Assembly (NCBI RefSeq): GCF_001477655.1
Contig: NZ_CP011266.1
Span: 1,100,001-1,164,000 of the forward strand
Origin: Methanobrevibacter millerae
GTDB lineage: Archaea; Methanobacteriota; Methanobacteria; Methanobacteriales; Methanobacteriaceae
Reading direction: 5' to 3'
Length of the DNA: 64,000 nt
Position 1 is the stretch's first letter, and each line of letters begins with the position of its first letter. The position numbers were made by a program, and so were the translations under genes. The notes under the pieces are model-generated. The model ran no database searches. It was not told the DNA's origin and saw only the letters and a program-made list of their open reading frames with translations. Positions 1-64,000 of the stretch are shown here, one piece after another.

Positions 1-3000
1 GTGGAATTTATAAATATTACATTACCAAAAGATGCTACAGGTTATGTCTTGTTGACTGTTGACGGTGCTCATTACTATGCAGATGTCATTGATGGTGTAG
101 CTAAGTTTAATGTAACCGGTCTGCTTGTAGATGAGCATGACGTGAATGTTACTTATATGGGTGATAATAATTACAACATTTCATCAACTTCATTTAAAGT
201 AAACATATCCAAAATCACAACATTAATAGAGATAGCTGGTGAAAACATTATTGTTGGCCAGGGCATTACATTAATCATAAAAACGTCTGAAGATATTTCT
301 GACTTGGTAACTATTAATATTGGCAATAATAACTACACAACATTCATAAGTAAAGGTAAAGGTAATTTGACAGTTTATGATTTGAATGTTGGTAAGTATA
401 CAGCTACTGTTTATTATAATGGTGATGATACTTATAATAAAGCTGAAAATAAAACTTCATTTGAAGTAACCAATAAAAAAGCTTCAAATGTATCAATATC
501 TGTTAATAATATTGTTGTAGGTCAAGATGAAATCATTACCGTTAGGGTTACTGCCGGAGCTACAGGTAATGTAACTATTGTAATTAGAGGAAGGGGGTAT
601 GTTGAAACATTAAATAATGGTGTGGCAAGATTCACTATTTCTGATTTATCCGCAAGGGATTATGAAGTTACAGCTATTTACAATGGTGATGAAAATTATT
701 TGGCAAGTCAAAACACTGCTAAATTCACTGTAAGCAAATTAAATCTTGATGTTATTGTAACTGCTCAAAATATTACTGCAGGCAGCACTGAAAACATAGA
801 AATTAATTTATCCGAAAACGAAAATGGTATTGTTTTAGTCAATGTAGGTTCCAATGGATATTATGTGAATATTACGGATGGTAATGGAGTATTAATATTA
901 AATCACTTAAATGCAGGTGATTTTAATGTTTCTGCTGTATTTTTAGGTGATGACAAGTATAATTCCCAATCAAATGTAACTTCATTCACTGTTAAACCTG
1001 TTACTGATGAGGATATTAAAATCAATGTTGATGATGAAAATAAAACTATCATTATTGAAGTGCCAGGAAATCAAACAGGTAATGTGACTGTTATTATTGA
1101 TGGTAAAAACGTAACCGGAGAAGTTATTAATAATACTATTGTTGTTAACATTACTGATTTACTTCCGGGAAATCACACAATTGAAGTCATCTACGGTGAT
1201 AAAAACTACACTGTCTATGAGAATACAACTGATATTGTAATTCCAAAAGTCGATGATTATCCATTTGATGTGGATGTTGCTGTTGATGGCAATAATGTGG
1301 AATTTTCTGTAAATCTGCCAAAAGATACTAATGGTGTTGTTTTAGTTGATGTTGATGGTAAAGGTTACTACATGAATGTCACAAATGGTGCTGGTAAATT
1401 ACTATTAACTGACTTGAATAAGGGAACATATGATGTCGGTATTAAATATCCTGGTGATAATAAATATGCTGAAGTTAAAAAATCCACTTCATTCACTATT
1501 GAAAGCGGACGTGCCACTCCTATTGATATTAATGCAGAAGATATTAATGTTGGAGATAATTTAACAGTCAAGGTTATTGTTCCTGGTGATGCTAAAGGTA
1601 ATGCTGTTGTTGAAATTAATGGTAAAACTTATACTTCTCCAATCAACAACGGTATAGCTGAATTCAATATTCCAGGTTTGAATGAAGGTAATTATACAAT
1701 TAAAGCAACATTTGCCGGTGATGCTAAATATCCTGCTAATTCCACTTCAACTACGGTTCAAGTATCTAAAGTGAAAGATTATCCAATGAATGTCACTGTT
1801 GATGGAAAAGATATTACAATCAACCTTCCGGAAGATGCTGAAGGAAACGTTACCGTAATCGTTGATGGCAAGAATTATACAGCTAAAGCCGAAAATGGTA
1901 CTGCAACCATTAAAGTGGATGATTTAAAACCAGGAAAACATAACATAACAGTAAGTTACGGTGATGAGAAATATTCACCTAAAACAAACACTTCTATTAT
2001 AGATGTTGCAAATAAATTGTTCATTGATGCTCCTGCTGTTGTTAAATATTACTCAGGACCAGAAAGATTCTATGTATATCTCGAAGATATGAACGGTAAA
2101 AAGATTGCTAATGCCAACATAACAATTACTGTCAATGGTGTAAGTTATAGCAGAACCACTAATGAAAACGGTACTGCTTCTATTGCTATTAGTTTAAATA
2201 GTGGAGAATATCTAGTAACCGTTACATTCAAAGGTAATTCTGAATTTAATCAAACATCAGTATCATCCAGTATTACAGTTAATCCAACAATTTATGCCGA
2301 TGATGTATTCAAAGTATTTAGAAATGGAACTCACTACTATGCATTATTCACAGATGCTCAAGGTAATCCATTGTCAAATGCTGAAGTGTCATTCAATATT
2401 CATGGTGTATTCTACACTAGAACCACTAATGCTACTGGATGGGCAAAATTGAACATTAACCTTGAAAAAGGAACATATATATTGACTGCTATTAATCCGG
2501 TTACCAAGGAAATGAGAACCAATAACGTAACTGTAATATCATTAATTGTTGAAAATTATGATATAACCAAATACTTCCGTAATGGAACTCAATTTGTTGC
2601 TAGAATTGTTGCTGATAACGGATCATATGCTGGTGCTGGTGAAAAGGTAACATTCAATATTAATGGTGTTTTCTACACCCGTGTAACTGATGAAAATGGA
2701 TATGTTAGATTGAATATTAATATTGAACCTGGACAATATATCATTACTACATATTACAAAGACTGCCGTGAAAGCAATACTATTATTGTATTGCCTACGC
2801 TTATAGCGGATGACATGAAAATGAGTTATCATGATGGTTCTCAGTTTGTAGTTCATTTGTTGGATGGACAAGGTAAACCTTATCCAAATCAGCTCATTAA
2901 TTTCAACATCCATGGTATAATCTACAACAGATTAACTGATAGCAATGGTGATGCTAAATTAAGTATTAACTTACAAAGTGGTGAATATTTAATCACATCA

Positions 3001-3045
3001 ACTTATGGTGCAGCAAAACTTTCAAACAAAATTACTATAGTTTAG
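1..3045 (+). CDS. adhesin-like surface protein, 3' part (5' end outside window)
   Basis: The last 1014 codons of a giant secreted surface protein. The first codon, GTG, is an internal valine: VEFxxxLPKD recurs later in the protein (near residue 437), so the gene continues upstream. Residues 1 to about 670 are tandem Ig-like modules of roughly 85-95 residues, each ending in a Y-x-G-D-x-x-Y motif typical of bacterial Ig-like repeats. Residues 673-1014 are four related repeats with the core FNI(N/H)GVxYxRxT and LNINL, the same cassette found in the genes at 11.5 and 35.6 kb. There are many N-x-S/T sites and no C-terminal membrane segment. By analogy with adhesin-like proteins of Methanobrevibacter it probably sits on the pseudomurein wall and mediates attachment; this is inference. 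Confidence 0.85.
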   Translation: MEFINITLPKDATGYVLLTVDGAHYYADVIDGVAKFNVTGLLVDEHDVNVTYMGDNNYNISSTSFKVNISKITTLIEIAGENIIVGQGITLIIKTSEDISDLVTINIGNNNYTTFISKGKGNLTVYDLNVGKYTATVYYNGDDTYNKAENKTSFEVTNKKASNVSISVNNIVVGQDEIITVRVTAGATGNVTIVIRGRGYVETLNNGVARFTISDLSARDYEVTAIYNGDENYLASQNTAKFTVSKLNLDVIVTAQNITAGSTENIEINLSENENGIVLVNVGSNGYYVNITDGNGVLILNHLNAGDFNVSAVFLGDDKYNSQSNVTSFTVKPVTDEDIKINVDDENKTIIIEVPGNQTGNVTVIIDGKNVTGEVINNTIVVNITDLLPGNHTIEVIYGDKNYTVYENTTDIVIPKVDDYPFDVDVAVDGNNVEFSVNLPKDTNGVVLVDVDGKGYYMNVTNGAGKLLLTDLNKGTYDVGIKYPGDNKYAEVKKSTSFTIESGRATPIDINAEDINVGDNLTVKVIVPGDAKGNAVVEINGKTYTSPINNGIAEFNIPGLNEGNYTIKATFAGDAKYPANSTSTTVQVSKVKDYPMNVTVDGKDITINLPEDAEGNVTVIVDGKNYTAKAENGTATIKVDDLKPGKHNITVSYGDEKYSPKTNTSIIDVANKLFIDAPAVVKYYSGPERFYVYLEDMNGKKIANANITITVNGVSYSRTTNENGTASIAISLNSGEYLVTVTFKGNSEFNQTSVSSSITVNPTIYADDVFKVFRNGTHYYALFTDAQGNPLSNAEVSFNIHGVFYTRTTNATGWAKLNINLEKGTYILTAINPVTKEMRTNNVTVISLIVENYDITKYFRNGTQFVARIVADNGSYAGAGEKVTFNINGVFYTRVTDENGYVRLNINIEPGQYIITTYYKDCRESNTIIVLPTLIADDMKMSYHDGSQFVVHLLDGQGKPYPNQLINFNIHGIIYNRLTDSNGDAKLSINLQSGEYLITSTYGAAKLSNKITIV
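2017..3042 (+). repeat. C-terminal surface-protein cassette, copy 1
   Basis: Four protein repeats of about 80-90 residues that start with a K-Y-(Y/F)-R-N-G-like segment and contain FNINGVxYxR and LNINL. The second repeat carries NPVTKEM, matching NPVTGEM and NPSTSEM at the same place in the copies at about 11.72 and 39.69 kb, so the repeats keep their order between genes. It may be a wall-binding or sorting module. Confidence 0.7.
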
Positions 3046-3075
3046 GAGTATTGATTTTTTACTCCTACTTTTTCT
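3044..3075 (+). terminator. hairpin terminator containing the stop codon
   Basis: Arms 3044-3050 (AGGAGTA) and 3060-3066 (TACTCCT) form a 7-bp stem, followed by a T-rich tract. The stem begins inside the TAG stop codon of the surface protein. Confidence 0.6.
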
Positions 3076-3471
3076 TTATTTAAATCAAATATTTGATTAA
3101 TAATTTAACTATTTCTTTATTAAAAATATAATTTAATTAACTGTAAACTTAATATTCTAGTTATTATCATTAAAATATTATTTTATTATTTTGCCAATCT
3201 ACATCAAAGATTAACTTTTTAATAAAACTCAATAATTCGTGATTTCAGCATAATTTTAATTCAAAAATTCAATAATTTCTGAATTCTTATGATGATATGC
3301 CATTTTTTATGACTTGTTTTTTTAACATTGTCTAAAAAATTTAATCAAAAAAATTATAAAATTGAATAAATCTTAATAAATTATATGATTTTACAAACTT
3401 TTATATAAATAAAAAATCATATTTTAATTATACTAAAAATTTTAGTATTACTAATGTAAAAAAGTGATATC
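3076..3471 (+). promoter_or_regulatory. AT-rich intergenic region with promoter and candidate operator of the XRE-cupin gene
   Basis: I see no coding sequence in 3076-3400. A TATA-like element lies at 3401-3410. About 20-30 bp downstream, where transcription should begin, is a palindrome at 3430-3448 with 9-bp arms (ATACTAAAA / TTTTAGTAT) around one central A. This is the expected position and shape for a repressor site, and the next gene encodes an HTH regulator, so autoregulation is a reasonable inference. The ribosome binding site GTGAT lies just before ATG 3472. Confidence 0.5.
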
Positions 3472-4047
3472 ATGGAGAAAAATACAGAATTTGCTTCAAA
3501 AATTAAAAGTATTAGAGAAAGACAGAATATGAGCATAGAAGAGCTCTCAGAAAATAGTGGTGTTAAACTTGATGTTCTAAAAGCTATGGAATCTGGAGAA
3601 GTTATTCCTTCACTTACTCCATTAACTAAAATGGCCAGAGCATTAGGCGTTAGGCTCGGAACATTTTTGGATGATACACCACAAATCGGACCTGTAGTAA
3701 CAAGAGCAGGAAAACCAACAAGTGCATTATATTTTTCAGGAAGGGAAGACGTTACAAATGCAAGCAATTTAGAATTCCACTCATTGGGTGCAGGTAAGAT
3801 TGACAGGAACATTGATCCATTTTTAATTGATATTGAATATGAGGAAGGAGAAAAAGAGTTATCTTCCCACGAAGGAGAAGAATTTATTTATGTGCTGGAA
3901 GGAGAAATTGAAGTTATCTATGGAAAAGACACTTTCACAATGGGTGAAGGTGACAGCATATTTTATGATTCAGTTGTCCCACACCACTTACATGCAGCAG
4001 GCAAAAAAGAATCTAAAATATTAGCAGTACTTTACACACCATATTAA
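3472..4047 (+). CDS. XRE-family transcriptional regulator with C-terminal cupin domain
   Basis: 191 residues. Residues about 8-60 form an XRE/Cro-type helix-turn-helix (IRERQNMSIEELSENSGV...). Residues about 115-185 form a small cupin barrel (HEGEEFIYVLEGE, then GEGDSIFYDS and PHHLHA). This architecture is a common ligand-responsive regulator class: the HTH binds DNA and the cupin senses a small molecule. It lies upstream of a small ORF and an acyl-CoA synthetase on the same strand, so it probably controls that unit, and a palindrome sits at its own transcription start. The ligand is unknown. Start ATG 3472 is preceded by GTGAT. Confidence 0.85.
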   Translation: MEKNTEFASKIKSIRERQNMSIEELSENSGVKLDVLKAMESGEVIPSLTPLTKMARALGVRLGTFLDDTPQIGPVVTRAGKPTSALYFSGREDVTNASNLEFHSLGAGKIDRNIDPFLIDIEYEEGEKELSSHEGEEFIYVLEGEIEVIYGKDTFTMGEGDSIFYDSVVPHHLHAAGKKESKILAVLYTPY

Positions 4048-4069
4048 ATAAAAGGAGTTTTTGGTTAAA

Positions 4070-4228
4070 ATGTTTAAAATACAATTTGGCAACAATAATA
4101 ACGAAGGATTTGAAGGAAATGACAATTTTAGATATTTTAAACCAGATTTGGCATTGAAAGGATTGCGATTGCAAACAGAAGCAAAATTTGAAAATAGACT
4201 TTTTTACGAAAATACAAAAAATAATTAA
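4070..4228 (+). CDS. small ORF (52 aa) between regulator and acyl-CoA synthetase
   Basis: An ATG at 4070 opens a 52-codon frame ending at TAA 4228. AAAGGAG lies about a dozen bases upstream. It starts 22 bp after the regulator and ends 13 bp before the synthetase, so it would fall in the same transcript. The predicted peptide is polar, with an asparagine run (GNNNN) and several aromatic residues, and has no membrane segment. I do not recognise it. It could be a real small protein or a leader; the good ribosome binding site and tight spacing favour translation. Confidence 0.4.
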
Positions 4229-4241
4229 AAGGTGTGAAAAA

Positions 4242-5906
4242 ATGAGTGAATTATTTACAGAGCTTTCTCTTGGAAAGTTTTTCGAAACACAAGTAGAAAA
4301 ACAACCTGACCATGAATTTATTGTCTATCCTGATAGAAATTTAAGATTTACATATAAAGAATTTGATGAACGTGTTGATAACCTTGCTAAAGGACTATTG
4401 GCTTTAGGTATAAAAAAAGGAGACCATGTTGGTATTTGGGCTAAAAATGTCCCAGAATGGTTAACTTACATGTTTGCAACTGCTAAAATAGGTGCAACAA
4501 TTGTAACGGTAAATACAGCATACCAGTCTCATGAACTGGAATATGTATTAAAACAGTCAGACATGAAAGCAATAGCAATGACTGACGGATTTAGGGATAC
4601 AAGTTATTTTGACATTATTCATGAGCTTGTTCCTGAATTGAAAAATTGCGCTAGAGGCAGTCTAAACAGTGAAAAATTCCCATGTCTAAAATATGTTTTC
4701 CACGTAGGTCAGGAAAAGCACCGTGGAATGTATAATACCAATGAATTGATATTACTAGGTATGAACTACGATGATGATGAGTATCAGAAGGTAAAGGATG
4801 CCGTAACTCAAAATGACGTAATCAATATGCAGTATACAAGCGGTACAGAAGGTTTTCCTAAAGGAGTAATGCTTACAAGTAGAAACATAGTGAATGACGG
4901 ATTTTACATCGGGGAAAATATGAATTATACTGAAAAAGACAGATTGCTTCTACAAGTACCATTATTCCATTGCTTTGGGACTGTTTTAGGTGTTATGGCA
5001 GTCATTACTCACGGTTCCACTATGATTATGCTTGAGGAGTATGATCCTCTTCTTGCAATATCATCAATCCAAAAGGAAAAGTGTACTTCAATTTATGGTG
5101 TACCAACAATGTTTATAGGTATGATGAACCATCCTATGTTTGACATGTTTGACATGAGTTCCCTACGTACTGGAATTATGGCAGGTTCCACATGTCCTGT
5201 TGAAACCATGAAGGATGCAATCGAAAAAATGAATATGAAAGAGATTACAAGTGTATATGGTTTGACAGAAGCAGCTCCAGGTTTTACACAAACCAACGCA
5301 TCAGATTCATTTGAGAAAAAGATTAATACTGTAGGAAGAAAATTCCCAAATATCGAAGTTAAGATTGTGGATCCTGAAACCGGTGAAGAGTTAGGTCCCG
5401 GCGAAACTGGAGAAATCATGTGCAGAGGTTTCAATGTAATGAAAGGATATTACAATATGCCTGAAAAAACTGCAGAAACCATTGAACCCGACGGATGGCT
5501 TCACTCAGGAGATTTGGCTACAGTTGATGAAGAGGGATATTACTCCATTGTTGGTCGTATCAAGGATATGATTATCAGAGGTGGAGAAAATATTTATCCA
5601 AGAGAAATAGAGGAATTCCTATTTACTCATGACTGTGTTCAGGATGTTCAGGTCGCAGGTATTCCTGATGAGAAATACGGTGAAATCGTTGGTGCATTCA
5701 TCATAAAAGAAGAAGGATTTGATGATGTAACTGAAGCGGACATTCGTGATTTCTGTATTGGAAGCATTGCAAGATATAAAGTACCTAAATATGTCTTCTT
5801 TGTAGAAGAATTCCCATTAACCACAAGTGGTAAGATTCAAAAGTACAAATTAGGAGATTTAGGTTTAAAACTTCTTGACGGAAGAAAAGCAAAAGGGGAA
5901 TTATAA
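4242..5906 (+). CDS. AMP-dependent acyl-CoA synthetase (fatty-acid/carboxylate--CoA ligase)
   Basis: 554 residues from ATG 4242 (SD-like GGTG upstream). An upstream in-frame ATG at 4188 would overlap the preceding small ORF and lacks a good site, so it is less likely. ANL superfamily motifs are clear: [14 protein letters not shown] (P-loop), GLTEAAP, the SGDLA...GYY hinge region, and GKIQKYKL near the C terminus with the catalytic lysine. The enzyme activates a carboxylic acid to its acyl-AMP and then to acyl-CoA. The substrate cannot be read from sequence; branched- or medium-chain acids taken up by gut methanogens are candidates. It is probably co-transcribed with the XRE-cupin regulator. 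Confidence 0.85.
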
Positions 5907-5922
5907 TTCCCTCATTTTTTTT
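5896..5922 (+). terminator. hairpin terminator across the stop codon
   Basis: Arms GGGAA (5896-5900) and TTCCC (5907-5911), followed by CTC and a run of T. The TAA stop codon (5904-5906) lies in the loop. The full palindrome covers 5896-5911. Confidence 0.55.
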
Positions 5923-5950
5923 AAAAAGTGATGGTTAATTCATGAATTGA

Positions 5951-6490
5951 TTAGTCATTGACTGCCTTCATGAATCTTTTTTTGATGACTTCGGGTGTTA
6001 GGTCGATTATAGGTGCTTCTGAATTACCTGGCTTGCAGTTGAATACTATAAAATGACATTCATCATCTTTTATCAATCTTTTTAAGCCAATTCCATAAAA
6101 ATCATGGCTTTTCAAACCTACACTATCAGCAATTTCTTCTAAATCAAGGTCTTTAGCATAGGTTTCCTGATTTCCTGTTGAGCCGTATGCGCCATTGTTT
6201 ATTACAATCCATGTCAGATTTCTTGGTTTGCATGCATTGACCGTAACAAGTGATCCCATATTCATGAGCAATGCACCGTCGCCGTCAATTACAACAACAT
6301 CTTTATCAGGTTTTGATAGTGCTAAGCCCAGTCCTATTGATGATGCAAGTCCCATTGATCCAATCATATAGAAGTTTTCAGCCCTGTCTTTGATGTCATA
6401 TAGTTCTCTTGATGGAAATCCTATATTGCAGATGATCAGTTCATCATTTATTGAATCCATTATCTTTAAAATAGCATCTCTTCTTTTCAT
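5951..6490 (-). CDS. comE: sulfopyruvate decarboxylase, beta subunit
   Basis: 179 residues. This is the thiamine-diphosphate-binding half of sulfopyruvate decarboxylase, which converts 3-sulfopyruvate to sulfoacetaldehyde in coenzyme M synthesis. The ThDP motif is visible as GDGALLMN followed about 25 residues later by NNGAYG. It lies 4 bp downstream of the alpha subunit gene, the usual comDE order, with GGTGAT just before its ATG. The family also includes phosphonopyruvate decarboxylases, but the split alpha/beta form in a methanogen points to ComE. Its presence suggests that this organism can make its own CoM if the rest of the pathway is present elsewhere. Confidence 0.88.
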   Translation of the reverse strand: MKRRDAILKIMDSINDELIICNIGFPSRELYDIKDRAENFYMIGSMGLASSIGLGLALSKPDKDVVVIDGDGALLMNMGSLVTVNACKPRNLTWIVINNGAYGSTGNQETYAKDLDLEEIADSVGLKSHDFYGIGLKRLIKDDECHFIVFNCKPGNSEAPIIDLTPEVIKKRFMKAVND

Positions 6491-6494
6491 GTTA

Positions 6495-6986
6495 TCACCA
6501 ATATTTAATTTCTAATAGTATTGAAACGGGCTTTCCTTCCTCTTCGGATAACTCCCATGAGTTTCTCATGTCTTCATATGCCCCTTCAGGGTTTCCTGGA
6601 GTAAAAAAGTTGAAATTCATAGCTTCCAAAATCAAAGGGGTTGATTGTCCCATCGGAACTTGGCCGCATATGTTTTCCCCTTCTGTTCCTCTGTGGCTTA
6701 TTATCATCAAAAGAGGAAATCCATATAGTTCAGTCAGTGATTTTAATGCATTTATTGAGTTTCCAAGTCCTGAATTCTGCATTAGTATAGCTGTTCTTTT
6801 TCCTCCCATATATGCTCCGGCACATAGTCCGATTCCCTCTTCCTCTCTTGTAACTGGTATGTGAATTATTTCATCATCTTCATCTATCATATTTAATAGT
6901 TTGGACAAGTTGACACAAGGAACGCTTACAATAAAGTCTATTCCGGCATCTTTTAATCCGTTGTAAATAGCTTCTGTACTATCCAT
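6495..6986 (-). CDS. comD: sulfopyruvate decarboxylase, alpha subunit
   Basis: 163 residues, the Pyr-domain half of sulfopyruvate decarboxylase. Typical segments are the early VSVPCVNL, the [17 protein letters not shown] stretch with the glutamate that activates ThDP, and [13 protein letters not shown]. It is first in the comDE operon and is transcribed divergently from cofH, sharing a 111-bp intergenic region with it. Confidence 0.88.
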
Positions 6987-7097
6987 ATAATCATCTTTTT
7001 ATTTCTTTAATTTTGTTCAGTACAAATCTGTACATTTTATTTCTTAATTAATGTTTAATGGTAAGATATATATTAAATTATTTACTTATTAATATTC
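6987..7097. promoter_or_regulatory. divergent promoter region comDE / cofH
   Basis: A 111-bp spacer between two cofactor-synthesis units. On the plus strand a TATA-like element at about 7065-7075 lies 25-28 bp before the cofH ATG, so the cofH mRNA may be leaderless. A short inverted repeat GTACA-aatc-TGTAC at 7020-7033 lies on the comD side and could be a regulator site. Confidence 0.4.
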
Positions 7098-8246
7098 ATG
7101 TTTGATAAACTACCAATTTCTTCAAAAACAGAAAAAATTTTAACTAAATCTTTGGATGAGCCAATTTCTGTTGAAGAAGGAAATCATTTGATGAATATTA
7201 AAGGGCCGGATTTATATCCGTTAATCGCAACTGCAGATTATTTGAGGAGCAAAATAGTTGGTGACGATGTTACGTTTATTAATAACTGTAATATTAACTT
7301 CACTAACATCTGTACGGTTAGATGCGGATTTTGTGCATTTGGTAAGGATGCTGATGACCCTGATGCATATATTTTAAACGATGAGCAGATTTTGGCTAAG
7401 GCTCAGGGCGCTGTTGAAAAGGGTGCTCATGAATTCTGTGTAATGGGAGGTGTACTTCCCGATGCTGACATTGAATATTATGAACATTTGCTTCATTTGC
7501 TTAAAGGAGAATATCCTGATGTCATGATTCATGGATTTTCACCTACTATGATTAGGGATGCTGCTGTTTTATCTGGTATGGATATGGCTGAAGCCTGTGA
7601 GAGATTAAAATCTGCGGGACTTGATACTTTGCCAGGTACTGCAGCAGAAATATTGACTGACAGATCACGTGAAATAATATGTCCTGAAAAGGTCAGCGTT
7701 AAGGAATGGATTGATACAGTCAGAACTGCCCATGAAGTCGGTATTCCAGGTTCCGCTACAATCATGTATGGGCATGTTGAAACATTGGAAGAGCGTGTAG
7801 AGCACATTGACGTTATTCGTCAATTGCAGGAAGAAACCCACGGATTTACGGAATTTATTCCAATGACTTTTATGCATGAGTACTCTCCGATATTTTTGGA
7901 AGGTCAAAGAAACCTTGGAGCAAGCGGTACAGAGGACTTGAAGTTATATGCAGTATCCAGATTAATGTTGAGGGATTTGATTCCTAACATTCAGGTATCA
8001 TGGGTAAAAATGGGTTTCAGATTTGCTCAAGTTGTTCTCACAGCAGGTGCTAATGATTTGGGAGGAACTTTGGGTGGAGATGAACTTTCTGAAGCATCAG
8101 GTGCTCCTGATGGAGTTGAAGCATCTATTGAAACTTTGGACAGTATGGTTAAAAATCTCGGAAGAAACCCTATTGAGAGAAACTCCAAGTATACAGAATT
8201 TTATCCGATTGAATATCAAACTAAATTAGAAATGCCTTCAAAATAA
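7098..8246 (+). CDS. cofH: F420 deazaflavin (FO) synthase subunit 2, radical SAM
   Basis: 382 residues. The radical-SAM cluster motif CTVRCGFC has C72, C76 and C79. The surrounding sequence (NINFTNIC, CVMGGVLPD, HGFSPTM, GLDTLPGTAAEI) is typical of CofH, which with CofG joins tyrosine and 5-amino-6-ribitylamino-uracil to make FO, the chromophore of F420. Length is normal for CofH. No cofG is in the window. It opposes comDE, another cofactor operon. MqnC/MqnE-type enzymes are related, but the C-terminal LGGTLGGDELSEASGA region and the context favour CofH. Confidence 0.9.
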   Translation: MFDKLPISSKTEKILTKSLDEPISVEEGNHLMNIKGPDLYPLIATADYLRSKIVGDDVTFINNCNINFTNICTVRCGFCAFGKDADDPDAYILNDEQILAKAQGAVEKGAHEFCVMGGVLPDADIEYYEHLLHLLKGEYPDVMIHGFSPTMIRDAAVLSGMDMAEACERLKSAGLDTLPGTAAEILTDRSREIICPEKVSVKEWIDTVRTAHEVGIPGSATIMYGHVETLEERVEHIDVIRQLQEETHGFTEFIPMTFMHEYSPIFLEGQRNLGASGTEDLKLYAVSRLMLRDLIPNIQVSWVKMGFRFAQVVLTAGANDLGGTLGGDELSEASGAPDGVEASIETLDSMVKNLGRNPIERNSKYTEFYPIEYQTKLEMPSK

Positions 8247-8309
8247 AGTAGTTTATCACTAAGATGTATTAATATACATAGTCAAAGATTTAATTTACAG
8301 TGACATAAC

Positions 8310-8873
8310 ATGAAATTTATCGTAATTGATGGACTTGATGGGTCTGGAAAGGATACACAAATTAATTTGCTGGCACAAACATTTAAAAAGCAGGGGAAAA
8401 ACGTAGTAGTTCGTTCACACCCCTGTGATGACAATAGATATGGCCGTAAATCCAAGGCTGCTTTATTAAAGACAGGTAAAATCAATCATTTGCTTGCTAC
8501 AGTTTATTTTGGTTTGGATGCAATTAGATCTGTGAGAAAATACTCTCATGATGGGAGCATTGATGTTTTAATTTTTTCAAGATACATTTTGGCAGTTATG
8601 TATCTTCCGGATGTGGTGAATGTAATTGTTTATAAGATTGTTTGCTTTGCACTTCCTACATCTGAATATATGTTTTTTTTAGATGTATCTCCTGAAGAAT
8701 CTTTAAGAAGGATTGGTTCACGTAATGAGGATACTGAAATGTTTGAAAATAAGGAATCACTTATTAAAGCCAGAAACAAATCCAGAAAGTTTACTTACAA
8801 CTGGAATGTTGTTGACGGCGATAGATCAGTTGAGGAGATAAGCAATGAAATCATTTCCAAATGTTTGGGTTGA
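8310..8873 (+). CDS. tmk: thymidylate kinase-like P-loop kinase
   Basis: 187 residues. Walker A is GLDGSGKDT near the N terminus and an IFSRY-type DR-like segment follows at about residue 90, with a short lid. It should phosphorylate dTMP (or a related nucleotide) to the diphosphate. The DR(Y/S) motif reads SRY, so the substrate could differ from classical Tmk. It lies 63 bp after cofH on the same strand. A putative archaeal thymidylate synthase is encoded at 41.4 kb. Confidence 0.75.
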   Translation: MKFIVIDGLDGSGKDTQINLLAQTFKKQGKNVVVRSHPCDDNRYGRKSKAALLKTGKINHLLATVYFGLDAIRSVRKYSHDGSIDVLIFSRYILAVMYLPDVVNVIVYKIVCFALPTSEYMFFLDVSPEESLRRIGSRNEDTEMFENKESLIKARNKSRKFTYNWNVVDGDRSVEEISNEIISKCLG

Positions 8874-8944
8874 AACTTGATATCATTATTTTTTTAATAC
8901 TTTAAACACAACTTATAAATAGAATAAAAATATAATATAATCCT

Positions 8945-9793
8945 ATGAGTGAAAAGTTGATTGAGCATTTTGAAAAAGAGAAAAACTATGATGAGGTAAT
9001 AAAAATAATTGATGAACTTATTTTGGAAGACCCTGAAAAAGCCTCATCTCTACTTTTTAGAAAAGCTGAAGCGTTAGTTGGGCTTGAAAAATACCAACAG
9101 GCCATTACCACATTAAAAGTATATGCAAAAGATTGTCCAAATAATGAAAAAATCAAATCCTATGTTCTCATTGCATCATGTTATATGAACCTTGACAATG
9201 ATGAAAAGGCAGAGGAGTATCTAGTTAAGATTTTGGAAATCGATCCGGAAAATGATATAATATTAAAGCAGCTATCTTACATGGCATATATCAATCAGGA
9301 TTTTGAAAGATGCTGCTATTTGATTAAGATACTGATTAAAATTGATAAGGCAGACATTGAAGACTATACAAATTTAATTTTCTGCTGTATTCAGCTTGAC
9401 ATGATAGATGATGCACTGAAATATGCTGAAAAGGTGATAGAGCTTGACCCGACAAACCTTGATGTTTTTGCAACATTGACTATAGTCTATGAAAATATGG
9501 ATGATGAGGAAAAGCTGAAGGAAGTCTGTCAGAGAATCATAAATTTAAAGGATGACGGAACACTTCAAATCATACTTTTGAAGGCGCAGGCATATTTGGA
9601 ACTTGGAAAAAAAGAAGAAGCATTCGAATTTGTCAATAAAGCTATTAAGTTAAATCCCTATGATCCCTTCCCGTATCTGATGAAAGGATTATTATACAAT
9701 AACCTGGGCATGTCTGATGAGGCTGAAGAGTGTTTCAATGAAGCATTCCGTCTTAATCCAGAAATATTGGAAAGTATTGAAAAATTAAGTTAA
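8945..9793 (+). CDS. tetratricopeptide-repeat protein
   Basis: 282 residues built almost entirely of TPR units of about 34 residues (recurrent A...LG/LDxxxxAxxxxxKALxLxPxxxxxL, for example LELGKKEEAFEFVNKAIKLN and NNLGMSDEAEECFNEAFRLN). There is no signal peptide or membrane segment, so it is probably a cytoplasmic scaffold. The partner is unknown. It is acidic, and a TATA-like element lies close to the ATG. Confidence 0.8.
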   Translation: MSEKLIEHFEKEKNYDEVIKIIDELILEDPEKASSLLFRKAEALVGLEKYQQAITTLKVYAKDCPNNEKIKSYVLIASCYMNLDNDEKAEEYLVKILEIDPENDIILKQLSYMAYINQDFERCCYLIKILIKIDKADIEDYTNLIFCCIQLDMIDDALKYAEKVIELDPTNLDVFATLTIVYENMDDEEKLKEVCQRIINLKDDGTLQIILLKAQAYLELGKKEEAFEFVNKAIKLNPYDPFPYLMKGLLYNNLGMSDEAEECFNEAFRLNPEILESIEKLS

Positions 9794-9796
9794 TTT

Positions 9797-9832
9797 TAGG
9801 TTTGATTTAAATCTGCCTAAATCTATTTTTTT
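9797..9832 (+). terminator. possible imperfect terminator after the TPR gene
   Basis: Imperfect hairpin: outer TTAGG/CCTAA and inner palindrome GATTTAAATC with small bulges, followed by a run of seven T. Weak on its own. Confidence 0.35.
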
Positions 9833-10032
9833 ATCAAAAACCCAGTTTTAATATACTCTATGCCAAAAGCATAATAATGCTCATGAGATTTGGAAATCAT
9901 ATTTTTCTGGGTCAGTAATGCGATTGCAGTTTGAAACATTGCATAATATACATGACAAACAGTCTGACAACAATATTTAAAACTGTTAATAAATAATTTG
10001 CAACAATTGCAACCGTTGCTGCTTGTTTCCCA
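9823..10032 (-). pseudogene. decayed HEPN-domain protein, C-terminal remnant
   Basis: The minus strand from 10032 to the TAG at 9823 is open for 69 codons but has no plausible full N terminus; a TGA precedes it. The translation contains CHVYYAMFQTAIALL, then KSHEHYY and GIEYIKTGF. This matches the pattern of HEPN (higher eukaryotes and prokaryotes nucleotide-binding) proteins: a helix with YYAMF, then ALL...G...HxxxxxxFxxxfVKTG. Upstream pieces that could belong to the first helices are in another frame, so the gene looks frameshifted or truncated. HEPN proteins are often toxins or partners of MNT nucleotidyltransferases; no partner remains here. Confidence 0.5.
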
Positions 10033-10145
10033 TCAAAGAAAAATCCTTGAAAAAATTCAATGCAATTTCAGTTGATAATTAGCTAAAAAATACCTTTGAG
10101 AAAATTAAAAAAATACTACAAAAATAGCTTCTGAGTAATACTTAG

Positions 10146-10174
10146 ATAAGATTAAATTTTATATTTAATCTTAT
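10146..10174 (-). terminator. 12-bp hairpin containing the stop codon of the 85-aa gene
   Basis: Perfect 12-bp arms at 10146-10157 and 10163-10174 with a 5-base loop. The stop codon (10171-10173 on the minus strand) lies in the arm. There is no strong U tract on the minus strand, so it may act as a 3'-end structure rather than a classical terminator. Confidence 0.45.
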
Positions 10175-10428
10175 AAAATTTCTTTAATCCCGTTATCGGT
10201 AATAATCATCAATGAATTGAGATTTTCTAACATTAATGAAGCTATGGGGTGTGTTTGAATGTCTTTATTCATTAAAATTAATTCTTTATCTACAATATCA
10301 ACCCAGTTAACGTTATAGATAACTACTCCATTAACTATCAATCCCAAATATTCGGGAACAAATCTATTTTCATTCATTTCTTCAAAAAACTGATTTTCAC
10401 GTAAAATTTCTCTTAGTACATTATCCAT
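10171..10428 (-). CDS. uncharacterised 85-aa protein downstream of priS
   Basis: 85 residues, acidic, with alternating hydrophobic stretches (YLGLIVNGVVIYNVNWVDIV, SLMIITDNGI) that suggest a small beta-rich fold. It starts 2 bp after priS ends, so the two are almost certainly co-transcribed and perhaps translationally coupled. I do not recognise the family. The position suggests a replication-linked role, which is inference only. Confidence 0.65.
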   Translation of the reverse strand: MDNVLREILRENQFFEEMNENRFVPEYLGLIVNGVVIYNVNWVDIVDKELILMNKDIQTHPIASLMLENLNSLMIITDNGIKEIL

Positions 10429-10430
10429 TA

Positions 10431-11405
10431 TTAATCATCTCTTTCATAAACAAATTTAGGCACTGCCTCTTTAAATGGGTCAAAAGTTTCTCTGTTCTTA
10501 ACTTCCATACATTTCATGCTGACTTTTGAGTGAAGTGATGAAGGAAGCCTCAAAATTCTTTTCAAATCTATGGAAACCTTGGCATCAATGGTTGCCAAGT
10601 TAACGCGAGCCATAGCCTCAACTAAATTTTTATATCTTCTAGGGCCTATGTCTCTTTTGAAATAACCCCATTCATCATTATCCAAGTGATGTCTTGCCTT
10701 AAGAATATCTTTCATCAGTTTTGGATTAATTCCATCAAGCTCTTCAGCACCTGTCAGATGCTGAACATTGTATTTCATTTTATCAGTGAATATTTTGGAA
10801 TATCCTATGGGGATTGAGAAATGCTCAAAATTGAATGCCTTATTTGAAATATCTGTATTGATGAACTGTGATTTTGGCACTTCAGCGCCTGCGGTATACT
10901 TTAATACTTCTGATCTAAGTTCACTGTTTGCAAGCATCATCTCTTCATCTAAAATTCTGATGTGATATCCTCTGCCGGAATAGATTAAATGGATGTTGTC
11001 AAGACCTAAATCTCCCTCTAATGTATCTATTAATGAGTTTACGATTTCCAGGGCTTCACCTAAACAGATTTCACATACTCCGTCACAGTTGCATGATCTG
11101 ATTGGAATATCTTTCGCATCAACATCGAAAATATATTCTGCTTTCTGCCAATCTTGTCTTCTTTTAGGGTTATTATAAAAAGCTACTGAAATATATGCTG
11201 CAAACGGTGCTTTATATCTAAGGAATTTTCTTAAAGACTCTGTTCCCCTAAAAGTTTTGTATCTGTCATTAGGACCATTTCCATTATGGTCAAAACCAAA
11301 CTCTCTTTTTTTGATTCCATCTCTAATGAATTCAGGAAGGTCTTTTTCACTCCATTCCTCACGATAATATTGGCGTCGTTCTTTCATGGTAGCTTTTGAA
11401 AACAT
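10431..11405 (-). CDS. priS: DNA primase small (catalytic) subunit
   Basis: 324 residues, normal for archaeal PriS. The catalytic metal-binding motif is in FDVDAKDIP (DxD), followed by a cysteine-rich zinc knuckle (CNCDGVCEIC) and SGRGYHIRI, typical of archaeal/eukaryotic primases. With PriL it makes RNA/DNA primers at the replication fork. priL is encoded at 15.6-17.0 kb on the same strand but in a separate unit. Confidence 0.93.
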   Translation of the reverse strand: MFSKATMKERRQYYREEWSEKDLPEFIRDGIKKREFGFDHNGNGPNDRYKTFRGTESLRKFLRYKAPFAAYISVAFYNNPKRRQDWQKAEYIFDVDAKDIPIRSCNCDGVCEICLGEALEIVNSLIDTLEGDLGLDNIHLIYSGRGYHIRILDEEMMLANSELRSEVLKYTAGAEVPKSQFINTDISNKAFNFEHFSIPIGYSKIFTDKMKYNVQHLTGAEELDGINPKLMKDILKARHHLDNDEWGYFKRDIGPRRYKNLVEAMARVNLATIDAKVSIDLKRILRLPSSLHSKVSMKCMEVKNRETFDPFKEAVPKFVYERDD

Positions 11406-11542
11406 AATATGAATTATTTCAATTAAAGTATTTATTATTTCTTGAAGTGTGTTTTTAGAAATTATTTATATAAGAAATTTATTAAATATATAATTATTAA
11501 GTTAATGAAGGTAAGGAATTTTTATTTATTTTATGTCTAATA

Positions 11543-12751
11543 TTGTTTATTGTTTCTATTTCTTCAGTATCTGCAAGTGCTGATTTAAATCAAACAATAA
11601 GCGATGAAAGTACGGACACAGTGGGTGCATCTTATAGTGATGGAAGTATTCTGTCAGATTCAAATGATTTTGGGTTTGGCAATATTACTCCTGATATAAT
11701 TAAGAACATTACTGCAGATGTCATTGATTTGAATGTTCCTGATGTCACAAAGTATTATGGTGGTTCTGAAAATCTTGAAATTTCATTTAAATTATTTAAC
11801 CAGACAATGAAAAATGCTTCTCTTAAAATAACTCTTAATGGTGTGGATTATTATAAAACTACAAATGATGAGGGAAAAACTTCCTTAGCTCTTAATCTGG
11901 ATTCAGGCGTCTATGATGCTCGTGTTTCATATATGTATATTTTAACTCAAAAAGCTAAAGTAACAATCAATCCAACTGTCGAGGGAAAAGATTTGATTAA
12001 GATGTATGGAAATGCATCAAAATACTATGCAAAATTCATTGATTCTCAAGGTCAAATCTTAAAAAATACTGATGTCAAATTCAATATAAACGGTGTTCAA
12101 TATACAAGAAAAACTAATGGGTCAGGTATTGCAGGTTTAAACATTAATTTAAATCATGGTGAATATATTATAACAGCCACTAATCCTGTAACAGGGGAAA
12201 TGCATTCAAATAATATTTTCATATCAGTATCTATTGTGGAAAATAATGATTTAACCAAATATTACAGGAATGCATCACAGTATTCCGTAAGGCTTATGGA
12301 TGATAATGGAAATCCTGTTGGAAAAGGGGTTTCAGCATTATTCAATATTAACGGTGTATTTTATAATAGAACCAGTGATGAAAATGGTTATGTAAAATTA
12401 AACATCAATTTAAGACCTGGAGATTATATCATAACTGCTGAATATAATGGATATAAGGTTTCTAACAACATTAAAGTTTTACCTGTTCTTGTCGGGTCTG
12501 ATTTAACTAAACAAGTCTTTGATTTAACACCATTTTCCGTTAAATTGGTTGATGGTCAAGGTTTTCCTTTAATTGGTAAGGTAATAACATTAAATATCAA
12601 TGGTGTCATGTATAATCGTACCACTGACCTTTTAGGTTATGCCAGATTGAACATTAACCTATGGCCTGGCCAATACATTGTCACTTCAATGTATGCTGAA
12701 AATGGCGCAATCACTTCAAATAAAGTAACCATTACTTCAATTTTCGGTTAA
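11543..12751 (+). CDS. mini adhesin-like surface protein (cassette only), start region damaged
   Basis: About 402 residues from TTG 11543. After a hydrophobic stretch ending VSASA (signal-peptide cleavage type) and a short polar linker, the protein consists of the four-repeat C-terminal cassette also found in the giant surface proteins. The expected start, ATG 11505, opens MKVRNF but hits TAA at 11538-11540. Adding one T in the T run at 11519-11523 would join it in frame to FILCLILFIVSISSVSASA, a normal signal peptide. So either translation starts at TTG 11543 with a shortened signal, or one base has been lost here by mutation or assembly error. A TATA-like element lies near 11465. Confidence 0.75.
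   Translation: MFIVSISSVSASADLNQTISDESTDTVGASYSDGSILSDSNDFGFGNITPDIIKNITADVIDLNVPDVTKYYGGSENLEISFKLFNQTMKNASLKITLNGVDYYKTTNDEGKTSLALNLDSGVYDARVSYMYILTQKAKVTINPTVEGKDLIKMYGNASKYYAKFIDSQGQILKNTDVKFNINGVQYTRKTNGSGIAGLNINLNHGEYIITATNPVTGEMHSNNIFISVSIVENNDLTKYYRNASQYSVRLMDDNGNPVGKGVSALFNINGVFYNRTSDENGYVKLNINLRPGDYIITAEYNGYKVSNNIKVLPVLVGSDLTKQVFDLTPFSVKLVDGQGFPLIGKVITLNINGVMYNRTTDLLGYARLNINLWPGQYIVTSMYAENGAITSNKVTITSIFG
11720..12748 (+). repeat. C-terminal surface-protein cassette, copy 2
   Basis: Four repeats in the same order as copies 1 and 3: a first repeat with LTLNG-like core, a second with NPVTGEM, a third opening VENNDLTKYYRN, and a fourth ending in LWPGQYIVTS. It makes up nearly the whole mature protein. 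Confidence 0.7.
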
Positions 12752-12775
12752 TTAATTTTAACCTTTTTATTTTTT
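12746..12775 (+). terminator. hairpin terminator containing the stop codon
   Basis: Arms GGTTAA (12746-12751) and TTAACC (12758-12763), a 6-base loop, then T-rich sequence. The TAA stop codon is the end of the 5' arm. Confidence 0.6.
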
Positions 12776-12921
12776 TATTAAAACTATTAATTTTTTTATA
12801 ATCGGTTTTTTGTTAAAAATTTTCATGATTAGAAGATTCTTTTAACAAAAAGTTAACTTTAATAACTATTTAAATAATAATATTAATTAATTTCAAATAG
12901 GAGTCTATTATCCTGACAAAA

Positions 12922-13215
12922 ATGGAAATCGATTTTAGTGACGAACAAATTAAAAAAATTGAAATTTTAAAGTCTAATGGTTTTACTGTTGGTGAAGCAA
13001 TTGACCTTCTTTTCAATGTTCAAAATGAAATTAAAAATCAAATTGAACAAAATAACCCTGATGAAAACATATTGGAAAAAATTCAAGAATCTGATTTTGA
13101 TTTAAAGATTAAAGCAGAAATTTTCAAAAAAGAGGAAATTGATCATGAAACTTATGATGAGGCAATTGAAAATGTTAAACAAAATGTAAAATGGTCAGAA
13201 TTCTTTAAATTTTAA
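12922..13215 (+). CDS. uncharacterised 97-aa acidic helical protein
   Basis: 97 residues, highly charged and predicted helical, ending WSEFFKF. The segment KKIEILKSNGFTVGEAIDLL looks like a small helical bundle, and the protein resembles small antitoxin-like proteins in size only. I do not recognise it. The ribosome binding site AGGAG at 12899-12903 is about 18 bp before ATG 12922, which is long; an in-frame CTG at 12913 would be better spaced, so the true start is uncertain. Confidence 0.6.
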   Translation: MEIDFSDEQIKKIEILKSNGFTVGEAIDLLFNVQNEIKNQIEQNNPDENILEKIQESDFDLKIKAEIFKKEEIDHETYDEAIENVKQNVKWSEFFKF

Positions 13216-13294
13216 TTTTTTAATAATTCTTTTTTTCTTTTTAATATTTGTGAATTTCGAATTCTATTTATATACTATTTTTTAAAATATTATT

Positions 13295-13810
13295 ATGGAA
13301 GAAATTTTTGAAGTAATTGGAGTTGAACACTTAAAGACAATATTGTCTAACTTATCTCCCGAAGAAATTGTAAAGCCCGCATATGACAACTGGTTTCCAA
13401 CCCAGAAAACAGGCCATACCATACTGGATTTGGAAACAGGTGAAGTAAGGGGCTTATCAATAGAACATAACCAAATGCCTCTTCAATCAATGATGTATAT
13501 TGAGTTATATACAATAAAGTCAAGCGATTATCCAATAGAACCAGAAGAAATGTTGTCAAAAACTGAATATGAAGAGTTTATGGATTTCATGGAAGATGAA
13601 CCTTCAGAATTTGCACCGGATATGGTCAGTATTTTCTGTCAGGAAAATGATATCGATGAGGATTCACGAAATATTGGGATATTGGCATACAGATTTTCAA
13701 CAACAGATCAGCAAAATTATAATATGTGGGAATCAGCTATTTTAAACAAGTATTATGACAAGACCGATGAAAACCACAATCCGTTCAAGTTCAATCAAAG
13801 CAGTTTATGA
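13295..13810 (+). CDS. uncharacterised 171-aa protein
   Basis: 171 residues, acidic, soluble, with no motif I recognise. There is a TATA-like element at 13267-13275, only about 25 bp before the ATG, so the mRNA is probably leaderless. It lies 15-30 bp upstream of the ABC permease gene and on the same strand, so it may be co-transcribed with it. Confidence 0.6.
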   Translation: MEEIFEVIGVEHLKTILSNLSPEEIVKPAYDNWFPTQKTGHTILDLETGEVRGLSIEHNQMPLQSMMYIELYTIKSSDYPIEPEEMLSKTEYEEFMDFMEDEPSEFAPDMVSIFCQENDIDEDSRNIGILAYRFSTTDQQNYNMWESAILNKYYDKTDENHNPFKFNQSSL

Positions 13811-13840
13811 TGAGGGTGTTTAGTTATTAGGTTTATAACA

Positions 13841-14953
13841 TTGATTTTAAAGAATCCTTTCAGGAATAAGACTCGCAGTGCATTATCAATTATTGGAATA
13901 GCTATTGGAATCGCAACAATAGTTGCTTTAGGACTCATTACTGCAGGAATGGAAGATTCCGTTCAGACTTCATTCAATCAGGGTGGAGCAGAAATAACTG
14001 TTACAAATTCTACAAATATCGGTGGAAGTTCCGGATTGCTTGACATGTCATTAATAAGTGATTTAAAAAATATTTCAAATGTTTCGGATGCAGTTGGTCA
14101 GCTGTCGGTAAGTGAATCCGCACAATCCTATTCGCAGTCCAGCAGACCGATGATGCAAACGAGGGTATATGGTTTTGATGATTCTAAATTGAATTTAATT
14201 GGAATTAAAGACGTTAATGGATCTATTTATAAGAACAATTCATATGATGCAATTGTCGGTGTGGGATACAGTGAATTAAATAATGTAAGCATTGGGGATA
14301 ATTTTACTTTTTTAGGCCATGACTTTAAGATTACCGGAATATATGAGACTGGAAGCATCATGACGGACAATGGTGTTTATGTTTCATTGGATACTCTTCA
14401 AAATATCTCAGACACTGATAAAGTTTCATCTATTTTAGTCAAAACTTCTGAAAGCACTAATGATACAATTGTCAGCAATGAAATTAAGGATAAAAATGAG
14501 AACCTCTCAACATTAACGAGTGAGGAAATGTCTTCAATATTGGATGATGTAACAGGCATATTGAATACGGCTTCTCTTGCAATTTCAGGTCTGGCAATCA
14601 TTGTCGGAGGTATAGGTGTAATAAATACTATGGTAATGACAGTATATGAAAGAACAAAAGAAATAGGTGTTTTAAAATCAATTGGATGGAAAAGTAAAAA
14701 GGTGTTGGTAATGATTATGGGGGAAACCTTGGTTTTAACAACACTGTCAGGCATTATAGGTTCCATATTTGGAATTTTAATCGCTGAAATTGGTGTCCGG
14801 CTTATTGGAACTGATGGATTTTCACTTGTCTACACTCCAGGAACTTTCATATTGGCATTCGGCATTACAATTATTGTAGGAATTATTGGCGGAGTATATC
14901 CTGCATATAAGGCATCCAAGCTTGCTCCAACAGAGGCATTGAGGTATGAATAG
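13841..14953 (+). CDS. ABC transporter permease, MacB/FtsX type
   Basis: About 370 residues. The N-terminal FRNKTRSALSIIGIAIG segment with one membrane helix, a large extracytoplasmic domain, and three C-terminal helices (about residues 245-365) ending in PAYKASKLAPTEALRYE match the MacB/FtsX permease family. With the ATPase immediately downstream it would form a mechanotransmission-type exporter; the cargo is unknown. There is no ATG or GTG start. TTG 13841 is 22 bp from the AGGGTG site, while in-frame ATT 13826 is spaced 7 bp from it. Confidence 0.82.
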   Translation: MILKNPFRNKTRSALSIIGIAIGIATIVALGLITAGMEDSVQTSFNQGGAEITVTNSTNIGGSSGLLDMSLISDLKNISNVSDAVGQLSVSESAQSYSQSSRPMMQTRVYGFDDSKLNLIGIKDVNGSIYKNNSYDAIVGVGYSELNNVSIGDNFTFLGHDFKITGIYETGSIMTDNGVYVSLDTLQNISDTDKVSSILVKTSESTNDTIVSNEIKDKNENLSTLTSEEMSSILDDVTGILNTASLAISGLAIIVGGIGVINTMVMTVYERTKEIGVLKSIGWKSKKVLVMIMGETLVLTTLSGIIGSIFGILIAEIGVRLIGTDGFSLVYTPGTFILAFGITIIVGIIGGVYPAYKASKLAPTEALRYE

Positions 14954-14961
14954 GTGATTTG

Positions 14962-15633
14962 ATGGAATACAGGTTAATTAATGTTTTAAAACAGTATGAT
15001 GACGGTGCTGTCACAGCTTTAAACAGAATTAATTTATATATTGAAAAGGGAAGTTTTGTATCCATCATAGGACCTTCTGGATCAGGCAAATCCACATTGT
15101 TGAATATGTTGGGTGCTTTAGATACTCCGGATTCAGGTCAGGTCATTGTAAATGGCGTTGATTTAGCTTCACAAAAGGATTTAAGTGATTTTAGAAGACA
15201 TGAAATAGGTTTTGTATTTCAGCTTCATAACCTGATACCTAATCTGACTGTTCAGGAAAATGTTGAAATTCCATTGATGGATGCTAAGCTGTCACAAAAA
15301 GAAAAACATAAAAGGGCATTGCTTTTCATTGAAGCTGTAGGATTGCTTGACAAGAAAAAACAAAAGCCTAATAAGTTGTCCGGTGGGGAACGTCAAAGAG
15401 TAGCTATTGCAAGAGCTTTGGTTAATTTGCCATCTATAATTTTAGCAGATGAGCCTACTGGTGCTCTTGATACAAGAACTGGTGCTAAAGTTCTTGATGT
15501 TTTGAGGTTTGTTCATGAATCGATTAATGCAACATTGATTATAGTCACTCATGATAGGGATGTTGCACGTCTGGCCGACAGAACAATTGAAATTAGGGAT
15601 GGTCAGATAATTAACGATTATTATAACAGATAA
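14962..15633 (+). CDS. ABC transporter ATP-binding protein, LolD/MacB type
   Basis: 223 residues from ATG 14962 with GGTGAT upstream (TTG 14959 is an alternative). Walker A GPSGSGKST, Q-loop (VFQLHNLIPNLT), signature LSGGERQRVAIARA, Walker B IILADEPTGALD and the H-loop in VTHD are all intact. It lies 8 bp after the permease gene and forms a typical two-gene exporter unit with it. Confidence 0.9.
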   Translation: MEYRLINVLKQYDDGAVTALNRINLYIEKGSFVSIIGPSGSGKSTLLNMLGALDTPDSGQVIVNGVDLASQKDLSDFRRHEIGFVFQLHNLIPNLTVQENVEIPLMDAKLSQKEKHKRALLFIEAVGLLDKKKQKPNKLSGGERQRVAIARALVNLPSIILADEPTGALDTRTGAKVLDVLRFVHESINATLIIVTHDRDVARLADRTIEIRDGQIINDYYNR

Positions 15634-15636
15634 TAA

Positions 15637-16965
15637 TTATTCTTTTGCTTGCTTATCCAATTGGAACTTTTTGCGCCCATAACAGGATAGTGGATTGTTT
15701 ATTCCTTTGCATGACCCGTCAGGCTTACATAATTGCGGCAAGTGTATTTTTATTTTTTCACAACTCATTGGGGTGTACCATGTGGTTTCTCCTTCGTGGT
15801 TAATGTCTATTTCACTGTGCATTCCGAATCCCAGTTTTGATATTATGTTTACCTTTTCCTGTGGCTGGTCTTCAAATAACGGTGGTGTACAGTTATCTGC
15901 AGCATCAAAAATTAATGGCAATATCTCATTTTGGGTAATGCTTAAGTCAGGATCAACATCAGAGACCTTTATGCTTTCGTCAGATGCAAATATTCTTGGA
16001 TATAATCTTGCGTAAGATGCAAATGATGTTAATAGAAGCACGATTGCATCGTTACGACCTCCTGAAGATACTCCGTTTACAGTATTTTCTATACATGGGG
16101 GAAACGCTTCAGGGATTAATTTTCCTGCCTGCACTGTTCCATATATTCCGCCGCTTCCAGCATAATATTGATTGTATTTGCTGATTTCTTCTGGAATGAA
16201 TTCTTTTAATTCTTCAGATAGCTTTACAATTTCAGGATGCATTTCAACTCTTGCAGACATTTCTTTTATTCTTGAAATATATTCTTCGGTTTTTTGCATT
16301 ATCAGACGTGATAATATTAATTCCTTCACACTGTCTCCGACAAGTATGTTATACATTCTGTCAGGGCTTCTGTCTGAAAACTCCTCTGCATAATTGTCTA
16401 GAAATTCGTCCTGCTGAAGGATAATGTCTCCGTTCTGAATTAATAATTCGCTTAACTTAAGTTTTTTGCTAGCTATCACATCTTTCAGGGAACTCCATTT
16501 GATAGATCCGTCAACCTTGATTTCATCCAAAATCTCATCAATTATCTCTTCTCTTGTGGATGGAGTTAGTTTGGCCAGTCTTTCCTGAATCAATATTCCC
16601 TGGGATTCAATGAATAATCTGGTTTCTCTTGATCCTGTATTGAACTGTATTGCAATAGCCTGGCAGAGCACATGAAATATAACAACATCCTGTTTAAAAA
16701 TAGCATCATTTGAAAGGTATTCGAACTCATTTTGATTATATTTTTTATTGTTTTTTTTCTCGATTGCCCATTGTATTCTTTTGAATGCCAAATCCTTATA
16801 TGATTTTGGTATTAATGAGTCATCTGAAATTTTCTGATTTGTTGTGTGAATTACTTCTTCGATTAGGTATTCATCTTCTTTGTCTAGTTGATTTAAATCA
16901 CCGTAATCCTTTATGATTTCTCTACCTTCATTTGATAATGGGTTGATATATGAAATTTCTGCCAT
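15637..16965 (-). CDS. priL: DNA primase large subunit
   Basis: 442 residues. The N-terminal half is helical. The C-terminal domain has four conserved cysteines, seen in FPPCIE, DNCTPPLF, the CKPDGSCKG segment and LSCYGRKK, as in the 4Fe-4S domain of archaeal/eukaryotic PriL. It regulates PriS activity and primer length. It converges with the ABC ATPase gene with only 3 bp between the stop codons. Confidence 0.88.
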   Translation of the reverse strand: MAEISYINPLSNEGREIIKDYGDLNQLDKEDEYLIEEVIHTTNQKISDDSLIPKSYKDLAFKRIQWAIEKKNNKKYNQNEFEYLSNDAIFKQDVVIFHVLCQAIAIQFNTGSRETRLFIESQGILIQERLAKLTPSTREEIIDEILDEIKVDGSIKWSSLKDVIASKKLKLSELLIQNGDIILQQDEFLDNYAEEFSDRSPDRMYNILVGDSVKELILSRLIMQKTEEYISRIKEMSARVEMHPEIVKLSEELKEFIPEEISKYNQYYAGSGGIYGTVQAGKLIPEAFPPCIENTVNGVSSGGRNDAIVLLLTSFASYARLYPRIFASDESIKVSDVDPDLSITQNEILPLIFDAADNCTPPLFEDQPQEKVNIISKLGFGMHSEIDINHEGETTWYTPMSCEKIKIHLPQLCKPDGSCKGINNPLSCYGRKKFQLDKQAKE

Positions 16966-17200
16966 AATTAAAGTTTTAGTTTCATATATTAAAAAATTAA
17001 CTTATTTTTAAAGGCAGTATTTACCTGATGTGATTATTTTTTCTTCAAAGATTTTTAATAATTATTGCAATTAATGTCTTTTTGTTCATTAATTAATTTT
17101 CTATTTTCTAATTTCTTTTTAAGTTGCTTTTAAAAAATAATACTTTATAAACTATGAATAATATATATATTTATGCTTAAAAATTTTAGGAGAACAATAA
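16966..17200 (+). promoter_or_regulatory. metG promoter region
   Basis: A 235-bp AT-rich spacer between the start of priL and metG. Candidate TATA sequences are at 17142-17150 and 17160-17170. The ribosome binding site TTAGGAGA at about 17187-17194 precedes ATG 17201. I see no other structure. Confidence 0.4.
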
Positions 17201-19183
17201 ATGAGTAAGATTTTTATTTCATGTGCACTTCCTTATGCAAACGGTCCATGTCATTTAGGTCATATCCGTTCTACTTACTTGCCTGCAGATATCTATGCAA
17301 GGTATAATCGTATGATTGGCAATGACGTGTTGATGGTTTGTGCTACTGATGAACATGGAACTCCAATTGCAGTTAAAGCAGATAAAGAAAATAAAAAGCC
17401 TATAGAGATTTCTAAAAGATACCATGACATGATTGTTCGTGATGTGGAATCAATGAACATTTCACTGGATAATTTTACAAGAACCACTGATGATATTCAT
17501 TATGAAATAGCTCAAAACTTCTTTAAAGACTTGTATGATAAGGGTTTGATTTATAGGCTGGATATTCAGCAGTTATACTGTGAAAACTGTAATAAGTTCT
17601 TGCCTGATCGTTATGTTGAAGGTTTATGTCCTGCCTGCGGTGCTGAAGCTCGTGGGGATCACTGTGAAAAATGTGGAAGAGCACTTGATCCAACTGAATT
17701 AGATGAACCAAGATGTTTGACCTGTGGAAATACTCCCGTAATTAAAGACACATATCAATATGCATTTAAATTATCTGAATTTGAAGATGAATTGAAGGAT
17801 TATATTAACAATAATGATAATTTGCCTGCAAATGTTAAAAACTATGCATCAAACTGGCTTAAAGAAGGCCTTAACGATTGGGTTTTAACAAGAGATATGG
17901 ACTGGGGAATTCCTGTTCCTCTGGATGAGGCTGAAGGCAAAGTATTGTATGTTTGGATTGAGGCATTCTTGGGATATATTTCCTCAGCTGCCCAATGGTC
18001 AAGAAAAACAGGAATCAAATGGGAAGATTATTGGAGTGACTATGTAGTTCACTTTATAGGAAAGGATATCATTTACCACCATTCTATATTCTGGCCAGGT
18101 TTATTGACTGCATACGGATGTAAAAAGCCTGACATGATTTATGCTGGTGAATTCCTCTCTCTTGAAGGAGAAAAAATGTCTACCAGTAAAAATTGGGTTA
18201 TCTGGATTGATGATTTTGTAAAGGACTTTGATGCTGACCTGCTCAGATACTATTTGACAATCAATGCTCCTTTAAACAAGGATTCAGACTTTTCATGGGA
18301 CGACTTCCAAAGAAGGAACAATGATGAGCTTGCAGATGTAATAGGAAACCTGCTTCACAGAACATTTACTTTTACACACAAGTTCTTTGACGGCAAAATA
18401 CCTGAATATGTAGATGCATCAGACGAGGATGTTGCATTTGAAGCTGAAATTGAAAAATTGCCTGATAGTGTTGGAGAATACATTTCCAATTATGAATTCA
18501 GGGAAGCCTTGCTTGAAATATTTAAAGTAGCTAAAATAGGAAATAAATATTTCAACGACCAGGAGCCATGGAAAGCAGTAAAAGAAAATCCACAAAAAGC
18601 TGCTAATACATTATACTTATCTAATCAATTGGCAAAATGTTTGGCATATGTTTTAAAACCATTCCTGCCAACTAAAGCAGACCAAATAGCTGAAATCTTA
18701 AAATTGGATGCTCTTGATGTATGGGATGACGCTAAGGTTTCACTTCCAAGCGGATATGAAATCGCAAAAGCTAAACCATTATTCAAAAAAATAGAAGATG
18801 ATGTAATTACTAATGAAAAAGAAAAATTACAGAATAACCTAAAAGAAAATGAGGAAGATAATATGAGTGATATTATAGATATTGATTACTTTGATAAAGT
18901 TGATATTAGAATTGGACAAATTAAAGAAGCTGAAAAAATAGAAAAATCTGATAAATTGTTGAAATTACAAGTTGACATCGGTGATGAAACCAGACAAATC
19001 GTTGCTGGTCTTGCAAAATTCTACTCACCTGAAGAGTTGATTGACAGAAAAGTTGCTGTTTTAGTCAACTTAAAACCAGCAAAATTGTTTGGAACATTAT
19101 CTGAAGGAATGCTTCTTGCAACCGGTGAAAGCGGAGCATTGTTATCACCAGATGATTGTGAAATCGGTGAACAAATTCAATAA
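17201..19183 (+). CDS. metG: methionyl-tRNA synthetase with fused C-terminal tRNA-binding domain
   Basis: 660 residues. It is a class I synthetase: the HIGH-like motif is HLGH (residues 18-21) and the KMSKS-like motif is KMSTS at about 325-329. Paired zinc knuckles (CENC/CPAC and CEKC/CLTC) lie between about residues 125 and 180. Residues from about 555 form an EMAPII/OB-fold tRNA-binding domain (KVDIRIGQI ... [14 protein letters not shown]). Length matches other Methanobacteriales MetRS. It heads a co-directional run of genes. Confidence 0.95.
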
Positions 19184-19194
19184 ATTTGATTAAT

Positions 19195-20772
19195 ATGGAA
19201 GAATCTGTCCTTGTAATTAAAGCGGAGAAATATTTAAAGGAAATTTCAAATGATGACATTAATATTGATGATATTGACGAATTTGAAAATTTCAAAAATC
19301 TCTACTTTAAGCTTGATGACAGATTAGAAAATTTAAAACAGCTTAGACGGGATATGGAAGTGCAGGGATACGGTACTCCATTCACATCCTTAAATAAATA
19401 TGGAACCAAATCCATAGGTGAAGTTTCTCTTGAAGAGGTTAGTGAAAACAGTCGTCACAACCAGATATTTAGAAATAAGGCTAACGCTAAAAAGAATATT
19501 CTGGACAGGGTTAAGTCAGCTATTGATTCCCATCAAATTGCATTGGCTCACCTTGATCAGTTCGGATACCTGAAATGCGATTCCTGTTATAAGAAATATT
19601 CAGTATCTGAATACAAGCAATTGAATGGAAAATGCAGTTGCAAAAGCGATTCATTTTCATTTAAGATTAGCAGACAGAATACCTATAGGATTGAAATAAT
19701 TCCATTTTTACCTTTGTCTGGTAATTATCGTGTTTTAATGGCGGATTTATCAAAATATGGTAGAAATTCATTTAAGAAAGTTATCAATGCTCTTAAACAA
19801 GAACGTACTGGACATGTAAAGACCATTTCACCATTATTTAGATATAAAGATAAGAACAATCGCTGGTTAAGAAAAAGGGCCACTTTTGACTCTGAATTCG
19901 TAGACAATTATGAAGAAGAGTTAAGAAAGAAATATGGAAAGAATGTCCGGATTGAAAAATTGGAATTCCACAGGACAAGACCTGCAATCATTGATGATAA
20001 GCATGCAAGAACTGCTGTTGCTTTAGGTTATGTTCGCTATGCAGAACGTATTATAAGCCAAATTCGTGATGATATCTTAAAAAGAAGATTGTCTGATTTT
20101 AAACGTATAAATATTTATGATGAGATAGTTCACAAGTATAACAATCACACTCCTAATTACATTGATTCATTTGATGTTGCTGAAATTGAAAAATGGAGAG
20201 CAGATAAGATTCATGAAGAGCTTAAAAATCTCAGATACCTGGATCGTCATGATGAAATAAACCGTTCACTTAAAAGGGATTTGAAAACAAGAGACACAAT
20301 TGAAAAGACAATATTTGAAAATATTGCACCCGCATTAATCAGCTGGGATATATTCAAGTATTATCTGACAACATCTGTTTCAAATCGTAAGTTAACAACC
20401 GGACCGTTTCCATATATTCGTGTCGAGCTCGACCGTCAGCAAAGAAAAGTATTTGCACAGAGATTTTCTAATGTCATAGATATCCTAAATCAGTTCAGTG
20501 ATATCAAGATTTTAGATGTTGACCAGAAGGATTTGATTTTATATGAAAAGTTCAAGTTTGAAAAGGAAATGAAAAATTCAAACATCAAGGTAAATCATCC
20601 TGCTTTGGGTGCTGCTCATTTGCATCTCAATAGTGGCATTGATTTGCAAAGTATTAGCAATACATTCAATGTTAATGAATCTAAAATCAAAAAGGAAATC
20701 AAGAACATTGAAAACATTAAGAATCCAAAAACGGTCAAGTCTAAAAAATTCCTTGACTTGATTAAGAAGTAG
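19195..20772 (+). CDS. DUF530-like archaeal protein of unknown function
   Basis: 525 residues from ATG 19195, 11 bp after metG. There is no signal peptide or membrane segment. A CDSC...CSC zinc-ribbon-like element at about 130-155 (KCDSCYKKY, GKCSCKSD) is followed by a basic central region (RWLRKRATF) and a helical, charged C terminus with an HTH-like end (DLQSISNTFNVNESKIKKEI). The sequence resembles the archaeal DUF530 family from memory; this should be checked. Basic patches and a zinc element suggest nucleic-acid binding, and the metG linkage hints at translation. Confidence 0.7.
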   Translation: MEESVLVIKAEKYLKEISNDDINIDDIDEFENFKNLYFKLDDRLENLKQLRRDMEVQGYGTPFTSLNKYGTKSIGEVSLEEVSENSRHNQIFRNKANAKKNILDRVKSAIDSHQIALAHLDQFGYLKCDSCYKKYSVSEYKQLNGKCSCKSDSFSFKISRQNTYRIEIIPFLPLSGNYRVLMADLSKYGRNSFKKVINALKQERTGHVKTISPLFRYKDKNNRWLRKRATFDSEFVDNYEEELRKKYGKNVRIEKLEFHRTRPAIIDDKHARTAVALGYVRYAERIISQIRDDILKRRLSDFKRINIYDEIVHKYNNHTPNYIDSFDVAEIEKWRADKIHEELKNLRYLDRHDEINRSLKRDLKTRDTIEKTIFENIAPALISWDIFKYYLTTSVSNRKLTTGPFPYIRVELDRQQRKVFAQRFSNVIDILNQFSDIKILDVDQKDLILYEKFKFEKEMKNSNIKVNHPALGAAHLHLNSGIDLQSISNTFNVNESKIKKEIKNIENIKNPKTVKSKKFLDLIKK

Positions 20773-20780
20773 TGATTGTT

Positions 20781-21245
20781 ATGGATGAAGATGTAACTAC
20801 AATTCATATTACGGAGGTCCCTTCTTCATTTATGATTATGAATTTGCTTGAAAAGTATCCTAACCTTGAAAAGATAACCTGTTCACCAAGCATTTATGGG
20901 AGAACGTCTCCTACATACATTAATGCTTTAAAGGAACTTGATATCGAAATCGAAAAGGAATATCATTGGGGAGCATCAAAAAAACCATGTGACTATGAAG
21001 ATGAATTGCTGGAATTGGCCAGTGAAGGTTATAAGGCACGTGAAATTGCTGAAATATTGGATATTACAGTAAACAGGGTTTATTATTTACTTAGAAGAAA
21101 CAAAACCAAACTGAATACCAACACCAAAAAGTACGATTATGATGAAATAGAATCTCTCAGCAAATCAGGCATGAAACCTAAAGAGATTTCTGAAAAATTA
21201 GACATTCCTCTTAGAAGCGTTTATTATATTTTGAATAAGAAATAA
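20781..21245 (+). CDS. DUF1699-like protein with two tandem helix-turn-helix motifs
   Basis: 154 residues from ATG 20781, preceded by GTGATT. Residues about 1-65 resemble the archaeal DUF1699 fold (PNLEKITCSPSIYGRTS, then a W-G segment). Two similar HTH units follow: GYKAREIAEILDITVNRVYYLL and GMKPKEISEKLDIPLRSVYYIL. They look like an internal duplication. It is probably a DNA-binding regulator. It begins 8 bp after the DUF530-like gene and is probably in the same operon. Confidence 0.65.
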   Translation: MDEDVTTIHITEVPSSFMIMNLLEKYPNLEKITCSPSIYGRTSPTYINALKELDIEIEKEYHWGASKKPCDYEDELLELASEGYKAREIAEILDITVNRVYYLLRRNKTKLNTNTKKYDYDEIESLSKSGMKPKEISEKLDIPLRSVYYILNKK

Positions 21246-21296
21246 ATCAAAAATTATTTTTAACTATTAATATATACTTATATGTAAGTGATTGTT

Positions 21297-22310
21297 ATGA
21301 TGATACTACCTCAACTACCGCTGTATGTTATAGCGATAATCTGTGGGTTGCTTGCTTTTTTAGTGACTCATTTGTCAATGCCTAGAATTATTCGTAAATT
21401 GGAAAATGCTGATATTGTAGGAAAGGACTTGCATAAGTCCTGGAAGCCTATTGTTGCTGAAATGGGTGGTTTTGGAATCCTTTTCGGTTTTATCATAGGA
21501 ATGTTTTCAGGTATCTATATGCATGACATATTGGTATTTCCGTTATGTGTTGTGCTTATAGTAATTCTGCTTGTAGGTATTATTGGTATCGTTGATGATT
21601 TGCTTGTCTTATCATCCAAAGAGAAATTATTCCTATTGTTTTTAGCAGGTGTTCCGTTAATATGGGCTGCACCATCCAATGTGGGGATATTATATTTGAT
21701 TTCAATTCCAATAGCTATTTCTATAGGATCCAATCTTACAAATATGCTTGCCGGTTTGAATGGTATTGAATCTGGTTTGGGTATTATCTCTATTGCATCA
21801 TTAACTATTTCTTGTATAATTTTAGGAAAATACGATGTAACAATCATCAGTATGAGTATGCTAGGTGCATTGATTGCATTTTTATATTACAACAAGTATC
21901 CTGCTAAAATTTTTCCTGGTGATACAGGTACGCTAATTATTGGAGCTACAATTGTTTCCATTGCTTTTATCGGTAGGGTTAAGTTGATTGCACTTATTGT
22001 TTTGATGCCGAATATTATTGATGCGGCTATGAAATTTTACAGTGCAGGTGTAATGGAGCGCCAGCAATTCAAGCCAACACAGGTCGATGAGGATGGTAAT
22101 TTAATAAGGCCTGAGACAGGTTTCAAGTCTTTAATCAGATTTGTTATCAGAAGACCGATTACAGAAAAGCAGGCTGTTCGCATAATTTGGGGAATCGGTT
22201 TGATTTTTGGTATTATAGGTATATTCGTTGCATTGACTATGCCTGGCGTAATAGGTAATCAGACATTAGCAAACTTCCTTCAAATTAAAGAGATGTTTTA
22301 TCATGTATGA
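21297..22310 (+). CDS. GT4 family sugar-1-phosphate transferase (MraY/WecA/AglH-like)
   Basis: 337 residues with about ten membrane helices. Family hallmarks are present: VDDLL at about residue 100, NMLAGLNGIESG, FPGDTGTL, and a C-terminal cytoplasmic loop with RPETGFKSL. Such enzymes transfer a sugar-1-phosphate from a UDP-sugar to a polyprenyl phosphate. In this organism that could start pseudomurein precursor or N-glycan synthesis; the substrate is not decided by sequence. ATG 21297 is preceded by GTGAT and by a TATA-like element at about 21269-21277, so a short-leader transcript is possible. Confidence 0.85.
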   Translation: MMILPQLPLYVIAIICGLLAFLVTHLSMPRIIRKLENADIVGKDLHKSWKPIVAEMGGFGILFGFIIGMFSGIYMHDILVFPLCVVLIVILLVGIIGIVDDLLVLSSKEKLFLLFLAGVPLIWAAPSNVGILYLISIPIAISIGSNLTNMLAGLNGIESGLGIISIASLTISCIILGKYDVTIISMSMLGALIAFLYYNKYPAKIFPGDTGTLIIGATIVSIAFIGRVKLIALIVLMPNIIDAAMKFYSAGVMERQQFKPTQVDEDGNLIRPETGFKSLIRFVIRRPITEKQAVRIIWGIGLIFGIIGIFVALTMPGVIGNQTLANFLQIKEMFYHV

Positions 22311-22319
22311 GGTGATTTA

Positions 22320-22988
22320 ATGAAACCTTACGTTATTTTAAATGCTGCCATGACACTTGACGGAAAAATAGTCACTGCAAAAAACAGTTCAAATATTTCC
22401 GGTGAAGAGGACTTGAAGAGAGTTCATGAACTTAGAAAGAATGTGGATGCAATAATGGTTGGAATAGGAACCGTATTGGCAGATGATCCTAGATTAACCG
22501 TTCACAAGGTTGATGCAAATCCGGAAGACAATCCTGTTCGTGTTGTAGTTGATAGCAAATGCAGAACCCCAATAGCTGCAAGGATTACCAATAAGGATGC
22601 AAAAACAATAATTGCAGCAGCTAATGAATTCAAATATGATTTTTTAGTAAGTGACAGATGCAATGTCTTCAAGCAGAGGGGAGTTGAATTCTTCTTCAGC
22701 GGTGACACAAGAGTGGATTTGACTGCATTGATGGATTACCTTGCCAGTCAGGGCATAGAAACATTGATGCTTGAAGGTGGGGCTACACTAAACTTCGCAA
22801 TGATAAAAGAAGGTCTTATTGATGAGATAAGAATATGCATTGCACCGAAGGTTGTCGGCGGCGTTAATGCAAAAACATTGTTTGATGGTGAAGGCTTTGA
22901 CACGATGGATGAAGGAGTTAATCTGGAGCTGACTGATTCATTTTCTTTGGGAAAAGACCTGATTTTAACTTATAAAGTTTTAAAATAG
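22320..22988 (+). CDS. arfC: 2,5-diamino-6-(ribosylamino)-pyrimidinone 5'-phosphate reductase
   Basis: 222 residues, the RibD C-terminal reductase type without a deaminase domain, as in archaea. Conserved segments are NAAMTLDGKI, DAIMVGIGTVLADDPRLTVH, LMLEGGATLN and IAPKVVGG. It carries out the NAD(P)H-dependent reduction of the ribosyl side chain in riboflavin synthesis, which also feeds F420. It starts 9 bp after the GT4 gene with GGTGAT before the ATG. Confidence 0.88.
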   Translation: MKPYVILNAAMTLDGKIVTAKNSSNISGEEDLKRVHELRKNVDAIMVGIGTVLADDPRLTVHKVDANPEDNPVRVVVDSKCRTPIAARITNKDAKTIIAAANEFKYDFLVSDRCNVFKQRGVEFFFSGDTRVDLTALMDYLASQGIETLMLEGGATLNFAMIKEGLIDEIRICIAPKVVGGVNAKTLFDGEGFDTMDEGVNLELTDSFSLGKDLILTYKVLK

Positions 22989-23044
22989 AATTTTCATTAT
23001 ATAAAAAATCGTTTCATATGAGGTACTATTTTTTTATTTAAATA

Positions 23045-23107
23045 AAATAGTATTTTATAGAAAACTATTTTATTAATTTTTTATAAATAGTATTTTATAG
23101 AAAACTA
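23045..23107 (+). repeat. paired 23-bp direct repeats in promoter of the DUF4143 ATPase gene
   Basis: Identical 23-bp copies at 23045-23067 and 23085-23107 share the core TAGTATTTTATAG and are 40 bp apart. The second copy lies between a TATA-like element (about 23080-23088) and the start codon. A further ACTATTTT/AAAATAGT inverted pair lies just upstream. This is the layout expected for cooperative operator sites. Confidence 0.5.
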
Positions 23108-23119
23108 ATTTGTGAAAAT

Positions 23120-24349
23120 ATGGTTGAAAGAAAATTATATTTGGATAAGATCAAATCTTTTGTAGATGTGGATTTAATTAAAATAATAACTGGTATCAGA
23201 AGATGCGGTAAATCATATTTTTTTAAATTAATTATTAATTTTTTAATAGAAAATGGAGTAAATGAAGATAACATTCTTTTAATAGATTTGGAACTTCCAA
23301 AATTCAATCATATTAAAACTAGAGAACAGCTTGATGAAATAGTTTTAGAATTTTTAGAAGAGCATCATGATAAAACTTATTTGTTTTTTGATGAAATACA
23401 AAATGTTTCTCAATGGGAAATCAGTATTAATGGATATTTCAAATTGTCTAATGTTGATATTTATATAACAGGATCAAATTCTAAACTATTATCAAAAGAA
23501 TTAGCAACATTTTTGACAGGACGTTATATTTCAATTGAAATGTATCCTTTTTCTTTCAATGAATTCATTGATTTTAAAGAAGAGTTAAATCAGAAAGCTT
23601 TTTTTGAAAATGAATTCAATACAGATATTGAAAATTATTTTGAAGAGTATATTTCTTATGGTGGTTTACCAGTAACAATTGATACAAAAAATCATAAAGA
23701 AATTACTTTAAAAGATTTGTATTCATCAATATTGTTACATGATATTGTTGAACGATATGAAATTAGAAATATAGGTCTTTTTTCTAGAATTACAAAGTTT
23801 ATTCTTGAAAATATTGGAAATTTGATTTCCGCACATTCAATATATACTTATTTAAAACATGAAAAAATCAACATTACTAAATCAACTATTTATAATTATT
23901 TGGAATATCTTCAAAATGCTTATATTTTATCAAAAATAACAAGAGAAGATTTAATAGGTAAAAAAGAAATTAACGGTTCTGAAAAATTTTATATCATGGA
24001 TCAGGGTTTTTATAAGTCCCAACTTGAAGAAAAGCAACTTAATATCGGAAGAATCCTTGAAAATATTATATATCTGGAATTATTAAGAAATGACTGTAAA
24101 GTTACCGTTGGTACTATAAACAATTATGAAATTGATTTTGTATGTAAAAAAGATAATAAAAAATTCTATATTCAAGTTGCATATCATTTATATGATGAAA
24201 AAACTATTGATAGGGAATTCAGACCTTTAAAGCAAGTTGATGATAACTATCCAAAGTATGTTTTAACAATGGATAGGCAAGATTATTCAAGAGATGGAAT
24301 TGTGCATATGAATATAATTAAATTCTTAAGAGAATTTTTCTATGAATAG
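23120..24349 (+). CDS. AAA-family ATPase with C-terminal DUF4143 domain
   Basis: 409 residues. Walker A is GIRRCGKS near residue 28 and Walker B is YLFFDEIQN near 95, followed by ITGSNSKLLS and LTGRY, typical of this ATPase family. The C-terminal domain (about 180-400) has GRILENIIYLEL and YEIDFVCKK, as in DUF4143, which resembles a nuclease-like fold. These genes are abundant and variable in gut archaea and bacteria, and their role is unclear. It stands alone with its own repeat-bearing promoter. AT content is higher than in neighbours, which fits acquired DNA. Confidence 0.85.
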   Translation: MVERKLYLDKIKSFVDVDLIKIITGIRRCGKSYFFKLIINFLIENGVNEDNILLIDLELPKFNHIKTREQLDEIVLEFLEEHHDKTYLFFDEIQNVSQWEISINGYFKLSNVDIYITGSNSKLLSKELATFLTGRYISIEMYPFSFNEFIDFKEELNQKAFFENEFNTDIENYFEEYISYGGLPVTIDTKNHKEITLKDLYSSILLHDIVERYEIRNIGLFSRITKFILENIGNLISAHSIYTYLKHEKINITKSTIYNYLEYLQNAYILSKITREDLIGKKEINGSEKFYIMDQGFYKSQLEEKQLNIGRILENIIYLELLRNDCKVTVGTINNYEIDFVCKKDNKKFYIQVAYHLYDEKTIDREFRPLKQVDDNYPKYVLTMDRQDYSRDGIVHMNIIKFLREFFYE

Positions 24350-24814
24350 TTAAAACATTCCAAAATAGCCCAGATTTTTGCAGACACAGTATTTGCAAAG
24401 TGAACGCTTGTCATTTATTGCTTTAATTCGTGTTTTGCAGTAATAGGAACCATTTTCTTCATAAACTTCATCATTTCTGTTTTCACTATATGGGTGTAGA
24501 GGTTTTTTAGCTATTAAAGCCAAGTATAATGACAGATACTTTGTAAACTCACGGGCTTCAATGTCTCCTCCGGCGTAGGTGTCAAAATAGTAATTGATGT
24601 CACCTTTCATTTTGTTGATGACACTGTCATTCACATCAAAATCGCCCTTAATTTCCAGTGAATAGATTTCATCATAGGCTTCGGAGTTGTATTTGGCTAA
24701 TTTCTTAACAAGAGGATCTCTGTACCTGTCGTCTGTTACCTTATTTCTTAGATATTCAATAGGATAATCTTTCAGTTCTTTTCTGATGATTTTTAGAAGT
24801 TTGGATGCCTTCAT
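24350..24814 (-). CDS. UPF0305 / DUF2115 family protein
   Basis: 154 residues. The pattern with [28 protein letters not shown] and a C-terminal cysteine cluster ([17 protein letters not shown]) matches UPF0305 (DUF2115), a family from methanogens of unknown function. The CxxC-x-C end suggests metal binding. It overlaps the PHP gene upstream by 4 bp (ATGA type), so the two are translationally coupled. Confidence 0.75.
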
Positions 24815-25476
24815 AATATTCCTTTGCTTTTGAGTAATTCACGAGGATTATCGACAATGGCTTTCATTGCTTCCTCATCACTCAATCCTGCTCCGCGAGC
24901 TATTTCATATGATTTATCGAATGTTATCAAATCATCCGGTGAATGGGTGTCAGTATCAACAATCAGCTTGTTTCCCACTTCACGGGCAATGCTTGCAACA
25001 TGACCGTTTCCAAGACAATGTCCTTTACGTGCACTGATTTCTAAATAAATATCATTTTTAAGTGCAAGTTCCGCTTCCTCTTTTGTTATCAAACCGGGAT
25101 GGCCTAAAATGTCAACATATTTTGATTTCACTGCTGCTAAGTTTGTTCCTGGTGTCACTGGTTCGTTTAATGTTTCACCGTGCACAACTACAATTTTAGC
25201 ACCCAGTTCTTTTGCTCTTTTAGCTATTGCATCAATGGATTCGGTTGGTGCATGTGTTACTTCAGCTCCCAATACGACGGTAATGTCCCAGTTTGAGTTA
25301 ATGTCATCTATTGCTGCTTGTATTTTTGGAATTTCTTCAACATTATAATAATCAATATGGTCGGTAATGGCTATAACTTCATGATTTAATTTCAAAGCTC
25401 TTCTTGCAAGCTCTGAAGGTAATAATTCTCCGTCACTAAATAAACTGTGCATATGTAAATCTATTCTTTTATTCAT
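24811..25476 (-). CDS. PHP-domain phosphoesterase
   Basis: 221 residues. The N-terminal [12 protein letters not shown] (HxH) motif, [20 protein letters not shown] and a C-terminal [10 protein letters not shown] are the metal-binding motifs of stand-alone PHP phosphoesterases, related to histidinol phosphatase HisK and YcdX. The substrate is unknown. It is the first gene of a two-gene minus-strand unit with the UPF0305 gene. Confidence 0.82.
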
Positions 25477-25619
25477 ATGATAACCTCTATATTTTAAAAA
25501 TCTATTATTATTTTTATATCATTTATAATATAAATCAATGTGAGAATTTTTGACTACTTTTATATATTAACAGAAATATATTTTTATATAATAAAACTTT
25601 TTTATAGGAGATTATTATT

Positions 25620-26843
25620 ATGAAAGCTAAAGCGGCAAAAATTGCAGAAGGTGTTTACTGGGTTGGTGTTCTCCATTGGAACAGCAGAACTTTCCACGGA
25701 TATGGAATTCCAGGAACTACCTATAATGCATACTTGGTATTTGGTGGCGAAAAAACTGTATTGATTGATAATGTCTATGGCGGATTAGACAATCAGTTAT
25801 ATGCAAGAATTGAGGATGCATTTGCTCAGGAAGGAAAAGATATCCAAATTGATGTCTTTGTACAGAACCATTCTGAAATGGACCATTCAACTCATTTAAG
25901 AGAAACCATTGAAAAATACAATCCTGAAGCAGAAATATACGCTTCCCCTAATTGTGCTAAATTTTTAGAACAGCAATATCATAATTTCGGAGATTTAAAA
26001 ATCAATACCGTTCAGACTGGTGATGAAGTGGATATCGGTGGCAGAACATTAGCATTTGTATCTGCTCCTATGTTACACTGGCCGGACAGCATGTTCACAT
26101 TCCTGGTTGAAGATGGTATTTTGTTCTCAAATGATGCATTTGGTCAGCACGTATGTCACTCCAAAAGATTTGATGAGGATTACTCTTTAGACATTTTAGA
26201 AAAAGAGGCTCAAAAATATTATGCAAATCTTGTTACATTAGGTTCTCCAATGCTTAGGATGAAATTGCAGGAATTAACAGACAACGGCATTGTTGATCAA
26301 ATCAAAATGATTGCTCCATGCCATGGTCAAATCTGGAAAAACCCTAAATTCATCATTGATTTGTATGCTAAATGGGGATCTGGAGTATGCAAAGATAAAA
26401 TTACTGTTATTTATGATACTATGCACCATTCAACTGAAAAATTAGCTTTCCAAATTGCAGAAGGTATTGCCAGTGAAGGTGTTGAAGTTGCAATGTACTT
26501 TATGCAGCATGATGGACCTGATGATGCCATTACTGATATTTTAGACAGTAAGGCTATTGCTTTAGGTGCACCTACCATGATGAACAAGCCTTTCCCACGT
26601 ATTGGTAATATGATATACTGGCTAGACTGTGTTAACTTTGCAGGAACTACCAGTAATAAAAATGCTTTAATATTCTCATCCAAAGGTTGGGGTGGAGGAG
26701 CTGTCAAAAAACTCCAAACCGATTTGGAAGCTGCTGGATTTAATGTAACTGACACTTTGGATGTTACTTTCGTTCCGGATGAGGATGTTTTGGAAGAAGC
26801 ATTCAACAAGGGTGCAGAGCTCGCAAGATCCATTAAAGAATAA
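25620..26843 (+). CDS. fprA: F420H2 oxidase (flavodiiron protein)
   Basis: 407 residues. The N-terminal metallo-beta-lactamase-like domain carries diiron ligands in HSEMDH (H84, E86, D88) and later LHWPDSM and APCHGQIW. A flavodoxin domain begins at about residue 258 (ITVIYDTMHHSTEKLA). In Methanobrevibacter this enzyme reduces O2 to water with F420H2. It is followed by a flavodoxin gene and a cupin pseudogene, and rubrerythrin is at 33.4 kb, so the area serves oxygen tolerance. The ribosome binding site is ATAGGAG. Confidence 0.92.
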   Translation: MKAKAAKIAEGVYWVGVLHWNSRTFHGYGIPGTTYNAYLVFGGEKTVLIDNVYGGLDNQLYARIEDAFAQEGKDIQIDVFVQNHSEMDHSTHLRETIEKYNPEAEIYASPNCAKFLEQQYHNFGDLKINTVQTGDEVDIGGRTLAFVSAPMLHWPDSMFTFLVEDGILFSNDAFGQHVCHSKRFDEDYSLDILEKEAQKYYANLVTLGSPMLRMKLQELTDNGIVDQIKMIAPCHGQIWKNPKFIIDLYAKWGSGVCKDKITVIYDTMHHSTEKLAFQIAEGIASEGVEVAMYFMQHDGPDDAITDILDSKAIALGAPTMMNKPFPRIGNMIYWLDCVNFAGTTSNKNALIFSSKGWGGGAVKKLQTDLEAAGFNVTDTLDVTFVPDEDVLEEAFNKGAELARSIKE

Positions 26844-26867
26844 TTTTATTTTATTCTTTTATTTTTT
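26835..26867 (+). terminator. hairpin terminator containing the fprA stop codon
   Basis: Perfect 9-bp arms AAAGAATAA (26835-26843) and TTATTCTTT (26851-26859) with a 7-base loop, then T-rich sequence. The 5' arm ends with the TAA stop codon. Confidence 0.65.
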
Positions 26868-26892
26868 TCAATCATTGATTGTTGTGTTTCGC

Positions 26893-26913
26893 AACATTTA
26901 TATATTAAATGTT
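26893..26913 (+). promoter_or_regulatory. TATA box enclosed in a palindrome upstream of flavodoxin
   Basis: Arms AACATTTA (26893-26900) and TAAATGTT (26906-26913) flank TATAT. The TATA box itself is therefore inside an 8-bp-arm palindrome, an arrangement that would let a dimeric repressor block TBP. The ATG is at 26948, with GGTG as ribosome binding site. Confidence 0.45.
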
Positions 26914-26947
26914 TCAAATATATATTTAACAAAAGAAGGTGTAAATT

Positions 26948-27457
26948 ATGGCAAACAGTTTGGTGATTTATTTTTCCCGTTCAGGTGAAAACTACTTCGG
27001 CGGAGAATTAAAAAACATTGAAAAAGGAAATACTGAAGTTATAGCAGAATACATTAAAGACTTGGATGGGGCTGATTTATTTAAAGTAGAACCTGCAAAT
27101 GAATATCCTGCAGATTACATGAAATGTATTGATGTAGCCAAAAAAGAACAGCAAGACGATGCAAGACCAGAAATCAAAGAAACATTATCCGATATAAATG
27201 ATTATGAAGTAATTTACATTGGTTTTCCAAATTGGTGGGGAACTCTGCCGATGCCTATGTGGACTCAATTGGAACAATTGGACTTCACAGGAAAAGTCGT
27301 AAAGCCATTCGTTACTCATGAAGGCTCAGGATTTGGATCATCTCAAAGAGATCTGGCTAAACTCTGTGACGGTGCAGAAATCAAAAAAGGTTTATCCATT
27401 CCCGGTGCAAATGTTTATGATGCAAAAGACAGTGTAGCTCATTGGGTTGATGAATAA
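26948..27457 (+). CDS. flavodoxin-family protein
   Basis: 169 residues. The N-terminal VIYFSRSGENY segment is the FMN phosphate loop; IGFPNWWGTLPMP and THEGSGFGSSQRDL are the other FMN-binding loops, as in the flavodoxin_4 type. It is a one- or two-electron carrier or an NAD(P)H-quinone reductase-like enzyme. Its TAA stop overlaps the ATG of the cupin frame by one base (TAATG), so the two were probably expressed together. Confidence 0.87.
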   Translation: MANSLVIYFSRSGENYFGGELKNIEKGNTEVIAEYIKDLDGADLFKVEPANEYPADYMKCIDVAKKEQQDDARPEIKETLSDINDYEVIYIGFPNWWGTLPMPMWTQLEQLDFTGKVVKPFVTHEGSGFGSSQRDLAKLCDGAEIKKGLSIPGANVYDAKDSVAHWVDE

Positions 27458-27858
27458 TGAGTGAAGAAATTCTTTTTGGTAAAGGGGAGGAAAATCCCTT
27501 CGGTGAGTTTTTCATTGGAAAAAGCTATCTCAATATTTTGGCATAGGCAGGTGAAGTTCTGGTGGCAAATGTCACTTTCGAGCCGGGATGCAGAAATAAC
27601 TGGCATATTCATCATGCTGAAGAAAATGGTGGACAAATTTTGCTTGTAACCAAAGGTGAGGGATGGTATCAGGAAGAAGGAAAGCCTGCACAGAAGTTAA
27701 AGCCTGGGGATGTGGTCTCCATACCTCCAAATGTAAAACATTGGCATGGTGCATCAAAGGATTCTGAATTTACCCATATTGCCATTGAAGTTCCTGGTGT
27801 CAACCCTGAAAACGAATGGTGTGAAGAAGTTTCCGATGAGGAATATGCGGCATTGTAA
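27457..27858 (+). pseudogene. cupin protein interrupted by an in-frame amber codon
   Basis: The frame from ATG 27457 encodes a typical small cupin N terminus (GKGEENPFGEFFIGKSYLNILA), then TAG at 27544-27546, then continues without shift as GEVLVANVTFEPGCRNNWHIHHA and the rest of the barrel (HWHGA, AIEVPG). One C-to-T change of CAG would explain the stop. An internal GTG at 27562 is preceded by AGGTGA at 7 bp spacing, so a 98-residue C-terminal piece, including the metal-binding HIHHA motif, could still be made. Related cupins are annotated as carboxymuconolactone decarboxylase-associated. The 62-codon frame at 27461 is out of frame and not real. Confidence 0.7.
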
Positions 27859-27897
27859 TGAACAAGTTTAATATCAATCATCACCATATTTTTTATT

Positions 27898-28737
27898 ATG
27901 ACTATTTCATTTTTCGTACCTGCACATATTACCGGTTTTTTCAGTATAGAAAATAATACAGACCCTTTAAAAAACGGGTCTTTAGGTGCAGGCTTTCTGC
28001 TTGATCGAGGAGTAAAAACTACTATAAAAGATTCATCTGAATTCAAAATTAATGTTAATCAGGGTAGTGACATTGTAATCAATGAGGTTTTAAAGCATTT
28101 TAAGATAAATGCTCCCTTCGAAATCACACAGGATATTCAGCTTCCAATAGGAGCAGGATTTGGAACTTCTGCAGCTTCTGCATTAAGTTTATCGTTAGCA
28201 TTAAATGAATTCTTCGACTTTGGATATTCATATGAGGAATGCGGTCAGATTGCTCATATGGTTGAAGTTTCTCTTGGAGGAGGTTTGGGTGATGTTATAG
28301 GCCAAACTGGATCTGGAATGGTTTTAAGAACATCTCCTGGTGCACCGGGGGTCGGTAGAATCGAATCATTTGATGAAGATTTATTTGTAGCCACAAAATT
28401 TTTTGGCGAAATTGATACGGCATCGATTATACGAAACCCTCAGCATAAAAAACTCATTTCCAAAACTGGTCATGAATGTCTGAATGAATTTATGCAAGAC
28501 ATCTCTGTTGGTAAATTTTTAGAGCTTTCCTTAATATTTTCTCAAAATACAAAATTAATGACAGATGAAGTCAAATCTTTAGTTGATTATTTTAATTCTT
28601 CGGATGATATTTTGGGTGCTTCAATGGCGATGTTGGGAAATACTGTATTTGCCTTTGCATATAATGAAAGTGCATTTAAAAATTTAAATATTAAAAACCT
28701 TGATATAGATAAACTATACAAAAAGAGGCAATTATGA
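27898..28737 (+). CDS. pantoate kinase (archaeal CoA pathway)
   Basis: 279 residues, GHMP-kinase fold. The conserved ITGFFSI start, GSLGAGF and the ATP loop PIGAGFGTSAASALSLSLALN are clear. Archaea use pantoate kinase and phosphopantothenate synthetase in place of the bacterial PanC/PanK route to coenzyme A. Length is normal. It overlaps the next gene by 4 bp (ATGATAA junction). Confidence 0.85.
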   Translation: MTISFFVPAHITGFFSIENNTDPLKNGSLGAGFLLDRGVKTTIKDSSEFKINVNQGSDIVINEVLKHFKINAPFEITQDIQLPIGAGFGTSAASALSLSLALNEFFDFGYSYEECGQIAHMVEVSLGGGLGDVIGQTGSGMVLRTSPGAPGVGRIESFDEDLFVATKFFGEIDTASIIRNPQHKKLISKTGHECLNEFMQDISVGKFLELSLIFSQNTKLMTDEVKSLVDYFNSSDDILGASMAMLGNTVFAFAYNESAFKNLNIKNLDIDKLYKKRQL

Positions 28738-29249
28738 TAAAGTTATCCTATGATGTCAACGATTACAGAAGGCAAATCAGCGAAGCAGTAAATGATGGGG
28801 ACTGCATAATAGAGCTTGGATGCCATACAGGTAACACTTCAAAAGTCATTTTACAGAATGATGTTAAATTAATAGCTCTGGATAATTCTCCTGAAGCTTC
28901 AAAGGAAATGGATAAGTTGGATTTGACTTTTATAAATGCTGATGTAAGGCTTCATGACACATTATCTGAAGTCTTTAAAATAACTCAAAAATGTGATATC
29001 TTGGCTATTGATTTAGGCGGGGGATATCATCCGGATACTGTTTTTAAGGTATTCTACATATGGTCTTCCACTTTCAAGCCAAAGCACACATTCATTAGAA
29101 ACAGGGGTCTTGTTGAATTTTACAATTCAATATCTGAAGCAAAGGGTGATTATAAATCTAATGATGGTTTTTTGGATTCATATAAGGACAGCGGCATTCC
29201 TCCACAAATAAAGGAATTTGATTTGTGGACTCCTATGCTAAAAAAATAG
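28734..29249 (+). CDS. SAM-dependent methyltransferase-like protein
   Basis: 171 residues. The Rossmann motif I is IELGCHTGNTS, followed by LIALDNSPEA (motif II with an acidic residue) and DILAIDLGGGYHPDT (motif IV region). The target is unknown. It overlaps the pantoate kinase gene by 4 bp and is probably translated with it. The GGGYHPD segment could be a specific substrate loop. Confidence 0.7.
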   Translation: MIKLSYDVNDYRRQISEAVNDGDCIIELGCHTGNTSKVILQNDVKLIALDNSPEASKEMDKLDLTFINADVRLHDTLSEVFKITQKCDILAIDLGGGYHPDTVFKVFYIWSSTFKPKHTFIRNRGLVEFYNSISEAKGDYKSNDGFLDSYKDSGIPPQIKEFDLWTPMLKK

Positions 29250-29413
29250 CATAAATTTAATTATTTCTTATTTTTTTCAACAGTTATTAATTCAATTAAT
29301 TATTTGATGTAATATTAAAAATACATTATTTAAAAAGTACAAAAATGAACAATTAAACTATATATAAAAGCAATAATATAGTATATAGTGTTATTTTTTA
29401 AGAAGGTAATATA
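29250..29413 (+). promoter_or_regulatory. promoter of the archaeal shikimate operon
   Basis: A TATA-like element (TATATATAAAAG type) at about 29358-29370 predicts transcription from near 29388. The ribosome binding site AGAAGGTAATA at about 29401-29411 precedes ATG 29414. Confidence 0.45.
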
Positions 29414-30205
29414 ATGATTGGTAAAAAAATACGTTTAGAAAGAATTTTCAATAGGAATACTGGAAGAACAGTCATTGCTCCTATGGATCACGGTGTTTCC
29501 AGCGGACCTATTAAAGGAATTGTAGATATTGATGACACTGTAGAAGAAATTTCCCAAGGAGGGGCAGATGCAATATTGATGCATAAGGGAATTGTTCAAA
29601 GAGGTCACAGAGGATACGGTAAAGATATAGGTCTTATTGTACACTTATCCGCAAGTACCTCCCTTGCACCTGATCCAAATAATAAGGTAACAGTAACTTC
29701 TGTTGAAAAAGCAATCCAATTAGGTGCAGATGCAGTTTCCGTGCATGTAAATCTTGGAAGTGCAACAGAAAGTGAAATGTTACAGCAATTAGGTGAAATC
29801 GCTGAAACATGTGATTACTGGGGAATTCCATTATTAGCTATGATGTACCCACGTGGCCAGAAAGTTGAAAACGAAATGGATGTTGAATTCGTAAAGCATG
29901 CCGCACGTGTAGGTTCAGAACTTGGAGTTGACATTGTAAAGACAAATTATACCGGTGATCCTGATTCATTCAGGGAAGTAGTTGAAGGCGCACTTGTACC
30001 TGTAGTTATTGCAGGAGGACCAAAAGTAGAAACTGATGAAGAATTGTTGACTATGGTTAAGGACTCTTTAAGCGTTGGTGGAGCAGGTGTAGCATTTGGA
30101 CGTAATCTTTTCCAAGCTGAAAACCCTGGAAAAATTACAAGAGCAATTTCAGAAGTTGTACATAATGATTTAGAAGTTGAAGAAGCTTTAAAATTCTTAA
30201 AATAA
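29414..30205 (+). CDS. 2-amino-3,7-dideoxy-D-threo-hept-6-ulosonate (ADH) synthase
   Basis: 263 residues, a class I aldolase-like TIM barrel. [11 protein letters not shown], the Schiff-base region [11 protein letters not shown], and [13 protein letters not shown] are characteristic. It condenses an L-aspartate semialdehyde and 6-deoxy-5-ketofructose phosphate in the archaeal route to 3-dehydroquinate (MJ0400 type). The next gene encodes the following enzyme, 9 bp downstream. Confidence 0.92.
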
Positions 30206-30214
30206 GGTGATGTA

Positions 30215-31345
30215 ATGCAAAATAAATTCGCTTGGATAATGACTCCAGACCTTCCGTGGGATGACAGAAAGGAAATGATAACAACAGCACTGGAATCAGG
30301 AATTGCTTATGTATTGGATTTGGAGTATAGTCAAAAAATCCGCAAACTTGGAAATGTAAATATCATTTCCGATGAAGATGATGCTGACATTTATCTTGTC
30401 GGAATCGATGGAGAAGGTGACGGGTCTATTGATTTGAGTGAAAATTTAGCAGATTCCAAAGATTTAGCTGCTGCAAAAAAGGCTAAAAACGATGGAAAAA
30501 CTGTTTGTGCATACATTAGAATCACTGATAAATTACATGAACAACTTGCAGTAAAATTAGGACCAATCGTAGATTATATTATTCTTATAGGAACAGACTG
30601 GACGATAATTCCTCTTGAAAATATTATAGCAGATCTTCAAAAGGTTGATGTAGAGATTATTGCTGCTGTGGCTGACAGGGATGGTGCTAAATTAGCACTT
30701 GAGACTTTGGAGCATGGAACCGATGGTGTAATATTTGAAGCAAATGATTTTGCGCAAATTAAAGAGATTGCTGATGAAGTAGATAATGCATCCCGTGTCA
30801 AATATGAATTGAAAGTAGCTACAATAACAAATGTTAAGCCTTTAGGGTCAGGTGACAGGGTATGTGTCGATACAACAGACATGATGCAGCCTGGAGAAGG
30901 AATGCTCATAGGTTCATATTCAAAATCAATGTTTTTAGTTCATTCAGAATCATTGGAAAGTGAATATGTAGCTTCAAGGCCATTCAGAGTAAATGCAGGT
31001 CCAGTTCAGGCATATGTTATGGTTCCTGGAAACAAGACAAGATATCTCTCTGAACTTGTTGCAGGAGATGAAGTATTGATTGTAAATACAGAAGGGGAAA
31101 CCCGCACTGCATATGTCGGAAGAAGCAAAATTGAAAGAAGGCCATTGATATTAATTGAAGCTGAATATGAAGGCAAAACAATAAGAACATTGCTTCAAAA
31201 TGCTGAAACAATCAGAATTGTTGATGCTGATAATAATCCTTTATCCGTTGCGGATGCAAAGCCGGGGGATAAAGTTAAAGTATATATAGAAAAAAGTGCA
31301 AGGCACTTTGGTATAGCTATTGATGAAACAATAATAGAACAATGA
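30215..31345 (+). CDS. aroB': 3-dehydroquinate synthase II
   Basis: 376 residues, the archaeal type unrelated to bacterial AroB (MJ1249 type). It oxidatively deaminates and cyclises ADH to 3-dehydroquinate using NAD. The N-terminal [15 protein letters not shown] and the central [23 protein letters not shown] are family signatures. It shares an operon with ADH synthase, and the thpR and cca genes follow with 9 and 4 bp gaps. Confidence 0.92.
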
Positions 31346-31354
31346 GGAATATTG

Positions 31355-31912
31355 ATGTCACAAATCAGAGCATTTCTAGCAATTGACTTGGATGATGATT
31401 TAAAACCAAAGATAAATAAAATCATTCGTGAATTCAAACAGATTGACGCTAACATTAAGTATGTGGATTTGCAGAATCTGCATTTCACTTTAAAGTTCTT
31501 TGGAGATATTGATACGGAAGGTATTGATTTAATCTCTGAAAAAATAGAAAATGTCATAAAGGATTTTGATTCATTCACAATTAAAATAAAAGGTTGCGGA
31601 GCATTTCCAAATAAAAATCGCATAAAAGTAATTTGGGTAGGTTTGGATGAAGACGAAATCCTAAAAGACCTTCATGATAAACTGGATAAGGAATTCAATT
31701 CCATAGGCTTTGATTTGGACAGAAAATTCTCATCTCATTTAACAATAGGACGAATGAAATCCGCAAAAGGCAAGAATAAAGTTAAAAATACAATAGAAAC
31801 ATATAACAATATCGACATAGGAACAATGGATGTTAACTTAATCACATTAAAGAAAAGTACATTGACTCCATCAGGACCAATCTATGAAGATTTACTGGAA
31901 TTTAGGCTATGA
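31355..31912 (+). CDS. thpR: RNA 2',3'-cyclic phosphodiesterase
   Basis: 185 residues from ATG 31355 (TTG 31352 is an alternative). It has two HxTx motifs, LHFTLKFFG and SHLTIGRMK, of the 2H phosphoesterase superfamily. It is involved in RNA-end processing, and in archaea is commonly next to the CCA-adding enzyme gene, as here, which supports a tRNA-related role. Confidence 0.88.
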   Translation: MSQIRAFLAIDLDDDLKPKINKIIREFKQIDANIKYVDLQNLHFTLKFFGDIDTEGIDLISEKIENVIKDFDSFTIKIKGCGAFPNKNRIKVIWVGLDEDEILKDLHDKLDKEFNSIGFDLDRKFSSHLTIGRMKSAKGKNKVKNTIETYNNIDIGTMDVNLITLKKSTLTPSGPIYEDLLEFRL

Positions 31913-31916
31913 TTAA

Positions 31917-33284
31917 ATGGATTATAAACTTATTTTAGATGAAATTAAACCTACTGAAGATGAAAAGAATAGGGTAAGGGAAGTTTCTGGAAAACTTCTT
32001 GAATTTATAAACGATAAGTGTCATATTGAAGGTATTGATGCTGAAGCGGTATTGGTGGGATCAGTTGCTAAAAAGACTTATCTTCGCGGCAAATCTGACA
32101 TAGACATTTTCATAGCTTTTCCGTTGACTACTGATAAGAAAGACCTAAAGCAGATTGGGCTTGATTTGGCGCACCAGTGCTGTGATGTATTCAATGGTGA
32201 GCCTCATCATCAGTTTGCATCTCATCCATATGTAACAACAGAAATTGAAGGATTTGAAATAGATTTTGTCCCTTGTTATAGGATAGATGATGGAAGCCAG
32301 CTTAAGTCTGCTGTTGACAGGACAATTCTTCACACGAAATATGTTCAGGCAAATCTTGATGAAGGACAGAATTATGAAGTCTTGCTTTTAAAGAGATTCA
32401 TGGATATGACTGGTACTTATGGGTCTGAATTCAAGGTTGGTGGATTTGCAGGATACTTATGTGAATTGCTGATAATAAAATACGAAACTTTTGAAAATAC
32501 ATTAAAAGAAGCATCAAATTGGCAGTTCGGACATGTCATTGACTTGAAGGATTACGGTACCGCTAAAATGTTTAAAGATCCATTGGTTTGCATTGACCCT
32601 ACAGACAAGAACCGTAATGTCGGTGCTGCATTGAGGCTGGATAAGTTTTCCCAGTTCATACAGTCTGCCCGTAATTATTTAAATTCTGATAAAAAAATTG
32701 AATATTTTTATCCTTTGAATAAATCTTTAGATAAAAATGATATTTTAAATGAATTTAAAGTTCGTGCCAGCAATGTAATAGCTATCGGGTTTGACATTCC
32801 ACAGATTCCATTGGATACATTACATCCTCAGCTTAAAAAGACTGCCGACTCTCTGAAAAGAGAATTGAATAAAAATGACTTTTTGGTATTCCAGCATGAT
32901 TACTGGACGGATGAGGAATCTCATGCAGTAATATTGCTTGAATTGGCAGTATCCGAACTGAATAACATTAAGATTCATGATGGACCTAAAATATATTACA
33001 GGCAAGCCTGTGATAATTTCATTGAAAAATTCGGTCTTGAAAACTGTTATCTTTTGGATGATGTGCTGGTTTATAATGCAAAAAGGGAATTTACTACACC
33101 AGAAAGCTTTATTTCCAATCTGCTTACAAAAGAGCATATTTCAATCATTAAAGTTGGAAAGAATCTAACAGAACCTATATTAAACAGTTATAAAATTTAT
33201 GATATCGGTGATTTGGCAGATGATAATGACTTTTTAATATTTTTAGATGATTTTTTATATCCTAATCAGCATATCAGGCGTTAG
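31917..33284 (+). CDS. cca: CCA tRNA nucleotidyltransferase, archaeal class I
   Basis: 455 residues. The nucleotidyltransferase signature is GSVAKKTYLRGKSDIDIFIAF (G-S then DxD), with a third acidic residue in FEIDFVPCYRI. It adds CCA to the 3' ends of tRNAs. It starts 4 bp after thpR. Length and the tRNA-nucleotidyltransferase second domain (KVGGFAGYLCELLI) are normal for archaeal Cca. Confidence 0.92.
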   Translation: MDYKLILDEIKPTEDEKNRVREVSGKLLEFINDKCHIEGIDAEAVLVGSVAKKTYLRGKSDIDIFIAFPLTTDKKDLKQIGLDLAHQCCDVFNGEPHHQFASHPYVTTEIEGFEIDFVPCYRIDDGSQLKSAVDRTILHTKYVQANLDEGQNYEVLLLKRFMDMTGTYGSEFKVGGFAGYLCELLIIKYETFENTLKEASNWQFGHVIDLKDYGTAKMFKDPLVCIDPTDKNRNVGAALRLDKFSQFIQSARNYLNSDKKIEYFYPLNKSLDKNDILNEFKVRASNVIAIGFDIPQIPLDTLHPQLKKTADSLKRELNKNDFLVFQHDYWTDEESHAVILLELAVSELNNIKIHDGPKIYYRQACDNFIEKFGLENCYLLDDVLVYNAKREFTTPESFISNLLTKEHISIIKVGKNLTEPILNSYKIYDIGDLADDNDFLIFLDDFLYPNQHIRR

Positions 33285-33350
33285 GTAACCAAACCGTCAC
33301 CAAATGCTTAAATACAATAAAAAAGCCTTTTTAATTTACAGGTGATTAAT

Positions 33351-33899
33351 ATGACTGTAAATTTAGAAGGCAGTAAAACTGAAAAAAATCTTTTAAAGGC
33401 TCTTCAGGGAGAGGCACTTGCCCGTGTAAAATATGAGTTTTACTCAAGCAAGGCAAAAAAAGACGGATACGTTCAATTATCTGAAATTTTCAAAGAAGCT
33501 TCAGATAATGAAAAAGAACATGCAAAGGTATGGTTCAAGCTATTGCATGGTGGTGAAGTTAATGATACTTTATCCAACCTTGATGAGGCTATTGAAACTG
33601 AAGAGTATGAATGGTCTGATATGTATATGAATTTTGCTCATGACGCTAAAAAGGAAGGCTTCAGTGATATTGCTCATCTTTTTGAGTTAACTGCAGCAAT
33701 CGAAAGGTCACATGAGCGAATCTACAAATCCTTTGTTAAAAATATTAAAAATGATTGTGTGTTTGAAAAACCTGATGAAATTGTCTGGAAATGTGGAAAC
33801 TGCGGTAATTTGCACTATTCCAAAACCGCACCGGAAACATGTCCGATGTGTGATCATCCGCAATCATACTACAGAAAATTAGATGAAAGTTACAAGTAA
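33351..33899 (+). CDS. rbr: rubrerythrin
   Basis: 182 residues from ATG 33351 with AGGTGAT just upstream. A four-helix ferritin-like diiron domain (ExxxxxxY... EHAKVWFKLL ... ERSHERIY) is followed by a C-terminal rubredoxin domain (WKCGNCG, CPMCDHPQSYY). It reduces hydrogen peroxide in anaerobes. It fits with F420H2 oxidase as oxidative-stress defence. The short spacer has a TATA-like element near 33307. Confidence 0.92.
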   Translation: MTVNLEGSKTEKNLLKALQGEALARVKYEFYSSKAKKDGYVQLSEIFKEASDNEKEHAKVWFKLLHGGEVNDTLSNLDEAIETEEYEWSDMYMNFAHDAKKEGFSDIAHLFELTAAIERSHERIYKSFVKNIKNDCVFEKPDEIVWKCGNCGNLHYSKTAPETCPMCDHPQSYYRKLDESYK

Positions 33900-33970
33900 T
33901 CTAATTTTTCTTTTTTTCATAAATTATATATCATACTATTGACTAAAAGTATATTCAAAAAGTTGATAAT

Positions 33971-35383
33971 ATGATAGAGAATAATATCTGTTTATTGACT
34001 GATTCCTATAAGATAACCCATCACTACTTCTATCCAAAAGGTACAAAAAAGATATATTCTTACCTTGAAAGTAGAGTTGGAGCTGAGTTTAATAAAACTA
34101 TATTCTATGGGCTTCAGTACATAATCAAAAAGTATTTGAAAGGTAAAGTTGTAAGTCAGGAAAAGATTGACGAAGCTGATAATCTTATGCAGACTCATCT
34201 TGGAGAAGGTATTTTTAACCGCGAAGGCTGGCAGTACATATTGGACGAATTTGATGGAATGCTTCCTATTGAAATCAAGGCTGTTCCTGAGGGAACTCCT
34301 GTTGATGTGGGCAATGTATTGATGACAGTTGAAAATACTGACGATAAATGTTACTGGCTAGTGAATTATCTTGAGTCATTGCTGTTGCAGGTATGGTATC
34401 CATCCACCATTGCTACATTATCTGCTGAGGTAAGAAAATTGGCCAATTTCTATTTGGATGTTACGGGTTCAGATAAAAGCAATCTGGATTTCATGTTGCA
34501 TGATTTCGGTTATCGTGGAGCAACATCAACAGAATCATCAATGCTTTGTGGATCCGCTCATTTACTGAGTTTTTCAGGTACTGACACAATTCCTGCATTA
34601 ACGATACCTGAAAATTATTATAATGACTCAGAAGTATATGGATTTTCAGTTCAGGCAACAGAACACAGCGTCATGACCTCCTTGGGTCAGGATGGTGAAA
34701 TTCAGCAGGCATTGAATGTCATTGAAAATGCAAAGAACGGTATTCTTTCCATGGTTATTGACAGCTATGACTATAGAAACTTCCTGATACAGGCATCAAC
34801 TGAAGGAAGCGAACTGAATGATGCAATCTTGAAATTTTTATCCGTCGACGGCAATAAGGTTGTCTTCAGGCCGGATAGCGGTGAGCCTGTATCTACAACC
34901 ATTGACTGTTTGAACATATTGGAAAGTGGTTTTGGAAGCTATGACACTGAAAGTGGATATAAGGTGTTTGATGCTAACATTGGCCTTTTGTGGGGAGATG
35001 GCCTTAACTATCACAAGATTAGAGATATTCTCTTTGCAATGAAATCCAATGGATGGGCTGCTGAAAATATTATCTTTGGTATGGGCGGAGGGCTTCACAG
35101 CTCTGTTAATCGTGATACTCAGCGCAACGCCTTCAAATGTTCTGCACAATTGAGGGATGGTCAATGGTTTGACATCTTTAAAAATCCGTTGGACTCCAGT
35201 AAGAAATCTAAAACAGGTAGATTTAAACTTATTGAAGATGATGGTTCTTTTAAAACAATTTCAATTGATGATGAGGGTGATGACATTCTTCGCACTGTCT
35301 TTAAGGATGGAAAACTGCTTGTCGATGAAAAATATTGTGATGTTAAATTGAGGGCACAAAATTATTCCAAATATTCAATTTAA
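33971..35383 (+). CDS. nadV: nicotinamide phosphoribosyltransferase (NAMPT/NadV type)
   Basis: 470 residues. LTDSYKITHHYFYPKGTKK, YSYLESR, FYGLQYIIKKYL, HDFGYRGATSTESS and VFRPDSGEP follow the NAMPT pattern rather than the PncB nicotinate type. It would convert nicotinamide and PRPP to NMN, a one-step salvage to NAD. The family is mainly bacterial, phage and animal, so the gene may have come by transfer. An NAD kinase gene lies at 56 kb. Specificity for nicotinamide over nicotinate is inferred from family. Confidence 0.8.
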   Translation: MIENNICLLTDSYKITHHYFYPKGTKKIYSYLESRVGAEFNKTIFYGLQYIIKKYLKGKVVSQEKIDEADNLMQTHLGEGIFNREGWQYILDEFDGMLPIEIKAVPEGTPVDVGNVLMTVENTDDKCYWLVNYLESLLLQVWYPSTIATLSAEVRKLANFYLDVTGSDKSNLDFMLHDFGYRGATSTESSMLCGSAHLLSFSGTDTIPALTIPENYYNDSEVYGFSVQATEHSVMTSLGQDGEIQQALNVIENAKNGILSMVIDSYDYRNFLIQASTEGSELNDAILKFLSVDGNKVVFRPDSGEPVSTTIDCLNILESGFGSYDTESGYKVFDANIGLLWGDGLNYHKIRDILFAMKSNGWAAENIIFGMGGGLHSSVNRDTQRNAFKCSAQLRDGQWFDIFKNPLDSSKKSKTGRFKLIEDDGSFKTISIDDEGDDILRTVFKDGKLLVDEKYCDVKLRAQNYSKYSI

Positions 35384-35632
35384 TTTTTCATTCACTTTTT
35401 TTTAAATTTTTTATCATTTTCATCATATTTTTTTATTTTTATAATTATTCCTTCTATTTTCTATTTATAACTTGGTTATTATGGATATTGTTCATATTTA
35501 AGCTTGTTTAAATGTTTTTTTAGATTAAATTAAGTTTTTTAATACATTTTTAGATTAAAATTTAATACTACTACTTTTTATACTATGAATAATAAATGTA
35601 TAATTAATATTTGAAAAAATGGAGGCTTTAAA
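35384..35632 (+). promoter_or_regulatory. AT-rich spacer and promoter of the large surface-protein gene
   Basis: T-rich stretches after nadV may terminate transcription. A TATA-like element near 35576-35584 and ATGGAGGC at about 35619-35626 (ribosome binding site) precede the TTG start at 35633. I see no other feature. Confidence 0.35.
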
Positions 35633-38600
35633 TTGTTTAATAAATTCAATTTTTCGCTGATAATTATTGCAATATTCTTATTATTTATTGTTTTAATTCC
35701 TTCTTCCATAGCTTTTGAGTTAGAAGAAGGTGATAATATTACCTCTCGAGTAATTGAAGAAGAAGAGATTGTTTTAACTAGTTCCAAATCAAATGATATT
35801 TATTTTGATGTTTCCGCTCCAAGTGGTGGTGATGGTTCAAAAGGCAATCCCTATAATCAATTTAAACAACAGTATATTAGAAATGATGCAATTATTCATT
35901 TGGCAAAAGGAGATTACTTTTTAGATACAACTATTTCAGCCCAATACAATAATTTAACTGTTTATGGTGCGGGAATGGACAAGACATTCATAACAAGCCA
36001 TCATGCATTAACAATAAAGCATTTTTATTTGTCTGATTTGACATTGTCCGGAGTTAACATTATAAACCATGGAACAATTGACATTAGAAATGTTTGCATA
36101 GAAGATGCGAAGGCAAATGTACATGATCAGTATAATAACTCTTTTGGGGGAGCTATCTATAACCCTGGGGAGCATTATGATCCGTATTTATACTTGACGA
36201 ACTGTATTTTTAAAAACAACTCTGCCATGTACGGCGGAGCACTTTACATGACTTATGGCCATTTAAAAATTATCAACACCACCTTTGAATCAAACACTGC
36301 TTATAATTATGGGGGCGCAATTGCCGCAGGTGCAAACTCAAAAATTGAAATTTATGATTCTGATTTTATTAACGACAAATCCATTAAGGATTCTGGTGGT
36401 GCAATTTATTTCAGATATGCTGATGTAAAAATATCCAATTCTAATTTTATCAATTGTTATGGTCAATTTGGTGGTGCAATTTGTGATTTAGGTGCAAACA
36501 CTACAATTTCAAATTCAAAATTCACAGGCAATAGGGCTTCATATAGGGGCGGAGCCATTTACTCATTATATGGTAAATTCTTTGTAAATGACTGTGATTT
36601 TAGAAATAATCATGGAAAAAATGGTGGAGCAATATTTTTGGATAACGCTACTTCACACTATATTACCACTTCACTTTTCATTTCCAACACTGCTGATGTC
36701 TGTGGTGGAGGAATATATTCTATTTTAAATATAATTCCATCCAATGCAGGCAACTACTATGCAAATAACAAAGCACAGGAAAGTAACGATTTGTATGTAA
36801 CACACAATATTAATTTATGGCTTGGAGATGGAAATTATACTATGATTGTAAGCGACCATATCCGTGAGGAAATATCATACATTCCTTCATATTATAATCT
36901 GGTTAATTATGGTTTAGTCACTCCAGTTAAAGACCAGGAAACAAGTGGGGACTGCTGGGCATTTTCAGCAATTGCAGCATTGGAATCATGCCTTTTAAAG
37001 GCTACTGGTGTTACTTATGATTTATCTGAAGAAAACATGAAAAATTTAATCAGCCTTTATTCTGATTATGGATGGAACATGGAAACGAATAAGGGCGGTT
37101 TTGATACAATGGCACTTGGATATCTGACAAGTTGGTTAGGGCCAGTGTTTGAATCTGAAGATGAATTCGATGACCATTCCACATTATCCCCTGTTCTTCA
37201 TTCAAAATTCCATATTCAGGATGTCCTTTCATTATCCAGAAAGTCCTATACAGATAATGCTGATATAAAAAAGGCTATCATGAAATACGGTGCCGTTGCA
37301 AGCGGATTATATAATGATGATGCATATTTGAATAAGAATAAGGCTTCCTATTATTATAATGGAAATCAGATTACCAATCATGCAGTCACAATTGTCGGAT
37401 GGGATGATACATACTCAAGATATAATTTTAATAATGTTCCTCAAGGAAATGGAGCTTGGATTTGTAAAAATAGCTGGGGACCTAACTGGGGAAACAATGG
37501 ATACTTCTATGTTTCATATTATGATACAAAACTTGCAGAAATAGGCAAATTGCACTCTGCTTATACATTCATATTTAACAATACCATTGATTTGGATAAG
37601 AATTATCAATATGATGTTATTGGACTCACTGACTTTTTGGCAACTGGAAAAAATACTGTTTGGTATAAAAACGTTTTCAAAGCCACTGATAACGAACTGC
37701 TGGCCGCATTTTCATCATATATCAATGATGAAAGTGATTATCAGGTACAGGTTTATGTAAACAATGAACTCAAGTTCTCCCAGAATGGTGTTTCACCTGA
37801 AGGATATTATACTTATAAATTGGATAAGTTCATTCCATTATATACCGGAGACGTTTTTGAAATCGTCGTTAAATTAACAACAAAGGATATTGTAAGCATT
37901 CCTATTTCAGAAAGCAAATATACAAATAAGTACATCTATGATAAAGGAATGTCCTATATCAGCTATGATGGAAAAACTTGGACAGATTTATATGAATTGA
38001 AATTAGGGTCAGCACATTCTCAAGTAGCATGTATTAAGGCATTTACAACTCTGGAAACATTAAACACTGTTATTTCAATGCCTGATTATTCAATAGAATC
38101 TGGAAAAATTGTTACCCTTGAAGCTAATGTCTTGGATGCCCATAACAATAGGGTTACATTGGGCAGTGTAACATTCAATATTGATGGAAATGAGTATGTT
38201 GTTGATGTCAATGATGGAAAAGCCACGTTCAATTACAGATTTTCAAATGAAGGTACATATAACGTTAAGGCAACATACCACGGCCTACACTATAATCCTT
38301 CATCGGTCTCATCTACAGTAACTGTTGAAGAGATTTATTCATCAACAAAGATTTCTTTGGCATTCAATTCAGTTAGGGCAGGCGAAAATGTCAGGATAAC
38401 TGCAACTGTTCTTGATTCAAACAATAATAAACTGAACACAGGTACTGTCACATTCACAACTAACGGCAGGAGCCAAACTGTTAATGTAAATAATGGTGTT
38501 GCCGTATTTACAACTTCCTATGATAAGGCCGGAAGCTATGATATCACAGCCACATTCAAGGCTTCTCATTATGGCTCTTCAAGTACCAAATCAACAATAA

Positions 38601-40705
38601 CTATAACTCAAGGTGTTTTATCATCTAAAATAACTGCTACGAGTACAGTAACTAACAATAATGTAAGAATCATTGCTGTTGTTAGGGACGCAAATAATAA
38701 TCTGGTTTCATCAGGTAAAGTCACTTTCAATATTAACGGAGAAAAATCAGTGGTTGATGTAACTAGAGGGCAGGCTGTTTTAAATACTGTTCTTCCGCGC
38801 AGCTCAACGGTTTATTTATCTTTTGAGGGTAGTAACTATCTTTCTTCAACAACTTCAATAAGGGTGGAAGTTTCTGATATGCCTTCCTCAAAAATAACAT
38901 TGACTAATATGGAAGTGAATGTTGGAAATTATGTAAATATTGTAGCAACAGTCACAGATTCCAGCAATAATCCGATTAATGGAGGGACTGTCAGCTTCAC
39001 AGTTGATGGAAAAACCACGAATATTGGTGTTTCAAATGGAAAAGCAACTTTAACAACATCATTTTCAAAATCAGGATTATTTGGAGTAACTGCAGTTTAT
39101 ACAGGCAATTCTTATTCTTCATCATCTGCAAAATCAACTATAACAGTTAAGGATAGAATAAGTTCATCCAAAATAACTGTTAGTGATGTTACAGCCGGCG
39201 CTGGTAAAAGCGTAAGCATTGTTGCTCGCGTTGTTGATTCCAATAATAATTTGGTAAACAGTGGAACTGTTAATTTTATTGTAAACTCAAAGTCAACAAC
39301 TGTTGGTGTGAGTAATGGTGTTGCAACATTCATCACTTCATTTGATAAATCGGGAACTTATAATTTGCTTTCAACATTTTCAGGAAATAATTATCTGTCC
39401 AGTTCAACCAATTCAAAAATAATTGTTGAAAAAAACACAATTTCAGTCACATTATCTATTGGAGATGCGACATATGGATCAAGTAATGTTGCAGTAATAA
39501 CATCAGATGTTGCATTTAATGGATTATTGAATGTTGGAGGAAGTGTTTATTCTGTGTATGTTAACAATGGAGTTACAAGATTCACTATTCCTTCAAAATT
39601 GTCCGTAGGAAGTTATAAAGGAATTTTAACATACTCTGGTGATGATAAGTATAATCCAATAAGTATTAATGATAAATTTATAGTTACTGGCGATGATTTT
39701 TCATTAGTTGCAAAGGATATTGTTATGTATTATAAGGATGGAACCAGATTGGGTGCTTATTTGTATGACAGTAATGGTCGTCCTTTAGCAAATAATACTG
39801 TTACATTTTCCCTCCAGGGCATTGACTATTCAAAGACCACAAATCAGAATGGTTATTCATCAATTGCAATTAATTTGAACTCTGGAAAATATGTTGCAGT
39901 AGTCAAACATGCTTCTTCAAGCAAGTCTGTCACTATTGAAGTAAAATCCACAGTCATAGCCGATGATGTAACTAAATATTATCGCAATGATACACAATTT
40001 TATGCAACAATTTTGGATAAGAACGGCAATTCTGTGAAAAATACTGTTGTTAAAATGAATATTAATGGAGTAATCTATGAAAAAACCACTAATAATCAGG
40101 GCATAGTAAAATTAAACCTGAATCTTGTGCCAAATACTTATATTTTGACTGTAACAAATCCATCTACATCTGAAATGGCAACCAGTATTGTTAAAATACT
40201 TCCAAGACTTGTAGAAAACCATGATTTGGTAAAATATTATCGCAACGCTTCAAGATATAGTGTTAAAGTTTTATCCAAATCAGGTAATGCGGAGGTTGGA
40301 AAAACAGTTACATTCAATATTAATGGAGTATTTTACCAACGTGTAACCAATTCGGAGGGTGTTGCAAGTCTTAATATTAATTTGGGACCAGATACTTATA
40401 TTATAACTGCAGAATATGATGAATCAAGAGTATCTAATAAAATCACGGTATTGAATATTTTAAAAGCCAATGATCTTATTAAAAGATATGGGACTTCATC
40501 TCAGTTTACAGTAACACTTTTGGACGGCAACGGTAGATTATATGCAAATCAGGTAATCAAATTTAATATTAACGGTGTATTTTATGAAAGAATTACCAAT
40601 GCTAATGGTGTTGCCAGTTTAAACATTAATCTGCAAGCGGGAAAATACATTATTACTTCATCATACAATGGATTGAACTTAGCAAATACTGTTACAATAT
40701 ATTAG
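35633..40705 (+). CDS. large surface protein: beta-helix, papain-family peptidase, Ig-like repeats, C-terminal cassette
   Basis: 1690 residues from TTG 35633 with GGAGG 8 bp upstream. The signal peptide is residues 1-28. Residues about 60-390 are beta-helix repeats with recurrent GGAIY/GGALY turns. A C1 (papain) peptidase domain spans about 420-650: Q435, nucleophile C441 in GDCWAFSA, H583 in NHAVTIVGW and N613 in CKNSWGPNWG are all present, so it should be active. Residues about 810-1340 are six or so Ig-like modules, and from about 1353 the four-repeat cassette follows. It is probably a wall-bound protease-adhesin. The target could be host or microbial protein or a pseudomurein peptide; neither is shown by sequence. 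Confidence 0.88.
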   Translation: MFNKFNFSLIIIAIFLLFIVLIPSSIAFELEEGDNITSRVIEEEEIVLTSSKSNDIYFDVSAPSGGDGSKGNPYNQFKQQYIRNDAIIHLAKGDYFLDTTISAQYNNLTVYGAGMDKTFITSHHALTIKHFYLSDLTLSGVNIINHGTIDIRNVCIEDAKANVHDQYNNSFGGAIYNPGEHYDPYLYLTNCIFKNNSAMYGGALYMTYGHLKIINTTFESNTAYNYGGAIAAGANSKIEIYDSDFINDKSIKDSGGAIYFRYADVKISNSNFINCYGQFGGAICDLGANTTISNSKFTGNRASYRGGAIYSLYGKFFVNDCDFRNNHGKNGGAIFLDNATSHYITTSLFISNTADVCGGGIYSILNIIPSNAGNYYANNKAQESNDLYVTHNINLWLGDGNYTMIVSDHIREEISYIPSYYNLVNYGLVTPVKDQETSGDCWAFSAIAALESCLLKATGVTYDLSEENMKNLISLYSDYGWNMETNKGGFDTMALGYLTSWLGPVFESEDEFDDHSTLSPVLHSKFHIQDVLSLSRKSYTDNADIKKAIMKYGAVASGLYNDDAYLNKNKASYYYNGNQITNHAVTIVGWDDTYSRYNFNNVPQGNGAWICKNSWGPNWGNNGYFYVSYYDTKLAEIGKLHSAYTFIFNNTIDLDKNYQYDVIGLTDFLATGKNTVWYKNVFKATDNELLAAFSSYINDESDYQVQVYVNNELKFSQNGVSPEGYYTYKLDKFIPLYTGDVFEIVVKLTTKDIVSIPISESKYTNKYIYDKGMSYISYDGKTWTDLYELKLGSAHSQVACIKAFTTLETLNTVISMPDYSIESGKIVTLEANVLDAHNNRVTLGSVTFNIDGNEYVVDVNDGKATFNYRFSNEGTYNVKATYHGLHYNPSSVSSTVTVEEIYSSTKISLAFNSVRAGENVRITATVLDSNNNKLNTGTVTFTTNGRSQTVNVNNGVAVFTTSYDKAGSYDITATFKASHYGSSSTKSTITITQGVLSSKITATSTVTNNNVRIIAVVRDANNNLVSSGKVTFNINGEKSVVDVTRGQAVLNTVLPRSSTVYLSFEGSNYLSSTTSIRVEVSDMPSSKITLTNMEVNVGNYVNIVATVTDSSNNPINGGTVSFTVDGKTTNIGVSNGKATLTTSFSKSGLFGVTAVYTGNSYSSSSAKSTITVKDRISSSKITVSDVTAGAGKSVSIVARVVDSNNNLVNSGTVNFIVNSKSTTVGVSNGVATFITSFDKSGTYNLLSTFSGNNYLSSSTNSKIIVEKNTISVTLSIGDATYGSSNVAVITSDVAFNGLLNVGGSVYSVYVNNGVTRFTIPSKLSVGSYKGILTYSGDDKYNPISINDKFIVTGDDFSLVAKDIVMYYKDGTRLGAYLYDSNGRPLANNTVTFSLQGIDYSKTTNQNGYSSIAINLNSGKYVAVVKHASSSKSVTIEVKSTVIADDVTKYYRNDTQFYATILDKNGNSVKNTVVKMNINGVIYEKTTNNQGIVKLNLNLVPNTYILTVTNPSTSEMATSIVKILPRLVENHDLVKYYRNASRYSVKVLSKSGNAEVGKTVTFNINGVFYQRVTNSEGVASLNINLGPDTYIITAEYDESRVSNKITVLNILKANDLIKRYGTSSQFTVTLLDGNGRLYANQVIKFNINGVFYERITNANGVASLNINLQAGKYIITSSYNGLNLANTVTIY
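39690..40702 (+). repeat. C-terminal surface-protein cassette, copy 3
   Basis: Four repeats of the FNINGV-Y-R / LNINL type, in the same order as copies 1 and 2; the second repeat carries NPSTSEM and the third opens VENHDLVKYYRN. Confidence 0.7.
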
Positions 40706-40737
40706 GTTAAAAATAACCTAATTTTTTGTTTTTTTTT
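40702..40737 (+). terminator. hairpin terminator containing the stop codon
   Basis: 8-bp arms TTAGGTTA (40702-40709) and TAACCTAA (40714-40721), a 4-base loop, and a long T tract. The TAG stop codon (40703-40705) lies in the 5' arm. Confidence 0.7.
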
Positions 40738-40754
40738 AAAAAAGAGTTTAATAG

Positions 40755-41465
40755 CTATTTGTTGTTAGCTATTAATTTACGGGCTGCTTTTAAGTCAGTA
40801 TTATAAATGTGGCCGGATGTAGAATGGTAATGGATTCCTCCGAAGTTTAATTTTTCACCTATTATCTCTTCATTAAGTTCCTCTTTCATTTTTAAGCCCA
40901 TATATGCTATGAAAAACATATTGGAGTAGAATGCACCATAGATATCATTGCTTCTGAATATGCAGTGAATAGTTAATTCATTGTCACGCACAATGCACTG
41001 TAAAAATTGAAGACAAGGTATATCTTCTGCTTCAGCATCGTCTATTGGATTAATTGTCACTGCAACTGCACGATTTGATCCTGTTGCAGTTAATATTCTT
41101 TTTTTCATGCTTTCAAATTGGTTTACATCAAAATGTGCAAAAATACGGTTTGGGTATGTATATACGAATCCCTGAGTGTTGTTAATAATATCTGGGTCTT
41201 CAACTGATTTAACGTATTCGTACAGGGCATCGCTTTTAATTGGACATCCTTCTAGGTCATATTTTCCGGATTTTATGTCTGACAACATCATTTTGGTTGT
41301 GTAATTTTGATATTTGGCTCTGAATTTCAAGTCCATTGGGTCATCTATAATATAGAAATTACCTAAACTTTCAACTAAATGGTGATTACTATCCTTATAA
41401 GTTTCTTTTCCTTCTTTTAATATTTTATTAACGAAATCTAAATAACATTGATTAATACTTAACAT
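40755..41465 (-). CDS. thyA: archaeal thymidylate synthase-like protein
   Basis: 236 residues from ATG 41465 (AAAGGA upstream; TTG 41474 is an alternative). The C-terminal half follows thymidylate synthase: IPCLQFLQC with the nucleophile cysteine, LTIHCIFRSNDIYGAF (the dUMP-phosphate and FN region) and HYHSTSGHIYNTDL (the HIY motif). It matches the short archaeal type (putative thymidylate synthase of methanogens, about 220-240 residues) that makes dTMP, probably with a folate-like methanopterin cofactor. It converges with the large surface-protein gene. Confidence 0.75.
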   Translation of the reverse strand: MLSINQCYLDFVNKILKEGKETYKDSNHHLVESLGNFYIIDDPMDLKFRAKYQNYTTKMMLSDIKSGKYDLEGCPIKSDALYEYVKSVEDPDIINNTQGFVYTYPNRIFAHFDVNQFESMKKRILTATGSNRAVAVTINPIDDAEAEDIPCLQFLQCIVRDNELTIHCIFRSNDIYGAFYSNMFFIAYMGLKMKEELNEEIIGEKLNFGGIHYHSTSGHIYNTDLKAARKLIANNK

Positions 41466-41576
41466 TGCAAACAATCCTTTTAAATTATATTTTAATTTGT
41501 TTTTGAAATTATAAATATCTGATGTTTTTAATTAAAAAATAAATGCATGTAATAGATGATTAAATCTAATACAATT

Positions 41577-42263
41577 CTATTTTTTTACAAGGTCATACAT
41601 CATTCCAAATAATTCAATGGCTTTATCTGTTGAATTTTGTTCTGTAATGTTTTCGGGAATTTCATATACAAATGTAGGATATCCGGCATCAGCTATAGGT
41701 TTTGAAACAAGAGTTGCGGAAGTTGCCTTATAAGGTTTTGAAGTGTCTGTCGGGAAATAATTAAAGTCACTTGAATTTGCTATTTTTTGTGAAATGTCAA
41801 TGGAAGCATTATCCATTGCTGGTGTGGCTAAATAAAATCCTTCACCATAGCCTTCCACATGTGAATGACTTATGATTACTGCTTTTCCTTTTGTATTGCT
41901 TATGTCCGGAACAACATAATCATGAACTAGGCTTTCACCATTGTCACGGCTTGCCTGGTAAACATCAGGATCTTTAGTAACGTTAACGTGATAAACAGTA
42001 AATTTGACATCATGATTTTGTGCAAATTCCTTTGCAGCCTTGATTTCCGGTTCGATTGAAAGAGGTTCTCTTGGATGAATTCCTGCAATCAAAACAAGTT
42101 CAGTATTAGAGTTATTATTTCCATAAACAAATTTATCCACGGTACCTAAGTCATTTTCCCAATGGTTTGTTGAATTGGAATGTGATGTATAATCATATGC
42201 AAATAAAACACAGATAATAGCTAATAAAACTATTATTAGTATTATTTTTGTCTTATTATTCAA
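41577..42263 (-). CDS. membrane-anchored M14-like zinc peptidase/deacylase
   Basis: 228 residues with an N-terminal membrane anchor (about 5-25) and an extracytoplasmic domain. IAGIHPREPLS provides an HxxE zinc motif and ISHSHVEGYG may provide the third histidine, as in the M14 carboxypeptidase / succinylglutamate desuccinylase group. It probably acts outside the membrane on a peptide or wall component. The fit is partial, so the assignment is tentative. Confidence 0.55.
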   Translation of the reverse strand: MNNKTKIILIIVLLAIICVLFAYDYTSHSNSTNHWENDLGTVDKFVYGNNNSNTELVLIAGIHPREPLSIEPEIKAAKEFAQNHDVKFTVYHVNVTKDPDVYQASRDNGESLVHDYVVPDISNTKGKAVIISHSHVEGYGEGFYLATPAMDNASIDISQKIANSSDFNYFPTDTSKPYKATSATLVSKPIADAGYPTFVYEIPENITEQNSTDKAIELFGMMYDLVKK

Positions 42264-42415
42264 AATTTATCACCAATTATTTTTCTATTAAAACATTATT
42301 ATATGTTTTTTTCTTTTGAAATGGCAAATAACTTATATTATTGTTTATATATCATATTATAATTCAATTCTTATCTGTTTAATTTATGATAAAATAAATT
42401 TTTTGTGGTGATTTG

Positions 42416-43060
42416 ATGATTGAAGATAAATTGGATAAATTAATCGAACTTAATGAGAGAATTGTTAATCAAAATGATGAAATTATTAATTTGCTTAAGG
42501 GTGATGACAATGGTGAGAAAAATGTTGTTGAATCTTCACTTGCTGAAGAGCCGGAAGACGACGATGAAGATGTCCCCGCAGTCAATAATGTATCTAAATT
42601 TTTCTCAACCAGTGAACTAAGTTCCGGCGAACTATTATTTGTAGCTAATAGTCAGGACAGTCAGATTGATATTTATAAAATAAGCGTGAAGGCATCTGAT
42701 GAGTTGAAAGTTGTTCCTCAAGAGATGGAAGAGGAAACAAGAAATATTTTAGATGATGGAAATTATGAAATAACTATTGAGAATTTAACTGGTAATAGTT
42801 TGACTAGTCAATTTAAAATGCCGTTGCTTATAGCAGTTGAAAGCTTTAATGAAAACATGTCAATTCCATCAAATGTAGCTATACTTGATGATGAAAGTTA
42901 TGTGAATATTCCTGATATACTGAGGGTTGCTATTGAAAATGGTGCTGAAAAAATTTACCTGTCCATGAAAAATGCAATGTCTGTCCTTCAGGCACCACCA
43001 ATGATAATGGATTATTTGCAGTTCTATAAAAATAAGGATGATTTATTAAAACATTTATAA
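42416..43060 (+). CDS. uncharacterised protein with N-terminal coiled coil
   Basis: 214 residues from ATG 42416 (GTGGTGATT upstream; TTG 42413 is an alternative). Residues 1-30 form a coiled coil (DKLDKLIELNERIVNQNDEI), followed by a very acidic linker (EEPEDDDEDVP) and a mixed alpha/beta domain. I do not recognise it. The hairpin after its stop is shared with the convergent ppaC gene. Confidence 0.6.
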   Translation: MIEDKLDKLIELNERIVNQNDEIINLLKGDDNGEKNVVESSLAEEPEDDDEDVPAVNNVSKFFSTSELSSGELLFVANSQDSQIDIYKISVKASDELKVVPQEMEEETRNILDDGNYEITIENLTGNSLTSQFKMPLLIAVESFNENMSIPSNVAILDDESYVNIPDILRVAIENGAEKIYLSMKNAMSVLQAPPMIMDYLQFYKNKDDLLKHL

Positions 43061-43068
43061 AAATAGGT

Positions 43069-43093
43069 TTAAGTGAGTTTTAAACTCACTTAA
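43069..43093. terminator. bidirectional hairpin between convergent genes
   Basis: 12-bp arms (43069-43080 and 43082-43093), perfectly complementary, with TTAAGTGAG / CTCACTTAA outer parts. The right arm reaches the ppaC stop codon on the minus strand. An A-rich stretch at the left gives a U tract for the minus transcript. Confidence 0.55.
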
Positions 43094-44010
43094 GCATTTT
43101 CAGTCATTATAGGGACAACTTGTTTTTTACGTGAGACTACACCTTCTAAAAGTGCAGTATTGTCATCTAATTTTACTCCATATGCTTTTTCTACTAAATC
43201 TGCATTTTTACCTAATACAATGACTTGGGAGTTGCTGTTGACGATATCGGTAATTAAGAGCATGAACAAGTCAAGATTCTCTTTTTCAATGATTTTTTCA
43301 ATTCCTGCTTCCAGTTCGTCTTTCATTTCCAAGACGTCAGGAATGCTTGCAGTATTGACCTGATTAACGATGGATTTTACATCCTTAAAGTCTATTTGCT
43401 TAGCGTCAAGAGCTAAAATTTCATCAATGGTAAAACTTGAAAGGTCAGTTCCTGCTTTTAACATTTCCAAACCATACTCTTCGTAATCAACACCAGCAAT
43501 TTCTGCTAACTTCTTAACAGCTTTCTTATCATCTTCTGTAGTTGTTGGAGATTTTAAAAGTAAAGTGTCGGATATGATTGCAGATAACATTAAATGAGCT
43601 ATTTTAGGTTCGATTTCAACATTATTCTCATTGAATAATTTGAATAAGATGGTTTCAGTGCAGCCCACTGCTTCTGCTCTATAAAATAATGGGTAGGAAG
43701 TTTCAAGTGCGATTTTGTGGTGGTCTACAACTTTTTTAATATTCATGTTTTTCAGATTGTCAATGGATTCGGAAGGGCTGTTGTGATCTACTAAAATTAC
43801 ATCGCTTCCTTCTTCAAGTGATTCGATTAATTCAGGAGCTTCAATATCCAAATAATTTAGGACGAATTCAGTTTCTTTATTGATATTGCCTAATCTGCAT
43901 GCAACTGCATTGTCATTTCCAAGGTTTTTTTCCAATTCACACATTACCAAACTTGATGTGATTGTATCTGTATCTGGACTTTTATGTCCGAAAATATAAG
44001 TTTTATCCAT
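43090..44010 (-). CDS. ppaC: manganese-dependent inorganic pyrophosphatase
   Basis: 306 residues, DHH family. IFGHKSPDTDT, ILVDHNSPSES, VVDHHKI and the C-terminal SRKKQVVP (substrate-binding SRKKQ) are diagnostic of class II pyrophosphatases. It hydrolyses PPi to drive biosynthesis. Length is normal. Confidence 0.93.
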   Translation of the reverse strand: MDKTYIFGHKSPDTDTITSSLVMCELEKNLGNDNAVACRLGNINKETEFVLNYLDIEAPELIESLEEGSDVILVDHNSPSESIDNLKNMNIKKVVDHHKIALETSYPLFYRAEAVGCTETILFKLFNENNVEIEPKIAHLMLSAIISDTLLLKSPTTTEDDKKAVKKLAEIAGVDYEEYGLEMLKAGTDLSSFTIDEILALDAKQIDFKDVKSIVNQVNTASIPDVLEMKDELEAGIEKIIEKENLDLFMLLITDIVNSNSQVIVLGKNADLVEKAYGVKLDDNTALLEGVVSRKKQVVPIMTENA

Positions 44011-44069
44011 ATTATCACTTTAGAAATTTGTATTCATTTATTATATATGTAAGTATAAACTAATAAATA

Positions 44070-44714
44070 ATGTCATTTTTAGATTCATATTTCAGATATT
44101 TGAATGATGCATTTGTAGAACATAAATATTTATTAATATTCACGATTCTATTTGGTGTATTCTGCTGGATTGGAGGATACTTCCTGACGGATTGGATATA
44201 CACTCCTGCAGAATTGGTTGATTATGAATATTTATCACAGGAAACATTTTACTCATTTGAAGACATGATGTATATTATTATTAATAACTGCTATATCAAC
44301 GTTAAAAGTTATTTCTGGTCTATATTTTTATGTGCAGGCCCAATTTATGATATGACATTCAATATTGGAATGTCCGGCATCACTTCTAGAGCGACTGAAC
44401 TTGCATGTGGAGATCCTTTTCTTTTTTTAAAATTGACATGTCTTCATGGATTTTTTGAGGATGCATCAACTATCCTAAACAGTTTTGCAGGATTCTTGCT
44501 ATTTTTATTTATAATAAAATTCATTAAGGATTTTTTTAAGCCTTCAAAGCATTTGGCGAATGGTTCAATTACAAATTCACTGGAAATTAATAAAAAAATT
44601 TTGTATCAATCATTGGCCGTATTCGTTCTGGCCTTAGCGGTAATGATATTTGCAGGTATTTTGGAAGAATACATTAGCGTTCCATTCGGAAACCTAATCG
44701 CATATTTATTTTAA
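44070..44714 (+). CDS. SpoIIM-like (DUF95) membrane protein, divergent
   Basis: 214 residues with about five membrane helices. CLHGFFEDAST (equivalent to the HGxxE segment of SpoIIM/DUF95 proteins) sits in the centre, followed by two helices. It resembles the protein at 50.2-50.8 kb, whose motif is PHGILEIPA. Function in archaea is unknown. A TATA-like element about 26 bp before the ATG suggests a leaderless transcript. Confidence 0.6.
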   Translation: MSFLDSYFRYLNDAFVEHKYLLIFTILFGVFCWIGGYFLTDWIYTPAELVDYEYLSQETFYSFEDMMYIIINNCYINVKSYFWSIFLCAGPIYDMTFNIGMSGITSRATELACGDPFLFLKLTCLHGFFEDASTILNSFAGFLLFLFIIKFIKDFFKPSKHLANGSITNSLEINKKILYQSLAVFVLALAVMIFAGILEEYISVPFGNLIAYLF

Positions 44715-44722
44715 AAAAAGTT

Positions 44723-44750
44723 GTGAAGTTAGATTTTTTCTAACTTACAC
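44723..44750. terminator. bidirectional hairpin between convergent genes
   Basis: Arms AAGTTAGA (44726-44733) and TCTAACTT (44739-44746) with a 5-base T loop, extending outward as GTG/CAC with a bulge. It is placed between two converging genes, the minus one ending inside it. Confidence 0.5.
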
Positions 44751-46557
44751 ATTTATTTATCCATGAAATGAAATTTGAAGTAGCGTCACCACTTCTTTCA
44801 GCTTGAGTATGGCCTTGTCCCCAGACAACATTCAATTCAACACTGTCTGTTTTTCCACTTTGATTTAAAGCAAGAGCCAAATTGCTTTCAACAGTTGTTG
44901 CAGTATCGCCCTGTTCGATTCCTGAATTTATTCTCCAGTGTTTTGCAGGATTTGATGTTGAACTGTTATAATAATCGCAGAGATAATACATCGGATTGTA
45001 CATGTTTACACGATCTTCAACGGTATAGTTAAATTGGTCTGTCACTTTGATGTCGTGTGCATATTCACTTGCATATGATGAATTATATCCGTTTAATTTG
45101 GAATATTTGTCATTGTTTGAGCTAAGCAATTCAGCTATGGTGCTGTCAAAGTGAAGTGTGTTGCTTTTATTATTTCCAAACACTGAATTTTCAGCCTGGC
45201 TTCTGTTTAAATCGTCAAATGCAGGCACGCCTTTGGTAGGTGTTTTGCAATGCTTAACAAAGCTTTCAATACTTTTTACCTTAACCGTATTTTTGCTTGC
45301 ATCATATTCAATCCACTCCCCATCACTGTTTAGGGAATTGATATAATCCTGAGCTGTTTGGTAGGTTTCATTGCTGTTGGTTGAAGTTCCATTATTTTGA
45401 ATATTTCCTGCTGGTAATTCTCCATTAGGAACATCTCCTGCTGGTGCTTCGCCTGTTGGCATTTCACCTGTCGGAGCATTTCCTAAAGGTGAACCTCCCA
45501 TAGATTTCATATCATTTGACGGTGTATATGGAAATGTCGTATCTGCAAGGAAATTATTCAATGATTCTTCAATAACGCTTATCTGGTAGTCATAATAGCT
45601 TCCTGAGGTATAAATTCCATCATTGCTTTTATCTAAAGTCAATGTTTTTCCTGAAGGGTCTTTCAGACCTAACTTGTTGATGTATTCTCCATATTTCATA
45701 GCCAAATCTTTGGACAGTTCATAAGTCCATGTATCGTTTGACCGGGTATATTGACCCATATACCATTCATATCCCTCATCTGCCGTATCCAGGTTGGTAA
45801 TTGGACACCAGCACATTGAACCGTAAACTGAACTTGATATCACATATCCATTTTGGTCTGTCATTGCTGCTCCGATAGCTTCAAGGTATGATTCGTATAA
45901 TTCATTATCTCCACTGCTTCCGACTATTGCGGACTGTGCACCGCCTCCACTATGTCCGAATGTGAATATTTTTTCAGTGTCTCCTGGAATTATATCCTTG
46001 TTGAATTTAAGATACATTATTGATGCCTTTAAATCAGTTACTCCCCATGGAGCTCCGCCTGTAAAGTTGTCTCCATTGTCACGTCCTCTGCATCCCGGAT
46101 AGACATATATGATTCCTGAATCAGTATAATTTTTTACCTCTTGGGGATTATATGATGTAGGAGCAGTCTGTGCTGAGTATCCTGGTGTGTTGATAGGTAT
46201 TACGATCGGTGCATCTTTGGCACTATAATTTGCGACTTTGTTCTTTTCATTTATTGTACAGTTATATGTTCCGTTCGTGTTTTTCTCACCATCAAAGTAT
46301 TTTCCCGGAACATAAATTGATAAGGTTTCATACTCTGGTGCTTTTGCTCTATTGCAGTAACTTAAGTTAAGCTGGTAATATATGTCGTTTGCGCTGTCAT
46401 AGCTCCAATTGTTCATGTTGACTGTTATGTTTGCAATTTGTTTATCATCCAGTGCAAGAGTATTCTTTCTTTCACTTGTATGTGTAGTATATACTGAAAC
46501 TGCAGCTGCTATGATAACGATTGCAACTATCATTAAAATAATATACTTTTTATCCAT
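44740..46557 (-). CDS. membrane-anchored alpha/beta hydrolase, tannase-like
   Basis: 605 residues. An N-terminal membrane anchor (about 4-23) is followed by a large alpha/beta hydrolase domain. VYPGCRGRDNGDNFTGGAP and the nucleophile elbow GHSGGGAQS (S203) resemble bacterial tannases and related esterases, and the C-terminal GQGHTQAERSG supplies a likely catalytic histidine near residue 583. Residues about 350-385 are a low-complexity insert of Gly-Pro rich pentapeptides (GEMPTGEAPAGD). Such an ester hydrolase on the outside of a methanogen is unexpected; the substrate is unknown. Confidence 0.65.
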   Translation of the reverse strand: MDKKYIILMIVAIVIIAAAVSVYTTHTSERKNTLALDDKQIANITVNMNNWSYDSANDIYYQLNLSYCNRAKAPEYETLSIYVPGKYFDGEKNTNGTYNCTINEKNKVANYSAKDAPIVIPINTPGYSAQTAPTSYNPQEVKNYTDSGIIYVYPGCRGRDNGDNFTGGAPWGVTDLKASIMYLKFNKDIIPGDTEKIFTFGHSGGGAQSAIVGSSGDNELYESYLEAIGAAMTDQNGYVISSSVYGSMCWCPITNLDTADEGYEWYMGQYTRSNDTWTYELSKDLAMKYGEYINKLGLKDPSGKTLTLDKSNDGIYTSGSYYDYQISVIEESLNNFLADTTFPYTPSNDMKSMGGSPLGNAPTGEMPTGEAPAGDVPNGELPAGNIQNNGTSTNSNETYQTAQDYINSLNSDGEWIEYDASKNTVKVKSIESFVKHCKTPTKGVPAFDDLNRSQAENSVFGNNKSNTLHFDSTIAELLSSNNDKYSKLNGYNSSYASEYAHDIKVTDQFNYTVEDRVNMYNPMYYLCDYYNSSTSNPAKHWRINSGIEQGDTATTVESNLALALNQSGKTDSVELNVVWGQGHTQAERSGDATSNFISWINKCVS

Positions 46558-46735
46558 ATTATCTCCTTAATATAAACTATGTAATATATAATTAATATGT
46601 CTTGGTATTCAACTAATATTATTTTAGTGATATAAAAATAAAATTTTGTTCATTATTTTATTTTTAATTTATCAAATGTACAGTGAATTTTTTCTATTAG
46701 TTAATTATTTTTATATTAAAAACTAATATTAACTT
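46558..46735 (+). promoter_or_regulatory. divergent spacer and mdh promoter
   Basis: 178 bp of AT-rich DNA. A TATA-like element at about 46711-46719 lies roughly 22-25 bp before the mdh ATG at 46736, so mdh is probably leaderless. I see no other structure. Confidence 0.4.
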
Positions 46736-47689
46736 ATGGTAAAAGTAAGTATATTAGGTGCAACTGGTGTAATAGGGAAAAATGTTGCATTCACTTTAGC
46801 AAGGGCTGATACTGTAGATGAAATAGTATTGTTTTCAAGGCCTCAAAGTGTAGATAAGGCTAAGGGTGAAACATTTGACATGTATGATGCATTGGCTGCA
46901 GAAGACATTGACTGTAGATTAACTCCATCATGTAACTATGAGGATATTAATGATTCTGATATTGTACTGATTACTGCAGGAACTCCAAGACAGGAAGGAA
47001 TGACTAGAATGGATTTAGCTATTCCGAATGCGGAAATTGTAAGAAACTATGCTGAAAAGATTGCTATTCATGCTCCGGATTCCATTATTTTAATAGCTAC
47101 CAATCCTGTTGACGTGATGACAACAATTGCTCTTGAAGCATCAGGATTTGATAAGACTAAAGTAATTGGAATAGGCAATCACTTGGATTCACTAAGGCTG
47201 AAGGCCTATTTTGCAAATCAGATTAACATCAACAGTTCAGAAGTCCATACGAGGGTAGTTGGTGAACATGGTGATCATATGGTTCCGTTGTTAAGCTCAA
47301 CTACTATTGGTGGTATTCCATTGAAATATTTCATCCAGTCTGTTGATATGGATGTTCCAAGACTCATAAAAAGACTTAGAAAAGCAGGAAATACCATCAT
47401 ATCCAAAAAGGGAGCAACTGAATATGGTCCTTCATATGCTATTTCAAACCTGATTTCAACTATAATAACTGACAGCCATAAGATTTTGACAGTCACTACA
47501 TATTTGAACGGTGAGATTGCAGGTGTCAGTGGAGTATCATTGGGTGTACCTGTTGTTTTGTCCAAAAAAGGTATTGCAATGATTGTACCTATTCATATGA
47601 ATGATTATGAGCAGAAAAAATTCAAAGATGCTGCAGAGATTGTTCGTGAAGCTACAGAAGAAGTTAAAAACAGTTTCAACTATCACTGA
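46736..47689 (+). CDS. mdh: malate dehydrogenase, archaeal MDH/LDH type
   Basis: 317 residues. The Rossmann motif GATGVIGKN, the TAGTPRQEGMTRMDLA catalytic loop (arginines for malate/oxaloacetate), ATNPVDVMT and the catalytic histidine in VVGEHGDHM are present. It interconverts malate and oxaloacetate in the incomplete reductive TCA branch of methanogens. The GATG motif suggests NADP(H) or dual cofactor use, as in the methanococcal enzyme. Confidence 0.88.
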   Translation: MVKVSILGATGVIGKNVAFTLARADTVDEIVLFSRPQSVDKAKGETFDMYDALAAEDIDCRLTPSCNYEDINDSDIVLITAGTPRQEGMTRMDLAIPNAEIVRNYAEKIAIHAPDSIILIATNPVDVMTTIALEASGFDKTKVIGIGNHLDSLRLKAYFANQININSSEVHTRVVGEHGDHMVPLLSSTTIGGIPLKYFIQSVDMDVPRLIKRLRKAGNTIISKKGATEYGPSYAISNLISTIITDSHKILTVTTYLNGEIAGVSGVSLGVPVVLSKKGIAMIVPIHMNDYEQKKFKDAAEIVREATEEVKNSFNYH

Positions 47690-47749
47690 ATTTCAAAATA
47701 TTAACTTCTTTTTCTTTTTTCATTTAAAAAATACATTTTTTTCGATAAG

Positions 47750-47879
47750 TTTATATAGACAATATCTTGTATTATTACATAATGATAGTAGGATTATTAT
47801 CATAAGTAGGAATTGTTAGGTTTGTTTTAACAGTTTTTTTAAGGCAGTTGAATTTTTCATAGAATTTGAGGTTGATAAT
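47750..47879 (+). promoter_or_regulatory. promoter and long 5' leader of the DUF2193 gene
   Basis: The TATA-like element GTTTATATAGAC at about 47749-47760 predicts transcription near 47778, about 100 bases before ATG 47880, which is long for this window. The leader has an upstream ATG (47782) that opens a seven-codon frame ending at TAA 47805, and arms ATGATA (47782-47787) / TATCAT (47798-47803) that would enclose it in a hairpin. The ribosome binding site GAGGTTGAT precedes ATG 47880. Confidence 0.4.
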
Positions 47880-49379
47880 ATGAAAGAATTATATGAAAAA
47901 ATGATTAATGAATCAATGGCTGCTCAAAGAGCAGATGTTGGAGTAATATCTGAAAACAGATACAAAGACTTTAAAGTCACTGATGCAAAGGCTTATGCTG
48001 ATGCAGTATCTAATATGAAAGCACTTGACAATCAAGCAGAAAGTGTAATTAAATTACACAAAAATTCTGTTGCAAGTCACTACAAGGTTTTAACTTCCGT
48101 TACCGAAACCATCCGTCCTGAAGACGATCCATTCATTGAACACTATCAGACACCGCCGGTTCTAGAAATCCTATGTGAAGAGGATGGCGAATTTGCAGAC
48201 AGTGTTGATAAGTTCATAGATGCAATTGCAGATAACGAAGCATTGATTTCAAGAGAATCAATCAGAAGATATGGCGGATTCTATGGTCCGACCTGTGTGG
48301 TTGACTTTGCTTTGATGCCTGGAAGCACAACCAATGTTGTCAATCAGATTTTGGCAAAAATGGACATTTCAAATATGCACAAGCAGGCAATATTATCTGC
48401 TAAATCATGGGGTATGAACACATCATATGGTGTAGGTGATGCATTTGCAAATGCAATCGAAGACGGATTGACAGCAGCTGAAGCAACTCAAAAGGAAATT
48501 GAAACACTGCAAATGGTCTATCGCGAACCTATCGAAGCCCAGGGAACATTGATGGATGATGCAGACCACTCCTCCTTTGATGTAAGAAAATACATGAACG
48601 GGTATAAAAAGGAAATGACTGCAACCGTTAAGGCTGCAATGGATGATGGAGTCCACTACGGTAATATAGTAACCGTTCCTGCATACTGTGTTGGGGACAT
48701 TGGACACCACATCGGTCAGGCAAGCTATAATATGGTTAAGGATGATGTAACTTTAAACATCATTAAGGCTACAACAGATGTTATTGAAGCAACACTTAGA
48801 AGTAATCTGGATAACTATAAGACTCCTGCAAATGTATTGAATCTTGCAACAGGTTCTTCTGCATGTGCAACAGAATACATTTTGGAATTGGATGGATTCA
48901 ATGCACCTATGGTAGTGGACTTACTAAACAAAAGATTCCACAACTATGTACAGCAATATCCAAGAAGAGGTGCTGCTGCAGAACTGCACAACTGTGATTT
49001 TATGGATATGATTTACAGAGGATTCGGAGCTATAAGCGATGCAAGAAAAGCAAGATCCAGTGAAAAAATTGACTTGGTACCAAAAATCAACGGATTTGCA
49101 GTTGACTTAAGTCCAATAGCAGAAAATGAAGTAATCATGAATCCGCAAAGATACACATATCCTGCATGTGCAATAACTGTCAGATTCTCATCTCTCATGA
49201 GATTGGCTGATTATCCATGTCTGCTTACATCAGAACCTATCACTGCTACAATGATGACCAATATCATTGCACTCAATAAGGAATCTGCAGGTTCACCTGC
49301 CAGAGGATGTAAAAACTGTGCATCTGCAACATTAGTTGATGGAAAACATGAATACTGTCAATGGAGAGAAGCTATTTAG
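47880..49379 (+). CDS. DUF2193-family methanogen protein
   Basis: 499 residues, soluble, no signal peptide. Several invariant-looking cysteines occur (VVPAYCVGDIGHHIG-like segment, ELHNC, YPACAIT) and the C terminus has CKNCASATLVDGKHEYCQW, a CxxC-x13-C cluster suggesting a metal or Fe-S site. From memory it fits DUF2193, found mainly in methanogens, with no established function. It lies 12 bp before the aquaporin gene in the same direction, so the two are probably one operon. It may be a redox enzyme; this is not shown. Confidence 0.65.
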   Translation: MKELYEKMINESMAAQRADVGVISENRYKDFKVTDAKAYADAVSNMKALDNQAESVIKLHKNSVASHYKVLTSVTETIRPEDDPFIEHYQTPPVLEILCEEDGEFADSVDKFIDAIADNEALISRESIRRYGGFYGPTCVVDFALMPGSTTNVVNQILAKMDISNMHKQAILSAKSWGMNTSYGVGDAFANAIEDGLTAAEATQKEIETLQMVYREPIEAQGTLMDDADHSSFDVRKYMNGYKKEMTATVKAAMDDGVHYGNIVTVPAYCVGDIGHHIGQASYNMVKDDVTLNIIKATTDVIEATLRSNLDNYKTPANVLNLATGSSACATEYILELDGFNAPMVVDLLNKRFHNYVQQYPRRGAAAELHNCDFMDMIYRGFGAISDARKARSSEKIDLVPKINGFAVDLSPIAENEVIMNPQRYTYPACAITVRFSSLMRLADYPCLLTSEPITATMMTNIIALNKESAGSPARGCKNCASATLVDGKHEYCQWREAI

Positions 49380-49391
49380 GTTGTGAATTAG

Positions 49392-50171
49392 ATGGCTTCT
49401 TGTAATATTGAAAAAAAGTTTCTGGCTGAATTGCTGGGAACTTTTTTCCTGGTTTTTTTCGGAACAGGATCTGCTGTTGTAACCTTGCTGATTGCAGATA
49501 GCATTCATCCGGGAAATGCGGGAATAGGTATTTTAGGTGGTCTTGGTGATTGGATTGCAATTTCTCTTGCATTCGGTTTGACTGTGATGGCATGTATTTA
49601 TCTGTTCGGTAAGATATCTGGTGCACACCTAAACCCTGCAGTGACTGTTGGTTTGCTTGTAAGCAAAAATATTTCCCTTGTTGACAGCATCTACTATATT
49701 GTTGCTCAAGTAATTGGAGCATGTTTGGGCAGTTTGGCATTGTTCCTATGTCTTGGAAGCGGTGCTGTAACTATCGGAGCATTAGGAGCTACCGCACCGG
49801 GATTAGGTGTTGGATACTGGCAGGCCATGTTTGCTGAATTTATCGGAACATTCTTCCTTGTATTGGTTGTAATGGGTGTTGCTGTTGACAAAAAAGCGGA
49901 ACCAGGTTTTGCAGGTCTTTCAATCGGTATGACAGTAACAGCAGTAATTGTAGTTTTAGGAGCATTCACTGGTGCATCAATAAATCCTGCACGTACATTT
50001 GGTCCTTATTTAATGGATATGTTGCTTGGCGGAGCAAATCTCTGGGCATACTATCCAATCTATTTAATCGGACCAATTGTTGGTGGTATTTTAGCTGCTT
50101 TAGTATATAATTTCATTGCTAAAGGAAATGATGCATGTGCACTGCCACAACCATTCTATGATGATGAATAA
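49392..50171 (+). CDS. aqpM: aquaporin (AqpM type)
   Basis: 259 residues, six membrane helices plus two half-helices carrying the NPA motifs, HLNPAVTVG and SINPARTFG. Methanogen AqpM conducts water and, modestly, glycerol and CO2/H2S-type small molecules. It follows the DUF2193 gene by 12 bp, which raises the possibility that the channel serves a specific substrate of that protein. Confidence 0.92.
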   Translation: MASCNIEKKFLAELLGTFFLVFFGTGSAVVTLLIADSIHPGNAGIGILGGLGDWIAISLAFGLTVMACIYLFGKISGAHLNPAVTVGLLVSKNISLVDSIYYIVAQVIGACLGSLALFLCLGSGAVTIGALGATAPGLGVGYWQAMFAEFIGTFFLVLVVMGVAVDKKAEPGFAGLSIGMTVTAVIVVLGAFTGASINPARTFGPYLMDMLLGGANLWAYYPIYLIGPIVGGILAALVYNFIAKGNDACALPQPFYDDE

Positions 50172-50199
50172 AGAGTATTTTAATACTCTTTTCTTTTTT
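50169..50199. terminator. hairpin between convergent aqpM and SpoIIM genes
   Basis: 9-bp arms AAGAGTATT (50171-50179) and AATACTCTT (50182-50190) with a tiny loop, followed by a T-rich run. The left arm starts at the last base of the aqpM stop codon. Confidence 0.55.
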
Positions 50200-50831
50200 T
50201 ATTTCAACAAATTAGCTCCACCCATCTGCTGTGAGACAATATTTCCTATTTGGGGAGTTATAAATCCTTCAATTAATGCAGCTATTGCAAATAATGCCAC
50301 TGCAACCAAAAATAATACTGCAACATGTTTTAATGTCTTTTTGTTGTTTTGATAAGCTTCACTGAAAGTGTTTTTGCGGATTTTATCTCTTAATACTTTA
50401 AAAATGAATGTGAATAACAGTATTCCGCTTGTACAGCTGCAGAAAAATGCCGGAATTTCAAGTATTCCATGCGGGACAATCAATGCTATATACATTACAA
50501 GGTCATATGTTGAGTGTATGGTATAGCCTGCCATGAATCCTACCACAAAACCGTTGAGAAATATTGCTATGAATGCATATATTGCAAAAAATATGGATCC
50601 GATTAGTGTGATTAATGCTGCTGTTTCATTGTGAATCATTATGTTAAATGCATCGACGGAAGTCACGTTTCCCTTAAGCATGGCATCCTTTAGCATAGGC
50701 ATTAGAACTGATGCAATTTCATCTGTAGAAATATCTCCTAATATGAATGCTATTGCAAAAATTACTATAAGTATTAGAAATATTTTCCTGTTTTCAACAA
50801 AGGCTTCTTTAATTTCATATTTAATATTCAT
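50199..50831 (-). CDS. SpoIIM-like (DUF95) membrane protein
   Basis: 210 residues with about five membrane helices. The central PHGILEIPAFFCS motif and the paired C-terminal helices are typical of stage II sporulation protein M-like proteins in archaea. The role outside Bacillus is unknown. It is a second, more typical member beside the divergent one at 44.1 kb. Confidence 0.8.
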   Translation of the reverse strand: MNIKYEIKEAFVENRKIFLILIVIFAIAFILGDISTDEIASVLMPMLKDAMLKGNVTSVDAFNIMIHNETAALITLIGSIFFAIYAFIAIFLNGFVVGFMAGYTIHSTYDLVMYIALIVPHGILEIPAFFCSCTSGILLFTFIFKVLRDKIRKNTFSEAYQNNKKTLKHVAVLFLVAVALFAIAALIEGFITPQIGNIVSQQMGGANLLK

Positions 50832-50896
50832 CAGTTAATTTTTTGATTTAAAAATATATAAAAACCTTATATAGAAGTTATACATAATATATTAAC

Positions 50897-51394
50897 ATGA
50901 ATAAAATATTTTTAATTTTTATAGGTCTATTAATATTTTTTATAGCTATATCATTTGTATCTGCAGGAGAGGATACTCACTTTGAAATAGAAAAGGATTC
51001 GTCAGGTTATTCTTCAATAGTGACCTTGAAGGATTCACATAATAATCCAGTTCCCAAAGTGAAGTTTTCAATTAAGATAACAAAGCCTAACGGCAGCGTA
51101 AGAACCATGCCTACAAAGACACTCAACAAGACAGGTCAAAACATTTTCTTTTTGGGTTCTACAAAAGGAAACTATGTAATATCTGTGGATTTCAAGGGAA
51201 ACGGCAAATATAATCCTTCTTCTTTAACAAAAACGATAACGGTAACATCAGGAAGCGGCGGAAACTCCATTTACAACTATTATGACAATCACAACTATGG
51301 TGATAGCGTAAAAATGGATGAGTATATATATGACAACTACTGGTATGAGGATATCTACGATGATCCTCGTACTTTTGACGGGGAAGGTTATTGA
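50897..51394 (+). CDS. small secreted Ig-like domain protein
   Basis: 165 residues. The signal peptide MNKIFLIFIGLLIFFIAISFVSAG is followed by one Ig-like module ending FKGNGKYNPSS (the YxGDxxY-type end seen in the adhesins). The last 40 residues are rich in Tyr, Asp and Asn (YNYYDNHNYGD, YIYDNYWYEDIYDD). No known domain covers the tail. It overlaps the next gene by one base (TGATG), so the two are coupled. Confidence 0.7.
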   Translation: MNKIFLIFIGLLIFFIAISFVSAGEDTHFEIEKDSSGYSSIVTLKDSHNNPVPKVKFSIKITKPNGSVRTMPTKTLNKTGQNIFFLGSTKGNYVISVDFKGNGKYNPSSLTKTITVTSGSGGNSIYNYYDNHNYGDSVKMDEYIYDNYWYEDIYDDPRTFDGEGY

Positions 51395-52002
51395 TGCAAA
51401 GAAATGTAAGCATTGCTTTATCGATTATTATAATAATATTGGAAATCATTGCATTGATTGTATGCTATAATTCTTTTGGAATTAATTTGGCATATTATAC
51501 AATAGATTCCAATATATTTCTTTTAATTTCAACAATCCTCTATTTGCTAACTATAAATAATGTTCCAAAGATTGTTCAGTTGCTTAAGTATTCATCCACG
51601 CTTTCAGTATTCATCACATTTCTTGTTGTAGTTTTTGTACTCTATCCAATGTATAACTTTAATTTTCAGTTCCTGTTTTTAGATGGGCCAAATCTTTATA
51701 TGCATGTACTGTGCCCGGTTTTGGCACTAATATCTTTTATTTTCTTTGATTCAAATGAAATAGAAAACAGCCTGAAAAATAATTTGAGGTCATTATATTT
51801 CACGATAATCTATGCGATTATTTTGATTAGTCTGAATATTTTAAATGTCGTATCTGGACCATATCCCTTTTTAAAAGTAAATCAGCAGTCACCGTTAATG
51901 TCTGTATTTTGGATTGTATTGATACTTGGAGGTGCTTTGATTTTATCTAAAGTACTACTTTTTTTAAAGGACATGAATAATATTTTATATAATCCAAAAT
52001 AA
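51394..52002 (+). CDS. Pr6Pr-like integral membrane protein
   Basis: 202 residues from ATG 51394 (TTG 51391 is an alternative), with six membrane helices. YYTIDSNIFLLIS and HVLCPVLALISFIFFD are characteristic of the Pr6Pr/YagU-like family of unknown function. Its ATG shares bases with the stop of the upstream secreted protein, and LtrA follows after 11 bp. Confidence 0.65.
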   Translation: MQRNVSIALSIIIIILEIIALIVCYNSFGINLAYYTIDSNIFLLISTILYLLTINNVPKIVQLLKYSSTLSVFITFLVVVFVLYPMYNFNFQFLFLDGPNLYMHVLCPVLALISFIFFDSNEIENSLKNNLRSLYFTIIYAIILISLNILNVVSGPYPFLKVNQQSPLMSVFWIVLILGGALILSKVLLFLKDMNNILYNPK

Positions 52003-52013
52003 ATATAATAATA

Positions 52014-53126
52014 ATGGCTATCGTTGAGAAAAAAGTGGAATTAATTGAACTATTCTATGACTTGATTTTTGTATATGCAATATCCAAACTTACTGCACTA
52101 ATCAGTGAACCCGTTAACGGAACAGTTGCACCCGATAGCTTTTTTATATATATCATCACATCTTTTGTAATCTTGCAGGCATGGCTGTATTTTACAAACT
52201 ACGTCAACAGATATGGGCAATGGCACTGGCATGAATACATTCTGGCTATTGTAAACATGATAGCTGTGATTTTCATGGCAAATACAATCAATGCCCAGTG
52301 GAACCAGATGTTTGTTCCATTCAACATTTCAATGCTTGTAATGCTTTCAACAGTTTTTGTGTTGTATTTAATTCAGGTAAAACAACATGGTACATTCGAT
52401 ATTGCAGCGGGAAATTCAATTCAGATACTTTCAATCGTATGTTCAATATATATTATAGCTCTTTTGGTAATTCTATTGGGTTTTCATGATATTGTCATTT
52501 GGATAGATGTTATTGCAGTAATAACAGGGGCTTTTCTGCCATTTTTCTTAAAGGGACACTTTGATGAGGGTGTAATTAATTTTCCTCATCTGGTTGAGCG
52601 TTTTGAACTTCTGACTATCATCACATTCGGTGAAGCGGTTGTGGGAATGACATACTTTTTTGATGTGACAAGTTTCAATATAACATCAATTCTCGTATTT
52701 CTTATTGTAATTTCAATGTTCGGCTCATATGTGATTCAAATTCATAATCTTGTAAATCACCATCGTGTTGAAAGAAGCCTGAGACTGATGTTTAGCCATT
52801 ATTTCATCATAATAAGCATAAATCTGATGACGGTTGCATTTGAATGGCTTCATTCCGGTGAGGTAAATCCCCATCTGGAAATTGGTGTAATGATTATTTC
52901 ATTAATTGTTTTCTATGCATCAATAATGGCAAACAAGCCATATTATAAGGAAGGCATTAAATTCTTGAATGGTGATTTGGTTAAAATGATACTTTTCACT
53001 GCTGTAGGTTCTTTTGTTATTCTCTTTTCAATGGAAAACATATACTTATTCTTGTCAGGAATCCTGATAATAACACTGGGCAACCTTTCAGTATTGGCAA
53101 AAATTCAAAAAAAATATTTAAAATAA
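52014..53126 (+). CDS. ltrA: low-temperature-requirement protein A (LtrA) family membrane protein
   Basis: 370 residues with about eleven membrane helices. The N-terminal VELIELFYDLIFVYAI and the central ERFELLTIITFGEAVVGM are the LtrA family signatures. The molecular activity of LtrA is unknown. Its last 9 bp overlap the convergent hydrolase gene on the minus strand. Confidence 0.88.
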   Translation: MAIVEKKVELIELFYDLIFVYAISKLTALISEPVNGTVAPDSFFIYIITSFVILQAWLYFTNYVNRYGQWHWHEYILAIVNMIAVIFMANTINAQWNQMFVPFNISMLVMLSTVFVLYLIQVKQHGTFDIAAGNSIQILSIVCSIYIIALLVILLGFHDIVIWIDVIAVITGAFLPFFLKGHFDEGVINFPHLVERFELLTIITFGEAVVGMTYFFDVTSFNITSILVFLIVISMFGSYVIQIHNLVNHHRVERSLRLMFSHYFIIISINLMTVAFEWLHSGEVNPHLEIGVMIISLIVFYASIMANKPYYKEGIKFLNGDLVKMILFTAVGSFVILFSMENIYLFLSGILIITLGNLSVLAKIQKKYLK

Positions 53127-53819
53127 TTTATTAATGAAATTAATAATTTCTGAAGCGGTTTCGTTTTGCTGAAGTGTTGAATTGATGCCTGCATTGCCGT
53201 CGCCTTTTTGAAGACCGTAATTTCCGAACTGTGCATGATTTCCACCATTTATGACATGCTCAGTAAAGTTGGCTTTGATTAATGGTCTGGCATCGTTGTA
53301 GCTTTTCAAATTTAAAACCTTATCTTCAGATCCGTAAATTGACAATGTAGGCTTGTCTATTTCTTCACTTGGATATGCCGCAAGCAACACCAGCCCATCA
53401 ACATCATGCTTTGAAGCATAGCCTGATGCAGCTACACCGCCTAAGGAATGGCCTGACATGATATAATGGGAATAGTTTGAATTCTTGATGATGTCGTCTG
53501 CAATGTTTTGGCCGAAAAATGCAAGATTAAATGGCATTTGAACAAGATACACATCAACGCCCTGTGCCGCAATCTGGTTCATCAAAGGCAGATATGCACT
53601 GTATTCAACTTTTGCTCCAGGATAGAATATTAATGCAGTATCATTTCCTTTACCGTCAATAAAAAGCCCGTTTGATGCATGTGTAACGCTAACATTTTCA
53701 CTTCCGTTAATGTATGATAGGGCAGTGCTGTCTGAGTGTGAATAGTCATTGACATAGTATACACTAAATCCAATTATCAAAATTAATATTATTATTAGGA
53801 TGATGTATCTTTTTTTCAT
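53118..53819 (-). CDS. membrane-anchored alpha/beta hydrolase
   Basis: 233 residues with an N-terminal membrane anchor (about 5-24). The elbow SGHSLGGVA with the nucleophile serine, LSIYGSEDKV (Asp) and NGGNHAQFG (His) give a complete triad, as in dienelactone hydrolase-like enzymes. It probably acts outside the membrane. It lies 1 bp after the archaetidylserine synthase gene, so it is in the same transcript. Confidence 0.8.
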   Translation of the reverse strand: MKKRYIILIIILILIIGFSVYYVNDYSHSDSTALSYINGSENVSVTHASNGLFIDGKGNDTALIFYPGAKVEYSAYLPLMNQIAAQGVDVYLVQMPFNLAFFGQNIADDIIKNSNYSHYIMSGHSLGGVAASGYASKHDVDGLVLLAAYPSEEIDKPTLSIYGSEDKVLNLKSYNDARPLIKANFTEHVINGGNHAQFGNYGLQKGDGNAGINSTLQQNETASEIINFINKLF

Positions 53820-53820
53820 G

Positions 53821-54501
53821 TTATCCTCGAGTTAAATTGATAAATAAATAACCAATGGAAGTTAAAAGAATAATTAATCCGGCAACATTGACAAATCCAA
53901 TATACAATGGAATCTGGAGAATAATGCATAACAAGCAGATGCAGTTTAATATCAGAAGGTATAGATTATTGAATTTTTCATATGGTATGTTGCATATCAT
54001 AGCTATTGAAACTATTATTGCCAATATGAGTGCAATATATATGTTAAAAAGGCCACTTATGTAAAATGAAGCCATAATAATTGCAATTCCCGGAATCGGA
54101 AAGCCGATGAATCCTTCAACATCATTTGATGTAACATTATATCTTGTTAACCTTAAGATTCCACAGATTATAATAAACAATGAAACCAATGCAGTTGGAA
54201 TTTCAAGATATGGTGCATTTACCATACTAAATGAATAAAGGAAAACTGCCGGGCTAACGCCAAATGATACAATGTCTGAGAGAGAATCAATGTTTTTTCC
54301 GAATTCGTATTCATCAAGTCTATTTGTTTTTCGTGCAACCCATCCGTCAATGGAGTCAAACAACAATGACAATATCATAAAGATTGCTGCATAATAGAAA
54401 TTATGGTTGATTGACATGAGTATGGAGAGAAATCCGCAGCTCATATTCATCAGTGATACCAAATCGGACAGGCCAATAAAGCTTTGCATTTTTGTGTTCA
54501 T
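53821..54501 (-). CDS. pssA: CDP-archaeol: serine archaetidyltransferase
   Basis: 226 residues, several membrane helices. The CDP-alcohol phosphotransferase motif DG-x2-AR-x8-G-x3-D-x3-D is present as DGWVARKTNRLDEYEFGKNIDSLSD. In archaea it makes archaetidylserine from CDP-archaeol and L-serine. Other CDP-alcohol enzymes share the motif, but its length and the C-terminal helices suit the serine type. Confidence 0.82.
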   Translation of the reverse strand: MNTKMQSFIGLSDLVSLMNMSCGFLSILMSINHNFYYAAIFMILSLLFDSIDGWVARKTNRLDEYEFGKNIDSLSDIVSFGVSPAVFLYSFSMVNAPYLEIPTALVSLFIIICGILRLTRYNVTSNDVEGFIGFPIPGIAIIMASFYISGLFNIYIALILAIIVSIAMICNIPYEKFNNLYLLILNCICLLCIILQIPLYIGFVNVAGLIILLTSIGYLFINLTRG

Positions 54502-54573
54502 TAATGAAATATATGGTTGTATTGATTAATAAATGTTCTAACTTTAAAAAGGTTGATTTATAGATATATTAAT

Positions 54574-55101
54574 ATGAAAATTTGTCTTTACGGCTCAGGT
54601 AGTAAGAACACTCCAAGGGAATACACTGATGTTGGCTATGAACTGGGATTGAAAATAGCTTCAAATAATCATTCTCTTGTATTTGGCGGTGGAAATGATG
54701 GAATGATGGGTGCAGTTGCAAAAGGCGTTCATGACAATGGAGGAAACATTATGGCTATCGCTCCGGATTGGATTAATGAATTCGATGATCCTTTTAAGGG
54801 TCATGATGAATATATCAAAACGGATTCAATGGATGAGAGAAAAAAGCTGTTTTTAGAAAAGTCTGATGTATTTATTATTGCTCCTGGTGGAATTGGTACT
54901 TTGGATGAGTTTTTTGAGGTTTTGACATTGAAATATCTCAACAGGCATTCAAAAAAGATTATTCTATTTAACATCAATCATTTCTATGACCGGATGATTG
55001 ACATGCTTTGCGAGATGCATGATGAAGGTCTGATTCGTGAAGGTGCACTGGACATTTTTGAAGTTGCAGATTCCCTGGATGAAATTTTTGATTTATTATG
55101 A
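54574..55101 (+). CDS. LOG family / TIGR00730-type Rossmann protein
   Basis: 175 residues from ATG 54574 (a TATA-like element about 25 bp upstream suggests a leaderless mRNA). VYG-like CLYGSGS start, GGGNDGMMGA and PGGIGTLDEFFE are the LOG (Lonely guy) family motifs of nucleoside 5'-monophosphate phosphoribohydrolases. The physiological substrate is unknown. It overlaps the next gene by 4 bp (ATGA type). Confidence 0.82.
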   Translation: MKICLYGSGSKNTPREYTDVGYELGLKIASNNHSLVFGGGNDGMMGAVAKGVHDNGGNIMAIAPDWINEFDDPFKGHDEYIKTDSMDERKKLFLEKSDVFIIAPGGIGTLDEFFEVLTLKYLNRHSKKIILFNINHFYDRMIDMLCEMHDEGLIREGALDIFEVADSLDEIFDLL

Positions 55102-55793
55102 TTGATGATTTAAAAAAGATTGCTAAATTTGTTTTAATTGCTTTTGTAGTCCTTTTAGTTTTGGGTGTTATAATTGGGACAATATCATATCTGACATCTC
55201 CTCCAAGCTTTGCCAGTAGCGATGATAGCGTGGAAATAGACATCGGCCAGGACGGTTATCTAAAAGCAAGCATTAAAAAATCATTGCAATATAAAAGCGA
55301 GAAAATTCCTAATGGTGAGGTAAATGTATCTGGCGATTTGATAAAATGGAAGGATGCGCGAAACATTAGCTATGTAAACTATCTTGGCAAGAAGGCCTAT
55401 GTAATTGTTTGGAAAGCACCTCTAAAGGATACTGGTTTTAATGTGGTTGACACCTCAAAAATTGCCTATGACTATGGAGACATACATGGGAAAAATAGGA
55501 TGTATGCCCTATACTATCAGGAATACAATCCGAAAAACAAAATGGTGTATGGAATAATACTGGACCACAATAGCATTTCATATGATTTCAAAGACCTGAT
55601 TCATGATATCCTAAACAGGTCTTTTGTCAAATATAATGACTATTCCTATTCAACATCATCCTCCGGCCGATATCATGTCGATGATTCGCCATATACAATA
55701 GCCAGAAATGACCCTGACTGGTACTATGACCACTATGAATATGGTGACAATTATGCAATCGACGATTATCTGGAGTCACAGGGATATGATTGA
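55098..55793 (+). CDS. uncharacterised membrane-anchored protein
   Basis: 231 residues with a membrane anchor at about 9-32 and an extracytoplasmic, Tyr/Asp-rich C-terminal half (YDHYEYGDNYAIDDYLESQGYD at the end). This tail resembles in composition the tail of the secreted Ig-like protein at 50.9 kb. I do not recognise a domain. It is translationally coupled to the LOG gene. Confidence 0.6.
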   Translation: MIDDLKKIAKFVLIAFVVLLVLGVIIGTISYLTSPPSFASSDDSVEIDIGQDGYLKASIKKSLQYKSEKIPNGEVNVSGDLIKWKDARNISYVNYLGKKAYVIVWKAPLKDTGFNVVDTSKIAYDYGDIHGKNRMYALYYQEYNPKNKMVYGIILDHNSISYDFKDLIHDILNRSFVKYNDYSYSTSSSGRYHVDDSPYTIARNDPDWYYDHYEYGDNYAIDDYLESQGYD

Positions 55794-55830
55794 AAAGAGT
55801 TATTAACAATAATCAATAAAATTAATCAAT

Positions 55831-56073
55831 ATGGGTTTAGGTTCATTTTTCAAAAGAAATAAAGATAATAAGAAAGAAGAAACAGTTGAATCACATATTG
55901 ATATAAATAACGATGACTGTAAAGGTGCAGACTGTGAAAAATGTGTTATTGCCTGTCCAAATAATGTCTTGATTAAAGAAGGTGATGATACAGTTGCAAG
56001 AAGTCCGATGACCTGCAAGCATTGTCGTGTTTGTGAAGCTATTTGTCCTAATGAGTGCATTGTTGTTAATTAA
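55831..56073 (+). CDS. ferredoxin with two 4Fe-4S clusters
   Basis: 80 residues. The first cysteine group is DCKGADCEKCVIACP and the second is CKHCRVCEAICP, which bind two 4Fe-4S clusters. A charged N-terminal extension (KRNKDNKKEE) comes before the ferredoxin core. It is an electron carrier; the partner is unknown. Its last 8 bp overlap the nadK gene on the minus strand. Confidence 0.8.
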   Translation: MGLGSFFKRNKDNKKEETVESHIDINNDDCKGADCEKCVIACPNNVLIKEGDDTVARSPMTCKHCRVCEAICPNECIVVN

Positions 56074-56848
56074 TGTTTTCGCGAATTATGTCAATGAAAC
56101 TCTTCCAGTTGAGCTTGATGATTTGAGTTATCTTATCTGATTTTTTAACTTTAACGGTATCTCCTTCATTAATTTCAATTGAATTTCCGTCATATAGCGC
56201 AAATGCCTTTGCATCTCCTCTAAGTTCATTTATTTTGATTTCAATGATTGAGCTATTTGAGAGTATGATGCTTCTGTTTAAAATTGTATGTGGTGCTATT
56301 GGAGTTAGTGTAATGATTTCTGCTGTTGGATCAACTATCGGTCCTCCGCAGGACAGGTTATATGCAGTTGAGCCTGTTGGAGTGCTTACAATCATGCCGT
56401 CTGCAGTATATGAATTAATCAGTTTTCCATCTATTACAGCATCAAATCTTACCACACCATAAATATTTTTTGAAATTGATACTTCGTTTAATGCGGGAGG
56501 TATTTTAATTTTTTCACCATTTGCTTTTATTATTTCACCTTCAAGCATCATTCTGTTTTCAATATAATAGTTGTTATCTAAAATCTCTTTCAATGCCTTT
56601 TTTATATCATTTGGTTCGATTTCAGTTAAAAAACCTAATGTTCCGCAGTTAATTCCAAGTATTGGCTTTGTGTTTGAAATGCTTGCTGATTTAAGAAGGG
56701 TTCCATCCCCTCCAATTGAACAGACGATATCTGCTTCATCAATATTTTCTGTTATTTCAATTTTTAGCTCGTCACATATTCTGATTAAATCTTTTTGCGC
56801 TTTTTTAGCTGTTTTTTTAAAATCATCGCAGTTGATGTATATTTTCAT
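56066..56848 (-). CDS. nadK: NAD kinase
   Basis: 260 residues. IGGDGTLL (the GGDGT motif), CGTLGFLTEI, TPTGSTAYNLSCGGP and APHTILNRSIIL are all NadK signatures. It phosphorylates NAD to NADP. In some methanogens NadK is fused to an inositol-monophosphatase domain; here it stands alone. Start ATG at 56848. Confidence 0.9.
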   Translation of the reverse strand: MKIYINCDDFKKTAKKAQKDLIRICDELKIEITENIDEADIVCSIGGDGTLLKSASISNTKPILGINCGTLGFLTEIEPNDIKKALKEILDNNYYIENRMMLEGEIIKANGEKIKIPPALNEVSISKNIYGVVRFDAVIDGKLINSYTADGMIVSTPTGSTAYNLSCGGPIVDPTAEIITLTPIAPHTILNRSIILSNSSIIEIKINELRGDAKAFALYDGNSIEINEGDTVKVKKSDKITQIIKLNWKSFIDIIRENIN

Positions 56849-56955
56849 ATATGATAATTTGTTTTTTTAGGTTATATATTTAAAATTTAGTCATGCCTAA
56901 ATATTTATATGATGAGCGATTAATTAATATTAACTTAACATGGGAGATATTATAA

Positions 56956-57225
56956 ATGAGAGCGAGACGTGGTAGAGGTCATGGTGGACTTCCTTTGGAT
57001 TTGATAGGCCAGTTAATTGGTCCAAGTCTTATCCGCCCTCGAGGAGAAGTTGAGGCAGATAGGCACAGATGCAACCTTTGTGGAAAATGTCAAATTGTTT
57101 GTAGAAGGCATGCAATCTATATAAACCGTAAAAGGAGAATATGGACATTATATCCCAACAGATGCAACCTGTGTTTGGAATGCGTTAGCAGATGCCCTAA
57201 GGATGCATTAAATATTGTAAGATGA
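56956..57225 (+). CDS. 4Fe-4S ferredoxin with arginine-rich N terminus
   Basis: 89 residues. The N-terminal 30 residues are rich in Arg and Gly (MRARRGRGHGG), followed by two cysteine groups: CNLCGKCQIVC and CNLCLECVSRCP. The first lacks the usual proline after the last cysteine (CRRHA). The basic N terminus could bind a partner or membrane. It is preceded by GGGAGAT as ribosome binding site and stands alone. Confidence 0.82.
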   Translation: MRARRGRGHGGLPLDLIGQLIGPSLIRPRGEVEADRHRCNLCGKCQIVCRRHAIYINRKRRIWTLYPNRCNLCLECVSRCPKDALNIVR

Positions 57226-57394
57226 TTAACCTATTTTTTATCTTTAATTTCTTTTTTTATACATTTTTGCAACTTATTTTAATTGAATTTGTTAGACATA
57301 TATCTCTGTCTATATGTTGTGAGTAACTTATTTTTAAATTGTTATTGTAACTGTCTTTATACGAACTTTTTTTTAAAAATTGGAGATTAAAATA

Positions 57395-58339
57395 ATGAAA
57401 AATCAAAGAGTTTTGAAAAAAAGACCTAAAAAAGTAATAATTGAAGAAAACACCACCGTTTCATGTCCAGAATGCAGTTCAACAGATTTTGACCATGATA
57501 GTTCAAGAGGAGAAATATCATGTAAACACTGCGGCACAGTCATTGATGAAAACATGATTGATAATGGGCCTGAATGGAGAGCATTCAACCATGAACAGAA
57601 AAATTCAAGAACACGTGTAGGTGCACCATTATCTCATGCAATACATGATCATGGATTATGCACTGACATAGACTTTAAAAATAATTGTATTCCGCAAAAA
57701 AACATAGCCACTTTCTATAGATTGAGAAAATGGAATAAAAAAATTAGAATTTCCGGATCAAGAGAGCGCAACCTTGCATCTGCCCTATCTCAGCTTGATA
57801 GAAAATGCTCAAACCTTGCTCTTCCGCGTACTGTCCGTGAAAATGCATCCGTGATGTATAGGAAGGCACTTGAAAATAAGCTGATTAGGGGAAGAACAAT
57901 TGAAGGAGTAATAGCTGCAGTGATATATATTGCCTGCAGATTAAATAGGATTCCAAGAACATTGGCTGAGGTTTCTGTAGAATCCGAAGCAAGCTCAAAG
58001 GAAATTGGAAGAACCTACAGATTTTTAGCCCGTGAATTGAAAATTAGATTGCATCCAACTTCACCTGCAGATTACATTCCAAGATTTGCAACAAAGCTTG
58101 ATGCTTCAAACGACCTGGAAATCAAGGCCATCAGAATTGTTGAAAAGTCAAGAAATGAAGGACTTACCAATGGAAAAGGTCCAAGCGGAATTGCTGCTGC
58201 AGCATTATACATCGCATCACTTTTGGTTAATGAAAGGAAAAGCCAGAAGAATGTTGCTGAAGTTGCAGGAGTAACAGAAGTAACTCTCAGAAACAGGTAT
58301 AAGGAATTATCAGAAAACTTAAATCTTGCATTAATATAA
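57395..58339 (+). CDS. tfb: transcription initiation factor TFB
   Basis: 314 residues from ATG 57395 (GGAG 9 bp upstream). The N-terminal zinc ribbon has CPEC and CKHC, followed by the B-finger/B-reader region (PEWRAFNHEQ). Two cyclin-like repeats follow (about 125-210 and 220-310), with the RTIEGVIAAVIYIACR and GPSGIAAAALYIAS segments. It recruits RNA polymerase to TBP-bound promoters. The N-terminal basic extension (RVLKKRPKK) is unremarkable. Confidence 0.94.
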   Translation: MKNQRVLKKRPKKVIIEENTTVSCPECSSTDFDHDSSRGEISCKHCGTVIDENMIDNGPEWRAFNHEQKNSRTRVGAPLSHAIHDHGLCTDIDFKNNCIPQKNIATFYRLRKWNKKIRISGSRERNLASALSQLDRKCSNLALPRTVRENASVMYRKALENKLIRGRTIEGVIAAVIYIACRLNRIPRTLAEVSVESEASSKEIGRTYRFLARELKIRLHPTSPADYIPRFATKLDASNDLEIKAIRIVEKSRNEGLTNGKGPSGIAAAALYIASLLVNERKSQKNVAEVAGVTEVTLRNRYKELSENLNLALI

Positions 58340-58371
58340 TATATATTATTGATGTTGTGAATTATTCAACG

Positions 58372-58400
58372 GAAAGTGGATTTCCACTTTCTATGTTTTA
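58372..58400 (+). terminator. hairpin terminator after tfb
   Basis: 8-bp arms GAAAGTGG (58372-58379) and CCACTTTC (58384-58391) with a 4-base loop, followed by a T-rich run. Confidence 0.65.
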
Positions 58401-58439
58401 TTTGTGCCAAAATAACTATTAAATAATTAGGTGAGAAAT

Positions 58440-58877
58440 ATGGGTGACATGTGGGGATTAACTGCAAGAGGAATCTGTGAATATGATGGTAAAATTTTGC
58501 TTTTAAAGGTACGCTCCCGTTCAAGTCATGATGCGGAAAAATGGGAAATCCCTGGTGGTAAAGTTAAAAAAGGAGAATTTTTTGATCAGGCTCTTAAAAG
58601 AGAGTTCATTGAAGAGACGGGCCTTGAAATCAACATTGAATCATTGTATAATGTAATTCAAAATGACTATACTGCATGCAAGACCAATGAAAAGGTAAAA
58701 TCAATTCAGCTAATAATGAAAGTGTCATCAACAACAGATCATGTTGAAATAAGTGAAGAGCATGATGAGTATAAATGGTTTACTCGTGAGGAACTCGGGG
58801 AACTGATTGATGGTGAAATGCTTTCAAAAGCTGCAATGAACTCATTTAAAAAAGTAGAATTGGGAGGAAATCTATGA
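58440..58877 (+). CDS. Nudix hydrolase
   Basis: 145 residues from ATG 58440 (AGGTGA upstream; GTG 58431 is an alternative). The Nudix box is GGKVKKGEFFDQALKREFIEETGLEI, complete with REFIEETG. It hydrolyses a nucleoside diphosphate linked to X, perhaps an oxidised nucleotide; the substrate is not evident. It overlaps the next gene by 4 bp (ATGA). Confidence 0.88.
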   Translation: MGDMWGLTARGICEYDGKILLLKVRSRSSHDAEKWEIPGGKVKKGEFFDQALKREFIEETGLEINIESLYNVIQNDYTACKTNEKVKSIQLIMKVSSTTDHVEISEEHDEYKWFTREELGELIDGEMLSKAAMNSFKKVELGGNL

Positions 58878-59065
58878 TTTGTCCAAACTGTGGAGGCTGG
58901 GTTGATGAAGGAGAGCCAATGTGCTCATGCGGAACATCATTTGGAGAGGATTATCAACAGGAATATACATGTCCTGAATGTCATGGAATGTTTATGATGG
59001 ATGAATTTGATAATAACTGTCCGTTTTGTGGTGCTCCAATTAAAAGAGATGATTATTTTTATTAA
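58874..59065 (+). CDS. small zinc-ribbon protein
   Basis: 63 residues with three CxxC-type elements: CPNC near the start, CSCG in the middle and CPEC ... CPFC at the end, so two zinc ribbons are likely. The ATG overlaps the Nudix stop codon by ATGA, so it is translated with the Nudix protein. The function is unknown; it may bind RNA or a protein partner. Confidence 0.75.
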   Translation: MICPNCGGWVDEGEPMCSCGTSFGEDYQQEYTCPECHGMFMMDEFDNNCPFCGAPIKRDDYFY

Positions 59066-59156
59066 TTTTTTACTATTTTTTTTAACATGTTGAAAGAATT
59101 AATATTTTAATCTAAAAGTAATTAAAATGCTTTAAATTCTTAATAATCTTTAGTTT

Positions 59157-59200
59157 TTGGTATCATTGGTTAATAACTCCTTTTTTTATATAAAAATATA
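59157..59200 (-). pseudogene. short remnant of a second Rpn-like gene
   Basis: TGGTTAATAACTCC (59167-59180) preceded by TATCAT repeats the coding sequence at 59473-59486, and on the minus strand gives ELLT before frame decay, as in the intact gene's ELLTMISE. It is too short to be sure. Confidence 0.25.
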
Positions 59201-59245
59201 TTTTTTTGGTGTTATGGTGATGGTTTTTTTTATTGTGGGGGTTTT

Positions 59246-60181
59246 TTATCTGTTTATTTGTTTTTTGAGTTTTTCTATTTCTTTTTTGAGTTTTTGGTTT
59301 TCTTTGTTTTTTTCTTTTAATTTCAGGTCTTTTTCTTCTAGTTTCTGGTCTTTTTCTTCTAGTTTTATGCCTTGTTCTTTTAGTTTCTGGTCTTTTTCTT
59401 TCATTTGTATTTCTGTTCTTTCTTTGTATGTTAATCCTTCTAGGTTTTTTTGGAATATGGATTCTGATATCATGGTTAATAACTCCCTTATTTTATTTAT
59501 ATCATCTCTAAAATGAAATTTAATCATTTTTTTGAGAACTTGGTGTAAATCTAATTCAAGATTGGGTTCCATCTGGTCAATTTGTGAAAACAAATAGGCT
59601 AGTCTTTCCATTGTTTCTTTTTGTTTAGTAAATATTGCAATATATGCAAAATACATTGCTTCTTTTTGGGTAAACTCTTTCTTATTCTTTATTTTATTTT
59701 TTAATATTTTTAATCTTTTTGAAATTTTTTCTCTTGTTACCACGTTTACTTTTAGTTTGAATATTTGATCATGTGACTTGCAGAAGATTTCATCTTTTCC
59801 GGGGTCAATATTTGTCATAACAATAGAATTTGAGGGGATGTTTGTTTTGTGAATCAAATATAGTTTGTAATCATATATTGACTCTACTTTTTCTCTAATG
59901 GGATATGTTTGATGTTCTACATTAATTGTTGATTTGCATGTTATTTCTCCTTTTGGCATTATTAGCTGTGCACAGTCCATTTCTAAATTTCTACCGTCTT
60001 CTGTATATACGTCTAATTTTAAATTATTCACATATTCTCCAGGAAAATCAAATGCGTCATGCACTGCTTTGGGGTATGTGTTTACAATATATCTGAAGCA
60101 AAAATCTCGGGGATTATTGTTGGATTCCTCTATCATTTGAGTTACAAGTTTTTCTAGTGTTATCCATTTTTCTAAACTCAT
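59246..60181 (-). CDS. Rpn-like (PD-(D/E)XK transposase-type) protein with heptad-repeat tail
   Basis: 311 residues. Residues about 1-150 resemble the Rpn recombination-promoting nuclease / PD-(D/E)XK transposase-like group (RYIVNTYPKAV, LKLDVYTEDGRNLEMDCAQ with acidic residues, then NVEHQTYP). The usual E-x-Q/K catalytic segment reads MDCAQ, so activity is doubtful. Residues about 260-290 form four 7-residue coiled-coil units (EKDQKLK, EQGIKLE, EKDQKLE, EKDLKLK), then a lysine-rich end. Such genes are numerous in Methanobrevibacter. Assignment to Rpn is tentative. Confidence 0.6.
   Translation of the reverse strand: MSLEKWITLEKLVTQMIEESNNNPRDFCFRYIVNTYPKAVHDAFDFPGEYVNNLKLDVYTEDGRNLEMDCAQLIMPKGEITCKSTINVEHQTYPIREKVESIYDYKLYLIHKTNIPSNSIVMTNIDPGKDEIFCKSHDQIFKLKVNVVTREKISKRLKILKNKIKNKKEFTQKEAMYFAYIAIFTKQKETMERLAYLFSQIDQMEPNLELDLHQVLKKMIKFHFRDDINKIRELLTMISESIFQKNLEGLTYKERTEIQMKEKDQKLKEQGIKLEEKDQKLEEKDLKLKEKNKENQKLKKEIEKLKKQINR
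59317..59400 (-). repeat. four 21-bp tandem repeats in the Rpn-like gene
   Basis: Units at 59317-59337, 59338-59358, 59359-59379 and 59380-59400, three with the core GTCTTTTTCTT on the plus strand. Each encodes one heptad of the coiled coil, so unit number can change without breaking the frame. Confidence 0.65.
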
Positions 60182-60483
60182 AATTTTTCAAACCTCTCTT
60201 TTTAAAATTTTCCGGAAATATTTTTTAATTGATAATTATCATTTTATCATTTATTAATTAATCTATATAAGTTATTTAGTAATTTTTCCTACAATATAAC
60301 TGTATTTTTTAATATTACTGGTTATTATTAATATTTGCATCATATGGTATAATATTATAATTAAAATTTGTATATTATCAACATATGAAAAAATTGTCAT
60401 GTAAAAAAAATAATTCATCATAAAAATTAATATTAAGATTGGACAAATATATTATCATCAAGATTATTTTACGGAGATTGAAA
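60182..60483. promoter_or_regulatory. AT-rich divergent spacer with TGATAATTATCA palindrome
   Basis: A 302-bp non-coding stretch between the Rpn-like gene and the NifU-like/GGGtGRT operon. The perfect 12-bp palindrome TGATAATTATCA at 60230-60241, followed by TTTTATCAT, resembles a Fur-type box, though in AT-rich DNA this may be chance. The ribosome binding site ACGGAGAT precedes ATG 60484. Confidence 0.35.
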
Positions 60484-61176
60484 ATGATATATTCAAATGA
60501 AGTAGAAAATATGTGTCCTGTTGCAAAAGGAGCAAATCACGGTCCCGCACCAATACCTGAAGAAGGTAGATGGGTTAAATCAAAGGAAATCTCTGACATT
60601 TCCGGTTTGACACATGGTATCGGATGGTGTGCACCTCAACAGGGATGCTGTAAATTGACTTTAAATGTTAAAGAAGGTATTATCGAAGAGGCTTTGGTTG
60701 AAACCATAGGATGCTCAGGCATGACTCATTCAGCTGCAATGGCTGGTGAAATACTGATTGGAAAAACAATCCTTGAAGCTTTAAATACTGATTTGGTTTG
60801 TGATGCAATAAATACTGCAATGCGTGAACTCTTCCTGCAGATTGTTTATGGTAGAACCCAATCAGCATTTTCCGAAGACGGTCTTCCTATCGGTGCAGGC
60901 CTTGAAGATTTAGGTAAAGGCCACAGAAGCCAGGTTGGAACAATATACTCAACCAACAGGAAAGGGCCAAGATATCTTGAGCTGACTGAAGGTTATATCA
61001 CAGAAATTGCTCTTGATGAAGATGATGAAATTATAGGATACAAGTATATCAATGTAGGCATAATGCTTGACAGCATCAAGGACGGAATGGATCCTTTAAA
61101 AGCAATCGAAAAGGCAAGCGGCCAGTACGGCAGGTTTGATGATGCTGTTAAAACAATTGATCCTAGAAAAGAATGA
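60484..61176 (+). CDS. NifU-like iron-sulfur scaffold-type protein
   Basis: 230 residues from ATG 60484 (GGAGAT 6-7 bp upstream). An N-terminal CPVAKGANHGPAP segment is followed by a NifU/IscU-like domain: GWCAPQQGCCKLTL, ETIGCSGMTHSAAM and AMRELFLQIVYGRTQSAF. The cysteines could hold a transient Fe-S cluster. It is immediately upstream of the GGGtGRT gene, with which it is paired in many anaerobes. The pair's role is not established to my knowledge. Confidence 0.75.
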   Translation: MIYSNEVENMCPVAKGANHGPAPIPEEGRWVKSKEISDISGLTHGIGWCAPQQGCCKLTLNVKEGIIEEALVETIGCSGMTHSAAMAGEILIGKTILEALNTDLVCDAINTAMRELFLQIVYGRTQSAFSEDGLPIGAGLEDLGKGHRSQVGTIYSTNRKGPRYLELTEGYITEIALDEDDEIIGYKYINVGIMLDSIKDGMDPLKAIEKASGQYGRFDDAVKTIDPRKE

Positions 61177-61187
61177 TGGGTGGAATT

Positions 61188-62189
61188 ATGAGTTTATTTG
61201 AAAGTTATGAAAGAAGAATCGACCAGATACTTCCTGTATTAAACAAATATGGTATTAATGATTTGGATGAAGCTCGCCAAATCTGTCTTGACAAAGGTTT
61301 CGACCCATATGAAATCGTTAAGGGAGTTCAGCCAATATGCTTTGAAAACGCATGCTGGGCCTATACTGTTGGAGCTGCAATAGCTGTCAAAAAGGACTGC
61401 ACCAAAGCCGCTGATGCCGCATCTGCCATAGGTGAGGGATTGCAGTCATTCTGTATTCCTGGAAGTGTTGCAGATGACAGAAAAGTTGGTTTAGGTCATG
61501 GTAACTTAGCTTCAATGCTTTTAAGTGAAGAGTCAAGCTGTTTTGCATTTCTTGCAGGTCATGAAAGTTTTGCAGCAGCAGAAGGAGCAATCGGAATTGC
61601 AAACTCTGCAAACCAGGTAAGAAAAGAACCTTTAAGGGTTATCCTAAACGGTTTGGGAAAAGATGCTGCATTAATCATTTCAAGAATCAACGGTTTTACA
61701 TATGTTCAGACTGAATTTGACTACTTTACAGGTGAAGTAAAAGTCATTCACGAAAAGGCATACTCATCAGGTGAAAGGGCAAAGGTAAGATGTTACGGTG
61801 CAGATGATGTGCGTGAAGGTGTTGCAATCATGCATCTTGAAGGTGTTGACGTATCAATTACAGGTAACTCAACCAATCCTACACGTTTCCAGCATCCTGT
61901 AGCTGCAACATATAAAAAAGAGTGTATTGAGCAAGGCAAGAAATACTTCTCAGTTGCCTCTGGTGGAGGAACAGGAAGAACCTTGCACCCGGACAACATG
62001 GCGGCAGGTCCTGCATCATATGGTATGACAGATACCATGGGAAGAATGCATTCTGATGCTCAGTTTGCCGGTTCATCATCCGTACCTGCTCATGTGGAAA
62101 TGATGGGTCTAATCGGTATGGGTAACAACCCTATGGTTGGTGCAAGCGTTGCTGTAGCTGTAGCTGTTGAAAAGGCAATGAACAAATAA
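61188..62189 (+). CDS. GGGtGRT family protein
   Basis: 333 residues from ATG 61188 (GGTGG 5 bp upstream; ATG 61173, which overlaps the upstream stop, is an alternative). The name-giving motif SGGGTGRTLHPDNMAAGP is present near residue 273, with Gly- and Ala-rich surroundings and cysteines (CFENACWAY, SSCFAF). Function is unknown. The tight link to the NifU-like gene suggests a common Fe-S or cofactor role. Confidence 0.85.
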   Translation: MSLFESYERRIDQILPVLNKYGINDLDEARQICLDKGFDPYEIVKGVQPICFENACWAYTVGAAIAVKKDCTKAADAASAIGEGLQSFCIPGSVADDRKVGLGHGNLASMLLSEESSCFAFLAGHESFAAAEGAIGIANSANQVRKEPLRVILNGLGKDAALIISRINGFTYVQTEFDYFTGEVKVIHEKAYSSGERAKVRCYGADDVREGVAIMHLEGVDVSITGNSTNPTRFQHPVAATYKKECIEQGKKYFSVASGGGTGRTLHPDNMAAGPASYGMTDTMGRMHSDAQFAGSSSVPAHVEMMGLIGMGNNPMVGASVAVAVAVEKAMNK

Positions 62190-62190
62190 T

Positions 62191-62218
62191 GGGATTAATT
62201 TTATCCCCATTTCTTTTT
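62191..62218 (+). terminator. hairpin terminator after the GGGtGRT gene
   Basis: Arms GGGAT (62191-62195) and ATCCC (62203-62207), 7-base loop, then CATTTC and a T run. Confidence 0.5.
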
Positions 62219-62233
62219 TTGGAGTAATTTTTT

Positions 62234-62683
62234 ATGAAATTGGTTATCCAGAGAGTTGCAAATGCAAGTGTTGAAGTGGATAATGAGATAATTGGCCAAA
62301 TCGATAAGGGATTAATGGTTTTGGTAGGTTTTGGCCAGAATGATACAGCAAAAGAAGTAGACTATCTTTCTAAAAAGCTGATTAAGCTTCGAATATTTCC
62401 TGATGAAAACGGCCGTATGAATAAGTCAGTTCAGGATATTTCAGGAAAGTTATTATTGGTTCCGCAATTTACTTTATATGGTAAAACCAAGAAAAACAGA
62501 CCTTCATTTCACAAGGCATTGAATCCTGATGATGCAACAAAACTATTTGATTATTTTGTTGAAAAATGCAGTAATGATATTGAAGTTGAAACCGGTGAGT
62601 TTGGAGCATATATGAAAGTTAATTTAATTAATGACGGTCCTGTCACAATACTTTTGGAGAAAGATTTTTCTGAGGATGATTAG
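62234..62683 (+). CDS. dtd: D-aminoacyl-tRNA deacylase (bacterial/eukaryotic DTD type)
   Basis: 149 residues. VIQRVANASVEVD, LRIFPDENGRMNKSV, PQFTLYGKTKKNRPSF and the C-terminal NDGPVT (the Gly-cisPro chiral selector) are DTD1 signatures. It removes D-amino acids from mis-charged tRNA. Archaea mostly use DTD2 instead, so this copy may have come by transfer. The usual S in SQFTL is P here. Its stop codon touches the ATG of the nitroreductase (TAGATG). Confidence 0.88.
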   Translation: MKLVIQRVANASVEVDNEIIGQIDKGLMVLVGFGQNDTAKEVDYLSKKLIKLRIFPDENGRMNKSVQDISGKLLLVPQFTLYGKTKKNRPSFHKALNPDDATKLFDYFVEKCSNDIEVETGEFGAYMKVNLINDGPVTILLEKDFSEDD

Positions 62684-63205
62684 ATGGAATTTGATGATTT
62701 GATTTTAAAAAGAAGAAGCATCCGCAAGTTTACGCATGATAAAGTTAGCAAAGATCAGTTGAATAAAATTTTGGAAGCTGGCCTTTTGGCGCCAACAGCA
62801 ATGAACAGAAAGCCATGTAACTTTTTAATTGTTACAAATAAGGATAAATTGGTAGAATTATCTGAAGTAAAGGAACATGGTTCTAAATTTTTAAAGGATG
62901 CTGATAAGGCTATTGTTGTAACAGCAAGCACCCTTGAAGCGGATACATGGATTGAAGACTCATCAATTGCATTGACGTTCATGCATCTTATGGCAGCAAA
63001 CATCGGTGTTGGAAGCTGCTGGATTCAAATGCATCTTAGAAAATCATCCGGCGGCGAGAATTCAGAAAAATTAGTCCGTGATATAGTTAAAATTGATGAA
63101 CATTATCGTATTGTTGGTATATTGGCTTTAGGTATTCCTGACGGTGATGTGAAACCCCATACTTTAGAGGATATTGATAAAAACAAAGTCCATTTCTTAT
63201 TTTAA
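62684..63205 (+). CDS. nitroreductase family protein
   Basis: 173 residues. RRSIRKFTHDKV, APTAMNRKPCNFLIV and GSCWIQMH with the C-terminal ILALGIP are typical of FMN-dependent nitroreductases. The substrate could be a flavin, nitro compound or quinone. It starts directly after dtd, so it is part of that unit. Confidence 0.87.
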   Translation: MEFDDLILKRRSIRKFTHDKVSKDQLNKILEAGLLAPTAMNRKPCNFLIVTNKDKLVELSEVKEHGSKFLKDADKAIVVTASTLEADTWIEDSSIALTFMHLMAANIGVGSCWIQMHLRKSSGGENSEKLVRDIVKIDEHYRIVGILALGIPDGDVKPHTLEDIDKNKVHFLF

Positions 63206-63635
63206 TTTTTTTTCAAGGATAAATCAGTATTCGTATGAACTTTTAATTTTATTCTGCGATTTTTATTTTTCTAAAAAATATGTTTTTTCAACCTCTATAT
63301 ATATTTCTCTTTAGAAATTTCTCTTGTTTTTAGCATTGTTTTATTATATTAATTTGATGATGTGTTAAATAGTTTTTTTTCATAGTTTGTTTCATAATAT
63401 TTAATGGAATTTTAATTTAAACTATGGTTTTATTTCATGTAATTTTTCATATTCATTATTTAATTATTCCAAACCATTTTTTTTACTTTTTTTGATATTA
63501 AATTAATATTTTTTCTTTATTTTACTTATTAATTTAATAAAGTTTATATATTCTTAATTGAATATAAATATATATGTATATTTGTCTTAATGTTAGTTAT
63601 CAAATATCAATATTTAATTTAAAGGAGGTGAAAAT
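63206..63635 (+). promoter_or_regulatory. AT-rich intergenic region and promoter of the last surface-protein gene
   Basis: I see no coding sequence in 63206-63540. A TATA-like element at 63541-63550 (AGTTTATATA) predicts a start near 63570-63575. The strong ribosome binding site AAAGGAGGTGA at 63621-63631 lies just before the expected start codon. Confidence 0.4.
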
Positions 63636-64000
63636 ATAAAAAGTAAATTCTTGGTCATACTATTGGTTTTTTTATTTATATTTGGTATAAATATTGTTAG
63701 TGCAGCAGATATAAATGAAAATTCAACAAATGTTTTAGCTTCTCAGAATATGGATCTAATTTATTCTGATGTTGATGGTTATGATGATGTTTTAGCAGAT
63801 AATAGTAGTAAAGTATCAACAGAAATTTCAGTTGAAAATGTCGTAACAAAAGCTGGAAGTAATATTACCATTCCAATTAATGTTAGTAGTGCAGATGGTA
63901 TGCCATTAAATTGTAACGTGACTGCGTTGTTACCTGATGGTACTAATCAGATTGTAAATATTATTAATGGAAATGGTAATGTTGGTTATTTTATTCCAGA
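63636..64000 (+). CDS. adhesin-like surface protein, 5' part (3' end outside window), non-canonical start
   Basis: The frame from 63636 runs open to the window end, about 121 codons. The ribosome binding site GGAGGTGA stands at normal spacing before ATA 63636, where ATG would be expected; the next in-frame start candidate is TTG 63651. GTG 63628 is in another frame and stops at once. The translation is a signal peptide (KSKFLVILLVFLFIFGINIVSA), a polar linker, and the beginning of an Ig-like repeat (ENVVTKAGSNITIPINVSSADG). It looks like the N terminus of another giant adhesin. Confidence 0.7.
   Translation, partial: MKSKFLVILLVFLFIFGINIVSAADINENSTNVLASQNMDLIYSDVDGYDDVLADNSSKVSTEISVENVVTKAGSNITIPINVSSADGMPLNCNVTALLPDGTNQIVNIINGNGNVGYFIP

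Follow-up and report, generated by a model that had tools for sequence, protein, structure and literature searches.

Results

Gene structure and domain layout

The window analysed here is a stretch of 64,000 nucleotides from Methanobrevibacter millerae (contig NZ_CP011266.1, forward-strand positions 1,100,001 to 1,164,000). Within it, positions 35633-40705 of the plus strand form a single reading frame of 1690 amino acids, the strand and coordinates of which were verified as exact (Table 1). The LFNK N-terminus with its TTG start is seen again in orthologues. With a putative signal peptide, a beta-helix and Ig repeats (Big_3_5/Big_1 by Pfam) the protein has an adhesin-like build, and its domain matches lie well above chance. 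The initial annotation, made from the letters of the sequence, had joined a beta-helix, a papain-family peptidase and Ig repeats in one surface protein and had named Q435, C441, H583 and N613 as the papain site; Pfam confirms the former and all four residues are present in the sequence. It had overlooked the Lectin_like domain (PF18560) that follows the peptidase, the kinship with a clostridial protease, Cwp84, and the protein's place among ten paralogues of a kind known since 2010.

Table 1. Features of the peptidase gene, in positions of the window
Feature	Position	Strand	Basis
Ribosome-binding site GGAGG	35620..35624	+	Sequence; 8 nt 5' of the TTG start
Putative signal peptide, residues 1-27	35633..35713	+	Hydrophobic N-terminus ending ...PSSIAF
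Right-handed beta-helix, residues 55-395, Chlam_PMP repeats	35795..36817	+	Pfam; AlphaFold; weak Foldseek
Linker, residues 396-420, conserved LGDGNY motif	36818..36892	+	Clade alignment
C1A papain-family peptidase, residues 421-632 (Q435, C441, H583, N613)	36893..37528	+	Pfam PF00112; Cwp84/cathepsin matches
Lectin_like domain PF18560, residues 658-805	37604..38047	+	Pfam E 4.7e-23; Cwp84 fold match
Ig-like stalk repeats, about six, residues 812-1355	38066..39697	+	PF16640 / PF02369
C-terminal cassette, residues 1356-1690, four repeats of 75-85 aa	39698..40702	+	Genome-wide recurrence
Terminator-like element that overlaps the stop codon: 9-bp inverted repeat with T run	40701..40727	+	Sequence

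The C-terminal cassette, which had been assigned to the wall, is a recurrent unit whose repeats, similar to Big_1, are common to about 51 open frames across the genome; the binding to the cell wall, by which it would anchor the protein, is the part of that assignment that we infer. The cassette is also found in two other frames of the window, at about 2509-3039 and about 12197-12733.

The peptidase and its kinship with Cwp84

The Peptidase_C1 match of Pfam covers residues 424-632 (E 6.7e-26, 92.2 bits against a gathering cut-off of 20.7). The Q, C and H of the papain site are invariant in all 89 relatives, down to about 35% identity, and the N is kept in 87 of the 89, with D in the other two; this last figure is mildly favoured because the N position forms part of one of the two patterns used in the search, while the positions of Q, C and H were not favoured. 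Across the beta-helix, the peptidase and the lectin-like domain, dN/dS is about 0.04-0.24 wherever dS could be estimated, values that are rough because synonymous sites are near saturation, and selection on the three domains is, judging from these ratios, purifying. Taken together, the retention of the four residues among relatives and the purifying selection suggest that the papain-type peptidase of the 1690-residue protein is probably active.

By sequence, the top match in the PDB is Cwp84 of Clostridioides difficile, with which a profile of nine paralogues aligns through the peptidase into the lectin-like domain (E 9e-49); a PDB search with the lectin-like domain alone gave no real match. 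Since it pairs a C1 peptidase with a Lectin_like domain, the methanogen protein is a relative of Cwp84 (PDB 4ci7, 4d59, 4d5a): in both, a C1A peptidase is followed by a lectin-like domain, and both are surface-anchored, the methanogen protein presumably so. They differ in what lies on either side, for Cwp84 has a short cleavable propeptide where a beta-helix precedes the methanogen peptidase, and CWB2 wall repeats (PF04122), absent from the 1690-residue protein in a Pfam scan, where the latter has Ig repeats and the methanogen cassette. Q110, C116 and H262 of Cwp84 align with Q435, C441 and H583; where papain has its Asn, Cwp84 has Ser294 and our protein N613, and the methanogen site is therefore the more canonical of the two. 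The calcium ligands Leu339 and Glu448 of Cwp84 stand opposite unlike residues where the alignment is poor, and the alignment stops before the ligands Lys460 and Asn487.

An AlphaFold model of residues 28-815 (788 residues, beta-helix included, from a 43-row alignment) has a mean pLDDT of 89.7 and a pTM of 0.88, with pLDDT mostly above 90 in the beta-helix. In Foldseek the model matches 4d59 at a TM of 0.82 over 427 columns that span the peptidase and lectin-like domains, and its matches to mature cathepsins, in which TM to target is mostly 0.7-0.8, show the papain fold. Judged from this predicted fold, which matches Cwp84 and active cathepsins, the initial reading of an apparently active, surface-anchored papain-type peptidase appears sound, and a separation of C441, H583 and N613 from one another, which had been named as the finding that would count against it, is not suggested by these fold matches.

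Paralogues and distribution

The protein is of a kind recorded since 2010. Papain-domain adhesin-like proteins with a conserved C-terminal domain are reported from M. ruminantium (Leahy et al. 2010, PMC2812497), and one adhesin-like papain-domain protein each from M. smithii and M. stadtmanae (PMC11532034); going by the descriptions in the accessible portions of these two papers, they resemble our protein in genus or family, surface location and PF00112, and neither the relationship with Cwp84 nor a beta-helix in propeptide position is described in those portions. Relatives are expressed: in both M. smithii and M. intestini the vesicles are enriched in a peptidase_C1 adhesin-like protein (PMC12134236), and transcripts of two cysteine-protease adhesin-like genes of M. 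ruminantium are up under lauric acid (PMC5816558). In M. millerae (genome of 2.54 Mb, one contig), ten genes with this build are intact and an eleventh has decayed. In the genus Methanobrevibacter, 65 of the 67 genomes contain one match or more and the maximum is 20, and in a sample of the phylum matches were found in 107 of 152 genomes, in seven of 20 genera. Orthologues in six other species share 58-80% identity in the beta-helix.

A beta-helix in the position of the propeptide

The propeptide of Cwp84 first winds around the lectin-like domain and then occupies the active-site cleft (PMC4089489). By homology to that structure, linker residues 396-420 are placed where the propeptide enters the cleft, and the Methanobacteriaceae clade shows a conserved GxGNY segment some 17-25 residues ahead of the peptidase, at a distance that matches the Cwp84 propeptide; by this analogy the linker may serve as the cleft-entering segment. 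Relatives outside the family, with C1 and Lectin_like domains, come from Methanosarcinaceae, Methanomicrobiales, Acidobacteriota, Pelobacter, Syntrophomonas and Lachnospiraceae and carry a short pro-region in the place of the Cwp84 propeptide, with 31-228 residues ahead of the peptidase; the beta-helix is absent from the ten of them that were scanned. Most members from Methanobacteriaceae have the beta-helix, and their peptidase starts at residue 350-500. Nine of the 15 relatives outside the family have a pro-region motif, PxNP[DEAY]F, which none of the 74 within it has. In the tree, 69 rows, all from Methanobacteriaceae, form one group apart from the free-living relatives (midpoint root, support 93); of the other rows from this family, four (L061, L077, L079, L083), with longer N-termini and weak beta-helix/PMP matches, branch separately, and another (L052), with no Pfam beta-helix match, groups with the free-living relatives.

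The nearest kin of the beta-helix are fused to or precede a C1 peptidase in every readable case. The existence of the same beta-helix without a peptidase was considered and rejected, as a peptidase adjoins it in all seven uncertain loci that were examined. In a model whose halves have about 370 and 410 residues, the pTM given above suggests that their relative placement is confidently predicted, with beta-helix and peptidase folding as one unit. A Foldseek search with the beta-helix returned polysaccharide lyases and epimerases, matches that are generic and weak (TM to query at most 0.56), and its conserved residues are nearly all structural, with no conserved catalytic set and no binding site seen. 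A second enzyme in the beta-helix was rejected on these grounds, and the generic likeness to lyases and epimerases together with the missing catalytic set would make a binding role the likelier one.

Discussion

Taken as a whole, the reading that we favour, and regard as reasonably probable, is that of a C1A cysteine endopeptidase of the Cwp84 type that is secreted and anchored to the wall, cuts surface proteins and is fed its substrate by the beta-helix. The protein would be exported by the Sec route and then fixed to the cell wall by its C-terminal repeat cassette, the Ig repeats would carry outwards from the wall a head in which beta-helix, peptidase and lectin-like domain form a unit, and the beta-helix, in the place of the propeptide, would most likely recognise a glycan or glycoprotein and present it to the catalytic cysteine. 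The enzyme might thus trim or shed cell-surface proteins, either its own cell's or those of bound partners. Host mucus proteins or rival cells, both proposed in the initial annotation, may be targets as well. The substrate of Cwp84 is the S-layer precursor, and by this comparison a surface protein would fit better as substrate than pseudomurein. It is tempting, if rather speculative, to suppose in addition that in gut Methanobacteriaceae the beta-helix replaced a propeptide of the Cwp84 type and now forms one fixed unit with the peptidase, whether as a new prodomain or as a substrate-feeding domain, and that the copies, up to 20 per genome, are surface proteases with differing targets. The exchange of a short pro-region for a beta-helix ahead of a peptidase is apparently undescribed so far, and our literature search found no paper on a methanogen peptidase joined to a beta-helix or lectin.

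The same observations could be read in another manner, which we consider unlikely: the protein would be a cleavable zymogen in which a large inhibitory prodomain, the beta-helix, is cut off near residues 405-415 so that an active, anchored peptidase-lectin head is freed. The beta-helix does occupy the place of the cleavable propeptide of Cwp84, the distribution of the pro-region motif and the position of the GxGNY segment agree with such a role, and the pTM suggests that the beta-helix docks. However, no cleavage site was seen, and comparison of the closer orthologues shows stronger conservation in the beta-helix than in the lectin-like domain, in keeping with a working domain.

Quite improbable, in our opinion, is an enzyme of pseudomurein turnover that cuts wall peptide cross-links, a target that the initial annotation had also listed. 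Such turnover was suggested for papain-domain adhesin-like proteins by Leahy et al. 2010 (PMC2812497), and the presumed anchoring by the cassette would place the enzyme at the wall. Nevertheless, nine Methanobacteriaceae genomes, each at least 90% complete, have pseudomurein-binding repeats and no Peptidase_C1 anywhere, which disfavours this role, and the protein has close kin among Methanosarcinaceae, Methanomicrobiales and bacteria. The known pseudomurein-cutting enzymes belong to family C71 (PMC2989375, PMC10318531), the endoisopeptidases of which have a C-H-D triad (PMC2989375), and M. millerae has two C71-like frames of its own. PeiW and PeiP of that family are likewise cysteine peptidases tied to methanogens with pseudomurein walls, but they have their own domain (PF12386), the C-H-D triad and PMBR wall-binding repeats, whereas the triad here is C-H-N and a Pfam scan of the 1690-residue protein found neither PF12386 nor PMBR repeats. 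Less credible still is a catalytically dead adhesin that uses the peptidase fold for binding, for although the overall build is adhesin-like and the multigene family is large, the conservation of Q, C, H and N reported above speaks against it.

Surface proteins of obscure use take up many genes in gut methanogens. A large subset of these proteins are probably active proteases of the Cwp84 type and not merely adhesins, and probably not enzymes of wall turnover. This gives them a testable role, in which methanogens would remodel the surface of their own cells or of bacterial partners, and Cwp84 with its S-layer substrate offers a model for comparison.

Neighbouring genes and variant loci

In the window, a rubrerythrin gene and a nicotinamide phosphoribosyltransferase-like gene (33342-35383) lie between a CCA-adding enzyme-like gene and the peptidase gene; on the contig of one orthologue (L023) these two are absent and the CCA-adding enzyme gene is directly upstream. 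On the other side, a minus-strand frame at 40755-41474 (239 aa) is thymidylate synthase-like, with a weak, divergent PF00303 match (E 5.9e-6). The two C71-like frames of M. millerae carry PMBR repeats (G000:C1 584353-584748 and 946324-946821) and are better candidates for wall-cutting enzymes in this genome. Its decayed paralogue (L022, G000:C1 about 341693-343144) has kept the lectin-like domain, the cassette and the last part of the peptidase but lacks the beta-helix and the start of the peptidase, and another paralogue (L018, 3573-9419; G000:C1 1270809-1271615) shows an apparent internal duplication near the His/Asn segment of the peptidase. Single frames of 1913-2156 residues with two tandem C1-lectin heads each were seen in three other genomes (G036:C58, G012:C25, G050:C92).
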